A DNA stretch of 64,000 bases, from assembly GCF_001563225.1 (NCBI RefSeq), contig NZ_CP014206.1, positions 1,798,001 to 1,862,000 of the forward strand, given 5' to 3'. Both the position numbers and the translations under genes were made by a program. Numbering within the stretch: the first letter of the stretch is position 1; every line of letters starts with the position of its first letter. Origin of the DNA: Pseudodesulfovibrio indicus. Its GTDB lineage: Bacteria > Desulfobacterota > Desulfovibrionia > Desulfovibrionales > Desulfovibrionaceae. The notes below the pieces were generated by a model. The model saw nothing but the letters and a program-made list of their open reading frames with translations. It was not told the origin of the DNA and made no database searches. Positions 1-64,000 of the stretch are shown here, piece by piece.

Positions 1-1960
1 TCAGAGTGGCCGAATCGGTCAGCGGGCCGCCGGTCTGGTTGTCGCTCACCGCGTAGGTGAAGACGTCGGTGACCGGCGCGTCGTCCGTGTTCAGCGGATC
101 GGTCGCGCTCTTATCCTCGACGTAGTGGTACGAGCCGTCGTCGTTCAGGTACAGTGTGCCGAATTCGCCCTCGATGACGTGGTCGGCGGTGTAGGCGTCG
201 CTGACCCGCACGGGCGGGGTGGCCGAGCCGGAGTAGACGATGGAGTCTACGGACAGCTCGACATGCGCGTTGTCGATGTCGGTGTCGTTGGTCAGGATGT
301 TGCCGGACACGTCGGCGGGCGTTCCTTCGTCGATGGCTTCGGTGAAGCTGTTGACGTCAACCGTCGCCACCGGGGAGTCGTTCGCGCCGGTGATGGTGAT
401 GGTCAAAGTGGCCGAATCGGTCAGCGGGCCGCCGGTCTGGTTGTCGCTCACCGCGTAGGTGAAGACGTCCGTGACCGGCGCGTCGTCCGTGTTCAGCGGA
501 TCGGTCGCGCTCTTGTCCTCGACGTAGTGGTACGAGCCGTCGTCGTTCAGGTACAGGGTGCCGAACTCGCCCTCGATGACGTGGTCGGCGGTGTAGGCGT
601 CGCTGACCCGCACGGGCGGGGTGGCCGAGCCGGAGTAGACGATGGAGTCTACGGAGAGCTCGACGTGCGCGTTGTCGATGTCGGTGTCGTTGGTCAGGAT
701 GTTGCCGGACACATCACCGGCCAGCCCGTCGTCGATGGCTTCGGTGAAGCTGTTGACGTCCACGGTGGCCACCGGGGAGTCGTTGGCCCCGGTGATGGTG
801 ATGGTCAGGGTGGCCGAGTCGCTCAGGGAGCCGCCGGTCTGGTTGTCGCTCACCGCGTAGGTGAAGACGTCGGTGACCGGCGCGTCGTCCGTGTTCAGCG
901 GATCGGTCGCGCTCTTGTCCTCGACGTAGTGGTACGAGCCGTCGTCGTTCAGGTACAGGGTGCCGAACTCGCCCTCGATGATGTGGTCGGCGGTGTAGGC
1001 GTCGCTGACCCGCACGGGCGGGGTGGCCGAGCCGGAGTAGACGATGGAGTCTACGGACAGCTCGACATGCGCGTTGTCGATGTCGGTGTCGTTGGTCAGG
1101 ATGTTGCCGGACACGTCGGCGGGCGTTCCTTCGTCGATGGCTTCGGTGAAGCTGTTGACGTCAACCGTCGCCACCGGGGAGTCGTTGGCCGGGGTGATGG
1201 TGATGGTCAGGGTCGCGGAGTCGCTCAGGGAGCCGCCGGTTTGGTTGTCGCTCACCGAGTAGGTGAAGACGTCCGTTACCGGCGCGTCGTCCGTGTTCAG
1301 CGGATCGGTCGCGCTCTTGTCCTCAACGTAATGGTACGAGCCGTCGTCGTTCAGGTACAGGGTGCCGAATTCGCCCTCGATGACGTGGTCGGCGGTGTAG
1401 GCGTCGCTGACCCGCACGGGCGGGGTGGCCGAGCCGGAGTAGACGATGGAGTCTACGGACAGCTCCACGTGCGCGTTGTCGATGTCGGTGTCGTTGGTCA
1501 GGATGTTGCCGGACACGTCGGCGGGCATGCCGTCGTCGACCGCTTCGGTGAAGGAGTTGACGTCCACGGTGGCCACCGGCGAGTCGTTGGCCGGGGTGAT
1601 GGTGATGGTCAGAGTGGCCGAATCGGTCAGCGGGCCGCCGGTCTGGTTGTCGCTCACCGCGTAGGTGAAGACGTCGGTGACCGGCGCGTCGTCCGTGTTC
1701 AGCGGATCGGTCGCGCTCTTGTCCTCGACGTAGTGGTACGAGCCGTCGTCGTTCAGGTACAGGGTGCCGAACTCGCCTTCGATGACGTGGTCGGCGGTGT
1801 AGGCGTCGCTGACCCGCACGGGCGGGGTGGCCGAGCCGGAGTAGACGATGGAGTCTACGGACAGCTCGACATGCGCGTTGTCGATGTCGGTGTCGTTGGT
1901 CAGGATGTTGCCGGACACGTCGGCGGGCGTTCCTTCGTCAACGGCCTCGGTGAAGGCGTT
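1..1960 (-). repeat. 402-bp near-identical tandem repeats (134 codons each) inside the adhesin gene
   Basis: The marker string GGAGTCTACGGA recurs near 244, 646, 1048, 1450 and 1852, an exact 402-bp period. Differences between units are few and often synonymous or confined to one short segment (for example GCGGGCGTTCCTTCG against ACCGGCCAGCCCGTCG near 720). The array continues past the left edge. Such homogeneity points to recent unequal crossing-over or gene conversion. Confidence 0.95.
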
Positions 1961-3385
1961 CCCGTCCGCATCCGCCACAGGGGCGTCATTGGAGCCGATG
2001 ACCGGGATACGCAGGGCCGCGTAACCGAACTTGTCCCCGTCCCACATGGAGTAGTAGAAGGTCTCCACCGGGTTGTCGCCGATGTTCAGCGGGTCCGCCG
2101 CGTTCTGGTCGAGCACGTATTCGTAGGAGCCGTCCGCGTTGATGGTCAGCGTGCCGTAGACGCCGTCCACCGTCAGGTTGCCGGAACCGTCGGGCGCGGA
2201 GTCGTACTGGTAGGTGCCGGAGCTGTAGATGCTGGTCACGCCGAGTTCGATGAGCCCGTCGGGATCGGTGGGGGCCAGGTTGCGGTAGCCGGGGTCCAGA
2301 TCCTCGTAGCCGACGTTGTCGATGTCCGAGTCGTTGTGCAGGACGTTGCCGGAAACGGCGGCGACGCCGGCCACGACGGTTCCCTGCTCGATGACTTCGG
2401 CGGACAGGTCGTCAAAGGCGTCCGGGCCGTCGTTGGAGCCGGTGATGGTGATGGACAGGGTGGCCGTGTTGCTCACGTTGCCGTCCGGGTCGATGGCCGT
2501 GTAGTCGAAACGCTCGACCGCCTCCTCGCCTTGGCGCAGCGGGTCGGCCAGGTTCTCGTCCAATACATATTCATAGGAGCCGTCGGCGAAGATGGTCAGC
2601 GTGCCGTAAAGCCCGTTGACCTGGGTGCCGGTATCCGAGACCTCGACCGCGCCGGGGTTCGTGCCGGTGAAGTCGTTGCCCGCGAAGTCGATGGTGCGGA
2701 TCGAGAGTTCGGTCTCCACGCCGTTCGTTTCGGGGTAGTCGATGTTGTCGTCGTCAAAATCGTTGAGCAGCAGGTTGCCGGTCACGGAGTTGACGAATTC
2801 GCCGCCTTCGTACTGGCCGTTATCGCCTTCGCCTCGATTCCAGCCGCTCTCGACGAGCGCGTTGAAATCATCCACTGCGACCGGCGGTACAGGCTGGGGT
2901 TCGGCGTCGATGATTTCCTCGACGATGGGGTCAACGGCGGGGAAAAGGTGCGGGTCATAGGCATCGCCCTGGCCGCCGAGGGCCGTCAGGCCATCGAACA
3001 GCATGCCCGCGTCGTCGGTGTATTCTCCGGCGCCCGAACCGGTGGCTCCCGCCCCGGCTGCGGTTTCCAGGTCGTCCTGGGTCTGGGGTTGGTCGGTGTC
3101 GAACGCGAACAGGTAGACGTCACCGGCTACCTGCTGTCCGTCCATCATCTCGAAGAGGGGCAGGGTGTTTGCGTCGGCCAGGAGCAGATAGTCCAACAGG
3201 ACGACCTTCCCGCCGCCTTCCACCGTGATTTCAAGGTCGTTGCCTACGCCCTTGAACTCCGCTTCCGAGAGATCGAAATCAAATCGTACCAGCGAGTCCG
3301 ACGTCAATCGATACGACGTGGACCGTCCCGCACCGGGCAGCAATACCCGGACGATCGGGGCTTGGGTGATGGTGGTATCGGTCAT
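1..3385 (-). CDS. Giant VCBS/cadherin-like repeat adhesin, N-terminal part (C-terminus beyond window)
   Basis: The start is the ATG at 3385, preceded by GGGAGG; the frame stays open to base 1, so about 1128 residues are visible. The N-terminus (MTDTTITQAPIVRVLLPGAG) lacks a Sec signal, as in large type I-secreted RTX/LapA-like adhesins whose export signal is C-terminal (family knowledge). After about 150 residues the protein becomes Asp/Gly/Thr-rich repeats. They carry the VCBS signatures DGSYHYV, DVFTYAVSDN, SATLTITI and ANDSPVA. Three diverged repeats come first, then near-identical 134-residue units. Expected role: Ca-dependent surface attachment or biofilm. The N-terminal module and the secretion genes are not identified here. 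Confidence 0.85.
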   Translation of the reverse strand, partial: MTDTTITQAPIVRVLLPGAGRSTSYRLTSDSLVRFDFDLSEAEFKGVGNDLEITVEGGGKVVLLDYLLLADANTLPLFEMMDGQQVAGDVYLFAFDTDQPQTQDDLETAAGAGATGSGAGEYTDDAGMLFDGLTALGGQGDAYDPHLFPAVDPIVEEIIDAEPQPVPPVAVDDFNALVESGWNRGEGDNGQYEGGEFVNSVTGNLLLNDFDDDNIDYPETNGVETELSIRTIDFAGNDFTGTNPGAVEVSDTGTQVNGLYGTLTIFADGSYEYVLDENLADPLRQGEEAVERFDYTAIDPDGNVSNTATLSITITGSNDGPDAFDDLSAEVIEQGTVVAGVAAVSGNVLHNDSDIDNVGYEDLDPGYRNLAPTDPDGLIELGVTSIYSSGTYQYDSAPDGSGNLTVDGVYGTLTINADGSYEYVLDQNAADPLNIGDNPVETFYYSMWDGDKFGYAALRIPVIGSNDAPVADADGNAFTEAVDEGTPADVSGNILTNDTDIDNAHVELSVDSIVYSGSATPPVRVSDAYTADHVIEGEFGTLYLNDDGSYHYVEDKSATDPLNTDDAPVTDVFTYAVSDNQTGGPLTDSATLTITITPANDSPVATVDVNSFTEAVDDGMPADVSGNILTNDTDIDNAHVELSVDSIVYSGSATPPVRVSDAYTADHVIEGEFGTLYLNDDGSYHYVEDKSATDPLNTDDAPVTDVFTYSVSDNQTGGSLSDSATLTITITPANDSPVATVDVNSFTEAIDEGTPADVSGNILTNDTDIDNAHVELSVDSIVYSGSATPPVRVSDAYTADHIIEGEFGTLYLNDDGSYHYVEDKSATDPLNTDDAPVTDVFTYAVSDNQTGGSLSDSATLTITITGANDSPVATVDVNSFTEAIDDGLAGDVSGNILTNDTDIDNAHVELSVDSIVYSGSATPPVRVSDAYTADHVIEGEFGTLYLNDDGSYHYVEDKSATDPLNTDDAPVTDVFTYAVSDNQTGGPLTDSATLTITITGANDSPVATVDVNSFTEAIDEGTPADVSGNILTNDTDIDNAHVELSVDSIVYSGSATPPVRVSDAYTADHVIEGEFGTLYLNDDGSYHYVEDKSATDPLNTDDAPVTDVFTYAVSDNQTGGPLTDSATL

Positions 3386-3669
3386 AATATCCTCCCTTGC
3401 AAGTATGAAATATGTGGAAAATCGGGTTTATTTCCTTGTCACTTAGATATACGGATGCGGTCACCCCGAAGGCACAGTATTAAACTATGTAAAACCGGGA
3501 TGTTAAAATGTGGAAAAGTCGGATTTTTCGGTCTGTTTCGATGGCCTGTCAAAAGGGACGCCATGCGGCATTCCAGAGTGTGGTGGTATGGATTAAACAG
3601 GGGTTTGCACTGTTCCTTGTGAAAAAGAAATTGTCCTGAAAAGAGTTATCAACTGTGGGCTCGTGAGAA

Positions 3670-3684
3670 TAGTAATAATTATCA
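3670..3684. promoter_or_regulatory. Candidate Fur box (7-1-7)
   Basis: TAGTAATAATTATCA matches the classic 7-1-7 Fur pattern TGATAAT-N-ATTATCA with two mismatches in the left arm and a perfect right arm. It lies between divergent genes, so it could act on the adhesin, the ECF operon or both. AT-rich sequence gives chance matches, so confidence is low. Confidence 0.3.
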
Positions 3685-3897
3685 TATTGAAAATTCTGAC
3701 TATTTCCCAATCAGGTATATTTCTCGGTTTTTTTTGCAATCCATGTGACCTGTAATTTTCCCCATCACAGGTGCCCACGAATTCGCCGATTTTCGGCATT
3801 TTTTGGGCCTTGGCGTGGTATCATCCCGAAATTGATGGTTTTACTGCCATCCCAATGGAGGGCCGGGTAGTGTCGGCACGTAAATAGATCAAACATA

Positions 3898-3925
3898 TTG
3901 ACACTATTCATAAATAAAATATGAA
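3898..3925 (+). promoter_or_regulatory. Candidate sigma70 promoter for the PPC/ECF operon
   Basis: TTGACA at 3898-3903 is a perfect -35. A 16-base spacer leads to TATGAA (3920-3925), a moderate -10. The predicted transcript would begin about 70 bases before the GTG start at 4004. Confidence 0.45.
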
Positions 3926-4003
3926 GGGAGGTGTCCGTTAACCGCAGGATCGTTCCGGCGGGACGAAGCGGAAAAATGAATTTTCGGGACAGGGAGTTCG
4001 GCA

Positions 4004-4432
4004 GTGGACGGAGGCATGGAGACGAGGCCGGTGGCGGTGCGGCTGCACCCGGGACAGGACCTGCTCGTGGAGTTGGAGCGGCTGTTTGCGCAATCCAAGG
4101 CCGGGGCCGGTTGCATCCTGACCTGCGTGGGCAGCCTGACCACGGCGGTGATCCGTTTCGCCAACCGTCCGGAATCCGCCACCCTTACGGGGCATTTCGA
4201 GATAGTCTCCCTGACCGGCGTGTTCTCGCCGGACGGGGCGCACTGCCACCTGTCGATTTCCGATGGCGAGGGGCGGACCCTGGGGGGCCACCTGATGGAA
4301 GGGTGCCGGGTCTACACCACCGCCGAGATCGTGGTCGGCCTGTTGCCGGGGATGCGTTTCACGCGGCCCCTGGACACCGAGACCGGCTACCCCGAGCTGA
4401 AAGTGGAAACCATCAAACCGGATGAGGAGTAG
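4004..4432 (+). CDS. PPC (DUF296) domain protein
   Basis: This 142-residue protein is a single PPC domain. The family pattern is well kept: RLHPGQDLLVELERLF near the N-terminus, HFEIVSLTGVFS in the middle, then HCHLSISD and GGHLMEGCRVYTTAEIVV. The histidines of HCHL and GGHL would form the zinc site seen in bacterial members (family knowledge). GTG at 4004 has AGGGAG seven bases upstream; the in-frame ATG at 4016 would sit only two bases after GGAGG, so GTG is preferred. The stop lies three bases before the ECF S-component, so the gene is probably co-transcribed and may act on, or sense, the transported compound. In vivo function is unknown. Confidence 0.85.
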   Translation: MDGGMETRPVAVRLHPGQDLLVELERLFAQSKAGAGCILTCVGSLTTAVIRFANRPESATLTGHFEIVSLTGVFSPDGAHCHLSISDGEGRTLGGHLMEGCRVYTTAEIVVGLLPGMRFTRPLDTETGYPELKVETIKPDEE

Positions 4433-4435
4433 GGT

Positions 4436-5032
4436 ATGGGCATTTCCGAGCAACTGAAGAAAGAGTTCACCACGTTCACGTTCGTCCTGATCGCCGTGGC
4501 CATCGTCCTGAACATCGCGGTGGGGCAGCTGGTTTCGCTGCTCAAGCTGCCGATCTTTCTCGACTCCATCGGCACGGTGCTGGTCGGCGTCCTGGCCGGT
4601 CCCTGGGCGGGCGGCCTGACCGGCCTGCTGACCAACCTCATCTGGGGCGTGATCACCTCTCCCGTGGCCGCCGCCTTTGCGCCCGTGGCCATGGTCATCG
4701 GCATCACGGCGGGACTGTGCGCCCGCTACGGCCTGTTCCGCACCTGGTGGCTGGCCCTGCTCAGCGGCGTGATCATCACCGTGTTCAACGCCGTGGTGGC
4801 CGTACCCATCCGCCTCTACATGTTCGGCGGCATCACCGGCAGCGGCGCTGACTTCGTCACCGCCTACATGCTCGCTCTGGGCCGCGACCTGTTCGGCTCC
4901 GTGGTGGTCACGGTGTTCACCGCCAACCTGCTCGACAAGGTTGTCACTGCGCTCCTCGCCTGGGGCGTGGTCAAGGCGCTGCCCGGACGGACCACGGCCC
5001 GCTTCCCCGGCGCGCAGTCCGTGACTTCCTAG
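4436..5032 (+). CDS. ECF transporter S component (substrate-binding membrane subunit)
   Basis: This 198-residue protein has about six hydrophobic segments, the size and topology of an ECF S-component. GAGGAG precedes the ATG. Helix 1 is FVLIAVAIVLNIAVGQLV, followed by the FLDSIGTVLVGVLAGPWAGG segment typical of this fold, and then LTNLIWGVITSPVAAAFAPV. The T and A subunits follow directly, making a dedicated (group I) ECF transporter. I cannot place it in a known substrate class (BioY, ThiT, RibU, CbiM, YkoE), so substrate is unassigned; vitamins and metal cofactors are typical ECF cargo. Confidence 0.8.
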   Translation: MGISEQLKKEFTTFTFVLIAVAIVLNIAVGQLVSLLKLPIFLDSIGTVLVGVLAGPWAGGLTGLLTNLIWGVITSPVAAAFAPVAMVIGITAGLCARYGLFRTWWLALLSGVIITVFNAVVAVPIRLYMFGGITGSGADFVTAYMLALGRDLFGSVVVTVFTANLLDKVVTALLAWGVVKALPGRTTARFPGAQSVTS

Positions 5033-5050
5033 TCCTCGGGCGGTTCCGCC

Positions 5051-5857
5051 ATGGCCGATACCTCCGCGACCCTCTTCGTCGAGGGGCGCTCCCTCGTTCA
5101 CGGGCTCAACCCGCTGACCAAGCTGGCCTACATCCTGCTCGCGGCGGCGCTGGCCTATGCCCCTCCCGTCCGGACCACGGCCGGGACGTGGCTCGTCTGC
5201 GCCGTACTGCTGGCCGTGAACGGCGGGCTGCTGGCCTCCTCCGGGACGGGGGCCAGGGCATGGTCCCTGCTGTGGAAGGTCATGCTGCCGCTGGCCCTGT
5301 TCATGGTCCCCATCCACGGCTTGCTCCACCCGGACAACCGGACCGCGCTCGCGGCCTGGCACGGGGTCGCGGTGTACCGCGAGGGACTCCTCTTTGCCGG
5401 GACCGTACTGCTGCAGGTGGCGGTGGTGCTCACCGCCTCCCTGCTCTTTGTCCTGTGCACCCACCCGGCGGACATCGTCACCTCCGTGACCCGGGCCGGG
5501 CTGTCGCCCAAGATCGCCTACCTGGTGGGCAGCCCGCTGCTCATGCTTCCGGCCATGCGCGCGCGGGCGGCCTCGGTCCAGGCGGCCCAGCGGGCGCGCG
5601 GGCTGGACTCCGAGGGAGGGCTGACCAGGCGTGTCCGGGGGCTCTTCCCCCTGGTCAAGCCGTTCCTGCTCGGCGCGCTCATGGACATCGAGCAACGCGC
5701 CGTGGCCCTGGAGGTGCGGGGCTTCAACTCCCGCACGGCCCGCTCGGCCTGGCGCGAGGTCCGGGACAGCGGCGCCCAGCGCTGGGCCAGGCGGCTGATG
5801 CTCCTCGGCTCCCTGGGCCTGATCCTCTACAAGGCGGCGGGGCGGCCATGGCTCTGA
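5051..5857 (+). CDS. ecfT: ECF transporter T component (EcfT/CbiQ family)
   Basis: 268 residues with an opening typical of EcfT (GRSLVHGLNPLTKLAYILL). The two cytoplasmic coupling-helix signatures are visible as QRARGLDSEGG and ALEVRGFNSRTA, the Ala/Val-Arg-Gly motifs that dock into the two ATPases. Between them lie transmembrane stretches. The 3' end overlaps the first ATPase gene by ten bases, indicating translational coupling. The ribosome site is weak (GGGCGG). Confidence 0.88.
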   Translation: MADTSATLFVEGRSLVHGLNPLTKLAYILLAAALAYAPPVRTTAGTWLVCAVLLAVNGGLLASSGTGARAWSLLWKVMLPLALFMVPIHGLLHPDNRTALAAWHGVAVYREGLLFAGTVLLQVAVVLTASLLFVLCTHPADIVTSVTRAGLSPKIAYLVGSPLLMLPAMRARAASVQAAQRARGLDSEGGLTRRVRGLFPLVKPFLLGALMDIEQRAVALEVRGFNSRTARSAWREVRDSGAQRWARRLMLLGSLGLILYKAAGRPWL

Positions 5858-6720
5858 TCTCCCTTGACGGGCTCTCCTACGCCTATCCGGCGACCGACGT
5901 CCCGGCCCTGAACGGCCTGAACCTGGCCATCGAGCCGGGCACGTTCACGGCGCTGGTCGGGCGCAACAACGCGGGCAAGACCACGCTGTGCTACGCCCTG
6001 GCCGGGGTCATCCCCCATCTCTACGGCGGGACCATGGACGGGCGGGTGACCGTCGACGGGCTGGACACGCGGGATTCGGACGTGGCGGACATCGCCCTCA
6101 ACGTTGGGCTGGTCATGCAGAACCCGACGGCCCAGTTCTCCGGCGCGCGCTTCACCGTGTTCGAGGAGGTCGCCTTCGGCCTGGAGAACCGGGGCGTGGC
6201 GAGAGAGGAGATGGCGGACCGGGTGGGGCTCGCCCTGGCCCTGGCCGGGGTCGAGGACCTCGCGGACCGGTCCCCCGCGAGCCTGTCGGGCGGCCAGCAG
6301 CAGAAGGTCGCCCTGGCCTCGGTCCTGGCCTGCGACCCTCGGGTCCTGGTTCTGGACGAGCCGACCACCTTCCTCGATCCCCGCGCGGCGCTGGCGCTCT
6401 TCGAGACCCTCGATTCCCTGCGGCGCGAAGGGCGGACCATCGTCATGGCCGAGCACCGGCTGGAATGGGTGGCCCGGTTCGCGGACCGGGTGCTGGTTCT
6501 GGACGGCGGGCGGGTGGTCCTGGACGGTCCTCCGGGAGAGGTCCTGGCTTCTCCCGCGTTGGCCGAGGCCGGGCTCTGCCCCAATCGCTACACCGAGGTG
6601 GCGCGGCTGGCGGCGGGGCAGGGGATGTGGGAGGCCGGACGGCCGCCCGCGGTCACCCTGGAGCAGGCCGTGGCCGGGCTCGAGGCCGGTGCGGGAATCC
6701 GGCCCGGCGGGGAGGGGTAG
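5848..6720 (+). CDS. ECF transporter ATPase A1 (CbiO-type)
   Basis: 290 residues. Walker A reads GRNNAGKTT, so the usual Gly-Ser/Gly-Cys of GxxGxGKS/T is Asn-Ala here. The signature LSGGQQQ is intact, Walker B is VLVLDEPTT and the switch His is in AEHRLEW. The Q-loop region is MQNPTAQFSG. The C-terminal 50 residues after the fold are Gly/Ala-rich and variable. The ATG at 5848 overlaps the T gene. It should pair with the A2 subunit just downstream as a heterodimer driving the S/T membrane part. Confidence 0.88.
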   Translation: MALISLDGLSYAYPATDVPALNGLNLAIEPGTFTALVGRNNAGKTTLCYALAGVIPHLYGGTMDGRVTVDGLDTRDSDVADIALNVGLVMQNPTAQFSGARFTVFEEVAFGLENRGVAREEMADRVGLALALAGVEDLADRSPASLSGGQQQKVALASVLACDPRVLVLDEPTTFLDPRAALALFETLDSLRREGRTIVMAEHRLEWVARFADRVLVLDGGRVVLDGPPGEVLASPALAEAGLCPNRYTEVARLAAGQGMWEAGRPPAVTLEQAVAGLEAGAGIRPGGEG

Positions 6721-6721
6721 C

Positions 6722-7519
6722 ATGCTGGCCGAACTGCGCAACGTCACCTTTTCCTATCCCGGCGGGGTCACGGCCCTGCGGGGCGTGTCCCTATCCGTGG
6801 CCCCGGGCGAGTGCGTCGCCCTGGCCGGGCACAACGGGTCGGGCAAGTCCACCCTGGCCCGGCACCTGAACGGGCTGCTGCGCCCGGAATCCGGCGAGGT
6901 GCTGCTCGACGGGCGGTCCACGGCCGGGTGCACGGTGGCGTCCCTGGCCTGGAAGGCGGCCCTGATGTTCCAGAACCCGGACGACCAGATCTGCAAGAGC
7001 CGGGTGGAGGAAGAAGTGGCCTTCGGACCGCGCAACCTCGGCTTCGGCTCGGAGCGGGTGGCGGAACTGACCGGCTGGGCGCTTTCCCTGTTCGGCCTTG
7101 CCGGGCGCGGCGGCGAGAACCCCTACGACCTGGGGTTCGGCGAGCGCAAGCGGCTGGCCCTGGCCTCGGTGGCGGCCATGAACACCCCCCTGTTGGTCCT
7201 GGACGAACCCACTGCCGGGCTCGACTCCTTCGAGACCGGGCTGCTCGCCTCGGCCCTGGCCGAGCTGCGGGAAATGGGCAAGGGCGTGATCCTGATCAGC
7301 CACGACATGGACTTCGTGGCCGAGAACTGCGAGCGGGCCGTCTGCCTGGAGTCCGGGCGGCTGCGCTACGACGGCTCCGTGGGCGGGCTGTTCGAGCGCG
7401 GGGACCTGCTCGAATCCTGCGGCCTGCTTCCCTGCCAGGTGGCCCGGTTGTGCGCCCGTTTCGGGGTCCGTCCCGAGCGCTTCGCACCGTCCGATTTCCT
7501 GGCTTCGTTGCAGCGCTGA
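6722..7519 (+). CDS. ECF transporter ATPase A2 (CbiO-type) with degenerate signature motif
   Basis: 265 residues, starting one base after the A1 stop. Walker A (GHNGSGKST), Q-loop (FQNPDDQI), Walker B (LLVLDEPTAG) and switch His (ISHDMDF) are canonical. The ABC signature reads LGFGERKR instead of LSGGQ, so Ser and the second Gly are replaced. Because each signature completes the opposite ATP site, one composite site probably hydrolyses poorly. Asymmetric ATP sites are known in heterodimeric ABC pairs. Confidence 0.88.
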   Translation: MLAELRNVTFSYPGGVTALRGVSLSVAPGECVALAGHNGSGKSTLARHLNGLLRPESGEVLLDGRSTAGCTVASLAWKAALMFQNPDDQICKSRVEEEVAFGPRNLGFGSERVAELTGWALSLFGLAGRGGENPYDLGFGERKRLALASVAAMNTPLLVLDEPTAGLDSFETGLLASALAELREMGKGVILISHDMDFVAENCERAVCLESGRLRYDGSVGGLFERGDLLESCGLLPCQVARLCARFGVRPERFAPSDFLASLQR

Positions 7520-7553
7520 AACTCCCGGACCACGGGCGTCCCGGCCCTGTTTC

Positions 7554-7581
7554 AAAAAAGGGCGGGGGTCCCCTCCTTTTT
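7554..7581 (+). terminator. Candidate intrinsic terminator after the ECF operon
   Basis: An A6-GGG-C-GGGGG stretch faces CCCCTCC-T5, giving a GC stem flanked by A and T tracts and ending in TTTTT. It lies 35 bases past the A2 stop. Confidence 0.5.
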
Positions 7582-7622
7582 CTGTTTACCTGTGGTGAAA
7601 CGAGGTATATGGGAGGCTCATT

Positions 7623-7658
7623 CTCAGGCGTGCGGATTATGACCTGAGGCCCTTTTTT
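7623..7658 (+). terminator. Second weak hairpin with T-run before the ligase gene
   Basis: CTCAGG (7623-7628) pairs with CCTGAG (7643-7648) and is followed by CCCTTTTTT. The loop is long (14 bases), so it may be a terminator or attenuator rather than a strong stop. Confidence 0.35.
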
Positions 7659-7682
7659 CGCCCATCTGCGGGAGGCTGTTGC

Positions 7683-9677
7683 ATGAGCCTTGCGTGCGAG
7701 ACGCCCAACGTCTCATATCCTTCACATTCCGTCCGCCAGGCGACCCTTGGCGACCTGCCCGTGTTCGAGGCCTGCGAACGGACCGGGTTCAGTGAAAACC
7801 GGCAGAGCTCGCGCGCCAGCCTGAAGCGCAGCATCACCAGCCCCAGCCAGCTGGCCCTGGTCATCGAGCGCAAGGAGAAGCGCAGGAAGCCGACTCCGGC
7901 CGGCACCGCCGTGGTCTTCCAGTACAAGCGGTCCCTGCGCATCTACTCCCTGGCCATCCTCACGGAGCACCGCCTGCTCGGTCTGGGCGAAGCGCTGCTG
8001 CGCCACATCGTGGAGTTCGCGGCCAGCCACGGCTACGAGCGCGTGTCGCTGGAAGCGGACATGAACAACCCCAAGCTGGTCAACTGGTACCGCAAGTTCG
8101 GGTTCGAGCCCATCCGCACCCTCTCCGACTATTACGGGCCGGGGGAGCCCGCCGTGCGCATGGTGCTCATGCCGTCCAGCCGCGAGGGGTCGCCCGAGAG
8201 CGTGGTCATCGTGGTGGACGAGCCGGGCAGGGTCAAGGGTTGCTGCCCCGGCGTGCAGTTCGTGTCGGCCACGGACTACCTGTCCGACACCAACTACGCC
8301 AACTCCAACCGGTTCCACGTCCTGAACCTGTGCAACTCCTACAGGACCCACTCCATGGGGTACTACGTCTCGCTGCTGGCCACGGCCCGCAACCACCGCG
8401 TGACCCCGTCGGTGATGACCGTCAAGGACGTGACCACGCCCCCGGTGGCCCAAAGCCTGCTCGACGAGATCAAGGACGCCATCCATCCCAAGCCGCTGCC
8501 AGCCCGGGGCGAGGTCCTGGAGCTGACCATCATCCTGGGCCGCACCGAGGACCCGTGCCGCGCCGAGCTGGGCCGCAAACTCTTTTCCCTGTTCACCATC
8601 CCGTTCTTCACCATCACCATGGAGCGCCAGGACGGGTGGAAGTTCCGCAAGGTCAAGGTCCTGCACCTCAAGCAGGTGGCCAAGCGGTACCCGGAGCTGC
8701 TGCGCGAGGCGCTGGCCGGATACTGCCTCAAGAAGCGGTACAGCCGCCCCCGGCTCAAAAGCTACCAGTACGACCTGGCCATCCTGGTCAACGGCAAGGA
8801 GCCCACGCCGCCGTCCTGTCCCCAGGCCCTGGAGAAGTTCCGCAAGGCCGCCGAGCGCGTCGGCTTCTTCGTGGAGTTCATCACCAAGGCGGATCACCGG
8901 CGCATCTGCGAGTTCGACGCCCTGTTCATCCGCGAGACCACGGCCATCGAGAACCACACCTACGCCATGTCGCGCCACGCCTACACCGAAGGGCTGGTGG
9001 TGGTGGACGACCCGTGGTCCATCATGCTCTGCTCCAACAAGGTCTACCTCCAGGAGCGGCTGGCCAACGCGGGCGTGAACCAGCCGCGCGGCTGGCACCT
9101 GACGCGCAAGGATTGCACGGACCGGTTTCTTGGCTCCCTGCCCCTGCCCCTGGTCCTGAAGCTGCCCGAAAGCTCGTTCTCGCTGGGCGTGTTCCGCGTC
9201 TCCTCCGTGGAGGAGCTCAAGGCCAAGCTCGCCGAGATGTTCGAGCGCACGGACCTGGTCATCGCCCAGGAGTTCCTGGTCTCCCAGTACGACTGGCGCA
9301 TCGGGCTGATGGACAACACCCCGCTGTTCGCCTGCAAGTACTACATGGCCAACAACCACTGGCAGATCTACAACTGGCAGGAGCCGGAGTGCGACGAGGG
9401 GTTCAGCGGCCCGTCCGAGACGGTGTCCGCCAACCAGGTGCCCGCGCACATCCTCAAGGCCGCCATCCAGGCGTCGTCGCTCATCGGCAACGGCTTTTAC
9501 GGGGTGGACCTCAAGGACATCGGCGGCAAGGCCTACGTCATCGAGGTCAACGACAACCCCAACGTGGACGTGGGCATCGAGGACCTGGTCCTGGGCGACG
9601 AACTCTACGAGCGCATCATGCGCTCCATCTACAACCGCATCGAAGCCGAACGGCATCAGATACGCTACATCTACTAG
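7683..9677 (+). CDS. GNAT acetyltransferase / RLAN / RimK-like ATP-grasp ligase fusion
   Basis: 664 residues; ATG preceded by GGGAGG. Residues about 15-165 are a GNAT fold (LLGLGEALLRHIVEFA for acetyl-CoA, then NWYRKFGFEP). Residues about 175-400 match the RLAN domain found before some RimK-like ligases. Residues about 430-655 are an ATP-grasp: LVLKLPESSFSLGVF, then VIAQEFL, and the metal-binding ending VIEVNDNPNVDVG. Expected chemistry is ATP-dependent amide ligation of an amino acid or peptide combined with N-acetylation, as in N-acetylated dipeptide synthesis. Product unknown. The SET-domain gene starts 13 bases after the stop, so the two probably share a pathway. Confidence 0.85.
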   Translation: MSLACETPNVSYPSHSVRQATLGDLPVFEACERTGFSENRQSSRASLKRSITSPSQLALVIERKEKRRKPTPAGTAVVFQYKRSLRIYSLAILTEHRLLGLGEALLRHIVEFAASHGYERVSLEADMNNPKLVNWYRKFGFEPIRTLSDYYGPGEPAVRMVLMPSSREGSPESVVIVVDEPGRVKGCCPGVQFVSATDYLSDTNYANSNRFHVLNLCNSYRTHSMGYYVSLLATARNHRVTPSVMTVKDVTTPPVAQSLLDEIKDAIHPKPLPARGEVLELTIILGRTEDPCRAELGRKLFSLFTIPFFTITMERQDGWKFRKVKVLHLKQVAKRYPELLREALAGYCLKKRYSRPRLKSYQYDLAILVNGKEPTPPSCPQALEKFRKAAERVGFFVEFITKADHRRICEFDALFIRETTAIENHTYAMSRHAYTEGLVVVDDPWSIMLCSNKVYLQERLANAGVNQPRGWHLTRKDCTDRFLGSLPLPLVLKLPESSFSLGVFRVSSVEELKAKLAEMFERTDLVIAQEFLVSQYDWRIGLMDNTPLFACKYYMANNHWQIYNWQEPECDEGFSGPSETVSANQVPAHILKAAIQASSLIGNGFYGVDLKDIGGKAYVIEVNDNPNVDVGIEDLVLGDELYERIMRSIYNRIEAERHQIRYIY

Positions 9678-9690
9678 CGAGGGACAAATC

Positions 9691-10302
9691 GTGATCCATC
9701 CGTACACCAGGGTGCTCTCCGGCGATCCCGCCATCGGGGTCGGCGTGTTCGCCACCCATCCCATCCCGCGCGGGACCATCGTGGTCGTCCGCGACCGGTT
9801 CGACCTCTGCCTCAGCCGGGAGGAGTTCGCCCGGCTGCCCGCGCCCCAGCGGGAGACCATGGAGACCTATCTCTATCACGACAAGTGCGGCAACCTGGTC
9901 CTGAGCTGGGACCACGCCCGGTACATGAACCACAACTGCCACCCCAACACCATGATGACCGACTACGGGTTGGAGATCGCGGTCCGCGACATCGGCGCCG
10001 GGGATGAGATCACCACCGAGTACGGGCTGCTCAACATCCAGGAGCCCTACGCCATCTGCTGCGGGTGCGAGAGCTGCCGCGAGCACCTGCGGCTGGACGA
10101 CATCGACGTCCACGCCGAGGCCTGGGACCGGCTCATCCGCGAGAGCCTGCTGCGCATCCCCAGGGTGGAGCAGCCGCTCTACGACCTGCTTCAGGGCGAC
10201 CAGCTCGACCGCATCCAGGCCCTCGTTTCCGGGCAGACGGACTACTCCTCGGTGCGCAACCTGAAGTGGCTGGCCGACCCCGACTGCCGGTTCTCGGAAT
10301 AG
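9691..10302 (+). CDS. SET-domain protein (putative lysine methyltransferase)
   Basis: 203 residues from GTG at 9691 (GCGAGGGAC upstream). The SET core is complete: GVGVFATHPIPRGTIVVV at the N-terminus, the SAM/pseudoknot motif YMNHNCHPNT (NHxCxPN), and AGDEITTEYG with the catalytic Tyr region. CCGCESC follows as a post-SET-like cysteine cluster. SET proteins methylate lysines and are uncommon in bacteria outside chlamydia-type and scattered groups. Coupled to the ligase upstream; a strong terminator follows. The target could be a protein or the peptide made by the neighbour; neither is shown by sequence. Confidence 0.85.
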   Translation: MIHPYTRVLSGDPAIGVGVFATHPIPRGTIVVVRDRFDLCLSREEFARLPAPQRETMETYLYHDKCGNLVLSWDHARYMNHNCHPNTMMTDYGLEIAVRDIGAGDEITTEYGLLNIQEPYAICCGCESCREHLRLDDIDVHAEAWDRLIRESLLRIPRVEQPLYDLLQGDQLDRIQALVSGQTDYSSVRNLKWLADPDCRFSE

Positions 10303-10329
10303 GGACCGCCGGGATTTTCACGGCGCGAC

Positions 10330-10372
10330 AGGGCGGCCCGTTTCTTTCGGAAACGGGCCGCCCTTTACTTTC
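10330..10372 (+). terminator. Strong intrinsic terminator after the SET gene
   Basis: AGGGCGGCCCGTTTC (10330-10344) pairs perfectly over 15 bases with GAAACGGGCCGCCCT (10350-10364) around a 5-base loop and is followed by TTACTTTC. Confidence 0.9.
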
Positions 10373-10450
10373 ACCACGATTGTGCGAGGATGGAGGAAAC
10401 GATCCCCGGCCGCTTCGTCGGCCCGATCGGAAACGCAATCGGAGTTAACG

Positions 10451-11812
10451 TTGGCTGAAAAAAGGAAATTCGACGTGATCGTGATCGGGTCCGGCCCCGC
10501 AGGCGGCATCGTGGCCCGGAAGTGCGCCGAAGCGGGGCTGTCCGTGGCGGTGGTGGAACGCAACGGATGGGGCGGGGTCTGCCCCCTGCGCGGCTGCGAA
10601 CCCAAGAAAATCCTGGCGGACACGGCCCATGCCGTGGTCCGGGCGAGGGACATGGCCGCCCACGGCGTGACCGGCGACGTGGGGCTGGACTGGCCCGCGC
10701 TCATGCGCTTCAAGCATTCGTCCATCGATCCCATCTCGGACGCGGTGTTCCGCTCCTTCGAGCGCCGGGGCGCGGCGACCTTCCACGGCGCGGCGCGTTT
10801 CACCGGCCCGGACACCTTGGAGGTGGAGGGGCATGGTTCGATCGGCGCGGACCGCATCGTGGTCGCGGCCGGGGCGGTTCCCCGGCGGCTGGACGTTCCG
10901 GGCGAGGAGCTGCTGCTGACCAGCGACGACTTCCTCGACCTCGATCCCCTGCCCGAATCCCTGATCTTCATCGGCGGCGGGTTCATCTCCTTCGAGTTCG
11001 CCGGGGTCGCGGCCGCGGCCGGGGCCAGGGCGACCATCCTCCACCGCAGCGGCCGGGTCCTCAAGGGGTTCGACGAATCCCTGTCCCGCAAGCTGGTGCT
11101 GGCCATGGAGGCCCAGGGCGTGGCCGTGCACACCGACCTGCCCGTGCGGGCGGTGGAGCGGCACGGCGACGGCGTGCTGGTGCGCTGTGCGGACGCGGAC
11201 GGCGGCGAGCGGACCTTTGTGGCCTCGGCGGTCGTGGAGGGCGCGGGCCGGGTCCCCGACCTGGACGGGCTGGCCCTGGACCGGGCCGGGGTGCAGGCCG
11301 GACCGCACGGCATCGAGGTGGACGCCAACCTGCGCTCGATCTCCAACCCCCGCGTGTTCGCGGCGGGCGACTGCGCCGCCACGGGGCTGCCCCTGACCCC
11401 GGTGGCCGCGCTCCAGGCGGACGCGGTGGTCCGCACCCTGACCGGCAAGGGACCGGCAACCGCCGACCTGACCGGGACCGGGGCCGTGGTCTTTACCCAT
11501 CCGCCCCTGTCGGCGGTGGGCAGGCTTGAGGAACAGGCCCGGGAGCAGGGATTCGAGTTCGACATCTTCGAGGGCGACGCGGCGGGCTGGGCCGAGCATG
11601 AAAGGCTGGGGCTGTCCCACGCGGGCTATCGGGTGTTGGTGGAGCGGGGAACCGACCGCATCCTGGGCGCCCATTATCTCGGCCAGCACGCCGAGGAGAT
11701 CGCCAACATCTTCGGCTTGGCCATCCGCCACAACCTCACTCGCGCGGACCTCCTGGCCCATCCCTGGGCGTACCCGTCCTTCGGCTACACGGTGAGGTAC
11801 ATGCTCGGATGA
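10451..11812 (+). CDS. FAD-dependent pyridine nucleotide-disulfide oxidoreductase (dihydrolipoamide dehydrogenase-like)
   Basis: 453 residues from TTG at 10451 (GGAG six bases upstream); the same frame is open from GTG 10382 but lacks a ribosome site there. FAD motif VIVIGSGPAGG, redox-active disulfide GGVCPLRGCEPKK, NAD(P)-binding FIGGGFISFEFAG and FAD motif FAAGDCAATG are present. The C-terminal dimer domain ends AHPWAYPSFGYT: the catalytic His-Pro is there but the usual Glu of HPTxSE is missing. That argues against a true lipoamide dehydrogenase and for a related disulfide or other reductase of unknown substrate. It overlaps the next gene by four bases. Confidence 0.85.
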   Translation: MAEKRKFDVIVIGSGPAGGIVARKCAEAGLSVAVVERNGWGGVCPLRGCEPKKILADTAHAVVRARDMAAHGVTGDVGLDWPALMRFKHSSIDPISDAVFRSFERRGAATFHGAARFTGPDTLEVEGHGSIGADRIVVAAGAVPRRLDVPGEELLLTSDDFLDLDPLPESLIFIGGGFISFEFAGVAAAAGARATILHRSGRVLKGFDESLSRKLVLAMEAQGVAVHTDLPVRAVERHGDGVLVRCADADGGERTFVASAVVEGAGRVPDLDGLALDRAGVQAGPHGIEVDANLRSISNPRVFAAGDCAATGLPLTPVAALQADAVVRTLTGKGPATADLTGTGAVVFTHPPLSAVGRLEEQAREQGFEFDIFEGDAAGWAEHERLGLSHAGYRVLVERGTDRILGAHYLGQHAEEIANIFGLAIRHNLTRADLLAHPWAYPSFGYTVRYMLG

Positions 11813-12714
11813 CCCGGATCGAACAGCCTGAGAAACGGTTCGCCGTGGAGGGCGAGATCGTTGTCGACACCCTGACCGGCCTGGTCTGGCCCCGGTCGGC
11901 CCAGGCCGCCGAGACCGGGCTGTCCTGGCCCGAGGCCCTGGAGCTGGTGGCGGCCATGAACCGCGAGTCGCGGCACGGCTTTGCCGACTGGCGGCTGCCC
12001 AACCGGCGCGAGCTGTATTCGCTCATCGACCACGCCCGGCGCGAGCCGGCCCTGCCCGAGAACCACCCCTTCGTGAACGTCTGGTCCGGCAAGTGCTGGA
12101 CCTCCACCAGCTCGGCCCGGGACCGCGCCTATGCCTGGTGGGTGCAGTTCAGCGGCGGGCGCATGTTCTTCGGACGCAAGACCGACGACGCCGTGGTCTG
12201 GCCCGTGCGCGGGGAGTCTGATTTCCTCTTCGTCACCGGGCAACGGGCCTGCTTCGATGCCCGAGGCGAGCCCGTGGAGTGCGCCGGGACCGGCCAGGAC
12301 GGGGCGCTGCGCATGGGGCTTCCCTGGCCCGAGCCGAGGTTCGCTCCCGCCGAGGGGGGCGGCATGCTGGACCGCATGACCGGCCTGATCTGGATGGAGA
12401 GCACCGACCTGGCCGGTGGGATGGTGGACCATGCGGCGGCCCGCGAAGCAGTGGCCGGACTGGCCGCCGAGACCGGCCTGCCGTGGCGGCTGCCGGAGAT
12501 CATGGAGCTGGAGTCGCTGACGGACTGCTCCCGTGCGGACCCGGCCCTGCCCGGCGGACACCCCTTTCGCGACGTGCGCGAGGAGTACTGGTCGGCCACG
12601 GACAGCGGCTACGAGCAGGGGTGGGCCTATTGCCTCTACCTGCACAAGGGCGCGGTGGGCGTGGGCTTCAAGGACCACGCCGAGTTTCACGTCTGGCCCG
12701 TGCGCGACGCCTAG
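11809..12714 (+). CDS. DUF1566 (Lcl C-terminal-like) protein with two repeats
   Basis: 301 residues, starting inside ATGA at the stop of the oxidoreductase. Two DUF1566 domains are visible. The first has DTLTGLVWPRS, WRLPNRRELYSLID and CWTSTSSARDRAYAWWVQF; the second has DRMTGLIWMES, WRLPEIMELESLTD and YWSATDSGYEQGWAYCLY. The fold is related to C-type-lectin/FGE-like domains. No signal peptide is seen, so it may be cytoplasmic. Function unknown; the tight coupling to a flavoenzyme is the main clue. Its 3' end overlaps the convergent kinase gene by four bases. Confidence 0.8.
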   Translation: MTRIEQPEKRFAVEGEIVVDTLTGLVWPRSAQAAETGLSWPEALELVAAMNRESRHGFADWRLPNRRELYSLIDHARREPALPENHPFVNVWSGKCWTSTSSARDRAYAWWVQFSGGRMFFGRKTDDAVVWPVRGESDFLFVTGQRACFDARGEPVECAGTGQDGALRMGLPWPEPRFAPAEGGGMLDRMTGLIWMESTDLAGGMVDHAAAREAVAGLAAETGLPWRLPEIMELESLTDCSRADPALPGGHPFRDVREEYWSATDSGYEQGWAYCLYLHKGAVGVGFKDHAEFHVWPVRDA

Positions 12715-15700
12715 GCGCGGGAGTCTTCATCCTCGCGGCACAGCTCGATGAGATTCGTGAGTTCCTTGCCCGCTTCGCCGAAGTTGAAGTGGTCTATCTG
12801 GTCGCAGATGTGCGTGGTCTGCACCGGGGCCGAGTGCCGCAGGTCCTTCTCCACGTCCCGGAACACGGTCCGCGCGTCCACGTCGTGCTTCCGGAGCAGG
12901 GCCAGCAACCGTTCAAGCTTCGGCAGCAGGGCCATGACTCCTTCCACGTCCAGCTCGCCCAGGTCGTCCTCTTCACGTTCCTCCGAGGGGAAGGCGGCCT
13001 GGATGTTCTTGCTTACCTCTCGCAATTCCTCCACAGCCCGTTTCAGGAGGGGGCGGCTGTCCACATGACCCAGCCGGTTCTCCAGCTCGGAGAACAGGGC
13101 GTGTAGCCGGGCGGCGCCGATGTTGCCCGCCACGCCCTTGATGTTGTGGGCCAGTGCACGGCTCTCTTCTACATCATCCTCGGCCCCGGCGGCCAACTTG
13201 TCCAGCATGGGGCCGCTGTCCTTGGCGAAGTCCAGGAGCAGCTTTCGGTAGAGGGCTTCGTTGCCGCGCAGCCTGACCAGGGAGTTGTCCACGTCGAGGC
13301 CGGGGATGGTCGGGAACCCGCCGTTCTTGGGGGCGGGCGCGGGACCGGTGGCCGGTTCGGCCTTTTGCGCTTCCCCGTGGTCTCGGCTCCCGGGTAGCCA
13401 TTTGGACAGGGTTTCCATGAGTACTTCCGGGTCGATGGGCTTGGTCACGTGGTCGTTCATGCCGGACCCCAGGCTTTTCTCCCTGTCGCCCACCAAGGCG
13501 TGTGCGGTCATGGCGATGATCGGCAGGTCGGTCTTGCCCGCCTCCCGAATGGCCTTGACCGCCTTGAATCCGTCCATGATCGGCATCTGGATGTCCATGA
13601 GCACCGCGTCGAAATCCTCGGAAAGTGCCAGCTCCACGGCCTCCCGGCCGTTGGTCGCGATGGTCACGCTGATGTTCGCGCCCTCCAGTATCTCCTGTGC
13701 TACCTGCTGGTTGATCTCGTTGTCCTCGGCCAGCAGGACGTGTGCGCCGCGCAGGTTGTCCGGCACGCCGCCCTGTGCGGCCTGCACCACCGTGCCGGTG
13801 CGTCGCTCGCTGTTGCCGCTTAAGGCGTCCATGATGGTGTCGAAGAGTATGGAGCGGTTGAACGGCTTGAGCATGAACCCGTCCAGCCCCGCTTCCCTGG
13901 CCTGGTGGCGGATGGCGTCCTGGCCGTATGCCGTGAGCATGATCACCTTGGGCTTTTGGGTGATGTCCCGGTTCTTGCGGATGGCCTTGGTCAGCTGGAT
14001 GCCGTCCATGTCGGGCATGTTCCAGTCGGTGACCACCAGCATGATGGGGTCGCTCCCGTCGCGCCGGACCAGGATGTCCAGGGCCTCACGGGCGCGGGTC
14101 GCCATCTCCACCCTGAAGGTGAAGGATTCGAGCACCTTGCACATGACCTTGCGGGACATCTTGGAGTCGTCCACGACGAGCACGGCCATGCCCCGTATCT
14201 CGGAAGGGTACTCGAAGGTGTCCTTGGCGTGTTCCGGCTGGAGTTTGAAGGGCAGGGCAAAGGTGAATTCGCTGCCGAATCCGGGGTCGCTGGTCACGGT
14301 GATTTCGCCGCCCATCAGCTCCACCAGCCGCTTGCAGATGACCAGCCCCAGTCCGGTGCCGCCGAACTGGCGGGTGATGGAGCCGTCCGCCTGGCTGAAG
14401 GGTTGGAACAGCCGGGCCATGTGCTCGCGGTCTATGCCGATGCCGGTGTCCCGCACCGAGAAGCGGATGACGGCATCGGTGTCGTTCTCCCGGATCAGGT
14501 CGGCCATGATCATGACCTCGCCCTCTTTGGTGAACTTGATGGCGTTGTTGGTCAGGTTGAGCAGCACCTGGCCGAGCCGCAGGGGATCGCCGCGCAGCCG
14601 GTTGGGGACCGAACTCTTGACCATGAGCAGGAATTCGATGCCCTTTTGCTCGGCGGTCAGGCCGAGGATGTTGATGACGTTGTTGAGCACGTCGTCGAGC
14701 AGGAAGTCGGACTCCTCGACCGTCAGCTTGCCCGCCTCGATCTTGGAGAAGTCGAGGATATCGTTGATGATCCCCAACAGCGAATTGGCCGAAAGCGAAA
14801 CCTTGGACAGGTAGTCGGCCTGCTTGGCGGTCAGCCCGGTCTTGAGGGCCAGGTGGGTCAAACCGATGATGGCGTTCATGGGGGTGCGGATTTCGTGGCT
14901 CATGCGGGCCAGGAAGTCGCTCTTGGCCCGGTTGGCCTCCTCGGCCTCCTTGCGGGCTGATTCCAGGGCCTGCCTGTTCTTCTCCCCGGCGGCCATGAAC
15001 CGCGCCCGGGTCAGCCCGCCGAAAATGATGATCAGCATGAGCAGCCCGAAGATGACCAGGTAGTTGTTCCGGGCGGGTCTGATGGTTGCTGCCACCACCG
15101 AGTTGGGCGTGAAGCAGACCACCTTCCAGCTGTGGGTCTGGCGGGCATTGGTCCGGATTCCGGTCTGGGGGGAGACGCTCACCGTGGACACCGTGTAGAC
15201 GCCCTCCCGAGTGGTGAACTGGCCGAAGTCGGTTTGCTGTATCCGCTCCCAGGCCTCGGGATGCCGGGCGCTGAACCGGATGTTCTCGCGCCCCCGGTAC
15301 ATGAACGCCCAGTTCTGGTCCGGAACGGGCGAGGCGAGCCAGTATCCGTCCTTGTTCAGAAGCAGGGTGGTGCTCCCCTGCAGGTCCCGGCTATCCATGC
15401 ACTTGTCGATGATCCGCTGGCCCAGGTAGTTGAGAATGGCGATGCCCAGCCGCTTGCCGTCGTCGTAGACCGGGGTGGAGACGCGGATCATGGGCTTCAG
15501 GGGCAGTTCTATCTGCTTGTTCTCGATGTTCAGGTCGAACTTGGAGACGTAGACCTCGCCGTTCTTCAGCGGCAGGGAATCGGTGAAATAGTAGCGGTCG
15601 GACTTGTCCTGGAGATTGTCCGGCGGAACAGCGGCCGGGGAGCCGCCGTTATAGTTGACCCTGGTCAGCTCCATGCCCTCGTTGCTCAGAAGCCGGACCT

Positions 15701-16028
15701 GGTCGTAGGCCTCGCTGATGGTGCACAGAGCCAGGAATTCCGATTCCAGGTCGGCCCGGTTCTCGGGCGTGGGATCGAGAAGGAATCGCTTCGTCTCCAC
15801 GTGGTTGGCCACGAGGGAGAGGTCCATGAACAGGTTCTTGAGGTCGAGGTCGATTTCCTGGGTGACCATCCTGTTGTGAACCTGCTCGTTCATCCGGATG
15901 GTCTTCTCGATGGAAGACCGCGCCTGGCTGTAGAGCATGTACAGTCCGAAGGCCGAGATTCCGCCCAGGAACAAAATGGTCCCGATAAAGCTGCGTACCC
16001 ATATCGAGGTAAGTTTCAATCGTCTCAC
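12711..16028 (-). CDS. Membrane hybrid histidine kinase: sensor-HisKA-HATPase-REC-REC-HPt
   Basis: About 1105 residues. TM1 (about 12-32) and TM2 (about 320-343, YLVIFGLLMLIIIFGGL) enclose a roughly 285-residue periplasmic Cache-like sensor. Then come HisKA (MSHEIRTPMNAIIG), HATPase (DTGIGIDREHM, FGGTGLGL), REC1 (VLVVDDSKM, TDWNMPDMDG), REC2 (VLLAEDNEIN, MDIQMPIMDG) and an HPt (ALAHNIKGVAGNIGA) followed by about 90 extra residues. I chose GTG at 16028 (AAGGA six bases upstream); TTG at 16034 is possible. It is divergent from the HD-GYP regulator at 16272, a plausible output. The signal is unknown. Confidence 0.9.
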   Translation of the reverse strand: MRRLKLTSIWVRSFIGTILFLGGISAFGLYMLYSQARSSIEKTIRMNEQVHNRMVTQEIDLDLKNLFMDLSLVANHVETKRFLLDPTPENRADLESEFLALCTISEAYDQVRLLSNEGMELTRVNYNGGSPAAVPPDNLQDKSDRYYFTDSLPLKNGEVYVSKFDLNIENKQIELPLKPMIRVSTPVYDDGKRLGIAILNYLGQRIIDKCMDSRDLQGSTTLLLNKDGYWLASPVPDQNWAFMYRGRENIRFSARHPEAWERIQQTDFGQFTTREGVYTVSTVSVSPQTGIRTNARQTHSWKVVCFTPNSVVAATIRPARNNYLVIFGLLMLIIIFGGLTRARFMAAGEKNRQALESARKEAEEANRAKSDFLARMSHEIRTPMNAIIGLTHLALKTGLTAKQADYLSKVSLSANSLLGIINDILDFSKIEAGKLTVEESDFLLDDVLNNVINILGLTAEQKGIEFLLMVKSSVPNRLRGDPLRLGQVLLNLTNNAIKFTKEGEVMIMADLIRENDTDAVIRFSVRDTGIGIDREHMARLFQPFSQADGSITRQFGGTGLGLVICKRLVELMGGEITVTSDPGFGSEFTFALPFKLQPEHAKDTFEYPSEIRGMAVLVVDDSKMSRKVMCKVLESFTFRVEMATRAREALDILVRRDGSDPIMLVVTDWNMPDMDGIQLTKAIRKNRDITQKPKVIMLTAYGQDAIRHQAREAGLDGFMLKPFNRSILFDTIMDALSGNSERRTGTVVQAAQGGVPDNLRGAHVLLAEDNEINQQVAQEILEGANISVTIATNGREAVELALSEDFDAVLMDIQMPIMDGFKAVKAIREAGKTDLPIIAMTAHALVGDREKSLGSGMNDHVTKPIDPEVLMETLSKWLPGSRDHGEAQKAEPATGPAPAPKNGGFPTIPGLDVDNSLVRLRGNEALYRKLLLDFAKDSGPMLDKLAAGAEDDVEESRALAHNIKGVAGNIGAARLHALFSELENRLGHVDSRPLLKRAVEELREVSKNIQAAFPSEEREEDDLGELDVEGVMALLPKLERLLALLRKHDVDARTVFRDVEKDLRHSAPVQTTHICDQIDHFNFGEAGKELTNLIELCREDEDSRA

Positions 16029-16206
16029 ATCCAATCCTTGGTCTTCCGCCGGGAGTCGGGGACTGCCGATTTGGTCATACGATAGCGCGGTCCTTCAGGC
16101 CTGAGCATTATAAATATTCTGGAAAAGCGCCCGCGGCATGCGGCGGGCAAGGTTTTATCGACCTTATGACATATATCGAATAAGCGATTTCCCGGCCAAA
16201 GTGGAT

Positions 16207-16212
16207 TATAAT
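16207..16212 (+). promoter_or_regulatory. Candidate -10 element for the REC-HD-GYP gene
   Basis: A perfect TATAAT lies 60 bases before the ATG at 16272. No good -35 is found 16-18 bases upstream, so an activator may be needed or the match may be chance in this AT-rich divergent region. Confidence 0.3.
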
Positions 16213-16271
16213 TGTCGGCCCGCACGGCCAGCGTAAACTTTTGTTTCGTTAATGCGCAAAGCGGAGGGTTC

Positions 16272-17348
16272 ATGAACGAGAACGAAAAACAGACGGTGCT
16301 GGTGGTCGACGACGTGACGACCAACCTTGACCTGCTCGTGGAGACGCTCAAGGACGAGTTCCGCGTGCAGGCGGCGCTCAGCGGCAAGGAGGCCCTGGCC
16401 CTGGTCAATTCCTCCAGCCCGCCGGATATCGTGCTGCTGGACGTGATGATGCCGGAGATGGACGGGTACACGGTCTGCCGGATCATGAAGGAGGACCTGC
16501 GCAGCCGGGACATCCCGGTGATCTTCGTCACCGCCAGGGACCAGGAGGAGGACCAGGCGCGCGGCTTCGAGGTCGGCGGCGTGGACTACATCACCAAGCC
16601 GGTCAGTCCGGCCATCGTCCTGGCCCGCGTCCGCACCCACCTGGCCCTGCACAACCAGAACGTGCTGCTGGAGCGCAAGGTGGCCGCGCGTTCCCGCGAT
16701 CTCTACCTGACGCGCCAGGAAATCATCCGCCGTCTCGGCGTGGCCGCCGAATACAAGGACAACGAGACCGGCATGCATATCATCCGAATGAGCGCGTATT
16801 GCCGCATCCTGGCCTTGGCGGCCGGTATGGACGAGAGCGCGGCGGACATCCTCCACAGCGCCGCGCCCATGCACGACGTGGGCAAGATCGGCATTCCGGA
16901 CCATATCCTGAACAAGCCGGGCAGGCTCGACCCGGACGAGTGGGAGATCATGAAGACCCACACCACCATCGGGGCGCAGATCATCGGCAGGCACGATCAC
17001 GAGCTGCTGGTCCTTGCCCGGTCCATCGCTCTGACCCACCACGAGAAATGGGACGGTTCCGGCTACCCGGCGGGGCTGTCCGGCGAGAACATCCCGCTGG
17101 AAGGGCGCATCGTGGCCCTGGCCGACGTGTTCGACGCCCTGACCTCCAAGCGGCCCTACAAGGACCCGTGGCCCGAGGACAGGGCCGTGGCGTACATCAA
17201 GGAACAGCGGGGGGTGCATTTCGATCCCGCTCTGGCCGACCTCTTCGTAGGCTGCATGGACGCCGTGCGCGAGATCAGGGAGAGCGTCGCCGACGAGGGG
17301 AGCCTCAACTGGGAAGGCCCGGCCTGCCTGGTCAGAACCGGTTCCTGA
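16272..17348 (+). CDS. Response regulator with HD-GYP c-di-GMP phosphodiesterase output (RpfG-like)
   Basis: 358 residues; ATG with GGAGGG upstream. REC domain (LVVDDVTTN, phospho-Asp in LLDVMMPEMDG, FVTARD, ITKPV). A linker leads to the HD-GYP domain with HDVGKIGIPDHIL, HTTIGAQII, HHEKWDGSGYPAGL and ADVFDALTSKRPYK, all metal and GYP motifs intact. It should hydrolyse c-di-GMP when phosphorylated; c-di-GMP typically governs adhesins and biofilm, and a large adhesin lies at the window's left end (inference only). The divergent hybrid kinase is a likely partner. The 3' end overlaps the convergent gene by 17 bases. Confidence 0.92.
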   Translation: MNENEKQTVLVVDDVTTNLDLLVETLKDEFRVQAALSGKEALALVNSSSPPDIVLLDVMMPEMDGYTVCRIMKEDLRSRDIPVIFVTARDQEEDQARGFEVGGVDYITKPVSPAIVLARVRTHLALHNQNVLLERKVAARSRDLYLTRQEIIRRLGVAAEYKDNETGMHIIRMSAYCRILALAAGMDESAADILHSAAPMHDVGKIGIPDHILNKPGRLDPDEWEIMKTHTTIGAQIIGRHDHELLVLARSIALTHHEKWDGSGYPAGLSGENIPLEGRIVALADVFDALTSKRPYKDPWPEDRAVAYIKEQRGVHFDPALADLFVGCMDAVREIRESVADEGSLNWEGPACLVRTGS

Positions 17349-18117
17349 CGATTCCGAACAACCCCGGCTTGCGGTCGTACTGATGGACCACGTGGGCGAT
17401 CCTCCCCGTGGCGGTGAGGACGTTGCCGTCCGCGTCGGTCCGCGGTTCGCCCCTGGTCTGCGCCAGGGTCAGGACCGGCCCTTCGTCGCCCGTCAACCGG
17501 ACTCCGGGGATCGCCCCCGTATGGATCAGGTGGTTGTGCACCCCCTGGTCGTAACCCGCCATGCACTCGCCGCCGGTCGGTGGAACCAGCAGCTCGGTCA
17601 TCGACTTCAGATATTCGATCATGGACCGGTGGTCGGCCACGGTGGTCCCGGAGCAGGACACGGGCCGGTCGGCTATGGCGGCCAGCCGCTCCGGGCCAAG
17701 GTGCTCCCGCACCCAGCGGGCGTTGAACGGGCATGACCCCACGGTCGCGGATTCGTCCTCCAGCACGCAGTTGACCCCTTCGGGCCAGGGATGGGCGAAG
17801 GGGTCGAGCTGGAAGATCACGTCGCGCACGTCGGTTATCAGGATGCGGCGGTATTCCCTGCCGCAGGATTGCAACCAGTCCAGATAGAGGAAATAGCGCA
17901 GCGCGTTGTACGGCACCTCCTCCAGGCCCGGACGGCGCGCGGCCGGGGCAAGGGCGGCGCCGTGTTCCCGCATGCGGTCCAGGTCGCGGGTGGTCTCCGA
18001 GACGAAAAGAACGGTTTCGCCCGCAAACGCCGCCCTTTCCAGGGAAGCGAGAAACGGGCGAACGTCACCGTAATGATAGCCTGCCGCCAGGCCGAGAATC
18101 AGATCGGTCGCGGCCAC
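17332..18117 (-). CDS. Putative GT-A-type glycosyltransferase
   Basis: 261 residues (MAATDLILGLAAGYHYGDV). The layout suggests a nucleotide-sugar transferase: an N-terminal Rossmann-like start, RRILITDVRDVIFQLDPF with a DxxD metal motif at the end of a strand, and a later GYDQGVHNHLI segment resembling the acceptor/metal-binding part of small glycosyltransferases. I cannot assign a CAZy family with certainty. It starts three bases after the helicase stop, so it is probably read from the helicase promoter although the functions look unrelated. Confidence 0.6.
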   Translation of the reverse strand: MAATDLILGLAAGYHYGDVRPFLASLERAAFAGETVLFVSETTRDLDRMREHGAALAPAARRPGLEEVPYNALRYFLYLDWLQSCGREYRRILITDVRDVIFQLDPFAHPWPEGVNCVLEDESATVGSCPFNARWVREHLGPERLAAIADRPVSCSGTTVADHRSMIEYLKSMTELLVPPTGGECMAGYDQGVHNHLIHTGAIPGVRLTGDEGPVLTLAQTRGEPRTDADGNVLTATGRIAHVVHQYDRKPGLFGIVRNRF

Positions 18118-18120
18118 GGC

Positions 18121-19986
18121 CTAGCTGGAGGAGGGCTTGCGCCTTCTCCTGCGCCTGCGCCGCTTGGCCTTGGGCTTGTCCTCGTTGTCGCCGGACGGTG
18201 CTTCGTCCCTGGCGGGCGCGGGTTCGCTCTCGGCCCTGGGCGGCCGTTCGGCCTTCTTGGGCTTGGCGGGCCGTTCCTGCGGTTCGTCCTCGCGGACGGG
18301 TTTTTCCTGCCTGGCGGGTTTTTCGGGCGCTTCGGCTTGCGCGGGCCGTTCGGGTTGTTCCGAACGTGCAGGCCGCTCGGACCGCTCCGACCGTTCGGGC
18401 CGCTCGGACCGCTCGGGCCGCTCGGACCGCTCGGACTTCTCCGGCCGCTCGGACCGTTCGGGCCGCTCGGAAGGCTCGGACCGCTCGGGCCGCTCGGGCC
18501 GTGCGGACTGTTCCTGACCGCCGCCTCGGCCCTCATCCTTGCGGGCGCCGCGTTTGCGGGCGGGCTTTTCGCGCTGGGGCCGGGGCTGCTGGCGGTCCGC
18601 CTCGGGAGCGGCGGGCCTGCCGTGCAGGGTGGGCTGGTAGATTTCGTCCAGGAGCATGGCGATGAGCGCCAGGGAGTCCTCGTCCCCGGCGTACTTCCGG
18701 GCCAGGGGCAGGAAGCGGGAGACGCGCTCCCTCTGGAGGTTGGTCAGCTTGCGGAAGTCCTTTTCCAGGATGGCGGTAAGCCGTTCCTCGATGATGGCGG
18801 TCACGTCCTCTTCGGTGGGGTCCTTGAGTTCGTCGAAGGAGATCTTGAACCGCGTGGCGATGCGCTCCAGCTCCATGCGCTGGATCACGTCCACCAGGGT
18901 GATGGCCGTGCCCGTGGCTCCGGCGCGGCCGGTGCGGCCCGCGCGGTGCACGTAGGATTCCGGGTCCTCGGGCGGCTCCATCATGAAGACGTGGGACAGC
19001 TCCGGGATGTCGATGCCGCGCGCGGCCACGTCCGTGGCCACCAGGAAGCGCAGCTTGCCTTCCTTGATGCGGGCCATGAGCGCCTCGCGCTTGTTCTGGG
19101 TCAGGTCCGAGGTCAGTCCCTCGGCGTCGAACCCGAACTGGGAGAGCAGGGCAGCGGTGAATTCCACGTTGCGCTTGGTGTTGCAGAAGATGATGGCCGA
19201 GGTGGGGTTCTCCAGCTCGATGAGCTTGATGAGCTTGCGCTCCTTGCCCATGGCCTGGACCTCCACGAACTGGTGCGCGATGGCCGAGACGTTGGTTTCG
19301 TCGGAAGAGAGGCTCAGGAATTCCGGCTTGTCCATGAACTCCTCGGCCAGCCGCAGCACGCTGGGCGGGAAGGTGGCCGAGAACATGAAAGCACCGTCGA
19401 TGTTGCGCGGCAGATAGCGCTTCACCTCGACCATGTCGGGGTAGAAGCCCACGGAGAGCATACGGTCGGCCTCGTCGAAGATGAGCACGCGCAGGTCGTC
19501 CAGGACCAGGTTGCGGCGCATGAGATGGTCGAGGATGCGGCCGGGGGTGCCGACCACCAGGTGCGCGCCGTCGCGGAAGGCGTCGAGCTGCTCCTTGTAG
19601 CCCACGCCGCCGTAGACCGCGACCACCTTGAGGGCGTCGTCTCCGGCCAGCATGCGCGCCTCCTGGGCGACCTGCTTGGCCAGCTCGCGGGTGGGAACCA
19701 TGACCATGGCCTGGCACTTGGGGCTGGCGGGGTCGAGTTTTTCCATCAGCGGCAGCACGAAGGCGCCGGTCTTGCCGGAGCCGGTGCGGGCCTGGACCAT
19801 GACGTCCTGATTTTCGAGGAGGAAGGGGATGGCCCGTTCCTGGACCGGCATGAGCTTGTCCCATCCGGCCCTGTCGCACGCCTGGCGGAGCGGCTCCGGC
19901 AGGGTGTCGAAGGTGATCGGCTCGGGGCCGTTTACGACCGGGGTCGTTTCGTTCCCGTTGTCGGGATGCTGGGTGTCGTTTTCCAT
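18121..19986 (-). CDS. DEAD-box ATP-dependent RNA helicase with charged low-complexity tail
   Basis: 621 residues. All helicase motifs are present: Q motif, ARTGSGKTGAF (I), PTRELAKQ (Ia), GTPGRILDHL (Ib), DEADRM (II), SATFP (III), IIFCNTKR (IV), ATDVAARGID (V) and HRAGRTGRAG (VI). About residues 1-370 form the core, followed by a DbpA/CsdA-type extension. The last 150 residues are Pro-Glu-Arg-Ser repeats (ERPERSERPE) ending in a polyarginine block (KRRRRRRRRK), likely an RNA-binding tail. Expected roles are ribosome assembly and cold-shock RNA remodelling. Confidence 0.93.
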   Translation of the reverse strand: MENDTQHPDNGNETTPVVNGPEPITFDTLPEPLRQACDRAGWDKLMPVQERAIPFLLENQDVMVQARTGSGKTGAFVLPLMEKLDPASPKCQAMVMVPTRELAKQVAQEARMLAGDDALKVVAVYGGVGYKEQLDAFRDGAHLVVGTPGRILDHLMRRNLVLDDLRVLIFDEADRMLSVGFYPDMVEVKRYLPRNIDGAFMFSATFPPSVLRLAEEFMDKPEFLSLSSDETNVSAIAHQFVEVQAMGKERKLIKLIELENPTSAIIFCNTKRNVEFTAALLSQFGFDAEGLTSDLTQNKREALMARIKEGKLRFLVATDVAARGIDIPELSHVFMMEPPEDPESYVHRAGRTGRAGATGTAITLVDVIQRMELERIATRFKISFDELKDPTEEDVTAIIEERLTAILEKDFRKLTNLQRERVSRFLPLARKYAGDEDSLALIAMLLDEIYQPTLHGRPAAPEADRQQPRPQREKPARKRGARKDEGRGGGQEQSARPERPERSEPSERPERSERPEKSERSERPERSERPERSERSERPARSEQPERPAQAEAPEKPARQEKPVREDEPQERPAKPKKAERPPRAESEPAPARDEAPSGDNEDKPKAKRRRRRRRRKPSSS

Positions 19987-20119
19987 TGGTACCTACTGTG
20001 TGATGTGAATTCCGGCCATCGAGTATTGTGCATGGGGCCGGAATGGGAAATTTGTTCGTCGCGGGGAACACTATACCGGATTGCCCACGTTGCACAAGGT
20101 GGCCGGTCGCCCCTCCCCG

Positions 20120-20899
20120 TCAGTGGACGAACTGTTCATTGAATATGCGCTCCTCCAGGGAGTGTCCGGGGTCGAAAAGCAGTCGCGCGGGCCGGGAGTG
20201 GTCCTCCACCACGCGGACCCTGACCACGTCGCGGACCTCGAAGGAGTCGGCTGCGGCGCCCACGGGGCGGCGGGCCGGGTCGAGGATGTCGAACTCCACC
20301 ACGGCGGAGTGGGGCAGCAGTGCGCCGTTCCAGCGCCGGGGGCGAAACGGGCTGACCGGAGTCAGGGCCAGGACGTTGGACCCCAGCGGGATGATCGGCC
20401 CCTGGGCCGAGAGGTTGTACGCCGTGCTGCCCGCCGGGGTGGCGACCATGATGCCGTCGCAGACGAGCCGCTCCAGCTTCTCCCGGCTGTTGATGCTCAG
20501 CCGGATGTTGGCCGACTGCTGCGAATAGCGGTGCAGGGACACCTCGTTGAAGGCCAGCGCCGAAAAGGTTTGTCCGTCCACGGTCTCGGCGGTCATGACC
20601 AGCGGATTCAGGGGCTGGGGCCGGGCCAGGTTGATCCGCTCCATCAGGCCGTCCGGGTCGAACCGGTTGAGCAGGAAGCCGATGGTTCCCCGGTTCATGC
20701 CGTAGAAGGGGATGCCCGCGTCCATGTATTCGTGCACGGTTTGGAGCATGAACCCGTCGCCCCCGAGGACCACCAGGGCGTCGGCCCGGTCCGCAGGGAC
20801 CAGGGGGTAGCTCCTGGCGAGCCGGTCGAGCCCTTCGCGCGCCTTGGGCGTGTCGGACGCGACGCAGGCTATCTTCTCTATGGACGCGGCGCTGTGCAT
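20120..20899 (-). CDS. nadK: NAD kinase
   Basis: 259 residues. The ATP/NAD kinase signatures are VVLGGDGFMLQTVHE (GGDG) and DGIMVATPAGSTAYNLSAQG, with FNEVSLHR between them; GTIGFLLNRF matches the NAD-binding strand. The enzyme phosphorylates NAD to NADP in the cytoplasm. It lies downstream of citrate synthase on the same strand, 60 bases apart with a hairpin between, so it may be partly independent. Confidence 0.93.
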   Translation of the reverse strand: MHSAASIEKIACVASDTPKAREGLDRLARSYPLVPADRADALVVLGGDGFMLQTVHEYMDAGIPFYGMNRGTIGFLLNRFDPDGLMERINLARPQPLNPLVMTAETVDGQTFSALAFNEVSLHRYSQQSANIRLSINSREKLERLVCDGIMVATPAGSTAYNLSAQGPIIPLGSNVLALTPVSPFRPRRWNGALLPHSAVVEFDILDPARRPVGAAADSFEVRDVVRVRVVEDHSRPARLLFDPGHSLEERIFNEQFVH

Positions 20900-20928
20900 G
20901 GTCGTTGTCTTTGGGCGGAAAAACGGGA

Positions 20929-20948
20929 AAGGCCCCGTGCGGGGCCTT
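20929..20948 (-). terminator. Hairpin between citrate synthase and nadK
   Basis: AAGGCCCC and GGGGCCTT form a perfect 8-bp stem around GTGC. On the minus strand it is followed by TTTCCCGTTTTT, so it is a probable but leaky terminator for citrate synthase. Confidence 0.6.
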
Positions 20949-20959
20949 GGTCCTCTGTC

Positions 20960-22267
20960 TTAGAGCCTGGAGTCCAGGGGGATGTAGGTCCTGGGCTTGA
21001 GGCCGGTGTAGATCTGGCGCGGGCGGTGGATCTTGTTGACTCCGTCCCTGGCCGCCTCGTGCCAATGGGCGATCCAGCCCGGCATGCGGCCGATGGCGAA
21101 CATCACCGGGAACATGTTCACCGGGATGTTCAGGGCGCGCAGGATGATGCCGGAATAGAAGTCCACGTTGGGATAGAGTTTGCGCTCGGTGAAGTATTCG
21201 TCGTTCAGCGCCACCTCGGCCAGCTCCAGGGCGATGTCCAGCAGCGGGTCGTCGTATCCTGTGGACTCCAGCATGTCGTGGGCCGCCTCGCGCAGTATCT
21301 TGGCGCGCGGGTCGAAGGATTTGTAGATGCGGTGGCCGAAGCCCATAAGCCGGAACTCCTTGCGCTTCACCCGTTCGATGTATTCGGGGATGGTCGCCTC
21401 GCCCTGGTTGATCTGCTCCAGCATCTTGATGACGCCCGCGTTGGCCCCGCCGTGCAATCGGCCCCACAGGGCGCAGATGCCCGCCGAGACCGAGGCGAAC
21501 AGGTTGGCCTCGGTGGACTGGACCATGCGCACGGTGGAGCAGGAGCAGTTCTGCTCGTGGTCGGCGTGGAGCAGGAAGAACAGGGAAAGGGCGCGGACCT
21601 GGGCGTCGGTCGGCTCGAACTGCCGGTGCGGGATGGAGTGCATCATGTGCAGGAAGTTGCGGCAGTAGGAGAGCTTGGGGTCCGGGTACATGAACGGCAG
21701 CCCCTGGGCCTTGCGGTAGGACCAGGCCGCGATGGTGCGCACCTTGGAGATGATCTTGGCCGCGGCCCGCAGAAAGTCCTCCTGGGAGGAGAGCTCCAGC
21801 AGGTCGGGGTGGTAGCAGCCCAGCGCGTTGATCACGGCGGACAGGATGGCCATGGGATGGCCGCTGGACGGGAACCCTTCGAAATGATGGCGCAGCCCCT
21901 CGTGCAGCAGCTCCTGCTCGCTGAGGATGTCGCGGAATTCCTGGCGCTGGGCGCGGGTGGGCAGCTCGCCGAAGATGAGCAGGTAGGCGGTCTCGATGAA
22001 CGTGCCCTGGGCGGCGATGTCCTCGATGGGGTAGCCCCGGTAGCGGAGGATGCCGTTTTCGCCGTCCACGAAGGTCACGTCGCTCTGGCACGAGCCCGTG
22101 TTGCCGTAGCCTGGATCATAGGTGATGTAGCCGGTGTCCGTTCGCAGGCAGCGGATGTCGATGGCATGCTCGTTTTCGGTGCCGACGATGACGGGCAGAT
22201 CGTAGGTCTTGCCGTCGAGAATGAGTTGTGCGGTCTTGCCGGAAAGGGATTTGTCGTCGTTCTGCAT
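20960..22267 (-). CDS. gltA: Citrate synthase (type II)
   Basis: 435 residues from ATG at 22267, preceded by AGAGG at six bases; an in-frame ATG at 22288 lacks a better site. Catalytic regions are GRLHGGANAGVIKML and FGHRIYKSFDPRAKIL; the N-terminal part has GYGNTGSCQSDVTFVDGENG and RYRGYPIEDIA, as in GltA-type enzymes. It condenses oxaloacetate and acetyl-CoA. In sulfate reducers this usually serves 2-oxoglutarate and glutamate supply rather than a full oxidative cycle (group knowledge). Confidence 0.95.
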   Translation of the reverse strand: MQNDDKSLSGKTAQLILDGKTYDLPVIVGTENEHAIDIRCLRTDTGYITYDPGYGNTGSCQSDVTFVDGENGILRYRGYPIEDIAAQGTFIETAYLLIFGELPTRAQRQEFRDILSEQELLHEGLRHHFEGFPSSGHPMAILSAVINALGCYHPDLLELSSQEDFLRAAAKIISKVRTIAAWSYRKAQGLPFMYPDPKLSYCRNFLHMMHSIPHRQFEPTDAQVRALSLFFLLHADHEQNCSCSTVRMVQSTEANLFASVSAGICALWGRLHGGANAGVIKMLEQINQGEATIPEYIERVKRKEFRLMGFGHRIYKSFDPRAKILREAAHDMLESTGYDDPLLDIALELAEVALNDEYFTERKLYPNVDFYSGIILRALNIPVNMFPVMFAIGRMPGWIAHWHEAARDGVNKIHRPRQIYTGLKPRTYIPLDSRL

Positions 22268-22676
22268 CTGGTTACCTCTGGAGATCATAGGTCAAGCCTC
22301 GCGGCCTGTGCCGGGCGAGAAGAAAATTCGGTTGTATGGCCTGGTTTCGGTCGGCCTTGGGAGGTCTGGCCGCACCATGCTATGGGAGCATCCGATCAAG
22401 ATAGGACTCACAATCCGAAAAAAATAATTACACCAAAAGGGCCGGGAGTGTCAAACCACCTGTTGGGGGCCTATACTTGAAATTGAGTTATTTAAATTAG
22501 TTGAATGCGAAAATAGTCCGTACAAGCGCCGCCTTGCCGTGCGTTTCCCCCCATTTAAACGGGATTTCATCCCTCGGGGTTGACTTTCGGGATTATACCC
22601 CTATAGGGTATATTCACGCGGCAACGGAAAGGATGTCCGGTCCGCAAACATCATCAAGACGAGGTCACGAACCGAC
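22268..22676. other. Intergenic region between divergent gltA and the Fe-S protein gene
   Basis: 409 bases. The left half carries the gltA promoter region; I see no convincing -35/-10 pair. The middle (22415-22510) is AT-rich. The right end holds the CsoR/CstR-like palindrome and promoter at 22580-22612. No gene is credible here. Confidence 0.6.
22580..22612 (+). promoter_or_regulatory. Promoter overlapped by a CsoR/CstR-type palindromic operator
   Basis: TTGACT (22580-22585) is a good -35. Downstream lies TATACCCCTATAGGGTATA (22594-22612): 7-base arms TATACCC and GGGTATA around a 5-base centre. The candidate -10, TATAGG (22602-22607, spacer 16), sits in the palindrome's centre. ATACCC-N4-5-GGGTAT operators are the hallmark of the CsoR/RcnR/CstR repressor family (copper, nickel or persulfide sensors). 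Binding there would block RNA polymerase. Confidence 0.65.
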
Positions 22677-23759
22677 ATGTCGGAGAAGAAACACCAGGCT
22701 GGGAAGGTCAGCCGACGGGGGTTCCTCAAGGCCCTGGGCGTGGGCGGCGCGGCCGCGCTCGCGCCCGCCGGGACCGCCCTGGCCGCGAGCGAGCGCGTAC
22801 CCGCCCCGTCCGGCGGCGAACTGGCCACCCTGCTCGACCTGTCCAAGTGCATCGGCTGCGGCGAGTGCGTGTCCGCCTGCCGCGAGTCCAACGCGCACAA
22901 GTTTCCGGAACCGGTCAAGCCGTTCCCCGAGCTCATTCCGGCGCGGCGCGCCAAGACCGAGGACTGGTCGGAGATGCGCGACCGGGACGATCGGCTGACC
23001 CCCTACAACTGGCTGTTCCTCCAGAACGCCCAGGTGGACTACGACGGCGAATCCTGGGATATCAACATCCCCCGGCGGTGCATGCATTGCCAGAATCCGC
23101 CCTGCGCCAACATGTGTCCCTTCGGCGCGGCCAACAAGCAGCTCAACGGGCTGACCCGGATCAGCGACAACCTCTGCATGGGCGGAGCCAAGTGTCGCAC
23201 GGTCTGCCCCTGGCACATCCCCCAGCGGCAGTCCGGCGTGGGCCTCTATCGCCACCTCATGCCCCGCCTGGCGGGCAACGGGGTCATGTACAAGTGCGAC
23301 CGCTGTTACCAGCTGCTCGACAAGGGCGAAGTGCCGGCCTGCATTTCCGTCTGCCCCGAGAACGTCCAGACCATCGGGCCGCGCGACGAGATTGTGGCCC
23401 AGGCCAAAAAGCTGGCCAAGGGGATGAGCGGATTCATCTACGGGCTGGAGGAAAACGGCGGGACCAACACCCTGTACGTCTCCCCGGTGCCGTTCGAGCT
23501 CATCGACAAGGCCATCGACAAAGACTCCGGCAAGGGAGCCGGCCAGGGACCGCAGACCAAGGGCCAAGGCAAGGGCAAGCCCGCAGGCAAGGGGCTCGGC
23601 CCCGGCAAGCCGCACATGGGTCCGGTCAAGGACGTCATGGCCGACGAGACCAACCTGGCCACGGCCACGCTCATCGCGCCCTTTGCGGGCATTGCGGCGG
23701 GCGTCCTCGGCCTCGGCTCCAGGCTCCTGAAATCCGGGGAGGGCGGCCATGAGGAATAG
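22677..23759 (+). CDS. Tat-exported, membrane-anchored protein with four [4Fe-4S] clusters (HybA-like)
   Basis: 360 residues. A twin-arginine signal (SRRGFLKALGVGGAAALAPA) is followed by four cysteine groups: CIGCGECVSACRES, CMHCQNPPCANMC, CMGGAKCRTVCP and CDRCYQLL...ACISVCP. The tail has a Gly/Lys/Pro-rich linker and a hydrophobic C-terminal helix (LIAPFAGIAAGVLGLGSRLL), as in HybA-type periplasmic subunits. It should pass electrons between a periplasmic donor and the quinone pool through the membrane protein encoded next, overlapping by 11 bases. Expression is probably controlled by the upstream palindrome. Confidence 0.88.
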   Translation: MSEKKHQAGKVSRRGFLKALGVGGAAALAPAGTALAASERVPAPSGGELATLLDLSKCIGCGECVSACRESNAHKFPEPVKPFPELIPARRAKTEDWSEMRDRDDRLTPYNWLFLQNAQVDYDGESWDINIPRRCMHCQNPPCANMCPFGAANKQLNGLTRISDNLCMGGAKCRTVCPWHIPQRQSGVGLYRHLMPRLAGNGVMYKCDRCYQLLDKGEVPACISVCPENVQTIGPRDEIVAQAKKLAKGMSGFIYGLEENGGTNTLYVSPVPFELIDKAIDKDSGKGAGQGPQTKGQGKGKPAGKGLGPGKPHMGPVKDVMADETNLATATLIAPFAGIAAGVLGLGSRLLKSGEGGHEE

Positions 23760-24213
23760 ACCTTATCCCCGCTGGCTCTCCCGGCTGTTCATTCTCACCG
23801 TGGCCGCCCTGACCTTCACCGGGTTCATGCAGATGCCCCTGGCCAAGCGGTACGCCCTGACCGCGGTGCCGGGCATGGCCTGGACCGGCGACTTCTTCCT
23901 GGTGCACAGGATGCACTACGTGCTCGGCGCGCTCTTCCTGTTCGTCATCGCCCTGGCCGCGGCCAACTGGCTCCGGTCCTGGCGTCGCGAGCTGACCCTG
24001 ACCCGGCTCGGCGCGGCCCGCGCGGTCGCGGTCGGCGGCCTGGCCGTGTCCGGCCTGCTCCGCGTCTACCGCAACCTGCCGGACGTCACCCTGGACCCGC
24101 TGTGGATCGTGACCATCGAATGGGTGCACCTCACCCTGGTCATGGTGCTCGGCGTCCTGGCCCTGGTCGCCCTCGTCCGGGGCGCGTCGGCCTATGCCGT
24201 GCGTAAGCGATAA
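23749..24213 (+). CDS. Four-helix membrane protein, partner of the Fe-S subunit
   Basis: 154 residues with about four transmembrane helices ([65 protein letters not shown]). Histidines in [12 protein letters not shown] and EWVHLTLVM could bind haem b or quinone, but the full four-histidine cytochrome b561 pattern is not clear. The overlapping start shows coupling to the Fe-S gene. Likely quinone-side subunit of a small electron-transfer complex; the redox partner is unknown. Confidence 0.7.
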
Positions 24214-24242
24214 GTTTCGTCACACTCCCTTCCCATAGCCTG

Positions 24243-24270
24243 AAAGGGGACCTTCGGGTCCCCTTTCTTG
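24243..24270 (+). terminator. Intrinsic terminator after the Fe-S/membrane pair
   Basis: AAAGGGGACC and GGTCCCCTTT form a 10-bp stem with a TTCG tetraloop, then CTTG. Confidence 0.85.
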
Positions 24271-24323
24271 CCTCCGCGAAACGTGCTATCCCTGTGCCGC
24301 AACAGACAAAAGGAGCAGTCCAC

Positions 24324-24659
24324 ATGGAAAACATATCCTGGAACGATTTCGAGAAGGTGGAGCTGCGCGTGGGGACCATCCTGCGCGTGGAGCCGTTCCC
24401 CGAGGCGCGCGTGCCCGCCTACAAGCTCTGGCTGGATTTCGGCCCCGAGATAGGCGAGCGCAAGTCCAGCGCCCAGGTCACCGACCTCTACGATCCCGAT
24501 TCGTTGGTCGGCAAACAGGTCGTGGCCGTGGTCAACTTTCCGCCCAAGCAGATCGGTCCCATGCGCTCCGAATGTCTGGTCACCGGCTTCTACCGCCAGG
24601 ACGGCGTGGTCCTCGCCGTCCCCGACCAACCCTGTCCCAACGGCCTGAAGCTGGGATAG
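24324..24659 (+). CDS. csaA: CsaA-type tRNA-binding-domain protein
   Basis: 111 residues from ATG at 24324 (AGGAG upstream). The single EMAP/tRNA-binding domain starts [15 protein letters not shown] and continues with [31 protein letters not shown] and the C-terminal [18 protein letters not shown], closely following CsaA. Bacterial CsaA is described as an export-related chaperone and a structural homologue of the MetRS C-terminal domain. It is monocistronic, between two terminators. Confidence 0.9.
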
Positions 24660-24663
24660 AAGA

Positions 24664-24778
24664 GGCCTCCGGCGGCCAGGGGGGAAAGGGGAAGAGGGGA
24701 ACCCTTTGCAAAGGGCTTCCCCTCTTCCCCTTTCCCCCCTGGACCCCCCTATCCCCATCACCCCTCCGAAACTCTTTG
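24664..24778 (+). repeat. Dispersed hairpin element, copy A (3' of csaA)
   Basis: Begins GGCCTCCGGCGGC five bases after the csaA stop. A 26-bp perfect inverted repeat follows: 24676-24701 against 24717-24742, beginning CCAGGGGGGAAAGGGG. It encloses CCCTTTGCAAAGGG. The element ends ACCCCCC...AAACTCTTTG. Two more copies occur at 55.2-55.5 kb with the same architecture. Confidence 0.85.
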
Positions 24779-24806
24779 TCGCCGCCTTCGGCGGGGCGGA
24801 CAGCAA

Positions 24807-24844
24807 AAACCGCCTCCAGTCCAACAAAGGACCGGAGGCGGTTT
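24807..24844 (+). terminator. Bidirectional terminator-like hairpin
   Basis: AAACCGCCTCC (24807-24817) pairs with GGAGGCGGTTT (24834-24844); the loop contains a smaller GTCC/GGAC stem. A and T tracts flank the stem. Confidence 0.65.
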
Positions 24845-24918
24845 GTATTGGTTTCAAGAATTGGAGCGATTCAGGTGTGCAGCACCCGACAGCGGCTCTC
24901 TCCCCCGCGCTCGGAATA

Positions 24919-25037
24919 GGCTTGGGAGAGTGGTGTGGCTGTGCATTTTCTTCCGGGGGCTTTCACCGCAACGTAGCTGTCTACGTGAGGATGGAAGCCC
25001 CCGGAAAAAAAGTGCAGACGCGCCGCTATCGCAAGCC
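24919..25037. other. 119-bp nested imperfect palindrome between convergent genes
   Basis: Outer arms GGCTTG (24919-24924) and CAAGCC (25032-25037); middle arms TGCA/TGCA plus T- and A-tracts; perfect 12-bp arms TTCCGGGGGCTT (24951-24962) and AAGCCCCCGGAA (24995-25006); inner arms ACGTAG and CTACGT around CTGT. It ends about 24 bases before the nitroreductase stop. It could be a fold-back mobile remnant, a structured RNA or a complex terminator. No coding potential is credible. Confidence 0.6.
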
Positions 25038-25060
25038 GCCCCCCGCACCATCCGCCATCT

Positions 25061-25672
25061 TTACTCCAAGATCATGTCATCCAATGGTTGGCGCCAGGCC
25101 TTGGGATGGACGACCAGATCCGCCTTGCGATGGCCTACGGCGATGAGCATGGGTATCCAGTAGTTGTCCGGGATGTTGAACTCCTTGGCCACACCGTCGC
25201 GGTCGAAGCCGTCCATGGGGTGGGTGTCCAGGCCACGGGCGCAGGCGGCGAACATGAAGGACATGGCGAACAGCCCGGCGTTCTTGGCGGCGAAGGCCAG
25301 GGTCGCCTCCGAGTCGTTGCCGTACAGGGCCTTGGCGGAGTTGACCAGATAATCGCGCTGCTCGGGCTTCATGTTGTGCTTGAAATGGCCCTCGAAGGTG
25401 GGGTTGCCTTCCTTCCAGCCGTCGCGGTCGCCGAGCACGATGAGCACCACCGGGGCCTCGGTTACCTTGGGCTGGTCAAAGGCCAGGGCGCGAAGGGCGG
25501 CCTTGCGCTCCGGGTCGCGGACGATCTTCACCTTCCACGGCTGGAGGTTGAAGCTCGAAGGGGCCTTGGCCGCGTCCTCCAGCACCTCGCGGAGCAGCTC
25601 TTCGGGCACGTCCTGGGTGGGATCGAAAAAGTTGATGGCTCTGCGTCGTTCAAGGATCTCATTGTAATCCAT
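25061..25672 (-). CDS. Nitroreductase-family FMN oxidoreductase
   Basis: 203 residues. FMN-binding signatures are RRRAINFFDPTQDVP at the N-terminus and APSSFNLQPWKVKIV; the C-terminal part has IPMLIAVGHRKAD. The YdjA/NfnB-like enzymes reduce nitro compounds, quinones or flavins with NAD(P)H; substrate is not predictable. It is monocistronic, with the terminator of argC upstream and the palindrome downstream. Confidence 0.88.
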   Translation of the reverse strand: MDYNEILERRRAINFFDPTQDVPEELLREVLEDAAKAPSSFNLQPWKVKIVRDPERKAALRALAFDQPKVTEAPVVLIVLGDRDGWKEGNPTFEGHFKHNMKPEQRDYLVNSAKALYGNDSEATLAFAAKNAGLFAMSFMFAACARGLDTHPMDGFDRDGVAKEFNIPDNYWIPMLIAVGHRKADLVVHPKAWRQPLDDMILE

Positions 25673-25737
25673 ATGGGTATCCTCCGGATAAGGGATTGGG
25701 GGTCGTTCGCAATACCTGACAATATAACCACTGCGCG

Positions 25738-25768
25738 GAAAAAGAAAAGGCCGTGATGAACACGGCCT
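25738..25768 (-). terminator. Intrinsic terminator of argC
   Basis: AGGCCGTG and CACGGCCT pair around ATGAA; reading the minus strand, the stem is followed by TTCTTTTTC. Confidence 0.8.
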
Positions 25769-25794
25769 CTCAAATGTCGCAAAGGGGAGGGCGG

Positions 25795-26847
25795 CTAGGG
25801 CATCATGGGCGCCATGGGCAGCCCCTCGTCGAGGTCCAGGCCGCAGATCAGGTTGGCGTTCATCAGTGCCTGGCCGGACGCCCCGCGGCAGAGGTTGTCG
25901 ATGGCCGAGAGCACGATCAGCCGGTTGGTGCGGGGGTCGACCACCAATCCGATGTCGCAGAAGACCGTGCCGCGCACGTGCCGGGTCTCGGGCAGCTGGC
26001 CCAGGGGCAGCACGCGCACCAGCGGCTTGTCGGCGTAGAATTCGGTGTAAATCTCATGGACCTGTTCCACGGTCGCGGCCGACTTGAGCCGGGTGTAGAT
26101 GGTGGACAGGATGCCCCGGTCGATGGGCAGCAGGTGGGTGTTGAACGAGACCGTGATGTCGGTCCCGGCCAGCTTGGAAATCTCCTGCTCGATCTCCGGG
26201 GTGTGGCGGTGGGTGGGCAGGCCGTAGGCGCGGAAGGAGTCCGCCACCTCGCAGAACAGGTTGCCCACCTTGGCCCCGCGTCCCGCGCCCGATGCGCCCG
26301 ACTTGGCGTCGATGACGATGTCGCCGGTCTCGACCAGTCCGGCCTTCAGGGCCGGGGCCAGGCCGAGGATGGCGGAGGTCGGGTAGCAGCCGGGGTTGGC
26401 GATGAGCCGTGCGCCCATGATCTTGTCCAGGTACAGCTCGGGCAGCCCGTAGACCGCCTCGCCGAGCAGGTGGGCGCGGGTGTGCTCCACCTTGTACCAC
26501 GCCTCGTAGGTCGCCTTGTCGTTGATGCGGAAGTCGGCGGACAGGTCCACGACCTTGACGCCCGCCTCCAGCAGCTCGGAACCGATCTCCATGGCGGTCT
26601 TGTGCGGCACGGCCAGGAAGACCACGTCGCATTCCGCGAGGTCCGCCGGATCGGGCTGGGTGATGACCAGGTCGCCCAGGGGCAGGCGGTTCAGGAAGGG
26701 GTAGATTTGGGCCAGGGTCTTGCCCGCCTCGGAGCGGGAAGTGGCCTTGACCAGCTCCATGGAGGAGTGGTGGACCATGAGCCTGGCCAGTTCCATGCCG
26801 GTGTAGCCGGTGACGCCCACCAGCCCGGCCTTGATGATCTGAGACAT
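25795..26847 (-). CDS. argC: N-acetyl-gamma-glutamyl-phosphate reductase
   Basis: 350 residues. N-terminal NADP-binding GVTGYTGMELARL; active-site Cys in NPGCYPTSAIL; KSGASGAGRGAK and the HRHTPEIEQE segment are family features. It reduces N-acetylglutamyl phosphate to the semialdehyde in arginine synthesis. The DUF1844 gene lies 11 bases upstream of its ATG, so the two form an operon. Confidence 0.95.
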   Translation of the reverse strand: MSQIIKAGLVGVTGYTGMELARLMVHHSSMELVKATSRSEAGKTLAQIYPFLNRLPLGDLVITQPDPADLAECDVVFLAVPHKTAMEIGSELLEAGVKVVDLSADFRINDKATYEAWYKVEHTRAHLLGEAVYGLPELYLDKIMGARLIANPGCYPTSAILGLAPALKAGLVETGDIVIDAKSGASGAGRGAKVGNLFCEVADSFRAYGLPTHRHTPEIEQEISKLAGTDITVSFNTHLLPIDRGILSTIYTRLKSAATVEQVHEIYTEFYADKPLVRVLPLGQLPETRHVRGTVFCDIGLVVDPRTNRLIVLSAIDNLCRGASGQALMNANLICGLDLDEGLPMAPMMP

Positions 26848-26858
26848 TGTTCTTCCCG

Positions 26859-27146
26859 TTATTTTGTCTTGTTAACGTAAGCCATCCGCAGATTGTACAC
26901 GAGGTCGCAGAGCAGCTTCTTCTCGTCGTCGTCCAGGCCGTTCTCGAACTTCTGCTTGAGCATGCCGAGGACGTCTATGGTGTGCTTGGCTAGATCCTTG
27001 TTGAAGGCGACCTGGCCCGTGCCGGGGTCGGCGGCCTCGCCCAGGGCGACCATGGCGGAGGAGGACAGGGAGTAGATGAAAGTGGTGAAATTGATGCCCA
27101 TGGGGATGCCTTTCATGGGGTTTTCGCGGCAGGTGTTTTCGGCCAT
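26859..27146 (-). CDS. DUF1844 family small protein
   Basis: 95 residues from ATG at 27146 (GGAGAG upstream); an in-frame GTG at 27179 has no good site. The family pattern is visible: MGINFTTFIYSLSSSAMVALGE, then DLAKHTIDVLGMLKQKFENGLDDDEKKLLCDLVYNLRMAYV split over the second half. Function unknown across the family. Immediately upstream of argC, an arrangement suggesting only co-transcription. Confidence 0.85.
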   Translation of the reverse strand: MAENTCRENPMKGIPMGINFTTFIYSLSSSAMVALGEAADPGTGQVAFNKDLAKHTIDVLGMLKQKFENGLDDDEKKLLCDLVYNLRMAYVNKTK

Positions 27147-27375
27147 TGTTCTCTCCGTGCGGATTGGTGCGGTTGTCACTGGACGAATAAGTACGGCCTG
27201 GCTTGCCCGGAGTCAATACGGCGGTCTCGCTTTGGTCCTGGCCGGGCCATCGCGCGCCCGGGGCGTTTTCTTGAAATAACATATATACATGAACGGCTAA
27301 TGTGAGTAATATGCCTGTAATTGAACCCGTTGTTGCCCCTTTTGTTTAACCCATAGTCAATCCAAGGTTTTCGTT

Positions 27376-28659
27376 ATGCCCAACTCCGCTGTGCGTCCCG
27401 CATTTGCCCTGAGTCTCCTTCTGCTCGGCCTTATTCTGGCCGCCGGTTGCTCCGGCGATGAAAAGAAAAAGGCGGCGCAGCAGGCTCCCCAAGGCCCCTT
27501 GCCCATGAAAGTGGTCAAGGCCGAGACCCGCGACATGCCCAATTGGGGCGAGTGGGTCGGTCAGATCAGCGCTCACGAGACCGTGGAGGTGCGCGCGCGG
27601 GTTGCGGGGTTCCTTATCAAGCGGAATTTCGAGGAGGGCAGGGACGTCAAGAAAGGCGACCTGCTCTTTGTCATTGATCCCAAGCCGTTTCAGGAAGACC
27701 TGAAGCAGGCCCAGTCCGGGCTTGAATACAACCAGGCGTTGTACAACAAGGCGGAAAAGGACTTCGTCCGGTTCAAGAAGCTCTACGAGGAAGGCGTGGT
27801 CAGCCGCGACGAGTTCGAGAGCTACCAGACTCAGGCGGCGACCTACAAGGCGCAGCTGAGAGACAACAAGGCCAAGGTCGAGAACGCCAGGATCCAGCTC
27901 GGCTACACCAGCATCTACTCCCCCATCGACGGCGTCATCGGCCGGGTGCAGGTGGACGTGGGCAACCTGGTGGGCCAGGGCGAGAACACCCTGCTGGCGA
28001 CCATCTCCACCATGGACCCTGTCTACGTCAGCTTCAACGTCAGCGAAGCCGACTATATCCGGGCCATGCGCGACCGCCAGGCACAGGGCGGCAGCGAGCG
28101 GCTCATCCGGCTGATCCTGGCCGACGGCGGCGAGTACAACCAGGAGGGGCGGTTCGACATGATCGACCCGACCATCGACCCCCAGACCGGCACCCTCGGC
28201 ATCCGGGTCATCTTCCCCAATCCCGACGGGCTGCTCAAGCCGGGCCAGTACGCCAAGGTCCGGGTGCGCGTCTCCAACAACGAGAACGCCGTGGTCGTCC
28301 CGGTGCGGGGCATCATGGACGTGCAGGGCATGAAGTCCGTGTACCTGGTGGACCCCGACGGCACCATCCGCAACCAGCCGGTCAAGCTCGGTTACCAGTC
28401 CGCGGACGTGGCCGTGGTCACCGAGGGCGTCAAGGCGGGAGACATGATCCTTTCCGAGGGCATCCGCCGGGTCAAGCCGGGCATGACCATCAAGCCCGTG
28501 GTGGTGCCCATGAACGCGGAGACGCCCAAGGCCGCGCCCGACGGCGAGCAGAACGCGGCCGCGCAGGCCCAGGACGCCGCTTCGCAGCCCGCCCAGAACA
28601 GCCCTGCCGACACTCCGGCCACGGCCGGAAGCGGCGGTGCGGACAAGGCGGCGGAGTAG
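27376..28659 (+). CDS. RND efflux periplasmic adaptor lipoprotein (AcrA-like)
   Basis: 427 residues. A lipoprotein signal ends LILAAGCSG, giving an inner-membrane lipid anchor. Barrel-sandwich halves (VEVRARVAGFLIKRNFEEGRDVKKGDLLFVIDP and YSPIDGVIGRVQVDVGNLV, split by a coiled-coil hairpin of about residues 105-165) are typical of AcrA/MexA. The C-terminal 45 residues are Ala/Pro/Gln-rich and disordered. The permease gene starts three bases after the stop. No outer-membrane TolC gene is adjacent. Confidence 0.92.
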   Translation: MPNSAVRPAFALSLLLLGLILAAGCSGDEKKKAAQQAPQGPLPMKVVKAETRDMPNWGEWVGQISAHETVEVRARVAGFLIKRNFEEGRDVKKGDLLFVIDPKPFQEDLKQAQSGLEYNQALYNKAEKDFVRFKKLYEEGVVSRDEFESYQTQAATYKAQLRDNKAKVENARIQLGYTSIYSPIDGVIGRVQVDVGNLVGQGENTLLATISTMDPVYVSFNVSEADYIRAMRDRQAQGGSERLIRLILADGGEYNQEGRFDMIDPTIDPQTGTLGIRVIFPNPDGLLKPGQYAKVRVRVSNNENAVVVPVRGIMDVQGMKSVYLVDPDGTIRNQPVKLGYQSADVAVVTEGVKAGDMILSEGIRRVKPGMTIKPVVVPMNAETPKAAPDGEQNAAAQAQDAASQPAQNSPADTPATAGSGGADKAAE

Positions 28660-28662
28660 CCC

Positions 28663-31600
28663 ATGTTCGTACGCTTCTTCATCGACCGCCCCATCTTCGC
28701 ATCGGTGGTGGCGATCATCATCCTGCTGGTGGGCGTGCTCTCCCTGTTCGCCCTGCCCATCGCCCAATATCCGCAGATATCGCCGCCTTCGGTGTCCGTG
28801 CGCGCCACCTACACCGGCGCCGACGCCGCCACCGTGGAGGAATCCGTTGCCGCGCCTATCGAGGAGCAGGTCAACGGCGCTCAGGACATGATGTACATGA
28901 AGTCCATCTCGGCCAACGACGGCTCCCTGAACCTGACCGTCACCTTCGAGCTGGGCCGCGACCTGGAGCTGGCCACCGTGGACGTGCAGAACCGCGTCAA
29001 TCTGGCCTCGCCCCAGCTGCCGCAGGACGTGCGCAATACCGGCATCTCGGTGCGCAAGCAGTCCCCGGAGTTCGTGCTCATCGTTTCCCTGACTTCGGAC
29101 AAGCCCGAGTACGACACCCTTTTCCTGAACAACTACGGCACCATCAACATTTATGACGCACTCCGGCGCATCGAAGGCGTCGGCGACGTCAACATGTTCG
29201 GCGACCTCGACTACGGCATGCGCATCTGGCTCGATCCGGACCGGCTGGCCTCCTACGGCCTGACGGTAACGGACGTGATCAGCGCGGTGGAGGAGCAGAA
29301 CGTCCAGGCCCCGGCGGGTCAGATCGGCCTGCCGCCCGCGCCCAAGGACCAGCAGTTCCAGATGACCCTTCGGGTCAAGGGCCGCCTGGTGGAGCCCGAG
29401 GAGTTCGGCAACATCATCCTCAAGGCGTCCCCGGACGGGTCCACGGTGTCCATCAAGGACGTGGCCCGCGTGGAGCTGGGGGCCAAGAACTATTTCACCT
29501 TCGCGCGCCTCAACGGCCAGCCCAACGCCTCCATGCTCATCTACCAGCTGCCCGGGTCCAATGCCCTGGACGTGGCCAAGCAGGTCAAGGCGACCATGGA
29601 GGAGCTGTCCCAATACTTCCCGGAAGGGGTGCACTATTCCATCCCCTACGACACCACCCGGTTCGTGCATTCGTCCATCGAGGAAGTCATGGACACCCTG
29701 TACGAGGCGCTGATCCTGGTGTTCCTGGTGGTCTTCATCTTCCTGCAGAACTGGCGGACCACGATCATTCCCATGGTCTGCGTGCCGGTCTCGCTGGTCG
29801 GCACCTTCGCCCTGTTCCCCATGCTCGGGTTCTCCATCAACACCCTGACCCTGTTCGGCCTGGTGCTGGCCATCGGCATCGTGGTCGATGACGCCATCGT
29901 CGTGGTCGAGGCCACGCAGCGCAACATCGACGAGGAGGGTATGAGCCCCAAGGAGGCCACCAAGAAGGCCATGGCCGAGGTCACGGGCCCGGTCATCGCC
30001 AGTACCCTGGTGCTCATTGCGGTGTTCGTGCCCGTCGGCTTCATGGGCGGCATCACCGGCCAGCTGTACAAGCAGTTCGCCCTGACCCTGTCCGTGTCCG
30101 TGGCCATCTCGTCCATCAACGCCCTGACCCTGTCGCCCGCCCTGTCGGCGCTGCTGCTGCGGCCCTACACCCCGATCCGGGGGCCGCTCGGCTGGTTCTT
30201 CGACAAGTTCAACACGGTCTTCGACTGGGTCACCAAGCGGTACAACGCGGCGGTCGCGGCCATGGTCCGCCGGGCGGCCCTGGGGCTGCTCGTGGTGGCC
30301 GTGGTCATCGGCGCGTGCGGCGGGCTGTTCTCCATCCTGCCGTCGAGCTTCGTGCCCGACGAGGACCAGGGATACTTCATCATCAACGCCTCGCTGCCAG
30401 AGGGCGCTTCGCTCGAACGCAGCAACGAGGTCATGGAGAAGATCGAGGCGTACCTCAAGGACGCTCCCGGCGTGCACAACTACGTCGTGCTCGGCGGGTT
30501 CAACCTGTTGACCGGCGCGTACTCCTCGTACACCTCGGCGGTCTTCGTGGTCCTGGACGACTGGGCCGAGCGCCAGACCCCGGACCTGTCCCTGGCCTCG
30601 ATCATGGGCAACGCGCAGAAGGCGTTCTTCGGCATCCAGGAAGCCATCGTCATGGGCTTCTCCCCGCCGCCCATTCCGGGCCTGAGCTCCACCGGCGGCC
30701 TCCAGTTCGAGCTCCAGGACCGCTCCGGCAACACCGTGGGCGAGCTGGCGTCCGTGACCCAGCAGTATATGGCGGCGGCCTCCAAGCGGCCCGAGATCGC
30801 CAACCTGTTCACCACGTTCAGCGACAGCGTGCCGCAGTACTTCGTGGAGATCGACCGCGACAAGGCCAAGAAGCTGGGCGTGCCCATCACCGACGTGTTC
30901 AAGACCCTCCAGACCTACCTGGGCGGGTACTACATCAACGACTTCAACAAGTACGGGCGCACCTACCGCGTCCTGGCCCAGGCCGAGTCCCAGTTCCGGA
31001 CGCGGCTTGAGGACCTGGACCGGTTCTACATGCGTTCCAGCGACGGCCGGATGGTCCCGCTCTCCACCCTGAGCAAGTCGCGGCAGATCGCCGGGCCGGA
31101 ATACATCCAGCGCTACAACGTGTTCCGCACGGTCGAGATCAACGCGGCCACGCCTCCGGGCTACAGCTCCGGCCAGACCATGGCGGCCATGGAGGAAGTG
31201 GCAGACGAGACCCTGCCCCAGGGCTACGGCTTCGACTGGACGGCCATCGCCTACCAGGAGAAGTACGCGTCCGGGCAGACCGGGCTGATCTTCGCCCTGG
31301 CCATCGTCATGGTCTTCCTGGTGCTGGCCGCGCAGTACGAGAGCTGGACCACGCCGTTCGCGGTCATCCTGTGCGTCCCCCTCGGCATCTGCGGGGCCAT
31401 GTCGGCCCAATGGCTGCGGGGGTTGGACAATAACGTCTACGCCCAGATCGGCCTGATCATGCTCATCGGCCTGGCGGCCAAGAACGCGATTCTGATCGTG
31501 GAATACGCCAAGGAGAAGCACGACAAGGAGGGCATGTCCATCATGGACGCGGCCAAGGAAGCCGCCTCGCTGCGCTTCCGGCCCATCCTGATGACCTCCT

Positions 31601-31815
31601 TCGCCTTCATCCTGGGCGTCATCCCGCTGGTCCGCGCCTCGGGCGCGGGTTCGTCCAGCCGCCACGCCCTGGGGACCTCGGTCTTCGGCGGCATGATCGC
31701 GGCCACGGTGCTCGGCGTGCTGGTGGTCCCGTCCCTGTACACGGCCATCCAGGGTATGGGGGCCAAGTTCGGCGGGCTGCTGCGCAAGCGCATCGCCAAC
31801 AAGAAGGAAATATAG
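28663..31815 (+). CDS. RND multidrug efflux permease (AcrB/HAE1 family)
   Basis: 1050 residues, the usual AcrB length. It starts [18 protein letters not shown] and has 12 transmembrane segments in the RND pattern with two large periplasmic loops. The proton-relay Asp pair is in [17 protein letters not shown] (TM4), and the TM10 Lys is in [18 protein letters not shown]. Expected to export drugs, bile-salt-like compounds or solvents with the adaptor upstream. Confidence 0.94.
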
Positions 31816-31836
31816 GTCGGGTAATCCCCGTCATTC

Positions 31837-31862
31837 AGGCCGCCTCCGGGCGGCCTTTTTCG
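31837..31862 (+). terminator. Intrinsic terminator after the RND permease
   Basis: AGGCCGCC and GGCGGCCT pair around TCCG and are followed by TTTTTCG. Confidence 0.88.
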
Positions 31863-31952
31863 TGCTTGGGCAGCAGCGGGGCGGCGTGCAATTCCCCCAC
31901 ATATTATGCGGTTATCTGTTGACGGTCGGTTTTATTCTGGTACCCTTGCAGC

Positions 31953-32762
31953 ATGTCTTGGAAAGTTGTCCTCAAACCGGGAATCCGAGGCCGTCTGCTC
32001 GCCTCTCTCTGTCTCGCCCTGGTCCTGATGCTCGGCCTGCCCCTTGCGGCAGACGCGGGTTCCGGCCTGCCCCTGCGCGTGGCCTATCCCGACTACTGGC
32101 CGTTCTTCTCCCGAAACGAAGACGGCATCATGCAGGGATTCTTTTACGACATCGTGTCCGAGGCGCTGAACCGCATGGGCATCGGCTCGGAGTGGCGCGA
32201 CTATCCGTGGAGCCGCTGTCAGGCCCTGGTCCAGTCGGGCGAGGCCGACGCCATGGTCACCGTGCCCACGGCAGAGCGCCTAGTCTACACCGCCACCCAC
32301 GCGGACCCGTTCTACCTGAAGAAACTCAAGGTGTTCACCTACGCGGGCAATCCCAGGCTGGACGAGATCAGGCGGATCAAGTCCATCGACGACATCTTCG
32401 ACCTGGGGCTGACCGTGGTCACCTACCACGGCAACGGATGGAACGATAAGTACATCCGCTCGCGGGGCATCAAGACCTACGAATCCCCCCGGATCAAGAA
32501 CATCTGGCTGATGCTGGCCAACCAGCGCGGGGACATCGCCATCGAATGGCCCATGGCGGCCTGGCCGCTCATCGACGAGGGCGGCGTGTCCAAGGCCATA
32601 GTCGAGACCGACGTCTCCCTGGAGGCCATGCCCTTCCACCTCCTCGTCTCCCGCCGCTCCCCCTACGCCGCCCGCATGGACGAGTTCAACGAGTTCATCA
32701 AAAAGATGCAGGCCGAGGGCCGCATCGACCGGATCATCTCCAAGTACGTGGTTAAGCAGTAG
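31953..32762 (+). CDS. Periplasmic solute-binding protein (SBP_bac_3/PBPb type)
   Basis: 269 residues with a Sec signal (LLASLCLALVLMLGLPLAADA). The mature part starts LPLRVAYPDYWPFFSRNEDG and has GFFYDIVSEALNRMG and AMVTVPTAERL, the usual amino-acid-binding PBPb layout, ending IDRIISKYVVKQ. No ABC permease or ATPase genes adjoin, so it may be an orphan receptor or sensor subunit. The ligand is unknown. No obvious ribosome site precedes the ATG. Confidence 0.8.
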   Translation: MSWKVVLKPGIRGRLLASLCLALVLMLGLPLAADAGSGLPLRVAYPDYWPFFSRNEDGIMQGFFYDIVSEALNRMGIGSEWRDYPWSRCQALVQSGEADAMVTVPTAERLVYTATHADPFYLKKLKVFTYAGNPRLDEIRRIKSIDDIFDLGLTVVTYHGNGWNDKYIRSRGIKTYESPRIKNIWLMLANQRGDIAIEWPMAAWPLIDEGGVSKAIVETDVSLEAMPFHLLVSRRSPYAARMDEFNEFIKKMQAEGRIDRIISKYVVKQ

Positions 32763-32862
32763 TTGATTTCTCGGCTTTTCTCACCCCAAGCGTTAGTCGA
32801 ACGCTTCCGATTCGTTCCGCTTCATTTCCATTGAGGATCGGAAGAGCCGCTCCTCATTTCCG

Positions 32863-34830
32863 TCAGCTTCTAGACTCGTGGAGTGGGGGCTGGTTTGGGT
32901 TCAAGATTTTTTTAAGCCTGCTATTTTTATTTATGATATTGAGGAATATTTTGTTGCGAGCTTCTGCGTCGGCAATCAATGTTTTTACGCACACAACGTA
33001 GATGGAAGAATTGCCAAAAGAGCGGTAATAGATCGGCCTGTCGGTTGAGAATAGTTCAGCATAGCCGTCTCTTGTGAGTCTGTTAGCTAGGTCCTCGTCT
33101 ATTTCCGTTATGAGGAAAGCCCAAATCTCTTGAATTTGCTCAGCTTCTTTAAAAGCTTCAATGTTGTCTAACAGTTGTTGTAGGCCAGCAAATTTTTGGC
33201 GACCTGGTTTGTTTTTATAGTCAAAGGGTTTAATCTCGACGACAGCCGCTTTTAATGCCGATTTATTGTTAGGGTTATGTGAGAAGAAAAGAGCTATATC
33301 GGGTCTGTCTAAGTCGTACTTTGTATTTGTCTTTTCATCAAATTTACTCAAAATTTTATGTATTCTTTTGTCACTTGCTGCGTAACTGTAACTAATGAAC
33401 CTGTCGTCTAACAGCCATAGGTTGTTTTTTCCGATCGAGTACTCAGCGTCGTCTGTGTATCTTTCCATAAACAGGTTATGGATTATCTTTTCGTTTTTTT
33501 CTTTCTTGTTGAACATTGCTTTTAATCTCTCAATCACCATTGTGCGATCGTGGATGTATGCAACAAGTTCATTTTGCGCAATTTGTATTGCTTCTTGTAG
33601 GTCTTCTTCGGAGTACTCCTTTTTGCCAGAGTGTCGTATTAGTTTGTCTTTTGCGGATTCAAAACGTTTTTTAGCTTTTTTAATTATGCTGTCCTTATTT
33701 ATGAATCCAAGAACGTTGATGTCATCTTCATCGATATATTCTAGTAAATACGGTCGCTCATTCTCTATCTCGGCAAGTTTGGCTTTGTTGGTCGAGTCTG
33801 AGTTTGGAATTTCTTGTTTTATTATTGTTGATAAGCAGTTGCGCAATTCAGAATTGATGTCATCCCAAGAAAGTTTCTGATATAAATCTGTTGTCTTCGG
33901 ATGGATTTTAAAATCGTTTCTTTCATTGTCGACATATTCGTCGAAGTAATTAGAGGATAGTAATAAAAATGCAGAGTACTTGTTCGGTAGCGATAATTTG
34001 AAATCTTTATCGTGAAATTCACATACGGTACGCATATTTGCGCAGTAATAGGCATTTGTACCTACGCATTCTGTATTTATGTCGTAGTATAGAGTGAATT
34101 CAAAATCTTCATTTTGATTGGATTTAACTAGAAAGCTGCGCTTATTGAAGTTCGGGATGTCGTCGACGGTAATACTTACTGTATCATTGGTTTGCGTATC
34201 AACTATGTCAATATTTATTTCTCTGCCAATGTCCTTATAAAAGAAGAGTGTTGGGGTAAGATTTAGTAAAATACTATCTTTTATAGCGTCAATATTTAGT
34301 ATGATTCTTCTATCAATACGCTTTTTGGGATCGTGATAATTCCTTTTTAGCGTTGTAAGCTCTAAAATAGTTTTACTTTCATCAACGTTTATCGTTTTGG
34401 ATTTTATGTCTTCACTTTCAAAATTAACAGTAAAAACAAATTTTTTGTGTTTGTTTTCACTTTTAACGAAGCTTTCAAACTTAGCTTCCTTGTAAACCTT
34501 TAAGAAAGCTAATCTCCCAACCCCTTTACAGCCAAATTTATTCTGCTTAAAATCGGTTCTATATATACCAAAAGATTGGTAGTTCTCTGTAGTGAAACCA
34601 TCTCCATTATCAGTCACCTTTATTGTGTCAACTTTCCGTTCGGGGTTGAATTCCTCATCTGTGGAATTTGTTAATAATGGCAGTTCTAAGCAAGTTAGAT
34701 GACAAGTTATTACTGTCGCATTAGCGTGTATGGCGTTGGTTATCCCTTCTAGTATGACATCAAGTTGATTAGTCCGATTGCTGATGTCCTCATTGATGAC
34801 TCTCTGAAGGTTGGTAAGCATATGTGCCAT
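32863..34830 (-). CDS. GHKL/MORC-like ATPase fused to a PD-(D/E)XK nuclease domain; candidate defence gene
   Basis: 655 residues, AT-rich with A/T-ending codons, unlike every neighbour. N-terminal Bergerat ATPase: E28-N32-N37 in LEGITNAIHANAT, D74-G76-G78 in VTDNGDGF, and the lid GCKGVGRLAF (100-109). A long middle region (about 200-480) is Lys/Asp/Asn-rich. The C-terminus holds P510-D511 and E532-I-K534 (RPDIALFF...VVEIKP), a PD-(D/E)XK nuclease signature, followed by a Gln-containing helix. GHKL-nuclease pairings are known from prokaryotic conflict systems; I do not recognise a named system. A short polA-tail frame precedes it by nine bases. Probably acquired horizontally. Confidence 0.8.
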   Translation of the reverse strand: MAHMLTNLQRVINEDISNRTNQLDVILEGITNAIHANATVITCHLTCLELPLLTNSTDEEFNPERKVDTIKVTDNGDGFTTENYQSFGIYRTDFKQNKFGCKGVGRLAFLKVYKEAKFESFVKSENKHKKFVFTVNFESEDIKSKTINVDESKTILELTTLKRNYHDPKKRIDRRIILNIDAIKDSILLNLTPTLFFYKDIGREINIDIVDTQTNDTVSITVDDIPNFNKRSFLVKSNQNEDFEFTLYYDINTECVGTNAYYCANMRTVCEFHDKDFKLSLPNKYSAFLLLSSNYFDEYVDNERNDFKIHPKTTDLYQKLSWDDINSELRNCLSTIIKQEIPNSDSTNKAKLAEIENERPYLLEYIDEDDINVLGFINKDSIIKKAKKRFESAKDKLIRHSGKKEYSEEDLQEAIQIAQNELVAYIHDRTMVIERLKAMFNKKEKNEKIIHNLFMERYTDDAEYSIGKNNLWLLDDRFISYSYAASDKRIHKILSKFDEKTNTKYDLDRPDIALFFSHNPNNKSALKAAVVEIKPFDYKNKPGRQKFAGLQQLLDNIEAFKEAEQIQEIWAFLITEIDEDLANRLTRDGYAELFSTDRPIYYRSFGNSSIYVVCVKTLIADAEARNKIFLNIINKNSRLKKILNPNQPPLHESRS

Positions 34831-34839
34831 GATTGGTCC

Positions 34840-34911
34840 TTATTGATGCGTTTCAGCCCAGTTCTTGCCTAATTCCAAATCAACTTTGATCGCGACGGAC
34901 GGCTTTTTCAT
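34840..34911 (-). pseudogene. Diverged duplicate of the polA 3' end (23-codon frame)
   Basis: The minus strand encodes KVDLELGKNWAETH near its end. The C-terminus of the intact DNA polymerase I here is KVDLGLGKNWAEAH. The copy uses AT-ending codons (about 43% GC) like the nuclease gene and not like the resident polA. It opens with its own ATG (34911) and its TAA is followed by GGACC before the nuclease ATG, so it might also serve as a translated leader. Best read as a recombination or integration scar. Confidence 0.75.
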
Positions 34912-34947
34912 GACTCACATGATAGCAGTAAAACACCTGCCCTGCGA

Positions 34948-35649
34948 CTAAATCCCCTTACGCCGGAAGAGGATGTCCCAGCCGGGGGTGAGTTCGGCGT
35001 GGACCTCGTAGAGGTCCTGGAGGTGGTTGATGATCGCGTCCTTGTCGTGCATCTCGACCAGGATGAAGTCAGGGCGGTATTTGTCCAGGTCCAGGCCCTT
35101 GAGCACTTCCAGTTCGTAGCCCTCGACGTCCAAGGAGAAGAGGTCGATGTGTTCCGGGGCCACCTCGTCGAGGATGGAGGTCAGGGTTCTGGTTCTGACC
35201 TCGATCTCGTAAGGGTCGGCGATGTTCTCGCGGGCCGCGCCGCGTTCGATCCACGCGTCCTCCACGTCCTTGGCCTTGTTGCCCTTGACGATGGACATAA
35301 GCCCGGCATAGCGCATGGTGATGTGGTCTTCCTTGAAGTCGCTGCTCACCAAGGCGCAGTTGAAGACCTGGGAATTCATCCGCAGATACTTGCACTTGTT
35401 GTACAGCTCGGGGATCGGCTCGACCAGCACGCCCTTCCAGTCCATGCAGTACTCGAGGTAGAACGTGTTGCTCTGCACGTACCCGTTGTTGGCGCCGCAT
35501 TCGATGAAAAAGCCGTTCCTGTGCTTGATGTGATTGAGCAGCCGCCTGTCGAGGCCGTTCAGGCCGGGGAACGGGTTCGCCTCCACAAGGGCCTTGATGG
35601 TCATCAGCCTGTCCAGGTGCTTCTTTCTGCTCTCAAGTGTCTTCATCAT
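34948..35649 (-). CDS. FkbM-family methyltransferase
   Basis: 233 residues. The SAM-binding start is GFFIECGANNGYVQSNTFYLE, with EPIPELYNKC after it and the family's IDLFSLDVEGYELEVLKGL near the C-terminus. FkbM enzymes O-methylate sugars or small molecules. GC content is native-like. The gene lies between the intact polA and the polA-tail copy, so it may itself have entered at this site. Confidence 0.88.
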   Translation of the reverse strand: MMKTLESRKKHLDRLMTIKALVEANPFPGLNGLDRRLLNHIKHRNGFFIECGANNGYVQSNTFYLEYCMDWKGVLVEPIPELYNKCKYLRMNSQVFNCALVSSDFKEDHITMRYAGLMSIVKGNKAKDVEDAWIERGAARENIADPYEIEVRTRTLTSILDEVAPEHIDLFSLDVEGYELEVLKGLDLDKYRPDFILVEMHDKDAIINHLQDLYEVHAELTPGWDILFRRKGI

Positions 35650-35720
35650 TCCTCCGGAACGGTGTCGATCATGCCCGGTCGTTCAACGTGTGGGAAATCC
35701 GTGGCGGCCTAGCCGGGCGA

Positions 35721-38387
35721 TCAGTGCGCCTCGGCCCAATTCTTCCCTAATCCCAGGTCCACCTTGAGCGGCACGTCGAGTTTGGCCACGTCCTGCATGA
35801 TCTCCTTGAGCCGTGCGCCCGCCAGCTCAATGGCGTCCGCAGGGGCTTCCACGATCAGTTCATCGTGCACCTGGAGAATGAGCCGGGCTTCGAGGGACTT
35901 GAGCTCGCGGTCCTTGTGGGCCGCCACCATGGCCATCTTGATGATGTCCGCGGCGGACCCCTGGATGACCGTGTTCACGGCCTGGCGGCGGGCCTGGGCC
36001 GAGAGCTGGTTGTTGCGCGAGTGCAGCTCCGGGAGCAGTCGGCGGCGTCCGGCCAGGGTGGTCACGAAGCCGTGGGTCTCGGCGTCCTTGACGATGGTGT
36101 CGTAGTACGCCTTGAGCGTGGCCATCTTTTCGAAGTAGCGGTCCGTGAACTCCTGGGCCTCGGTCTGCTTGATGTGCAGCTCGCGGGCCAGCTTCTGGAC
36201 GCCCATGCCGTAAATCAGGCCGAAGTTGATGGTCTTGGCCCCGCGCCGCTCGTCCGAGGTGACCTTGTCCAGGGTCTTGTCGTGGATCAGGGCCGCGGTG
36301 CGCGCGTGGATGTCCTCGTCGTGGCGGAAGGCGTCGATGAGCGCCGGGTCCTTGGAGAAATGGGCCAGCACGCGCAGCTCGATCTGCGAATAGTCGGCGG
36401 CGGCCAGCCGGTTGCCGGGAGCCGCGTTGAAGCAGGCGCGCATGCGCGGGCCGTGCACCCCGCGAATGGGGATGTTCTGGAGGTTCGGCTGGGAGCTGGA
36501 GAGCCGCCCCGTGGCCGTGGAGAGCTGGTTGAAATGGGTGTGCAGCCGCCCGTCGTCGCCGACCATCTTGGGCATGGGCTCCAGGTAGGTGGAGCGCAGC
36601 TTCTCCAGCATGCGGAACTCCAGGACCGCGTCCACGATGGGATGCTGGTCGCGGATCTTTTCCAGCACCTGGTTGGCCGTGGAGCGCAGCCCGGTGGAGG
36701 TCTTGGACCCGGCCTTGATGCCCAGGTCGTCGAACAGGACCACGGCGAGCTGCTGGCTGGAGCGGATGTTGAACTCAGCGCCCGCGAACCCGATGATGCT
36801 CCGGGTCAGCTCGTCCAATTGACCGGAGACGTCGTCGAGAAACGCCTGGAAGGCATCGGGATCAATGGAGATGCCCGCCCGCTCCATGGACACCAGCACC
36901 GGGATGAGCGGCAGCTCCAGATCGCGCATGAGCCGGGTCAGGTCCGCGCCCTCCACCTGGCCCCGAACGGACTTCATGTAGGCCAGGGCGGCCAGTCCCT
37001 GGGACTGGGGGTGCAGGTCGCGGGCCGCGTCCGCGAATTCCGGGCGGCCGTCCTGGAACATGGACTGCCTGAGCCGCGCCCAGGTGTAGTTGCGCGCCTC
37101 GGGGTCCAGGAGATAGGCGGCCAGGCTCAGGTCGAACCACTGGCGGGACAGGATGTAGTCCCACCCCTGGTCGTCGCGCATAAGATCCTGCACGCTGGGC
37201 GTGGCGATGATCGAGGCGTGCTCCAGGGCCGGGATCAGCTCGGCGGCGGGGCCGGAGAAGCGGTACTCCCCGCCGTTCACGCCGATGAAGAAGCCGTTGT
37301 CCTCGAAGGTCAACCCCACGTCCTCGCCGCCCAGCGCGGGCAGCTCGGACACGGATTTGACCACCGTGACCTCAAGGGGGGCCTCGGTCTTCCGGCTTTC
37401 CGGCTCGGCGAACAGCGAGAGCTGCATGCCGGACCCGGCGGACGGCTTGGCCGATGCGGAGGCCCGGGTGTCGGCGGCTTTGGGGGACTCGGGGGAAACG
37501 ACCGGCGTGCCCTCGGGCAGCAGCCGCTGCAACCCGCGCAGCTCGTATTCCTCGAAAAATTCGTTCAGGGCGTCGAAGTCCGGCTGCCGGACCTGGAATT
37601 CGTCCACCGGCAGGTCGCAGCAGTCGGTCTTCATGCGCGTCAGCTCGCGGTAGACGAAGACGTTGTCCAGCTCCGGCTCGACCTTCTCGCGCAGCTTGTC
37701 CGGCAGCTTGTCCATGTTGTCGCGCAGCTCCTCCAGGGTGGGGCCGGTGGCCGCGAATATCTTGCGCGCCGTGACCGGGCCGATCTTGGGGATGCCGGGG
37801 ATGTTGTCCGCCGAGTCGCCGATGACCGCCTGGAAATCGGGCCAGGTGGCGGGCTCCATGCCCTCGGCCTCGCGGAAGGAATCCAGGGTGTGGATGGTCT
37901 CGTTGCGGCCGTGCTGGCTGACCATGACCACCCGGTCGTCCAGGCACTGCTTGATGTCCTTGTCCGAGGCCAGGATGATCACCGGGCGCTCGCGCTTGTA
38001 GCGGCCCGCCAGGGCGCAGATGCAGTCGTCCGCCTCCACACCGTCGGAGACCAGCAGCTTGACGCCGAGCAGCTGCACCCCGCGCCGCACCGGCTCCACC
38101 TGTTCGGCCAGCGGCTCGGGCATGGCCGGGCGGTTGGCCTTGTACAGGTCGTACTTCTCGTTGCGGAAGGTCGGTCCCTTGCCGTCCATGAGGAACGCCA
38201 CGTGGCGCGGGTTCTCGTCCTTGAGCAGGTTCATGACCACGCGCATGACCGTGTTGATGGCGTTGGTCGGGAAGCCGTCCGACCGGGACAGGTCCGCGCG
38301 GGCGTAGAAGGCGCGGTAGAGCAGGGCGGTGCCGTCGATGAGATAGACGGGTTCCTCGGAGAAATTCAGACGTTCTTTCAGCGACAT
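35721..38387 (-). CDS. polA: DNA polymerase I
   Basis: 888 residues. The 5' nuclease (about 1-290) shows LIDGTALLYRAFYA, SDGVEADD, ASDKDIKQ and IGDSADNIPGIPKIGP. A Pro/Ser-rich linker (about 290-330) follows. The 3'-5' exonuclease-like domain reads DVGLTFEDNGFFIGV where the metal motif DTET is expected, so proofreading is probably lost. The polymerase has SQPNLQNIPIRG, AADYSQIELRVLAHF, RRGAKTINFGLIYGM and LQVHDELIVE. It ends GLGKNWAEAH. Repair and Okazaki-fragment processing. Confidence 0.96.
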   Translation of the reverse strand: MSLKERLNFSEEPVYLIDGTALLYRAFYARADLSRSDGFPTNAINTVMRVVMNLLKDENPRHVAFLMDGKGPTFRNEKYDLYKANRPAMPEPLAEQVEPVRRGVQLLGVKLLVSDGVEADDCICALAGRYKRERPVIILASDKDIKQCLDDRVVMVSQHGRNETIHTLDSFREAEGMEPATWPDFQAVIGDSADNIPGIPKIGPVTARKIFAATGPTLEELRDNMDKLPDKLREKVEPELDNVFVYRELTRMKTDCCDLPVDEFQVRQPDFDALNEFFEEYELRGLQRLLPEGTPVVSPESPKAADTRASASAKPSAGSGMQLSLFAEPESRKTEAPLEVTVVKSVSELPALGGEDVGLTFEDNGFFIGVNGGEYRFSGPAAELIPALEHASIIATPSVQDLMRDDQGWDYILSRQWFDLSLAAYLLDPEARNYTWARLRQSMFQDGRPEFADAARDLHPQSQGLAALAYMKSVRGQVEGADLTRLMRDLELPLIPVLVSMERAGISIDPDAFQAFLDDVSGQLDELTRSIIGFAGAEFNIRSSQQLAVVLFDDLGIKAGSKTSTGLRSTANQVLEKIRDQHPIVDAVLEFRMLEKLRSTYLEPMPKMVGDDGRLHTHFNQLSTATGRLSSSQPNLQNIPIRGVHGPRMRACFNAAPGNRLAAADYSQIELRVLAHFSKDPALIDAFRHDEDIHARTAALIHDKTLDKVTSDERRGAKTINFGLIYGMGVQKLARELHIKQTEAQEFTDRYFEKMATLKAYYDTIVKDAETHGFVTTLAGRRRLLPELHSRNNQLSAQARRQAVNTVIQGSAADIIKMAMVAAHKDRELKSLEARLILQVHDELIVEAPADAIELAGARLKEIMQDVAKLDVPLKVDLGLGKNWAEAH

Positions 38388-38509
38388 AAATCACACTCTC
38401 GGAGTTTGCATTTCCTTACAGGAAAATGGTCCTCAACGCCAGCGCAACGGCGCGGGGCAAGGGGCCGGGCATGCGGACCGGCCTTGTTGGGTTCGGGGCA
38501 GGGGACGGG

Positions 38510-39505
38510 TCAGATGCGGCGGATGGCGGACTTGCGCCCCTGGCCCAGCCGCTTGAGCATGAAGATTTCCGGGTCCACGCCGTCCAGGGCGGACAGCTCC
38601 ACCTCGGCGCGCGCGGCTTGCTTGTGCCCGCCCGCCGAGCCGAGCCCGTTCATCAGCTTCTGGGCCATGGTGCCCATGTCGCGGCGCAGCCCGTCGCCCC
38701 GGAAGATGCAGACCAGCTTGTCGTCCGCCGTGCCGGAGACCACCACCCAGGGCACGTTGTGCACGCGGGTGAAGAAGTCGGCCACGATGACCAGGATGTC
38801 GGGGTTGTCCACGTTGCCGCAGTGGGCGAACAGCCCGTGGCCGATGCGCCGCAGGTTGTAGAAGGCGCGGGAGAAATAGCGCATCCAGTCCAGGTGGAAC
38901 TCGCTGCGGCTGATGCGGTTCATCAGCTTGGAGTCCGCGAACTTGCTCAGGTACTTGAAGGCGGCCATGTCCGCGTCGATGAACTCGCGCTCGAAGGTCT
39001 TGGTGTCGCAGCGGATGCCGTACATGAGCGCCGTGGCCAGCAGTTTGGCCGGGCGGATGTTCATGTTGTACAGGTACTCGGTCATCATGGTGCAGACCGC
39101 GCCGTACTTGGGCCGGATGTCCACGAAGTCGGCCTGGACCAGGTTTTCCTGTTGCAGCGGGTGGTGGTCGATGACCACCGAGAACTGGAACGGCTTGAAC
39201 TCCGGATTGTGGTGGGGCTGGGAGTCCACCAGGGCGAACTTGTCGTACTGGGCCGCCAGGTTCGGGATGAGTTTCTGGGTGGGGATGCGGCAGTACCTGA
39301 TCATGGACAGGTTGTCGGGCCGCTTGATCTCGTTGATCTGCGCAATGGCCACGGCGTTCACGCGCCGGGCCATCATTCGCCGCAGGGCCAGCGCCGAACC
39401 GAGCGCGTCGGGGTCGGCGTTGATCACGATCAGCCAGTTCTCGTCTTTCTTGAAGAGGTCGAGAAGCTGATCGACCTGCTCGTCGAGTTGTCGAAAAAGT
39501 GCCAC
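38510..39505 (-). CDS. DHH-family phosphoesterase (NrnA/RecJ-like)
   Basis: 331 residues from GTG at 39505. The DHH motif is VIDHHPLQQ and the DHHA1 signature is GLGSAGGHKQAARAEV. Motif I reads LIVINADPDALGSA, lacking the usual leading His of HxNPDxD, which may alter metal binding. Such proteins degrade nanoRNA, pAp or cyclic-dinucleotide products. It starts three bases after cobU, in the cbiR-cobU-dhh operon; no functional link is obvious. Confidence 0.85.
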   Translation of the reverse strand: MALFRQLDEQVDQLLDLFKKDENWLIVINADPDALGSALALRRMMARRVNAVAIAQINEIKRPDNLSMIRYCRIPTQKLIPNLAAQYDKFALVDSQPHHNPEFKPFQFSVVIDHHPLQQENLVQADFVDIRPKYGAVCTMMTEYLYNMNIRPAKLLATALMYGIRCDTKTFEREFIDADMAAFKYLSKFADSKLMNRISRSEFHLDWMRYFSRAFYNLRRIGHGLFAHCGNVDNPDILVIVADFFTRVHNVPWVVVSGTADDKLVCIFRGDGLRRDMGTMAQKLMNGLGSAGGHKQAARAEVELSALDGVDPEIFMLKRLGQGRKSAIRRI

Positions 39506-39508
39506 AAC

Positions 39509-40018
39509 CTATCCCTGTTTCAGGGTTAACGGCAGTCCGGCAGCCACCAGGAAGGCCTGGTCGGCGCGCGCGGCCACGCCCTTGTTGAGCGCGCCCAGAC
39601 TCCGTACGAAGGACCTCACGGCGCTGCTTGCCGGCAGCGGGCCAAGTCCCGTCTCACAGGAGACCAGTATCAGTTCAGTGGAGCCCCAATCGTCAAGAAC
39701 TGCCATGAATTCTTTGACTTTATCCGGCTCGCACCCGGATTCGCGGCAGGCGAACAACCAAAAGTCGAGGCTGTCCACCAGCACGGCCGGAAAGTTCAAT
39801 TTAGCCTTTTGGAGCACTTGAGGCAACCCCTCGGAGACTTCCGTCACTTCCAGCATTGGGGAGCGCGAAAGCCGGTGTTGCCGAATCTGCTCCCGAAATT
39901 CCATGTCGCGGGCCTTTCCGGTGGCCACAAACAGGGGCGGGCCGTCCATTTCGGCCAGCAAATCAAGGGCGAAATCGGATTTGCCCGATTTGTTGCCGCC
40001 GAGGATGAGGGTGATCAT
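39509..40018 (-). CDS. cobU: Adenosylcobinamide kinase / adenosylcobinamide-phosphate guanylyltransferase
   Basis: 169 residues starting in ATGA at the end of cbiR. P-loop GGNKSGKSDFALD, then FVATGKARDMEFREQIRQH with the guanylylated His, VDSLDFWLF, and the C-terminal ETGLGPLPASSAVRSF and VAAGLPLTLKQG match CobU. The Trp usually following the His motif is absent. It activates (adenosyl)cobinamide to the GDP form during nucleotide-loop assembly. Being next to CbiR, it handles the cobinamide-phosphate released from imported cobamides. Confidence 0.9.
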   Translation of the reverse strand: MITLILGGNKSGKSDFALDLLAEMDGPPLFVATGKARDMEFREQIRQHRLSRSPMLEVTEVSEGLPQVLQKAKLNFPAVLVDSLDFWLFACRESGCEPDKVKEFMAVLDDWGSTELILVSCETGLGPLPASSAVRSFVRSLGALNKGVAARADQAFLVAAGLPLTLKQG

Positions 40019-40863
40019 TTTTTCTCGCTCCACGTTGCACGCCACCGGGCCAGCAGGTCCAGCGACTCGAACAGGTCCGCCTGTCCGAAGAGTTCCAGGG
40101 TCACGGTCGGCCCGTTGAAGGCTTCGAGCACGGTCCGCAGCAATTCCTGCCCGTCCGCGTCCAGCTCGGCCAGCGGCCAGTGGCGGCAGCGTCGTTCGGC
40201 CCCGTAGACGTGCAGCATGCGGACGCGGTCCCACAGCCCGTCCAGGTCGAGCACGTCGCGTTGCCCATAGGCCAGGACGTGGCCGATGTCCAGGCAGGCG
40301 GAGAACCCCGCTGCGGTCACCTCGTCCCAGACAGGGACCAGGCTGCACTTGCCGATGTTTTCCACCAGGAAGGCCGCAGGGTCCACGCCCCGGTCCGCGA
40401 GCCGCGCGCCCAAGGGGGCGAGCATGCCCGGCACCGCAGGCGGGTGCAGGACGTAGGCGTGGGGCGAGAGGTAGGCGCACTTGTCGAGCAGCCCGTCGAT
40501 TTTCCGCCACGCGGTCTCGAACCCGGCCTTCCAGGGCAGGTCCAGGGGCAGGTGCACATGCCAGGAGCAGGCAAGCTCGGCCAGATCGGGCGGCAGGTCC
40601 TCGTCCGTGTAGGCCAGGCACGACTCGGTCTCGTAGAAAAGCAGGTCTATCTCGTGGAAATGATTGACCAGGAACCGGCAGTTCTCGGCCACTCCCGCCG
40701 GGATGGCAAAGGAGGGCGCGGCCAGGGTGAAGGGGAACCGGGTACCCCATTTTTCCTGGACCGAATCCACGGATCGCGACGCGATCTGCGCAGATTTTTC
40801 CCGCTCGCTGCGGGGGGCCGGATGAGAACCCGTCGGTTTTGTTGGCTTAGGGGTGCGGGGCAT
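40015..40863 (-). CDS. cbiR: CbiR-type cobamide-remodelling phosphodiesterase (TIM barrel)
   Basis: 282 residues if started at ATG 40863; the first 45 residues are a Pro/Lys/Arg-rich extension and no start has a good ribosome site. The AP-endonuclease-like barrel shows candidate metal ligands in order: SWHVHLPLDLPW, YVLHPPA, FLVENIGKCS, CLDIGHVLAYG, MLHVYGA and VTLELFG. CbiR hydrolyses cobamides to cobinamide-phosphate so the lower ligand can be exchanged (described in Akkermansia and relatives). Overlap with cobU strongly supports the call. Confidence 0.8.
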   Translation of the reverse strand: MPRTPKPTKPTGSHPAPRSEREKSAQIASRSVDSVQEKWGTRFPFTLAAPSFAIPAGVAENCRFLVNHFHEIDLLFYETESCLAYTDEDLPPDLAELACSWHVHLPLDLPWKAGFETAWRKIDGLLDKCAYLSPHAYVLHPPAVPGMLAPLGARLADRGVDPAAFLVENIGKCSLVPVWDEVTAAGFSACLDIGHVLAYGQRDVLDLDGLWDRVRMLHVYGAERRCRHWPLAELDADGQELLRTVLEAFNGPTVTLELFGQADLFESLDLLARWRATWSEKK

Positions 40864-40915
40864 GGCTATTGCACCGGATCGTTCAATGGTCAATCGAACG
40901 ACCGGGAGCGGAAAA

Positions 40916-41059
40916 ATGATCGGTTTTCGAGCGTATTTTCAGCATAAGTTCAACCCGTTGCACATCTTTTGCCGGTTGCGGCGGGCAGGGCTTTCCAGCG
41001 GCGCGGCCCGTCATCTCTGCTGGGCCTACGAGCGCGCCCTGTACCGCTTCATTCTCTAA
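40916..41059 (+). CDS. Small conserved-looking 47-residue protein
   Basis: ATG at 40916 with GGGAGCGG eight bases upstream. The sequence (MIGFRAYFQHKFNPLHIFCR at the start, ending YERALYRFIL) is basic and aromatic with an amphipathic pattern and three or four Cys/His; it looks like a genuine small protein rather than noise. Its stop overlaps the convergent EndoQ-UvrD gene by four bases and it is divergent from cbiR. Function unknown. Confidence 0.55.
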   Translation: MIGFRAYFQHKFNPLHIFCRLRRAGLSSGAARHLCWAYERALYRFIL

Positions 41060-44000
41060 TCCAGCAGCCCGAGCTGCTTTTCCTTGGTCACCTTGCGGGC
41101 GGCCAGGGTGGATTTGGTCAGCAGGTGTTCCGGTATTTCGCGCAGGTATCTGGATTGGGGCAGATTCAGGGTCTTGCCGTAGAGCTGCCGGGTCTTGGCA
41201 AAGCTGATGTAGAGGTTGCGCCGGGCGCGGGTCATGCCCACGTACATCAGTCGGCGCTCCTCGGGAAACCGCTGGCCCCGGCCCGGGGTCAGGGTGACGG
41301 TGGCCGTGAGCAGGTCCATGCCCGCGAACGGCAGGATGCCCTCCTCGCAGGAGGGCAGGAACACGGCCTCGAACTCCAGCCCCTTGGCCGCGTGCAGGGT
41401 CATGATCTGGACCTTCTCGGCGGACTTGCGGACCAGCTCCAGCTCGGTCTGCAGCGAGACCCAGTTGACCAGTCCCTGCCAGCCGCCCCTGCGGTCGAAT
41501 TCCTTCTTCAGTTCCTTGAACTGGCGGCTTTCCCAGAAGAACTGGTCGAACGGCGGGGTTTCGTTGAGAAAGGCGGCCAGCCCCACCGGCCCTTTGGCCA
41601 GGATGTGATCCGGGACTTCGACCACGTCCTCGGCCCCGGACAGGGTCATGCCCAGGAACTGCTCGGCGGCCTTGAGGATGGAGGCCACGCGCGGCTCCTG
41701 CCAGAACCCTTCCAGCTCCGGGGTGGAGACCGGTACGCCCGCGCGCTTCAGGGCCTTCTCGATGATCGGGATGAGCGCCTTGAACCGGACCAGCACGGCG
41801 ATGTCGCCGGGGGCCAGGTCGCCCGCGCCTTCCTCGTCCACGATGGAGTGGCTGGTGGCCCCGATGAGCCCCTTGATCTTGTCGCTGATCCAGGTGGCCT
41901 CGCGCACGCCGTCGGGTGCCTCGAAGAGGTGCATGGTCGCCTTGATGTCCTTGCGGGCCGTGAGCTTGGGGGAATCGGGAAAGAGGTTGCCCGCGCCGTC
42001 GAGGATGGACTGGCCCGAGCGGTAGTTGTCGGTCAGGGTGATCGGGGCCATGTCCGGCCACAGCCCCTTGAGGTGCGCCTCCACGTCGCTGACCGCGCCC
42101 CGGAATCCGTAGATGGACTGCTTGGGGTCGCCGATGCAGAACACGCCTTCGCCGGTCTCGCCCGCGATCCCCTTGATGACCGCCAGCTGCAGCGGGGTGA
42201 GGTCCTGGACCTCGTCCACCAGCACGTGGGAGTAGGGCATGCGGAAGGTGGGCGCGCCCGCCTGTTCGAGCATGAATTCCAGCAGGTCGGTGTAGTCCAC
42301 CAAATCCCAGTGGTTCTTCTGGTTGCCGTAGCTGATGTGCGCGTCGGCCAGGTCGTCGGGCAGCCCGGCCAGCTGCTCTCGGGCCAGGATGTACTTGTTC
42401 CAGTAGTAGTCGAGATTCTTGCCCGCGAACTCCGGGTTGACCTCGGCGAACAATTTCTTGGCCGCCGCCTCCGGGACCACGATGGGGGTCTCGGAGTAGG
42501 CGTGCTTCCAGTAGTCGAAGCAGAGCGAATGGAGCGTCCCGGCCTGGGGCATGTCCGCGCCTTCGCCGCGCAGCCCCTTGAGGCGGTCGCGCAGCTCCTG
42601 GGCCGCGCGCCGGGTGAAGGTCAGGGCCAGGATGCGTTTGGGATTGACCCCTTCGTCGATGAGGCGCTCGATGCGGCCCATGAGGGTCTGGGTCTTGCCC
42701 GTGCCGGGTCCGGCCAGGACGAGCACCGGTCCGGGACCGGCGTTGATGGCCGCGCGCTGGGCCGCGTTGAAGTCGATGGGCTGCTCCGTGGGCTTGGGCT
42801 TCGGCATGGCGGGGCAGGCCGCGGTCTCGCCCGGGTCGGGCCGGGCCTCGGGCCTGGGGATGTGGACCAGGGTGCCGCCGCTCTTGATCTCGGCGCGCTC
42901 CTTCTCGGAGAAGACCGAGATCACGCCGTATTCGCCGTCGAACCCGGCCTTGCGGATGACCTGGCCGTCGCGCATGCGGGTCAGCCCCTCGGCCAGGTGG
43001 CAGGAATAGCGGCTCAGCTCCTCGGCGGGCGCACGCTGGAGGATGTCCAGCTCGTTGCCGAAGTCGAGGATGAGCTTCATGTACAGCTCGTTGACCTTCT
43101 TGGACCCCGCGCCCACGCCGAGGACCTCGGACAGGATCTCCTTGAGCGGGATGAGGGAGGAGAAACCGGGCGCGCCCGTGGGCTGGACCGGTTCATCGCG
43201 GTCGGCCAGCTCCAGGATGCGGTTGTACACGCCCACGGTCACGGGCTTGCCGCAGACCGGGCAGATGCCGTCGCGGGCGATGGTCTCGTGGGGGTCCATG
43301 GACACGCCGCACTTGCGGTGGCCGTCCATGTGGTACTTGCCCTCCTCGGGGAAGAACTCCACGGTGCCCAGAAATTTGTGTCCCAGTCCCTCGCCGCGCA
43401 GGGCGCGGTAGATGCCCTCATAGGAGATTTCGCCCCGGAAGAGGTTGGCCTCGCGGCCCAGCTTTTCGCCGGAGTGGGCGTCGGAGTTGGAGATCAGCCG
43501 GATGCGGTCCAGCTCGGACCAGGTCCAGTTCATCTCCGGGTCAGAGGAGAGGCCGGTCTCCATGGCGAAGATTTCCTCGGCGTAGTCGCCGAAACATTCG
43601 CGGATGGAGTCGAACCCGGACTTTGAGCCGAACAGGGAGAACCACGGGGTCCAGATGTGGGCCGGGACCAGGAACGCCTGGGGGTGGGTGTCCAGGACCA
43701 TGTCCATGAGGTCGCGGGAGTCCAGGCCGAGGATGGGGCGGCCGTCAGAGGCCAGGTTGCCCACCTGGGCCAGCTTCTCGTTGAACCGCCGCACCGCGTC
43801 CAGGTTGGGCATGTAGACCAGGTTGTGGACCTTGCGGACCTTGCCCCCGCGCTTGTAGATGGAGCTGATCTCCGTCTGGAGCATGAACCGGACTCGGCCG
43901 GGGATGTCTCCCGCAAAGGCGGGAATCTCCCGCTCCAGCCCCTTGGGCTCGCGCAGGACGAGCAGCCCCTTGCCGTTGTCTTCCAGGTGCTCCTCGATCT

Positions 44001-44154
44001 CGGCCAGCCATTCGGGGTGCGTGAAGTCGCCCGTGCCGAGCACGGAAAGCCCCTTGAGACGGCCCCAGGCGGCCAGGTTTCGGATGGTCAGGTTCTTGCT
44101 CGTGGCGCGCGAGAAACGGGAGTGGATGTGGAGGTCCGCGGTGAATCTTTCCAT
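41056..44154 (-). CDS. Endonuclease Q (PHP) fused to a UvrD-type helicase
   Basis: 1032 residues. Residues 1-420 are EndoQ-like: ADLHIHSRFSRATSKNL (PHP metal site), GTGDFTHPEW, LVPAHIWTPWF, SNSDAHSGEKLG and a zinc motif around CGVSMDPHE and CPVCGKPVTVG. A short linker leads to a superfamily 1 helicase (about 465-1000): LAGPGTGKTQT (Walker A), LTFTRRAAQEL, VLVDEVQDLTPLQ, GDPKQSIYGFRGA, TLHAAKGLEFE and YVGMTRARRNLY. EndoQ nicks DNA 5' of deaminated bases (uracil, hypoxanthine, xanthine). A fused 3'-5' helicase would unwind from the nick, suggesting a one-polypeptide repair machine. Confidence 0.9.
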   Translation of the reverse strand: MERFTADLHIHSRFSRATSKNLTIRNLAAWGRLKGLSVLGTGDFTHPEWLAEIEEHLEDNGKGLLVLREPKGLEREIPAFAGDIPGRVRFMLQTEISSIYKRGGKVRKVHNLVYMPNLDAVRRFNEKLAQVGNLASDGRPILGLDSRDLMDMVLDTHPQAFLVPAHIWTPWFSLFGSKSGFDSIRECFGDYAEEIFAMETGLSSDPEMNWTWSELDRIRLISNSDAHSGEKLGREANLFRGEISYEGIYRALRGEGLGHKFLGTVEFFPEEGKYHMDGHRKCGVSMDPHETIARDGICPVCGKPVTVGVYNRILELADRDEPVQPTGAPGFSSLIPLKEILSEVLGVGAGSKKVNELYMKLILDFGNELDILQRAPAEELSRYSCHLAEGLTRMRDGQVIRKAGFDGEYGVISVFSEKERAEIKSGGTLVHIPRPEARPDPGETAACPAMPKPKPTEQPIDFNAAQRAAINAGPGPVLVLAGPGTGKTQTLMGRIERLIDEGVNPKRILALTFTRRAAQELRDRLKGLRGEGADMPQAGTLHSLCFDYWKHAYSETPIVVPEAAAKKLFAEVNPEFAGKNLDYYWNKYILAREQLAGLPDDLADAHISYGNQKNHWDLVDYTDLLEFMLEQAGAPTFRMPYSHVLVDEVQDLTPLQLAVIKGIAGETGEGVFCIGDPKQSIYGFRGAVSDVEAHLKGLWPDMAPITLTDNYRSGQSILDGAGNLFPDSPKLTARKDIKATMHLFEAPDGVREATWISDKIKGLIGATSHSIVDEEGAGDLAPGDIAVLVRFKALIPIIEKALKRAGVPVSTPELEGFWQEPRVASILKAAEQFLGMTLSGAEDVVEVPDHILAKGPVGLAAFLNETPPFDQFFWESRQFKELKKEFDRRGGWQGLVNWVSLQTELELVRKSAEKVQIMTLHAAKGLEFEAVFLPSCEEGILPFAGMDLLTATVTLTPGRGQRFPEERRLMYVGMTRARRNLYISFAKTRQLYGKTLNLPQSRYLREIPEHLLTKSTLAARKVTKEKQLGLLD

Positions 44155-44213
44155 GGGCTGAACAGTATAGCCATACTCCCATTATTGCAACCCGTACCGG
44201 CCACCGAAATGGG

Positions 44214-44242
44214 TTGACGCATAGGTTTGTTGCAGATACAAC
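44214..44242 (+). promoter_or_regulatory. Promoter with MarR-like inverted repeat
   Basis: TTGACG (44214-44219) and TACAAC (44237-44242) are 17 bases apart. GTTGCAGATACAAC (44229-44242) is a GTTG/CAAC inverted repeat covering the -10, a typical MarR operator style, so autorepression is likely. Transcription would start about at the ATG of the regulator (44250), implying a leaderless message. Confidence 0.55.
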
Positions 44243-44249
44243 TTTCGCC

Positions 44250-44723
44250 ATGAAATTTGATCGCATGAATCCGAGGGAGTCCATAGGCTTCCTCGCCTGG
44301 AAGGTTGCGCGCGTGTTCGCGAACGATCTGGCCGCCCGCTTCGCCGAGGCCGGGGTCAGGATCACCGTGGAACAGTGGCGCGCCCTGTTGCCCGCATACA
44401 AGATGGACGGCCTGACGCAGGGGAAGCTCTGCGAGGTGCTCTCCCAGGAGAAGACCGGCGTCAGCCGCCTGGTGGCGGCGCTGGAGAGACACGGCCTGAT
44501 CCGCCGGGAGTCGAGCGGCGAGGACCGCCGGGTGAAGTACATCTACATCACCGAATCGGGCCGCGAGCTGGTGGACTTCACCTTCGACATCGTCCTCGAA
44601 GGGCGGCGCGAGCTGGTCAAGCACGTGGACCCGGACGAGTTCGAGGTCTGCAAGCGGGTCCTGTGGCAGATCATCGAGCCGCACCTGGGGGCCTGCTGCG
44701 GGCTCAAGGAGGAGCCGTCATGA
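44250..44723 (+). CDS. MarR-family transcriptional regulator
   Basis: 157 residues from ATG at 44250 (an ATG at 44265 is an alternative; neither has a ribosome site). Winged-helix core: LTQGKLCEVLSQEKTGVSRL (recognition helix) and RRESSGEDRRVKYIYITESG (wing). It heads an operon with a membrane protein and an RND pump and ends in ATGA overlap with the next gene, so it most likely represses the pump until an inducer binds. CC near the C-terminus (LGACCG) could be redox-sensitive. Confidence 0.88.
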   Translation: MKFDRMNPRESIGFLAWKVARVFANDLAARFAEAGVRITVEQWRALLPAYKMDGLTQGKLCEVLSQEKTGVSRLVAALERHGLIRRESSGEDRRVKYIYITESGRELVDFTFDIVLEGRRELVKHVDPDEFEVCKRVLWQIIEPHLGACCGLKEEPS

Positions 44724-45229
44724 TCCGGCTGGGAGCCGCCGGGCAGAAATGGCTGAAGGGGTTGCACCTCGTGGCCGTGGCAAGCTGGATCGGCGGCGGC
44801 ATTTCCCTGTTGGTGCTCTATTTTCTCAAACCGGGCGTGACCGACGGCGGCGTGCTCTACGGGATCAACCAGGCGGCCCACCATGTGGACCGGTGGGTGG
44901 TCGTGGTGCCGGGGGCGTTCGGCTGCCTGCTCACCGGCCTGGCCTACTCGCTGCTGACGGGATGGGGTTTCGTCAAACACGGTTGGGTGCTATTCAAATG
45001 GGCGGTGACGCTCTCGGCCATCGTCTTCGGGACGCTCGGCCTTGGGCCGTGGGAGCGGACGATGATGACCATTTCGGGGCAGCTCGGCATGGACGCGGTG
45101 ACCAACGTCTCCTATCTCTACAACCAGGATATGAACTTCGCCTGGGGTTGCGTGCAGGTTGCGGTCCTGCTGGCCACGGTCTTTGTTTCCATCTTCAAGC
45201 CATGGAAAAATTTAAGGAAGAGTACTTGA
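44720..45229 (+). CDS. Four-TM integral membrane protein (DUF2269-like)
   Basis: 169 residues. About four helices: LHLVAVASWIGGGISLLVLYF, VVVVPGAFGCLLTGLAYSLL, WVLFKWAVTLSAIVFGTLGL and AWGCVQVAVLLATVFVSIF. The WIGGG start resembles DUF2269/CopD-like small membrane proteins; several His (HHVDRW, VKHGWV) might bind a cofactor. It is translationally coupled to both neighbours (ATGA and TGATG). Role in the efflux operon is unknown. Confidence 0.65.
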   Translation: MIRLGAAGQKWLKGLHLVAVASWIGGGISLLVLYFLKPGVTDGGVLYGINQAAHHVDRWVVVVPGAFGCLLTGLAYSLLTGWGFVKHGWVLFKWAVTLSAIVFGTLGLGPWERTMMTISGQLGMDAVTNVSYLYNQDMNFAWGCVQVAVLLATVFVSIFKPWKNLRKST

Positions 45230-46290
45230 TGAAGAAACTGCTTTCCCTGTTGACTGTCTGCTTCGCGGTTCTGGTGGCCGCGCCCGTCCAAGCCCAGCAG
45301 GGCGAGCGCCCGCCGTCTCCCGTGGTCACCGGCAAGGTGACCAGCGGCGACATGGCCCCCCAGACCGAGTTCATCGGCACGGTCTACTTCACCGAAATCT
45401 CCAACGTGGCCGCCGAGGTCGAGGGCAAGGTCCTGTCCCTGGACGTGGAAGAGGGCCAGCGCGTGAAGAAGGGCGACCCGCTGGTCTCCCTGTCCGCCGA
45501 CATCCTGGACCGCAGCATCGCCAACGCCCGCGCCCTCATGGACCAGGCCCAGGCCGACTTCGAGCTGGCCAAGCGCGACAACGAGCGGACCACCAAGCTC
45601 TTTCAGAGCCGCACCGTGGCCGAGGGCGAATACGACTCCAAGCGGCTGGCCGCCCTGTCCGCCGAGAAGAAGATGATCGCGGCCCGCGCCATCCTCAACC
45701 GGCTCCAGATCGAGCGCGAGAAGAAGGTCATCCGCGCGCCCTACGACGGCGTGGTCCTGGAGCGCAAGGTCTACCGGGGCGACTGGGTCTCGGTGGGCTC
45801 GGTGGTCACGGTCATGGCCCGCGACGAGGAATTCGACGTTGTGGTCAACGCCCCGCGCGAGGCCTTCGGCGTGGTCAAGCCCGGCCTGGAAGTGACCGTC
45901 GATGTGGCCGGGCGGGAAATCCCGGGCAAGGTCTTCGCGGCCATCCCCAAGGGCGACGTGGCCACCCGCACCTTCCCTGTCAAGATCCGGGTCCACAACG
46001 ACGGCTTCCTGGCCGAGGGCATGGAGGCCCGCGTGGTCCTGCCCAAGGGGCTGGGCGGCAAGACCCTCATCGTGCCCCGCGACGCGGTCATCTCCGCGCG
46101 CGGCCAGATGGTCGTCTGGGCCGTGGTGGACGGCAAGGCCGTGCCCATGCCCGTCTACGTGGTGGGCTATCGCGGCATGGAGGCGGGCGTGAAGTCCAAG
46201 ACCCTCGAGGAGGGCATGGACGTGGTGGTCAAGGGCAACGAGCGGCTCCAGCCCCAGCAGCCCGTGGCCGCGCAGCCCATGCAGCAGTAG
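45229..46290 (+). CDS. RND efflux periplasmic adaptor (membrane fusion protein)
   Basis: 353 residues with a Sec signal ending VAAPVQAQQ (no lipobox Cys). The lipoyl/barrel-sandwich halves are AAEVEGKVLSLDVEEGQRVKKGD and IRAPYDGVVLERKVYRGDWV (split by a coiled coil of about residues 95-160), then a beta-barrel and the C-terminal GMDVVVKGNERL. The permease gene begins nine bases later with its own AGGAGG. Confidence 0.9.
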   Translation: MKKLLSLLTVCFAVLVAAPVQAQQGERPPSPVVTGKVTSGDMAPQTEFIGTVYFTEISNVAAEVEGKVLSLDVEEGQRVKKGDPLVSLSADILDRSIANARALMDQAQADFELAKRDNERTTKLFQSRTVAEGEYDSKRLAALSAEKKMIAARAILNRLQIEREKKVIRAPYDGVVLERKVYRGDWVSVGSVVTVMARDEEFDVVVNAPREAFGVVKPGLEVTVDVAGREIPGKVFAAIPKGDVATRTFPVKIRVHNDGFLAEGMEARVVLPKGLGGKTLIVPRDAVISARGQMVVWAVVDGKAVPMPVYVVGYRGMEAGVKSKTLEEGMDVVVKGNERLQPQQPVAAQPMQQ

Positions 46291-46299
46291 GAGGCTTCC

Positions 46300-49200
46300 G
46301 TGGATATCGTCGGAACCGCCATACGCAAGCCCGTCGCCGTCCTGGTCGGCGTGATCCTCGTGGTCATGTTCGGCGCGGTGGCGCTGCTCAGCCTGCCGTA
46401 CCAGCTCTCGCCCAACGTGACCGAGCCGGTCATCACCGTGACCACCACCTGGACCGGCGCGACCCCGTACGAGATGGAGCGCGACGTGGTCGAGGAGCAG
46501 GAAAAGGTGCTCAAGGGCATCCCCGGCCTGATCCAGATGGAGAGCTCCAACTACAACGCCCGGTCCGAGCTGACCCTGAAATTCGAGATCGGCACCGAGA
46601 TCGACGAGGCGCTTCTGCGCGTCTCCAACAAGCTTGACGAGGTGCCGAGCTACCCCGACGACGTGGACCGGCCGATCATCTCGGCCACGGGTGCCTCCAC
46701 CTCGCCGGTCATCTGGCTGGTCCTGGAGAATCTGCCGGGCAACGACCGGGACGTGACCACCTACCAGACCTTTTTCGAGAACGAGATCAGGCAGTACATC
46801 GAGCGCGTGGAGGGCGTGGCCGAGCTGTTCATCGGCGGCGGCCGCGAGGACGAGATGGACATCATCGTCGATCCCGTGAAGCTCGCCTCGTACAACCTGA
46901 CCGCCACCGAACTCATCGACGTGCTCAAGAGCGAGAACGTCTCCATCTCCGCGGGCACCCTGGGCGTGGGGCGGCGCGACTACCGCATCCGCACCCCGGC
47001 CGAGTTCAAGACGCCCGAGGACATCGAGTCCGTGGTCATCTCCTCGTCGGGCCAGTTCCGCGTCACCCTGGGCGACGTGGCCACGGTCGAGCGCGGCAAC
47101 GAGAAGCCCACCGTGGCCATGCGCTACAACGGCGAGACCGGCATGGTCGTGGGCGTGCGCCCGGAGCCCGGGACCAACGTCCTGAGCATGACCGACGCCG
47201 TGTATCAGGTCATCGAGGAGCTCAACGCCGGGCCGCTGGCCGAGGAGGGCGTGCGCTTCAACTGGGTCTACGACCAGCGCCCGTACATCAACGGCGCCAT
47301 CGACCTGGTCAAGCAGAACATCCTCATCGGCTCCGTCCTGGCCATCGTGGTCCTGTTCGTCTTCCTGCAATCCTTCAGCTCGACCATCATCGTGGCCGTG
47401 TCCATTCCGGTGTCCATCGTCGGCGCGTTCATCATGTTCGCGGCCGCGGGCCGGTCCCTGAACATCGTCTCCATGGCGGGCATCTCGTTCGCCGTGGGCA
47501 TGCTCGTGGACAACGCCATCGTGGTCCTGGAGAACGTGGACCGCCACCGGCACATGGGCAAGAAGCCGTTCGAGGCCGCCTACGACGGGGCCAAGGAGGT
47601 GTGGGGCGCGGTCCTGGCCTCCACCCTGACCACCGTGGCCGTGTTCCTGCCCGTGGTCTTCATGGAGCAGGAGGCCGGGCAGCTGTTCAAGGACATCTCC
47701 ATCGCCGTGACCTGCGCCATCGCCCTGTCCATGCTGGTCTCGGTCCTGGTCATCCCCATGCTGGCCAACCAGTTCTACTCCATTGCGGAGCGAAAGAAGG
47801 CGCGCAAGGCGGACTCCGGGCCGAGGACCCCGGCCGGGCTGTCCATCGCCAAGCGGGTGCTCAAGCCCCTCAACGTCGTGGGCGGCAAGCTGGCCGACCT
47901 CATCACCGCGCTGCTCTCCTGGGCCATCGACAACTGGCGTACCCGGCTGATCACGGTCTTCGGCCTGACCGCCCTGTCCGTGCTCCTGGTCGTGACCATG
48001 TTCCCCAAGATGGAATACCTGCCCCAGGGCAACCGCAACCTGATCCTGAACATTCTCATTCCGCCGCCGGGCCTCTCCTTCGAGGAGCGGGACGACATCG
48101 GCAAATACGTCTTCGACCAGGTGAGGCCGCGTTTCCGCAAGGAAGTGGACGGCGCTCCCGGCATCGAAAACCTCTTCTACGTGTCCGCGCCGACCATCAA
48201 CCTGTTCGGGGCCATCTCCACCCAGGAGCAGAACTCCGCGCCGCTCATCCCGCTGTTCATGCGCGTCATGAACTCGATTCCGGGCATGTTCGGCGTCTCG
48301 CTCCAGGCCTCCATCTTCGAGCAGGGGCTGGGCGAGGGCCGGGTCATCAACGTGGATTTCTCCGGCAACGACCTGAACCAGCTGGTGGCCGTGGCCGGGA
48401 CCATGTTCGGCATGACCATGCAGACCATCCACGGCGCGCAGATCCGTCCCATCCCGTCCCTGGAGCTGCTCTATCCCGAGGTGCGCTTCCACCCCATGCG
48501 CGACCGGGTCAAGGCCGTGGGCCTGACCTCAAACGACCTGGGTACCGCCCTGGACGTCATCCTCGACGGCCGCAAGGTGGGCGACTTCAAGGAAGAGGGC
48601 AAAAAGAAGATCGACCTGGTGCTCAAGGCCTCCAGCGAGGACGTGGCCACCCCGAGGAGCTTTACTCCCAGCTCGTGGCCACCCCCAAGGGATGGGCCGT
48701 GCCGCTGTCCTCCCTGGCCGAGATGGAGAACACCTACGGCGTGACCCAGATTCGCCACCTTGAGCGCAAGCGGACCATCACCCTCCAGGTGACCCCGCCC
48801 GTGGACATGCCCCTGCAATCCGCCATGGAGACCATCGAGCAGCAGCTCATCCCCCAGGTGCAGCAGACCGGGCTGATGCAGGGCGTGACCGTGCGGCTGT
48901 CGGGCGCGGCGGACAAGCTGTCCGTGACCCGCGACGCCCTGCAGTGGAACTTCGTCCTCGCGCTGATCATCACCTACCTGCTGATGTCCGCGCTGTTCGA
49001 GAACTTCGTCTACCCGCTGATCATCATGTTCACCGTGCCGCTGGCGGGCGCGGGCGGGTTCCTCGGCCTTCGGCTGGAGAACCTGCTCATCGCGCCGCAG
49101 GCCCTGGACATCCTGACCATGCTCGGGTTCGTCATCCTCATCGGCGTGGTCGTGAACAACGCCATCCTCATCGTGCACCAGTCCCTTGGCAACGTCCGGG

Positions 49201-49460
49201 AACGGGGCATGGAATACAAAGAGGCGGTGCTCGACGCCACGCGCACCCGGCTCAGGCCCATCTACATGTCCGCCACCACCTCGGTCTTCGGCATGCTGCC
49301 CCTGGCCGTGGCCCCCGGCCCCGGCTCGGAACTGTACCGCGGCCTCGGCTCGGTGGTCCTGGGCGGCCTGGCCCTGTCCACGGTCTTCACCGTGTTCGTC
49401 ATCCCGGCCCTGCTGATGTTCTTCATCCCCATGGAGGGCCGGGGCGAGAGTTTGGAGTAG
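46300..49460 (+). pseudogene. RND efflux permease interrupted by a single-base frameshift
   Basis: GTG at 46300 with AGGAGG upstream. The first frame (to about 48650) has IRKPVAVLVGVILVV, the TM4 Asp motif SFAVGMLVDNAIVVLENV and the first large loop. At GCCACCCCGAGGAG (48647-48660) the frame breaks; adding one base to the CCCC run (48650-48653) restores TPEELYSQLVATPKGW and continues through TM7-12 (VILIGVVVNNAILIVHQ) to 49460. Restored length is about 1053 residues, normal for the family. Downstream sequence shows no further decay, so it is a recent mutation, phase variation or a sequencing error. As written, translation ends at 48744 and the pump is inactive. Confidence 0.88.
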
Positions 49461-49517
49461 GCCGGAAGCGGCCGTCCGCGTCCTTGCGGCTCGTCCCGGA
49501 CGAGAGCCTTGCAAAAC

Positions 49518-49560
49518 AAGATCGCCGACACGGTTGAACCATGTCGGCGATCTTCTTGTT
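49518..49560. terminator. Bidirectional terminator between the RND operon and the autotransporter
   Basis: AAGATCGCCGACA (49518-49530) pairs with TGTCGGCGATCTT (49542-49554), 13 bp perfect, with AACAAG/CTTGTT flanks. It serves both convergent transcription units. Confidence 0.85.
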
Positions 49561-49586
49561 CCGACCGGGACCGGCTCGGAGCATCC

Positions 49587-52500
49587 CTAGAACACGTACC
49601 AGCCTTCGAGCATGACGCTGTGGCTCCGGGCGTGCTCTTCCAGCTCGCCCTGGTACCGGGCACCCAGAGCCAGGCCGTTGTCCATGAGATAGCGCACGCC
49701 CGCGCCCAGGCGCAGGGTGTCTTTGTCGGGCTGGGCCACGGACTGGGAGAGCTTGGTTGCGGGCATTCCGGTCAGGGAATAGGCCAGGTCGCTGCTCTGG
49801 GTCAGCCATTCGTGCAGCCACTCGGCGGAGAGCTCGGGAATCAGCATGCCGTAAGGCGTTTCCCAGGTGTAGTCCACGGAGCCGCCCAGGCCGCTCTCCA
49901 GGAAGTTGGAGTTCGTCTTGCCGATGGAGAGGTCGGCAGCGCCCGCGCCGGACTCGGTGTAGGCGTCCTGGTGGAAGCGGATGTACTCCAGGGACGCCAT
50001 GGGGACCAGCCCCCAGCTGCCCAGCTCGTAGCGGTAGCCCGCCTCGGTCTTGGCGGACAGGGCGTACCCCTCGGGATCGGACTTGGCGGTGCGGCCCAGG
50101 GCGGGCAGTTCGCGCGTCAGGTCGTAGTCGTTGTAGGTGCCGGACAGGAGCCCGTCCACGTACCAGCCGTCCCGGAACCAGGAGCCGTAGAGCCCCAGGG
50201 TATAGCTGTCCAGGCGGGAGGTGCTGCCGCCCGGGTCGTCGTAGTCCGCCCCGGTCACGGCGTAGCCCGCGGTGAGCCCGAACAGCAGGTCGTCGCCGAC
50301 CATCCGGTCGTAGCCGCCGGAGAGGAGAAAGGTGTCGAAGTCGTAGCCGGTCTGGCCGTCGTGGGTGTCCATGGACCCGTTGCGGCCCAGGGCACGCAGG
50401 TGGACCCCGTTGGGGGCCTGCTCGGGCGAGCGGTTCAGCAGGCCGGACAGGTCGCCCAGGGAGGCGACTTGGGGCCAGGAGTCGGGATCGTCCGCAGACG
50501 GGGCGGCCTCCTGGGCCAGCCGGATCTGGTCGGCGCGCACCTCGGCGATGCGCAACCGGGTGGCCAGGGCCTGCGTCCGGATCGTCCCGAGACTGATGCG
50601 CACCCCCTGGAACAGGAGCGGGGAGGCGATCTGGTTCGCGGATGCGCTGAGTTCGGTCACCGAGGCGCTGTGCTCCAGGTCGTCGATCAGGTCGGCCAGG
50701 GGGCCGCTCGCCGTGGCCTTGTTGGCGTCCAGGGCGGCGGCCAGCTGCCCAACGTTGTGCCCCGACCCCGCGAGGAGCGACGAGAAGTTCTGCCGGGTCA
50801 ATTTCACGTCCGAGCCCTGAACCAAGGCGGCGAGGAGCAGGCTGCCCGTGGTGTAGTCCCCCGCGCCCGCCAGGGAAGCGGCGGAGAGGACGGTGAAGGG
50901 GGTGGTCGTGTCGACGCCCGGATCCAGCCTGAAGCGTATCTCGCCGTTGTTGGTCACCGTGCCGCTGGCGTTCACGGTCGGGGCGGCGGTCTGGGAGACG
51001 TTGACCAACAGGGTGCCGCCGTCCACGTCCAGGTCGCCTGTGTTGATTTCGCCCGAGGTGGACCAGGTCCCGGAACCGGACTTGGTCAGGGTTGAGATGT
51101 TGTTGATGTTGCCGAGCATCGTGCCCGCGCCCGCCAGGTTCAGCAGATTGGTGCCGCCGCCCAGGTCGATGTCGCCGGTGATGGAGGCCCCGCTGCCCAG
51201 GGTCACGGTGTCGTCGTAGTTGCCGCCCGGGGTCCAGTTGCCGCCGCCGGAGGAGGTGCCGGAGGCGATGGCGTAGGCGTTGCCCGCGCCCGAGGTGTCC
51301 TCCGCCGTGAGGGTCCCGGTGACGGCCAGGTTCATGCCCTGGCCCGAGCTGACGGCGATCGCCAGGCCGTTCGCCCGTGCGGAGACCGTGCCGCTGATCC
51401 GCATGGCCCCGCCTGCGCCGTCGTCCAGCGAGTTCAGGGCGCTGACGCCGAGGGCGCCGGCCCCATCCGCCGTGGCCGAGACCGAGCCGGACAAAACATC
51501 CATGAAAATGTCGGTGGCGAAGAGCCCCCAGGCGGTGTTGCCGTCCGCCGAGGCCGAGACCGAGCCGGACAGGGTGCCAAGGTTCATGGTGAGGCCGTAG
51601 AGCCCGTAGGCTATATCGTCGCCCGCCGTGGCCGAGACCGAACCGGACAGGGTGCCAAGGTTCATGGTGGGGCCGTAGAGCCCGTAGGCCATGTCGTCGC
51701 CCGCCGTGGCTGAGACCGAACCGGACAGGTCGGTCAACGTCATGGTGCCGTTGCCGGTGACCCCGTAGGCCATGTCGCCGCCCGCGGAGGCCGAGACCGA
51801 GCCGGACAGGGTGCCCAGGTTCATGGTGAGGCCGTAGAGCCCGTAGGCCATGTCGCCGCCCGCCGAGGCCGAGACCGAGCCGGACAGGTCGGTCAACGTC
51901 ATGATGCCGCTGCTGGAGAGGCCAAAGGCGGTGTTCCCGCCCGCCGTCGCCGAAACCGAGCCGGAGAGGGTGTCCACGGTCAGGGTTTGGATGCCGCAGA
52001 GCCCCCTGGCGGAGTTTGTACCGGCCGTGGCCGAGACCGACCCGGAGAGGGTGCCCACGGTCAGGTTCCGGGAGGCGTAAAGCGCCTCGGCGTCAACGGC
52101 GGCAGTCGAGGCCGAGACCGAGCCGGACAGCGAGGTCAGTGCCATGTCGCTGAAACTGAGCAGCCCGTAGGCTCCATCGGCCCCGGAATCGGCGGAAACC
52201 GTTCCGAACAGGTCGCCCAGCGTCATGGAATCCGTGCTGTAGAGGCCGAAGGCCTGACCTCCATTCGTCGTGGCCGAGACCGTTCCGGACAGGTCGTCCA
52301 GCGTTATGCCACCTAAAGCGCGGAGACCGATGGCGCTGGACAAGTCCGCCGCGGCCGAAACCGAGCCGGAGAGGGTAGATACCGTCATGTCCCCGTCTGA
52401 GTATATGCTGTAGGCGCGATTGATACCTGTGGCCGTGGCCGTCATGGAGGCCGGGAGGTCGCCGGTCACGGTCTTGCCGTCTGCGATCAGGAGCGCGCTG

Positions 52501-52838
52501 GCCTGGCTGGTTCCGTCGGTACGGGTCAGTTGAATGTCCGTTCCGTTCACGAAAGTGACGGAGTTCAGGTTCGGCAGGGCCGAGGCCAGGGTGATGGTCC
52601 CGGTCAGGCCGTCCACGAACTGGATGGTGTCTCCGTCCGTCGCGTCGCTGATGGCTTGGCGCAGGGACCCGACCCCCGAGTCAAAGGTGTTGGTCACCAT
52701 ATGGGTGAAGGCCCGCGCCGAACCAGGCAATGCCGCGACCAGAAATGTCGCCAGAATCACGGCGGCCAACAGTTGCCGCTTCGAATTGATGCCGCTCCGT
52801 CCTCTCGCCTTGCCCCGTGTCCGTATGATGTCGCGCAT
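49587..52838 (-). CDS. Autotransporter (type Va secretion) with Ser/Gly-rich repeat passenger
   Basis: 1083 residues. A long signal (RQLLAAVILATFLVAALPGSARA at about 22-44, after a basic extension) precedes the CSLREAI-like VGSLRQAISDATDGDTIQF. The passenger (about 110-560) repeats LSGSVSATAG-type units, a beta-helix pattern. A linker leads to a roughly 280-residue beta-barrel (YGSWFRDGWYVDGLLSGTYN, LGAGVRYLMDNGLALGARYQ) ending in GWYVF, the terminal aromatic needed for outer-membrane assembly. Likely surface adhesin or structural fibre. Confidence 0.9.
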   Translation of the reverse strand: MRDIIRTRGKARGRSGINSKRQLLAAVILATFLVAALPGSARAFTHMVTNTFDSGVGSLRQAISDATDGDTIQFVDGLTGTITLASALPNLNSVTFVNGTDIQLTRTDGTSQASALLIADGKTVTGDLPASMTATATGINRAYSIYSDGDMTVSTLSGSVSAAADLSSAIGLRALGGITLDDLSGTVSATTNGGQAFGLYSTDSMTLGDLFGTVSADSGADGAYGLLSFSDMALTSLSGSVSASTAAVDAEALYASRNLTVGTLSGSVSATAGTNSARGLCGIQTLTVDTLSGSVSATAGGNTAFGLSSSGIMTLTDLSGSVSASAGGDMAYGLYGLTMNLGTLSGSVSASAGGDMAYGVTGNGTMTLTDLSGSVSATAGDDMAYGLYGPTMNLGTLSGSVSATAGDDIAYGLYGLTMNLGTLSGSVSASADGNTAWGLFATDIFMDVLSGSVSATADGAGALGVSALNSLDDGAGGAMRISGTVSARANGLAIAVSSGQGMNLAVTGTLTAEDTSGAGNAYAIASGTSSGGGNWTPGGNYDDTVTLGSGASITGDIDLGGGTNLLNLAGAGTMLGNINNISTLTKSGSGTWSTSGEINTGDLDVDGGTLLVNVSQTAAPTVNASGTVTNNGEIRFRLDPGVDTTTPFTVLSAASLAGAGDYTTGSLLLAALVQGSDVKLTRQNFSSLLAGSGHNVGQLAAALDANKATASGPLADLIDDLEHSASVTELSASANQIASPLLFQGVRISLGTIRTQALATRLRIAEVRADQIRLAQEAAPSADDPDSWPQVASLGDLSGLLNRSPEQAPNGVHLRALGRNGSMDTHDGQTGYDFDTFLLSGGYDRMVGDDLLFGLTAGYAVTGADYDDPGGSTSRLDSYTLGLYGSWFRDGWYVDGLLSGTYNDYDLTRELPALGRTAKSDPEGYALSAKTEAGYRYELGSWGLVPMASLEYIRFHQDAYTESGAGAADLSIGKTNSNFLESGLGGSVDYTWETPYGMLIPELSAEWLHEWLTQSSDLAYSLTGMPATKLSQSVAQPDKDTLRLGAGVRYLMDNGLALGARYQGELEEHARSHSVMLEGWYVF
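51470..52390 (-). repeat. Degenerate passenger repeats of the autotransporter
   Basis: The coding unit LSGSVSA(T/S)A recurs about a dozen times with spacing of roughly 75-100 bases. Longer composite units containing AYGLYGLTMNLGTLSGSVSA are nearly identical at about 51.6-51.9 kb, indicating recent duplication. Confidence 0.8.
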
Positions 52839-53075
52839 TGCCCAGCCTCTGCTTCCGTTGTCTGTCGACCGCCCTGGCGGACGGTTTTCGCGGGTGTGAG
52901 TGTGAACTCCATACCACGGCAGAACAACCGCGCAACATGGTTGATGAAATATCTATTATTCGGGTTTTTGAACCTAGTTTGAACCCAATTTTGCGCCAGA
53001 AAAATAGCCGCATGGAGAGGGATGGGTGAAAGGGTGTCCGGCGGGTGGCAAGAGGGCGGAAAAAGCGGCCCGGTA

Positions 53076-53996
53076 TCAGGCCGACCGGTTCCCGGCCGGG
53101 TCTTCGGGAGCCAGTATCCCGGTCCGGGAGCGTTCGTAGCCGGGTTCGCCCGGGGCCAGGAAAGGGCGCTTGCGCATCTTGTCGCAGTGCCGGAGCCAGA
53201 GTTGCTCCTGGCTCACGGATTCGGGCATGGGGAGCTTCTGCATGCGGAAGACGAAGGTGACGGGTTGGTTGTCCGCCAAACCCCGGTCGGTCATGCCCGT
53301 GCCCCCCAGCCAGAAGGGGTTGCGCCTGTGAACGATGTTGAGCCTGAGCGGGTCCACGGTCATGGTGTAGCCCAGTTCCAGGCCGTTTTCGCAGAGGTAG
53401 TGGGTGTGGAGGTTGTTGTGCCAGCGGAATATCCGGGCTTCCAAGGAATTCTCGTCGCCGAACATGACGAATTGGCCGCGCATGAGCAGACAGTTGGCCT
53501 GGACTCCGTGGACCCAGAGGGTGCAGCGGTGGATGAGCTCCACGCCCGCGAGCAGGCAGTCCATGTGGTACACGCCGCCCATGAGCGCGAACAGCTCGCG
53601 GATGTACGAGGGCCGGTTGTATTCCTGCACGCGGTCGGCATACCGGTCCGCGTAGCCGGGAACCATGAACGGCAAGGAGCTGGAGGCCGCAGGCGCGCCC
53701 AGCAGTCCGACCGTGTCGGCCTCGGGGGAGCACAGGGTCTCGGGGGTCAGGCCCAGGCACAGGGCGTAGGCCGCGATACGCTGTTCGGGCACGCCCTCGC
53801 GCATGTCGCAGTCGATGGTCGTCGGGCTGCTGGGCAGGCCGCAGTCGGTCCAGGCGACCCAGTTGCGGACGTGGTTGGGGTTGTGCACGTCCTTGCGCCA
53901 CGTTTTGCCCAGGAGCTTCAACGCGGTGCGCAGGTTCCTGCCCGCGACCGTGTTGCGCCGAAGGTACGGCCTGCCCGTTTTTCCTGTCCCGGTCAT
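53076..53996 (-). CDS. Unrecognised 306-residue protein
   Basis: I do not recognise this protein. The N-terminus is basic (KTGRPYLRRNTVAGRNLRTA) and is followed by WRKDVHNPNHVRNWVAWTDC and MREGVPEQRIAAYALCLGL, which has a helix-turn-helix feel. The remainder is a mixed globular domain with several Cys/His (VYHMDCLLAGVELIHRCTLW, FRWHNNLHTHYLCENG). No signal peptide or membrane segment. Codon use is native. It could be a DNA-binding regulator with a ligand domain; this is only a guess. Confidence 0.6.
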   Translation of the reverse strand: MTGTGKTGRPYLRRNTVAGRNLRTALKLLGKTWRKDVHNPNHVRNWVAWTDCGLPSSPTTIDCDMREGVPEQRIAAYALCLGLTPETLCSPEADTVGLLGAPAASSSLPFMVPGYADRYADRVQEYNRPSYIRELFALMGGVYHMDCLLAGVELIHRCTLWVHGVQANCLLMRGQFVMFGDENSLEARIFRWHNNLHTHYLCENGLELGYTMTVDPLRLNIVHRRNPFWLGGTGMTDRGLADNQPVTFVFRMQKLPMPESVSQEQLWLRHCDKMRKRPFLAPGEPGYERSRTGILAPEDPAGNRSA

Positions 53997-54092
53997 GCAT
54001 GCAACCTACGACAGGAAAAGAGGAAATTCAATAGGTGCGGGAATATGCCTCAAGGAAAAGGCAAGGGGATCGATATCGCCGGACCACAAGGA

Positions 54093-54130
54093 AACGGCCC
54101 GCCATGCCGGGCATGACGGGCCGTTCTTCT
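54093..54130. terminator. Intrinsic terminator between the unknown gene and comFB
   Basis: AACGGCCCG (54093-54101) pairs with CGGGCCGTT (54117-54125); the loop contains CATGCC/GGGCATG. CTTCT follows on the plus strand; on the minus strand TTCC follows. Placed to end the minus-strand comFB homologue. Confidence 0.7.
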
Positions 54131-54144
54131 CGTGTAATCCGAAT

Positions 54145-54441
54145 CTAATCGCCCGCGCGGGTGGGGTTGTCCAGGACGCGCTCCACCGCGTTGCGGATCT
54201 GGGACCTGATCTCGTAGTCGGACAGCCTGTTGGACAGGACAATGGAGCCGGGTTGGGCATACCCCGCCGGGATCATGTTCAGGGTCAGGGCATAGATGTC
54301 CTGGATGTCCAGGTCCTCGAAAATGTAATCCTCGTAATATTCATCCAGAATCTGGGGGATCAGATCCGCTGCGCGCGACTCGTTGCGGTTTCTTATCTTG
54401 GATACGTCCACACCCTTGATCTTCAATGGCTGCTTGAGCAT
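54145..54441 (-). CDS. ComFB-family protein
   Basis: 98 residues from ATG at 54441, preceded by GGGAGG seven bases away. Late-competence ComFB pattern: IRNRNESRAADLIPQILDEY, then DICDIYAL-like DLDIQDIYALTLNMIPAGYA and SDYEIRSQIRNAVERVLDN. The usual Cys residues of Bacillus ComFB are not all present. Homologues in cyanobacteria bind c-di-GMP (CdgR), so a signalling role is possible in this genome with at least two HD-GYP proteins. No competence genes adjoin. Confidence 0.75.
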   Translation of the reverse strand: MLKQPLKIKGVDVSKIRNRNESRAADLIPQILDEYYEDYIFEDLDIQDIYALTLNMIPAGYAQPGSIVLSNRLSDYEIRSQIRNAVERVLDNPTRAGD

Positions 54442-54596
54442 TTCGGGCCTCCCTCGACGGCTGACGGGTTTACCAGGAGTTACCATAGCATAACCCTGTT
54501 CCGTGCGCCTTGGCAATCGACTGGTACGTTTTATGCTCGAAATATCGGGGAAACGTGTGCGGTTTTACGTTGCTGACAGAGCCCGGAGTATGGTCC

Positions 54597-55211
54597 ATGG
54601 CCACGCAACCTATTGAACAGACTCTACAAGGTTATACCTACAAGCGCCCGAAACGAACCTCCTCGGACGCCGAGTTTTCCCTTGCGCCCGAAGAGTCAAA
54701 ATCCCGCCGCACCGATCAGCCCCAATCCGGCTCCGTGCTGCGCGGCTATCTTCGCGATCTGCTCGCCGAAGCCGTGCCCCCCGGGGAGGACCGCCTCTCC
54801 TTCGTGGACGTCGAAAATCATCACGCCGCCCTGCTCACCGACTGGAACGGCGAGGTTAAAAGCGAACTCGCCACCCTCGGCGTGGACACAACAATCCCCT
54901 TCCGACTGCTCCACGACCCGGCCGGAGCCGCAACCGTCACCGGCTCGCACCCGGACAGCGAGATGATCAACGCCTACTTCGCCGCCAACCCGGACCGCGC
55001 CCGCGAACTGGGCAAGACCCTCCAGTACGGCAAGCTCGCCGCCACCGCCCGCAACCGGCTGTCCAACAGCGACATGGAACGGCCCCTGACCACCGAGGCC
55101 ATGGCCTGGTGGTACACCACCAATATGGACTCCTCGCAACTCTTCTCCACCACCGGCACCGTGGTCGGCGCAGGCAACACCCCTTACAAGGGCCTCGACA
55201 TCAGGGTTTAG
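54597..55211 (+). CDS. Unrecognised 204-residue protein
   Basis: Start chosen at ATG 54597 (GGAG eight bases upstream); the frame is open further 5' without a ribosome site. N-terminal 60 residues are polar and probably disordered (KRPKRTSSDAEFSLAPEESK). Then a globular part with RGYLRDLLAEAV, FVDVENHHAALLTDWNGEV and IPFRLLHDPAG, ending TTGTVVGAGNTPYKGLDIRV. No signal or membrane segment. Function unknown; native codon use; followed at 14 bases by hairpin element copy B. Confidence 0.6.
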   Translation: MATQPIEQTLQGYTYKRPKRTSSDAEFSLAPEESKSRRTDQPQSGSVLRGYLRDLLAEAVPPGEDRLSFVDVENHHAALLTDWNGEVKSELATLGVDTTIPFRLLHDPAGAATVTGSHPDSEMINAYFAANPDRARELGKTLQYGKLAATARNRLSNSDMERPLTTEAMAWWYTTNMDSSQLFSTTGTVVGAGNTPYKGLDIRV

Positions 55212-55225
55212 GAGGAGGAGAAGAT

Positions 55226-55329
55226 GCCTCCGGCGGCTGTGGGAAGGGGAGAAGGGAACCCTTTGCACAGGGTTCCCTTCTCCCCTTCCCCCGGACCCCC
55301 ATCCCCTCATCCCTCCCAAACTCTTTGGG
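55226..55329 (+). repeat. Dispersed hairpin element, copy B
   Basis: Starts GCCTCCGGCGGC shortly after a stop codon. A 21-bp perfect stem follows (55241-55261 against 55270-55290, GGGAAGGGGAGAAGG...), then CCGGACCCCCATCCCC and AAACTCTTTGG. Same module order as copy A. Confidence 0.85.
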
Positions 55330-55426
55330 TCGCTTCGCGAAGGGCGTGCGTGAAGGGAGGCCGTGCTTCTTTGAATGGGAAAAAAGGCACGTCTTATGGC
55401 TGCCTTGCGGACTTGCCGAGGGCACA

Positions 55427-55495
55427 CAAAAAGTTTGGAAGGGGGGTCCAGGGGGGAAACTTTTTCAAAAGTTTCCCCCCTGGCCGCCGGAGGCC
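55427..55495 (-). repeat. Dispersed hairpin element, copy C
   Basis: On the minus strand GGCCTCCGGCGG begins at the last base of the aminotransferase stop codon. A 17-bp perfect stem follows (55467-55483 against 55448-55464, CCAGGGGGGAAACTTTT), then ACCCCCC and CCAAACTTTTTG. Copies B and C face each other across about 100 bases. Confidence 0.85.
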
Positions 55496-56667
55496 TAAAA
55501 TTCTTTCAGGTACCGTTCGAGGCGGTTCATGCCTTCCTCGATGTTGTCCATGGAGGTGGCGTAGGAGAAGCGGATGTAGCCTTCGGCGCCCTGGCCGAAG
55601 TCGATGCCGGGGGTGACGGCGATGTGGGCTTTTTCGAGGATGTCGTAGGCCAGGTCCAGGGACGAGCCGTCGAACCGTTGGGCGAAGCGCCGCATGTTGA
55701 CCAGGACGTAGAACGCGCCGGTGGGTTCGTGCTTGACGGTCAACCCCATGCCCTTGAGGCGGGAGAGAATGTAGACGCGCCGCTTGTTGTAGGTGGCCTT
55801 CATCCGTTCGACGTCCGGTCCGGCTTCCTTGAGGGCGGCCAGCCCGGCCCACTGGGCCATGGTGTTGGCCGAGATGAAGAAGTTCTGGCAGAGGTTCCGG
55901 AGGGTGCGCATGAAGTGGGGCGGGGCGATGACGTAGCCGAGCCGCCAGCCGGTCATGGCGTAGAGCTTGGAGAACCCGTTGAACACGAAGGCGCGGTCGG
56001 TGTATTCGAGGATGGAGTGTTCCTTACCCTCGTAGACCAGACCGTGGTAGATTTCGTCGGAAACCACCCACAGGCCGTGCTCCTCGGCGATCTCGGCGAT
56101 GGCCTTGAGGCGCTCCTCCGAGAGCAGGGTGCCGGTGGGGTTGGCGGGCGAGTTGATGAGAATCGCCTTGATGCGGTCGTTTTCGGCCAGGGCCTTGCGG
56201 ATGGCCGAGACGCGGTACTGGAAGGCGTCGTCCTCGCTGACCGGGACCTTGACCGGTTCGCCGCCCGCGAAGGTGATGAAATTGTCGTAGCAGGCGTAGC
56301 AGGGGTCCGAGGTGATGACCTTGTCGCCGGTTTCCAGGATGGTGGAGAAGAGCACGAGCATGGCCGGGCTGGTGCCCTGGGTGACGGCCACGTTGTCCGG
56401 GTCCACGGTCACCCCGTATCGCTCGGCGTAGTCCTCGCAGATGGCCTCGCGCAGCTCGCGGATGCCGAGGGAGTGGGTGTAGTGGGTCTTGCCCTCGTCC
56501 AGGGCGCGGCAGGCGGCCCGGTTGACGCAGGCGGGCGTGTCGAAGTCCGGTTCGCCCACGCACATGCGGATGACGGAGCACCCTTCGCGTTCCATGGCCT
56601 CGGCCTTCTCGTTGATCTCCATGACCAGGAACGGGGTGATGTTGCAGCACCTGTCGGAAATGCTCAT
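55495..56667 (-). CDS. Class I/II PLP-dependent aminotransferase
   Basis: 390 residues. The PLP lysine is in FNGFSKLYAMTGWRLGY; INSPANPTGTLLSEE carries the substrate/PLP Asn and VVSDEIYHGLVYEG the Asp-x-x-Tyr pair; the C-terminal carboxylate-binding Arg is in GYIRFSYATS. Closest in style to aspartate/aromatic aminotransferases of subgroup I-gamma; amino-acid preference cannot be read from sequence. The ribosome site is weak. Confidence 0.9.
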   Translation of the reverse strand: MSISDRCCNITPFLVMEINEKAEAMEREGCSVIRMCVGEPDFDTPACVNRAACRALDEGKTHYTHSLGIRELREAICEDYAERYGVTVDPDNVAVTQGTSPAMLVLFSTILETGDKVITSDPCYACYDNFITFAGGEPVKVPVSEDDAFQYRVSAIRKALAENDRIKAILINSPANPTGTLLSEERLKAIAEIAEEHGLWVVSDEIYHGLVYEGKEHSILEYTDRAFVFNGFSKLYAMTGWRLGYVIAPPHFMRTLRNLCQNFFISANTMAQWAGLAALKEAGPDVERMKATYNKRRVYILSRLKGMGLTVKHEPTGAFYVLVNMRRFAQRFDGSSLDLAYDILEKAHIAVTPGIDFGQGAEGYIRFSYATSMDNIEEGMNRLERYLKEF

Positions 56668-56690
56668 GACGGGTCTCTCGGATAAGGAAA

Positions 56691-56724
56691 TCCCCGCCCC
56701 TCGCCGATGCGCAAGGGGCGGGGA
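56691..56724 (-). terminator. Intrinsic terminator after the FKBP gene
   Basis: TCCCCGCCCCT (56691-56701) pairs perfectly with AGGGGCGGGGA (56714-56724); TTTCCTTATCC follows on the minus strand. Confidence 0.8.
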
Positions 56725-56746
56725 AAATTAATCAGGAATCAATGAT

Positions 56747-57175
56747 CTAGGATACTTCCACGACCTCGATATCAAACACCAGGGTCTGTCCGGCCAGGGG
56801 ATGGTTGCCGTCCAGGGTGACCAGCTCGTCGTCGAACTCGGTGACGCGCACGTAGGCGGGCTCGCCGTCTTCGGTGCGGATTTCCAGCATGATCCCTTCC
56901 TCCAGCTCCACGGTGGGCGGGAGTTGTTCGCGGCGCACCTGGAAGACCAGCTCTTCGCTCAGTCCGCCGTACCCTTCCTCGGGCGGGATTTCCACGGTCA
57001 CGGTGTCGCCCGCGGACTTGCCGATGACGGCCTTTTCGAACCCGGCGATGACCATGCCTTCGCCCAGGGTGAACTCCAGGGGCTCGCGGCCTTCGCTGGA
57101 GTCGAACTGGCTGCCGTCGTCCTTGAGGGTGCCGTTGTAGTGGACCTTGACGGTGCTGCCTTGTTTCGCAGTCAT
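56747..57175 (-). CDS. FKBP-type peptidyl-prolyl isomerase (SlyD-like)
   Basis: 142 residues; GGAG precedes the ATG. VKVHYNGTLKDDGSQFDSSE and GMVIAGFEKAVIGKSAGD are FKBP signatures; the insert-in-flap between EEGYGGLSEELVF and VTLDGNHPLAGQTLVFDIEV marks the SlyD type. The His-rich metal tail of E. coli SlyD is absent, so it is a chaperone/isomerase without the nickel-storage function. Confidence 0.92.
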   Translation of the reverse strand: MTAKQGSTVKVHYNGTLKDDGSQFDSSEGREPLEFTLGEGMVIAGFEKAVIGKSAGDTVTVEIPPEEGYGGLSEELVFQVRREQLPPTVELEEGIMLEIRTEDGEPAYVRVTEFDDELVTLDGNHPLAGQTLVFDIEVVEVS

Positions 57176-57244
57176 AGAATCTCCTCGAGAGTTTGTCCGC
57201 CCGGTTCGTTCCGGGCTATTCGACCTCGTATAGCGTTTTTTGGG

Positions 57245-58234
57245 CTAGAAGTCGAAGTTGAGGACCTTGCGGACCTCGTCCATGGTCTTTTCGGCGTAGA
57301 AGCGGGCCTTGGCGTTGCCCGCCTCCAGGATCTCCCGGACCCGCTCGTCGGTGCAGGCGGCGCGGCGCTCTTGCAGGGGGGTGAGGAACCGCTCCAGGGA
57401 TTCCATCAGCAGCTTCTTGCAGTCCACGCAGCCCCAGGACGCGTCCTTGCACCCCTTGATGATCTCGGGGAGCCGGGCCGGGTCGGTCATGAGCCGGTGG
57501 TAGGGAAAGAGGTTGCAGACGTCCGGGTCGCCCGGATCGGACTTGCGCAGCCGGTTCTCGTCGGTCTTCATGCCGCGCACCTTGGGCATGATCTCGTCCA
57601 GCGGCTCGGAGAGCATGATGGAGTTGCCGTAGGACTTGGACATCTTGCGTCCGTCCAGGCCGGGCAGGACCGGCTCTTCGGTGAGCATGTCCGCCGGTTC
57701 CGGGAACAGGTCGGTGTTGTTCAGGTGGTTGAAGCGGCGCGCGATCTCGCGGGTCAGCTCCAGGTGCGGCAGCTGGTCCTTGCCTACGGGCACGGCCAAG
57801 GGCTTGTACATGAGAATGTCCACGGACATGAGCACCGGGTAGCCCAGGAAGCCGTGGGTGTTCAGGTCCTTCTGGGCCAGCTGTTCCTTCTGGTCCTTGT
57901 AGGTCGGGCAGCGTTCGAGCCAGCCCAGCGGGGTGTACATGGACAGGATCAGGTTCAGCTCGGCGTGTTCCTTGATCTGGGACTGCTGGAAGATGGCGCA
58001 CTTCTCCGGGTCGAGCCCGGCGGCCACCCAGTCCTTGACCAGGCCGGGGACGAATCCCTTGATGCGGGTCGGGTCGGCGTATTCGCTGGTCAGGGCGTGC
58101 CAGTCGGCCACGAAGAAGAAACAGTCGTATTCCTCCTGGAGCTTGAGCCAGTTGTCGATGACGCCGAAGTAGTGACCGAGGTGGAGGGGGCCGGTGGGCC
58201 GCATGCCGGAGAGGATTCGTTGTTTTTCGCTCAT
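57245..58234 (-). CDS. trpS: Tryptophanyl-tRNA synthetase
   Basis: 329 residues. The class I HIGH motif is PTGPLHLGHYFGV and the KMSKS motif is GRKMSKSYGNSI; FPVADWHAL-like FFVADWHALTSEY binds tryptophan. Length matches bacterial TrpS. It is followed by the FKBP gene after about 70 bases and preceded by the M50 protease 24 bases upstream, so the three are probably one transcription unit. Confidence 0.96.
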   Translation of the reverse strand: MSEKQRILSGMRPTGPLHLGHYFGVIDNWLKLQEEYDCFFFVADWHALTSEYADPTRIKGFVPGLVKDWVAAGLDPEKCAIFQQSQIKEHAELNLILSMYTPLGWLERCPTYKDQKEQLAQKDLNTHGFLGYPVLMSVDILMYKPLAVPVGKDQLPHLELTREIARRFNHLNNTDLFPEPADMLTEEPVLPGLDGRKMSKSYGNSIMLSEPLDEIMPKVRGMKTDENRLRKSDPGDPDVCNLFPYHRLMTDPARLPEIIKGCKDASWGCVDCKKLLMESLERFLTPLQERRAACTDERVREILEAGNAKARFYAEKTMDEVRKVLNFDF

Positions 58235-58258
58235 GGTGAAGTGGGGTAGCTTAAATGG

Positions 58259-58900
58259 TTACAGGGGCACGCCCAGCACGGAGGCGAAGCCTCGCACGAA
58301 GGGCAGGATGATCCGGCCGACCAGGCTGAAGCCGGTGAACCGTCCGAGCAGGATGATGCCTATGAGGATGATGAAGCCGTATCGGCTCAGGGACATGAAC
58401 TTGTAGGCGGCCTGCGGAGGGAGAAAGTACGCCACTACGTTGCTTCCGTCCAGGGGCGGAATGGGCAGCAGGTTGAACGCGCCGAGGATGAGGTTCACGA
58501 ACACGGCGTAGTAGGCCATGGCGTAGAGCGGGTTCTGTCCGCCCACCCCGAAGGCGACCATGACGTGAAAGGCCAGGGCGAACAGCGCGGCCAGGGCGAA
58601 GTTCACCCCCGGCCCGGCCATGGCGGTGTACATCATCCCCTTGCGCGGGTTCTTGAAATAACGGGCGTTGACCGGCACCGGCCTGGCCCAGCCGAACTGG
58701 ACGAAGAAGAAGGCCAGGGTGCCGATGGGGTCCAGGTGCTTGAGCGGGTTCAGCGTCAGCCGTCCCGCGGATTTGGCCGTGGGGTCGCCGAGCAGATAGG
58801 CCACGAAGCCGTGGGCCACCTCGTGAAAGACCAGGGCCACGAGCAGGCCGGGGGCCATGATCAGATACAGCTGAATGTCCTGTGCGGTAATGTCGAACAT
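58259..58900 (-). CDS. Site-2 protease family (M50) membrane metalloprotease
   Basis: 213 residues, about six hydrophobic segments. Zinc motif VFHEVAHGFVAYLLGD (HExxH) and the second metal motif NLLPIPPLDGSNVV with the conserved Asp. This compact form lacks a PDZ domain, like the YwhC/Rhodobacter-type minimal S2P. Natural substrates unknown. Confidence 0.88.
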   Translation of the reverse strand: MFDITAQDIQLYLIMAPGLLVALVFHEVAHGFVAYLLGDPTAKSAGRLTLNPLKHLDPIGTLAFFFVQFGWARPVPVNARYFKNPRKGMMYTAMAGPGVNFALAALFALAFHVMVAFGVGGQNPLYAMAYYAVFVNLILGAFNLLPIPPLDGSNVVAYFLPPQAAYKFMSLSRYGFIILIGIILLGRFTGFSLVGRIILPFVRGFASVLGVPL

Positions 58901-58973
58901 GACGAGCGGCTACCATGCAAGGGGGTGGCGCGGCAACATGTTTCAGCCCCGGCGCGCGCCCGGCGCGGGTTTT

Positions 58974-59942
58974 TTACACGATCTCCGCCTTGGAGAGGAG
59001 CTTGATGAACCGCTTGAGCATGTCCGGCTCCACCAGCCCCTTGTCGTCGGTCAGCGCCTTGAGCGCGTCGTAGGGGCGCATGGCCCTGCTGTAGGGCAGG
59101 TTCCGGGTCATGTTGTCGTAGCGGTTGCACAGGGCCACGACGCGCGTTGGCAGGGGGATCTCCTCGCCCGTGGCCTGGGTGGGGAATCCTTTGCCGTCCA
59201 TCCGCTCGTGGTGGAAGAGGATGCAGTTGGTGGCCACGATGGGCAGGTCGAAATTGGAGCAGACGCGCACCGCGATCATGGGGTGCATGGCGTAGGTGGC
59301 GAACAGCTCCGGGGACATGTCCGCCGGGTCGGTGTTGATGACCTCGTCGCTCATGTTGACCTTGCCGATGTCGTGGAGCAGCGCGCCCATGCCCGCGGCC
59401 AGGAGGTCCGCTTCGGGCAGCCTGTACTCCTGCAGCAGGTTCACGGTGTAGACCATGGTGCTGATGCCGTGGTGGTAGATATCGTACCCCTTGCCGATGA
59501 ATCGGGCCAGGTGCTTGAGCGGATTGGGCGACTTGATGAAGGAGGCGCTGGTGCGGACCATCTCCTCGAACCGGCCGTACCGCTGCTTGAAGGCCGGGCC
59601 GGGCAGGTTGGACTCGAACAGTTCCTTGGCCAGGGCTGCGGCGGTGTTGGTCCAGGCCTGGGCGCGCTCGTGGATGGCCACGGTTTCGTCTTCCAGCAGG
59701 TCAAGCAGGTTGGACTGGATGTAGTTGTGGTAGAGCTTGAGGGCGCGCTTGTCGATGTAGATGGTCACGATGCCCGCCACGGCCAGTTCGTTGCGCTTGG
59801 CCTTGGTCAGGGTCCGCCCCAGGGCGTTGAACAGGACGTAGTTGTTCTCGTGGCGCAGGAAGATGTCGAAGGGCACCTTGAAGTCGGGCCGCAGGATCAA
59901 CGGGGAGATGGGAAAATATTCTGCTTTGGTCAGTTGGGCCAT
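58974..59942 (-). CDS. HD-GYP-like phosphohydrolase with variant GFP motif
   Basis: 322 residues. The N-terminal 120 residues resemble the DUF3391-like sensory region common before HD-GYP domains. The catalytic domain has LLHDIGKVNMSDEV (HD), MHPMIAVRV, and FHHERMDGKGFPTQATGEEI, where the GYP Tyr is Phe; ALCNRYDNMTR replaces the usual DxFDALTS. It may hydrolyse c-di-GMP or another cyclic dinucleotide; the variant motifs leave specificity open. Confidence 0.82.
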   Translation of the reverse strand: MAQLTKAEYFPISPLILRPDFKVPFDIFLRHENNYVLFNALGRTLTKAKRNELAVAGIVTIYIDKRALKLYHNYIQSNLLDLLEDETVAIHERAQAWTNTAAALAKELFESNLPGPAFKQRYGRFEEMVRTSASFIKSPNPLKHLARFIGKGYDIYHHGISTMVYTVNLLQEYRLPEADLLAAGMGALLHDIGKVNMSDEVINTDPADMSPELFATYAMHPMIAVRVCSNFDLPIVATNCILFHHERMDGKGFPTQATGEEIPLPTRVVALCNRYDNMTRNLPYSRAMRPYDALKALTDDKGLVEPDMLKRFIKLLSKAEIV

Positions 59943-60063
59943 GGGACCTTCCGTGTGCGCCGCTGTCTGGGTTGCCTGTTGTTGCGGGGAGCATTGAGCT
60001 ATCCATGAAAGCGGTTCCCTGTCAATACGGTTAGCCGCCCGTCGGTCCTCCCTCGAAACGGAA

Positions 60064-60091
60064 ACGCCTCCCCGCAGGAACGGAGAGGCGT
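60064..60091 (-). terminator. Hairpin after the response regulator
   Basis: ACGCCTC (60064-60070) pairs with GAGGCGT (60085-60091); on the minus strand it is followed by TTTCCG. It lies 27 bases past the regulator's stop. Confidence 0.55.
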
Positions 60092-60117
60092 CCGATCGAC
60101 ATTGCCGCGCCCGCGGG

Positions 60118-60489
60118 CTAGGCGCCAGCCTTGTTCAGGGCCATCCTGACCTTGTCCTTCAGCTCGGTGAGGTCCACGGACTTGACCACGTAGTAGTCGG
60201 CCGCGATGGATTTCAGGTCGTGCTGGAAAGAGTCGTACGCCGTGGAGAGGATGACGGGAATGCGCTGGTCCTTGGTCCGAATCTCCTGGAGCAGGTCCAG
60301 GCCGGAGCGGTTCACGCCCAGTTTGATGTCCAGAATGACTATGGTCGGGGTCTCGCGCGCCAGGACTTCGAGGATGTCCTCCTCGCCGTCCGAGGTGACC
60401 ACGGTGTAGTCGTCGGCCTCGAGCTCCTCCCGATAGAGCATGCGGATGTGCTTTTCGTCGTCTACAACAAGGATTTTCGGTTGGCTCAT
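60118..60489 (-). CDS. Single-domain response regulator (CheY-like)
   Basis: 123 residues, REC domain only. Acidic pocket ILVVDDEKHIR, phospho-Asp in VILDIKLGVN, switch Thr/Ser in VILSTAYDSF and Lys in YYVVKSVD. A perfect AAGGAGG lies six bases before the ATG, so expression should be high. With no output domain it must signal by protein contact; the HD-GYP protein downstream on the same strand is a nearby candidate partner (inference). Confidence 0.92.
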   Translation of the reverse strand: MSQPKILVVDDEKHIRMLYREELEADDYTVVTSDGEEDILEVLARETPTIVILDIKLGVNRSGLDLLQEIRTKDQRIPVILSTAYDSFQHDLKSIAADYYVVKSVDLTELKDKVRMALNKAGA

Positions 60490-60522
60490 GGTTTTCCTCC
60501 TTGGGAAATAGCCCTCGGTTCC

Positions 60523-60552
60523 AACATAGGCGATATTTCACTTTAGGGTCAA
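60523..60552 (-). promoter_or_regulatory. Sigma70 promoter of the response regulator
   Basis: On the minus strand TTGACC (60547-60552) and TATGTT (60523-60528) are separated by 18 bases; transcription would start about 27 bases before the ATG, leaving room for AAGGAGG (60496-60502). Confidence 0.65.
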
Positions 60553-60707
60553 CCGTGGTTTGCGGTTTTAATTGAATTCTAACATCGGCCCGGGCGCAGC
60601 GCCCGGCGGACGGGGCCTCCGGGCGAGGGTTGAACTCCGCGCCCATCCTGCGTACTGTCCGCCAGCCGTTGGCCGTCAAAATGGCCTGCGGCGAAGGAGA
60701 CTCTCAT

Positions 60708-60905
60708 ATGATAACGGTTAATCTCGAACCGGACGGAAAGCGCATCGAGCTCGCGGACACGCGCACGGTGCTGGCTGTACTCAACCGCCTGCAGCTCCGT
60801 CCCACCATGGTCATCGTCGCGCGCGGCGATGAACTGCTCACCCCGGACCGCAAGCTCGCCAACAACGACGAACTGCTGGTCCGCAAAGTAACCTCGGCAG
60901 GCTAG
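60708..60905 (+). CDS. TtuB/ThiS-like ubiquitin-fold sulfur carrier
   Basis: 65 residues; GAAGGAGA precedes the ATG. The beta-grasp pattern is clear (MITVNLEPDGKRIELADTRT, then VLNRLQLRPTMVIVARGDELL and LANNDELLVRKV). It ends Thr-Ser-Ala-Gly, whereas functional carriers end in Gly-Gly for C-terminal thiocarboxylation. The tRNA thiolase gene starts 11 bases after its stop, which strongly implies it is the sulfur donor. Confidence 0.8.
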   Translation: MITVNLEPDGKRIELADTRTVLAVLNRLQLRPTMVIVARGDELLTPDRKLANNDELLVRKVTSAG

Positions 60906-60916
60906 GGGGGGAAGTC

Positions 60917-61834
60917 ATGAAGTGCACCAGATGCCGCAAGACGGCCCACGTCTCCCTGCCGAGCCACCATTCCGGATTCTGCGCGGAGTGCTATCCGCTG
61001 TTCTTCACCCGCCAGGTGGAGACGGCCATCCGCCGCCAGAAGATGTTCACCTTTGACGACCGCATCCTCGTGGCCCTGTCCGGGGGCAAGGATTCCCTGA
61101 GCCTGATGCTCGAACTGCACCTGCTGGGCTACGACGTCACCGGCCTGCACATCGACCTCGGCATCCCGAACTCGTCGGACAAGGCGAGGAAGAAGGTCGA
61201 GGACTTCTGCGCGCTGCACGGCCTGGCCCTGCGCGTCTTCGAGATGGCGGCCTGGGGGCTGCCCATCCCGGACGTGAAGGCCCACGTCAAACGCCCGGTC
61301 TGCGCCGTGTGCGGCAAGCTCAAGCGCCACCACTTCAACCGCATCGCGGTGGAGGAGGGGTTCGACGTCCTGGCCACCGGCCACAACCTCGACGACGAGG
61401 TGGCCCGGCTGTTCGCCAACACCCTGCGGTGGGATACCGCCTACCTGTCCGACCAGGGGCCGGTCCTGCCCGCGTCCGACGGGTTCGTGCGCAAGGTCAA
61501 GCCGCTCTTCCGGCTGAGCGAGTACGAGACCGCCAACTACGCCTTCCTCAAGGGGATCGAGATCCACTCCGATCCCTGCCCCTATTCCGGCGGGGCGAGC
61601 TTCACGGCCCACAAGGAGCTGTGGGGCGAGCTGGAACACCGCTCCCCCGGCCAGAAGCTCCAGTTCTACCAGGCCTTCCTGAAGAATGGCAAACCCGCCT
61701 TCGCCCAGCTCGAAAAGGAGACCGGGGCGCAGCTCGCGCCGTGTGCCGAGTGCGGCTCGCCCACCAGCGCCGGGACCTGCTCGGTCTGCCGCATCCGCGA
61801 GGCCGTGCGCCAGAGCCGGGAGCAGGCGGAGTAA
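60917..61834 (+). CDS. ttuA: TtuA/Ncs6-family tRNA thiolase
   Basis: 305 residues. N-terminal zinc site CTRCRKTA...CAECY, PP-loop VALSGGKDSLSLML, catalytic/Fe-S cysteines in PVCAVCGKLKRHHF and DPCPYSGGAS, ATGHNLDDEVA, and a C-terminal zinc site CAECGSPTSAGTCSVCR. Enzymes of this type adenylate and thiolate uridine in tRNA (2-thio-T54 in thermophiles, U34 in eukaryotes) and use a [4Fe-4S] cluster. Which tRNA position is modified here is unknown. Confidence 0.9.
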   Translation: MKCTRCRKTAHVSLPSHHSGFCAECYPLFFTRQVETAIRRQKMFTFDDRILVALSGGKDSLSLMLELHLLGYDVTGLHIDLGIPNSSDKARKKVEDFCALHGLALRVFEMAAWGLPIPDVKAHVKRPVCAVCGKLKRHHFNRIAVEEGFDVLATGHNLDDEVARLFANTLRWDTAYLSDQGPVLPASDGFVRKVKPLFRLSEYETANYAFLKGIEIHSDPCPYSGGASFTAHKELWGELEHRSPGQKLQFYQAFLKNGKPAFAQLEKETGAQLAPCAECGSPTSAGTCSVCRIREAVRQSREQAE

Positions 61835-61837
61835 CCC

Positions 61838-62857
61838 GTGGCCACGCCGAGAATCTCCGTGACCATGCCCTGCTACAACTGCGGGGAGACGGTGGGCCGG
61901 GCGCTCGATTCGCTCCTGGCCCAGCGGAACGCGGAGTTCGAGGTGGTGGCCGTGGACGACGGCAGCGACGACGATACAGCGGGAATCCTGGCCGAATACG
62001 CGCGCCGGGATTCCCGCGTCCGTTTCCTCCAGATTGAGCACGGCGGGGTCATCCGCGCGGCCAACGCGGCCATTCAGGCGGCGCGGGGCGAATACGTGGC
62101 GCGCATGGACGCGGACGACGTCTGCCTGCCCGACCGGCTGGCGGCCCAGGCCCGGCTGCTGGACGACTGCCCGGACCTCGGGCTGGTCGGCTGCCGGGTG
62201 CGTTTCGGCGGCGACCGCAGGCGCAGCCGGGGCTACGCCCTGTACGTGGACTGGACCAACACCCTGCTGACCCCGGAGGCCATCCGGCTGAACCGGTTCG
62301 TGGAGTTCCCGGTGCCCAACCCGTCCATCATGTTCCGGCGCACCGCCCTGGAGACCTACGGCGGCTATGTGCGCGGCGATTTCCCCGAGGACTACGAACT
62401 GCTCCTGCGTTGGCAGGAGGCCGGGGTCCCCATGGCCAAGGCGGACGAGGAACTGCTGATCTGGAACGATCCGCCCGACCGCCTGTCCCGGACCCATGCG
62501 CGCTACGACGTGGACGCCTTCTACCGGGTCAAGACCGACTACCTGGCCCGCTGGCTCTCCCGCAACAACCCGCACCATCCCGCGGTCCACATCCTCGGCT
62601 CCGGGCGGACCACCCGCAAGCGCGCGGACCTGCTCCTGGACCACGGCATCGAGTTTGCGGCCTACTACGACGTGGACCCGAAAAAGATCGGCAACACGGT
62701 CAACGGCGTGCCGGTCCTGGACCGCAACGACGTGCCCGCGCCCGGCGAGGGGTTCTGCCTGCCCTACGTGGCCAGCCGGGGGGCCCGCGCCGAGATCGCC
62801 GAGTTCCTGGAAGGGCGCGGCTTCGTCCTGGGGCGCGACTACATTCCCGCCGCCTAG
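61838..62857 (+). CDS. Family 2 glycosyltransferase with extra C-terminal Rossmann-like segment
   Basis: 339 residues from GTG at 61838, three bases after ttuA. GT2 core: ISVTMPCYNCGETVGRALDS, VVAVDDGSDDDT, ARMDADDVCLPDR (DxD) and FPEDYELLLRWQEAG (catalytic ED). After residue 245, HILGSGRTTRKRADLLLDHG and YYDVDPKKIGNTVNG resemble a nucleotide-binding or NeuD-like module. It probably adds sugars to a surface glycan. Acceptor unknown; coupling to ttuA is likely positional. Confidence 0.85.
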   Translation: MATPRISVTMPCYNCGETVGRALDSLLAQRNAEFEVVAVDDGSDDDTAGILAEYARRDSRVRFLQIEHGGVIRAANAAIQAARGEYVARMDADDVCLPDRLAAQARLLDDCPDLGLVGCRVRFGGDRRRSRGYALYVDWTNTLLTPEAIRLNRFVEFPVPNPSIMFRRTALETYGGYVRGDFPEDYELLLRWQEAGVPMAKADEELLIWNDPPDRLSRTHARYDVDAFYRVKTDYLARWLSRNNPHHPAVHILGSGRTTRKRADLLLDHGIEFAAYYDVDPKKIGNTVNGVPVLDRNDVPAPGEGFCLPYVASRGARAEIAEFLEGRGFVLGRDYIPAA

Positions 62858-62924
62858 CCCGCTTCCGCTTCTGGCCTTCCCCGCCGGAATCTGGCACTCT
62901 CGCTCCATAGCCCAAGGAGCATGA

Positions 62925-63329
62925 ATGCAATACGTTTCCACCCCCCATTGTCCGGCCCCGGCGGGCCATTATTCACAAGGTATCGTGCACGGCGGTCTGG
63001 TCCACGTCTCCGGCATGCTCGCCGTGGACCCGGTCAGCGGCGAGAAGCGGCTCGGCTCCGTGGAGGAGCAGACGCGGCTGGCCCTTGCAAACGTCGAGGC
63101 CGTGCTCAAGGAAGCCGGATCGGGCCGCGACCTGGTGCTCAAGTGCACCTGCTATGTGGCGGATATCGAGCTGTGGGGGCGGGTCAACGCGGTCTACGCC
63201 GAGTTCTTCGGCGACCACAAACCCGCCCGCGCCGTGGTCCCCACCGGCCCCCTGCATCACGGGTTCCTGGTGGAGATCGACTGCGTGGCGGCCCTGGGAC
63301 CCGGGGCCGAAACCGGGGAGGGCGCATGA
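62925..63329 (+). CDS. RidA family (YjgF/YER057c/UK114) protein
   Basis: 134 residues; AAGGAG five bases before the ATG. Family features: GHYSQGIVHGGLVHVSGMLA, EEQTRLALANVEAVLKEAG and PARAVVPTGPLHHGFLVEID. True RidA uses Arg in (P)ARS/T to bind the substrate carboxylate; here the Arg is present (KPARAVV). RidA removes reactive enamine/imine intermediates made by PLP enzymes, which fits its four-base overlap with the PLP enzyme gene downstream. Confidence 0.88.
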   Translation: MQYVSTPHCPAPAGHYSQGIVHGGLVHVSGMLAVDPVSGEKRLGSVEEQTRLALANVEAVLKEAGSGRDLVLKCTCYVADIELWGRVNAVYAEFFGDHKPARAVVPTGPLHHGFLVEIDCVAALGPGAETGEGA

Positions 63330-64000
63330 CCCGTTTCGTCTGCCGCGACTGCGGACTCGATTTCGACGTGAATGTTCCCCGCTGGCGGTGCGACTGCGGC
63401 GGACTGCTGGACCTGGACTTCACCCCGCACTTGGACCCGGACCGGCTCGCCGGGCGGCCCGCCACCCTGTGGCGCTACCGCGAGGCGCTGCCCGTGCCCG
63501 ACGGCGCGGAGTTGACCCTGGGCGAGGGGTTCACCCCCATGCTCCCGGTGGAAATCGGCGGCCGCGAGGTGCTGGTCAAGCAGGAGCAGCTCTTCCCCAC
63601 CGGCTCGTACAAGGACCGGGGCGCGGCGGTGATGATGGCCATGGCCGCCCACATCGGCGTGGACCGCGTGGTCGAGGACTCCTCGGGCAACGCGGGGTGC
63701 GCGGTCTCGGCCTTTGCGGCCAAGGCGGGCATCCGTTGCCGCATCTTCGTGCCAGCCGACAACTCGCCGGGCAAGCTCGGCCAGATCGAGCTGTACGGCG
63801 CGGACCTGGTCCCCGTGCCCGGCTCCCGCGAGGACACGGCCTCGGCGTGCATGGCGGCGGCCTCGGACTGCTATTACGCAAGCCACGTCTACAATCCGTA
63901 TTTCTTCCACGGCACCAAGACCTTCGCCTACGAAGTGGCCGAACAGCTCGGCTGGAAGGCGCCGGACGCCGTGGTCCTGCCCGCCGGGAACGGCACCCTG
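63326..64000 (+). CDS. Threonine-synthase-like PLP enzyme (cut by right edge)
   Basis: ATG at 63326 overlaps the RidA stop; the frame is open to the window end (225 codons visible). An N-terminal zinc-ribbon-like start (FVCRDCGLDF...WRCDCGGLL) is followed by LTLGEGFTPMLPV, the PLP lysine in FPTGSYKDRGA, and SSGNAGCAVSAFAAKAG, all typical of fold-type II threonine synthases and relatives. It would act on O-phosphohomoserine or a related substrate; RidA next door would quench released enamines. Confidence 0.85.
   Translation, partial: MTRFVCRDCGLDFDVNVPRWRCDCGGLLDLDFTPHLDPDRLAGRPATLWRYREALPVPDGAELTLGEGFTPMLPVEIGGREVLVKQEQLFPTGSYKDRGAAVMMAMAAHIGVDRVVEDSSGNAGCAVSAFAAKAGIRCRIFVPADNSPGKLGQIELYGADLVPVPGSREDTASACMAAASDCYYASHVYNPYFFHGTKTFAYEVAEQLGWKAPDAVVLPAGNGTL

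Follow-up and report, generated by a model that had tools for sequence, protein, structure and literature searches.

In prokaryotes, two descriptions come close to the gene considered here. The paraMORC3 proteins, as Iyer et al. (2008; PMC2292703) describe them, combine GHKL and S5 domains with a restriction endonuclease (RE)-fold domain that carries an E-D-ExK set of residues; they are sporadic in occurrence, and some are encoded by standalone genes in proteobacteria and Bacteroidetes. VcSduA, from V. cholerae, has a GHKL N-terminus and a PD-(D/E)xK C-terminus and acts against phages. According to its authors (PMC12137116), it protects E. coli against Drexlerviridae, some of them strongly, and its own host against phage X29, and this protection is abolished by the substitutions E27A and K557A. 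Protection is alike at all multiplicities of infection (MOIs) tested, from which the authors infer direct restriction. They place VcSduA in Shedu type I-D, a type that also appears in PMC12409362, and link it to paraMORC3.

Here we describe a gene from Pseudodesulfovibrio indicus, found in a stretch of 64,000 nucleotides (the window), which was acquired horizontally and probably encodes, on its own, an anti-phage (anti-invader) nuclease belonging to the paraMORC3 type, membership being judged by the published description of that family. The basis for this reading is the predicted fold, the conserved active sites, full-length homology to GHKL-nucleases in restriction–modification (RM) and Shedu operons, rarity among relatives, and a location at a variable site where congeners carry defence candidates. 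The initial annotation had proposed a GHKL-nuclease of foreign origin, encoded by a single gene in a defence context, had supposed that it might be gated by ATP and sense invading nucleic acid, and had recognized no named system built in just this way. The first part stands; the last does not, for paraMORC3 (PMC2292703) and VcSduA (PMC12137116) already have the architecture as those papers describe it, and their descriptions rule out one that is categorically new.

The gene and its origin

The gene, its putative translation signal and its neighbor on one side are as follows.

32863..34830, minus strand: GHKL ATPase–S5/transducer–helical linker–PD-(D/E)XK nuclease gene, 655 aa, ATG start
34837..34841, minus strand: AAGGA, resembling a ribosome-binding site, 6 nt upstream of the GHKL-nuclease ATG
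34948..35649, minus strand: FkbM-type methyltransferase gene (Pfam Methyltransf_21), between the GHKL-nuclease gene and polA

The GHKL-nuclease gene has a GC content of 0.364 and a GC3 of 0.384, against a GC3 of 0.89–0.95 for eight other genes of the window. Its mean codon score, −1.105, falls below that of even synonymous use, and the same eight genes score +0.40 to +0.65 against a background made from seven of them; the FkbM gene, outside this background, scores 0.404. Base composition and codon use are thus unlike those of the genome, as had been claimed, and the gene is of foreign origin, acquired horizontally. Among 36 genomes of the genus it is present in its own, with a distant relative in one other, and across the phylum 2 of 395 genomes, its own included, have a match at 1e-20. 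A phage-borne origin was considered and rejected: one phage record (65% of the query, 26.7%) and one viral contig (33%) were found, and a single-sequence scan gave 0.

The FkbM gene has a GC3 of 0.897 and host-like codon use, and of 35 genus genomes searched, its own was alone in matching at E ≤ 1e-40; the 34 others gave nothing. It is a second accessory gene at this place and is not clearly linked to the GHKL nuclease; as a partner of the nuclease it was rejected, its codon use being host-like and support for the pairing nil.

Domain architecture and conserved residues

The domains and motifs of the protein map to the window as follows.

34231..34830, minus strand: GHKL (Bergerat-fold) ATPase domain, approximately residues 1–200 (Pfam HATPase_c_3; model alignments)
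34735..34749, minus strand: Bergerat N-box, E28..N32, invariant in the 32-sequence and 13-sequence sets
34597..34611, minus strand: Bergerat motif D74-x-G-x-G78 (32- and 13-sequence alignments)
34513..34533, minus strand: ATP-lid motif G100-CKGVG-R106 (32 sequences; G103, G105 and R106 also in the 13)
33811..34230, minus strand: S5-like transducer, approximately residues 201–340, limits approximate
33508..33810, minus strand: helical linker, approximately residues 341–441 (helices in the predicted structure)
32923..33507, minus strand: predicted C-terminal Shedu-like PD-(D/E)XK nuclease domain, approximately residues 442–636
33490..33492, minus strand: E447, first acid of the E-D-ExK set, invariant in 13 sequences and a further alignment
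33298..33303, minus strand: P510-D511; D511 invariant throughout, P510 in 32/32 and 11/13
33229..33237, minus strand: E532-I-K534 (ExK); E and K invariant in all three alignments
33175..33180, minus strand: Q551-Q552; both invariant in the 32, Q552 in the 13 and nearly so in the further alignment

Pfam HATPase_c_3 matches residues 24–151 at E = 1.4e-7, past its cut-off, and the predicted structure of the GHKL part aligns to Hsp90, MutL, GyrB and MORC. An S5 domain follows, as in paraMORC3. Pfam finds nothing at E ≤ 1 in the C-terminal part, and PADLOC, NCBIfam and PDB sequences give no match at E ≤ 1 for the protein.

In 32 aligned sequences, the query included, the invariant residues are E28, N32, D74, G76, G78, G100, K102, G103, G105 and R106 in the ATPase part, and P510, D511, E532, K534, Q551 and Q552 in the nuclease part. 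A 13-sequence alignment, made of the query and 12 relatives 21–56% identical to it, retains E28, N32, D74, N75, G76, G78, G103, G105 and R106 in the ATPase part; in the C-terminal part its invariant residues include E447, N470-L471-W472, D475, S486, D511, E532, K534, Q552, A622 and R625. G100, K102 and P510 vary in this set (P510 is proline in 11 of the 13). The residues that the initial annotation had singled out, E28/N32, D74–G78, GCKGVGRLAF (from G100), P510-D511 and E532-x-K534, all lie at the positions it gave. Its claim that a GHKL ATPase and a C-terminal PD-(D/E)XK nuclease are joined in one protein agrees with the Pfam match, the invariant motifs and the structural match described next.

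The nuclease domain and its likeness to Shedu

A model of residues 430–655 alone, resting on 20 sequences, has a pLDDT of 81.6. Compared by VIA-align, it resembles solved PD-(D/E)XK nucleases, Shedu first; for this model as for that of the GHKL part, the matches are those within the lists of folds compared. A match of the C-terminal region to PD-(D/E)XK folds, which had been proposed as a check on the initial reading, was thus found by this method. Foldseek, run on this model, found nothing at E ≤ 0.001 and ranked unrelated folds highest. In profile comparison (hhalign), the nuclease domain met SduA with probabilities of 47% and 63% and a score of approximately 38, where 100 shuffles reached no more than 22.4; with close relatives only, the probability was 0.2. 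Searching PDB sequences with an alignment of the C-terminal part returned three matches, at E 0.84 or worse, which we regard as chance. From the models, the C-terminal domain is predicted to have the Shedu fold.

Assigning the plain label ‘Shedu’ by way of Pfam was rejected, because the Shedu model PF14082 (SduA_C/DUF4263) fails to match the query at E ≤ 10. PF14082 is absent among the 25 of 31 families listed for 32 family members, and nine distant relatives are without it at E ≤ 1; a Shedu gene used as a positive control (L063:6619-7995) matched at E = 1.3e-25.

Relatives and their gene neighbors

A search of 5.8 billion proteins, in which the 7992 best-sharing candidates were scored, gave 500 matches at E ≤ 0.001, of which 120 were listed. 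Among these, the 119 besides the window's own protein are 49–56% identical to the query over 96–100% of its length; where sources give descriptive names, these are ‘ATP-binding protein’ or ‘hypothetical protein’, and most of the named organisms are Bacteroidota. The family has no real match in PADLOC-DB 2.0.0: the window protein has none, and the best value among 32 members is 0.019. A relative from V. fluvialis, the closest Vibrio protein to VcSduA that was compared, with E27 and an ExK lysine at 556, aligns to the window protein over most of its length with 22% identity (E = 2e-21). None of the best 120 of its own 2532 relatives has the ExK lysine at 557.

Gene neighbors were surveyed at 15 of 18 loci, those of 46–58% identity; L017–L019, 25–27% identical, were left out. 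RM genes adjoin six of the 15, type IIG in three (L002, L005 and L015) and type III in three (L003, L004 and L014), as assigned by Pfam for L002 and L014, by identity among neighbors for L003, L004, L005 and L015, and by the PADLOC tally. That tally, over 98 neighbor ORFs, found type IIG models in up to four ORFs, and type III models, for both methylase and restriction subunits, in up to three, among the 25 of 171 families listed. L006 has a fragment resembling a type IIG gene together with an N6_N4 methylase, a TIR-domain gene lies near the L010 relative, and L003 also has putAbiC and an AAA_5 gene. The other seven loci (L007–L009, L011–L013 and L016), some of them short, mostly had one or two neighbors scanned by Pfam, which found PDDEXK_1 by L013, a YobI-ATPase by L007 and a transposase by L012.

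Two families of small proteins, of 154–161 aa and without a Pfam match, directly adjoin the GHKL gene in four of the 15 close-relative loci (L002:9518-9991, L016:508-969, L004:10544-11005 and L015:11953-12435). Both have D...(E/Q)xK-like motifs by eye, and may be small additional nucleases.

Distant relatives also occur on plasmids. Twelve of 18 plasmid records were examined, 11 of them annotated; type I RM, Shedu, CBASS-type, Abi or restriction-endonuclease genes are found at seven of the 11 annotated loci (a count that includes two pairs of similar loci), and at four defence genes are not clearly present. On a V. fluvialis plasmid (L063:6619-10013), a canonical Shedu gene shares a 4-base overlap with one for a GHKL nuclease, and the pair directly follows type I RM genes, so that a single plasmid can carry both kinds. 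The distant relative in a congener (26%) lies approximately 3.3 kb past a type I RM methylase gene; the stretch is AT-rich and also has a tyrosine recombinase. That homologues might keep to housekeeping contexts throughout, a prospect raised by the initial annotation, proved untrue: RM and defence genes surround many relatives.

A variable site beside polA

The gene lies between two conserved flanks, with a boundary sequence at one edge.

31953..32762, plus strand: family 3 solute-binding protein gene (SBP; Pfam SBP_bac_3), conserved flank
32842..32873, plus strand: boundary sequence common to other occupied junctions; contains the GHKL-nuclease stop codon
35721..38387, minus strand: ORF that we take, from its sequence, to be the DNA polymerase I gene (polA); conserved flank

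Of 35 genus genomes, 24 match SBP at E ≤ 1e-60, counting its own, and proteins 77–83% identical to the polA product adjoin it in 10 congener regions; in five others (L053, L054, L056, L057 and L059) polA is absent from the stretch. The junction in our genome (32763–35720) measures 2958 bp and holds the GHKL-nuclease and FkbM genes. It is short, 100–563 bp, in five genomes (L032, L042, L050, L052 and L058), and in seven congener genomes gaps of 1500–3154 bp hold AT-rich cargo. Two further cargo sites, L088 and L089, were located by way of the boundary pattern; in L089, SBP lies off the contig stretch. Across the regions compared (L047–L052, L055, L058, L060, L061, L088 and L089, besides the window), the junction is a variable site of the genus, with differing AT-rich cargo of one or two genes. 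Six of the seven cargo sites scanned match PADLOC phage-defence candidates (PDC-M19A/B, M53A/B, M36A, M04A (E = 3e-10), M30/M41 and S42); the accessory-gene comparison, which consists of the FkbM gene alone, gave no match. Names from Pfam include DUF488, DUF3800 and DUF5131. These candidates in congeners, with the RM and defence neighbors of relatives, bear out the defence-type setting claimed at the outset.

The cargo of L061 has no PADLOC match. Its AT-rich ORF of 349 aa (L061:12724-13770) matches nothing in Pfam or PADLOC at E ≤ 0.01, and another AT-rich ORF, of 331 aa (L088:5648-6640), likewise lies at the SBP–polA junction. Both are candidates for unknown defence genes.

On the SBP side, the boundary of the cargo ends AAGAGCCGCTCC-N6-CCGTCAGCTTCTAG/A. 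With up to three mismatches, this pattern occurs at 11 places in 10 of 36 genus genomes, and a reversed control pattern in 0 of the 36. A comparison of boundary with cargo, covering 15 of the 36 genomes, found the boundary wherever AT-rich cargo was seen beside polA (10 of 10 genomes) and nowhere that the junction is short (0 of 5: G007, G010, G011, G018 and G029). Eight of the cargo genomes were known beforehand, and some were the source of the pattern (own, G002, G006, G013, G025, G028, G033 and G034); G022 and G035 came to light through the pattern. The eleventh match (G013, L090) lies in DNA of host GC without an AT-rich ORF of at least 100 aa, and the left part of the boundary region is present in one short junction, L058. 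Two accounts of the boundary were tried and rejected: as a structured RNA it has no Rfam match at gathering thresholds, and as a hairpin its single-stranded DNA has no folding advantage over shuffles (z 0.13 to −0.91).

Conceivably, though we consider it unlikely, the junction is a defence-cassette site of the genus. AT-rich defence modules of one or two genes, lacking their own recombinase, would replace one another beside polA at the same boundary, either through a trans-acting enzyme or through homologous recombination at the conserved flanks, and the GHKL nuclease would be one of these cassettes. The estimate is lowered somewhat because two of the 10 cargo sites that bear the boundary came from the search with the pattern.

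Proposed action and alternatives

GHKL proteins such as MutL, Hsp90 and the topoisomerases undergo ATP-dependent dimer closure. By analogy, the GHKL ATPase and S5 transducer would dimerize on binding ATP, forming a clamp that shuts around DNA. The closed clamp would position the Shedu-like nuclease, joined to it by the helical linker, for cutting, and the E447-D511-E532/K534-Q552 site would cleave the invading DNA. This would be direct restriction rather than cell suicide, a preference that we hold solely because of the analogy with VcSduA.

The protein might instead serve an RM system whose genes lie elsewhere, as a subunit or accessory that loops the DNA from recognition site to cleavage site. 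Iyer et al. (PMC2292703) proposed such a role for many paraMORCs, and section 5 of their paper considers unlinked RM partners. RM genes of type IIG or type III stand beside six of the 15 close-relative loci, and several distant relatives lie in or adjoin type I RM operons. The window copy, unlike those six, has no RM gene adjoining it; the two genes on either side are not RM genes, the type of RM system next to relatives differs (I, IIG or III), and VcSduA alone protected E. coli, as reported in PMC12137116. We give an RM role only a small chance.

Some defence nucleases kill the host cell by degrading its DNA, and a phage might trigger this one to do the same, causing abortive infection. The putAbiC, TIR and CBASS-type genes close to some relatives are consistent with such an effector, but the protection given by VcSduA, similar at all MOIs tested, is taken by its authors as direct restriction (PMC12137116), and we think an abortive effector quite improbable. 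A housekeeping role in DNA repair, as an analogue of the mismatch-repair protein MutL, is hardly credible in view of distribution and context: the gene occurs in 2 of 36 genus genomes, its composition is foreign, its site is variable and holds defence candidates in congeners, and RM and defence genes surround its relatives. An anti-invader nuclease of the paraMORC3 type is the reading that we prefer.

If so, a large family whose listed matches, where they have descriptive names, are called just ‘hypothetical protein’ or ‘ATP-binding protein’, and which PADLOC-DB 2.0.0 does not really match, becomes tied to a tested defence architecture, and the conserved sites supply residues to mutate. The architecture itself was already known; the variable site beside polA is the less expected part of the result. 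Should the hotspot reading be true, undiscovered defence genes of the genus could be sought at this site, and its conserved boundary offers a handle on how small modules move.

Comparison with known systems

MutL, MORC and Hsp90 share the GHKL and transducer fold with the window protein. MutL homologues match it in sequence only at E 0.0015, over the ATP site, and differ in that its C-terminal domain appears, from the model, to be a PD-(D/E)XK nuclease. The profile of Tiamat TmtA (PADLOC), of 1655 positions, is weakly matched by one distant relative, L064, in the GHKL region (E = 0.0027), and not by the window protein. Canonical Shedu proteins (SduA; B. cereus 8ti8/8ti9 and E. coli 8ps4/8ps5) have N-terminal regions of their own where the window protein has the GHKL–S5 module.

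The published description of paraMORC3 is closer: the window protein has an N-terminal GHKL domain with intact ATP motifs, an S5 domain and a C-terminal RE-fold domain, and its E447-D511-E532xK534 fits the E-D-ExK set. Compared likewise by description, VcSduA is a single protein with both domains, in which E27 and K557 correspond in role to E28 and K534 here; VcSduA lies in VSP-II, whereas the window copy adjoins polA.
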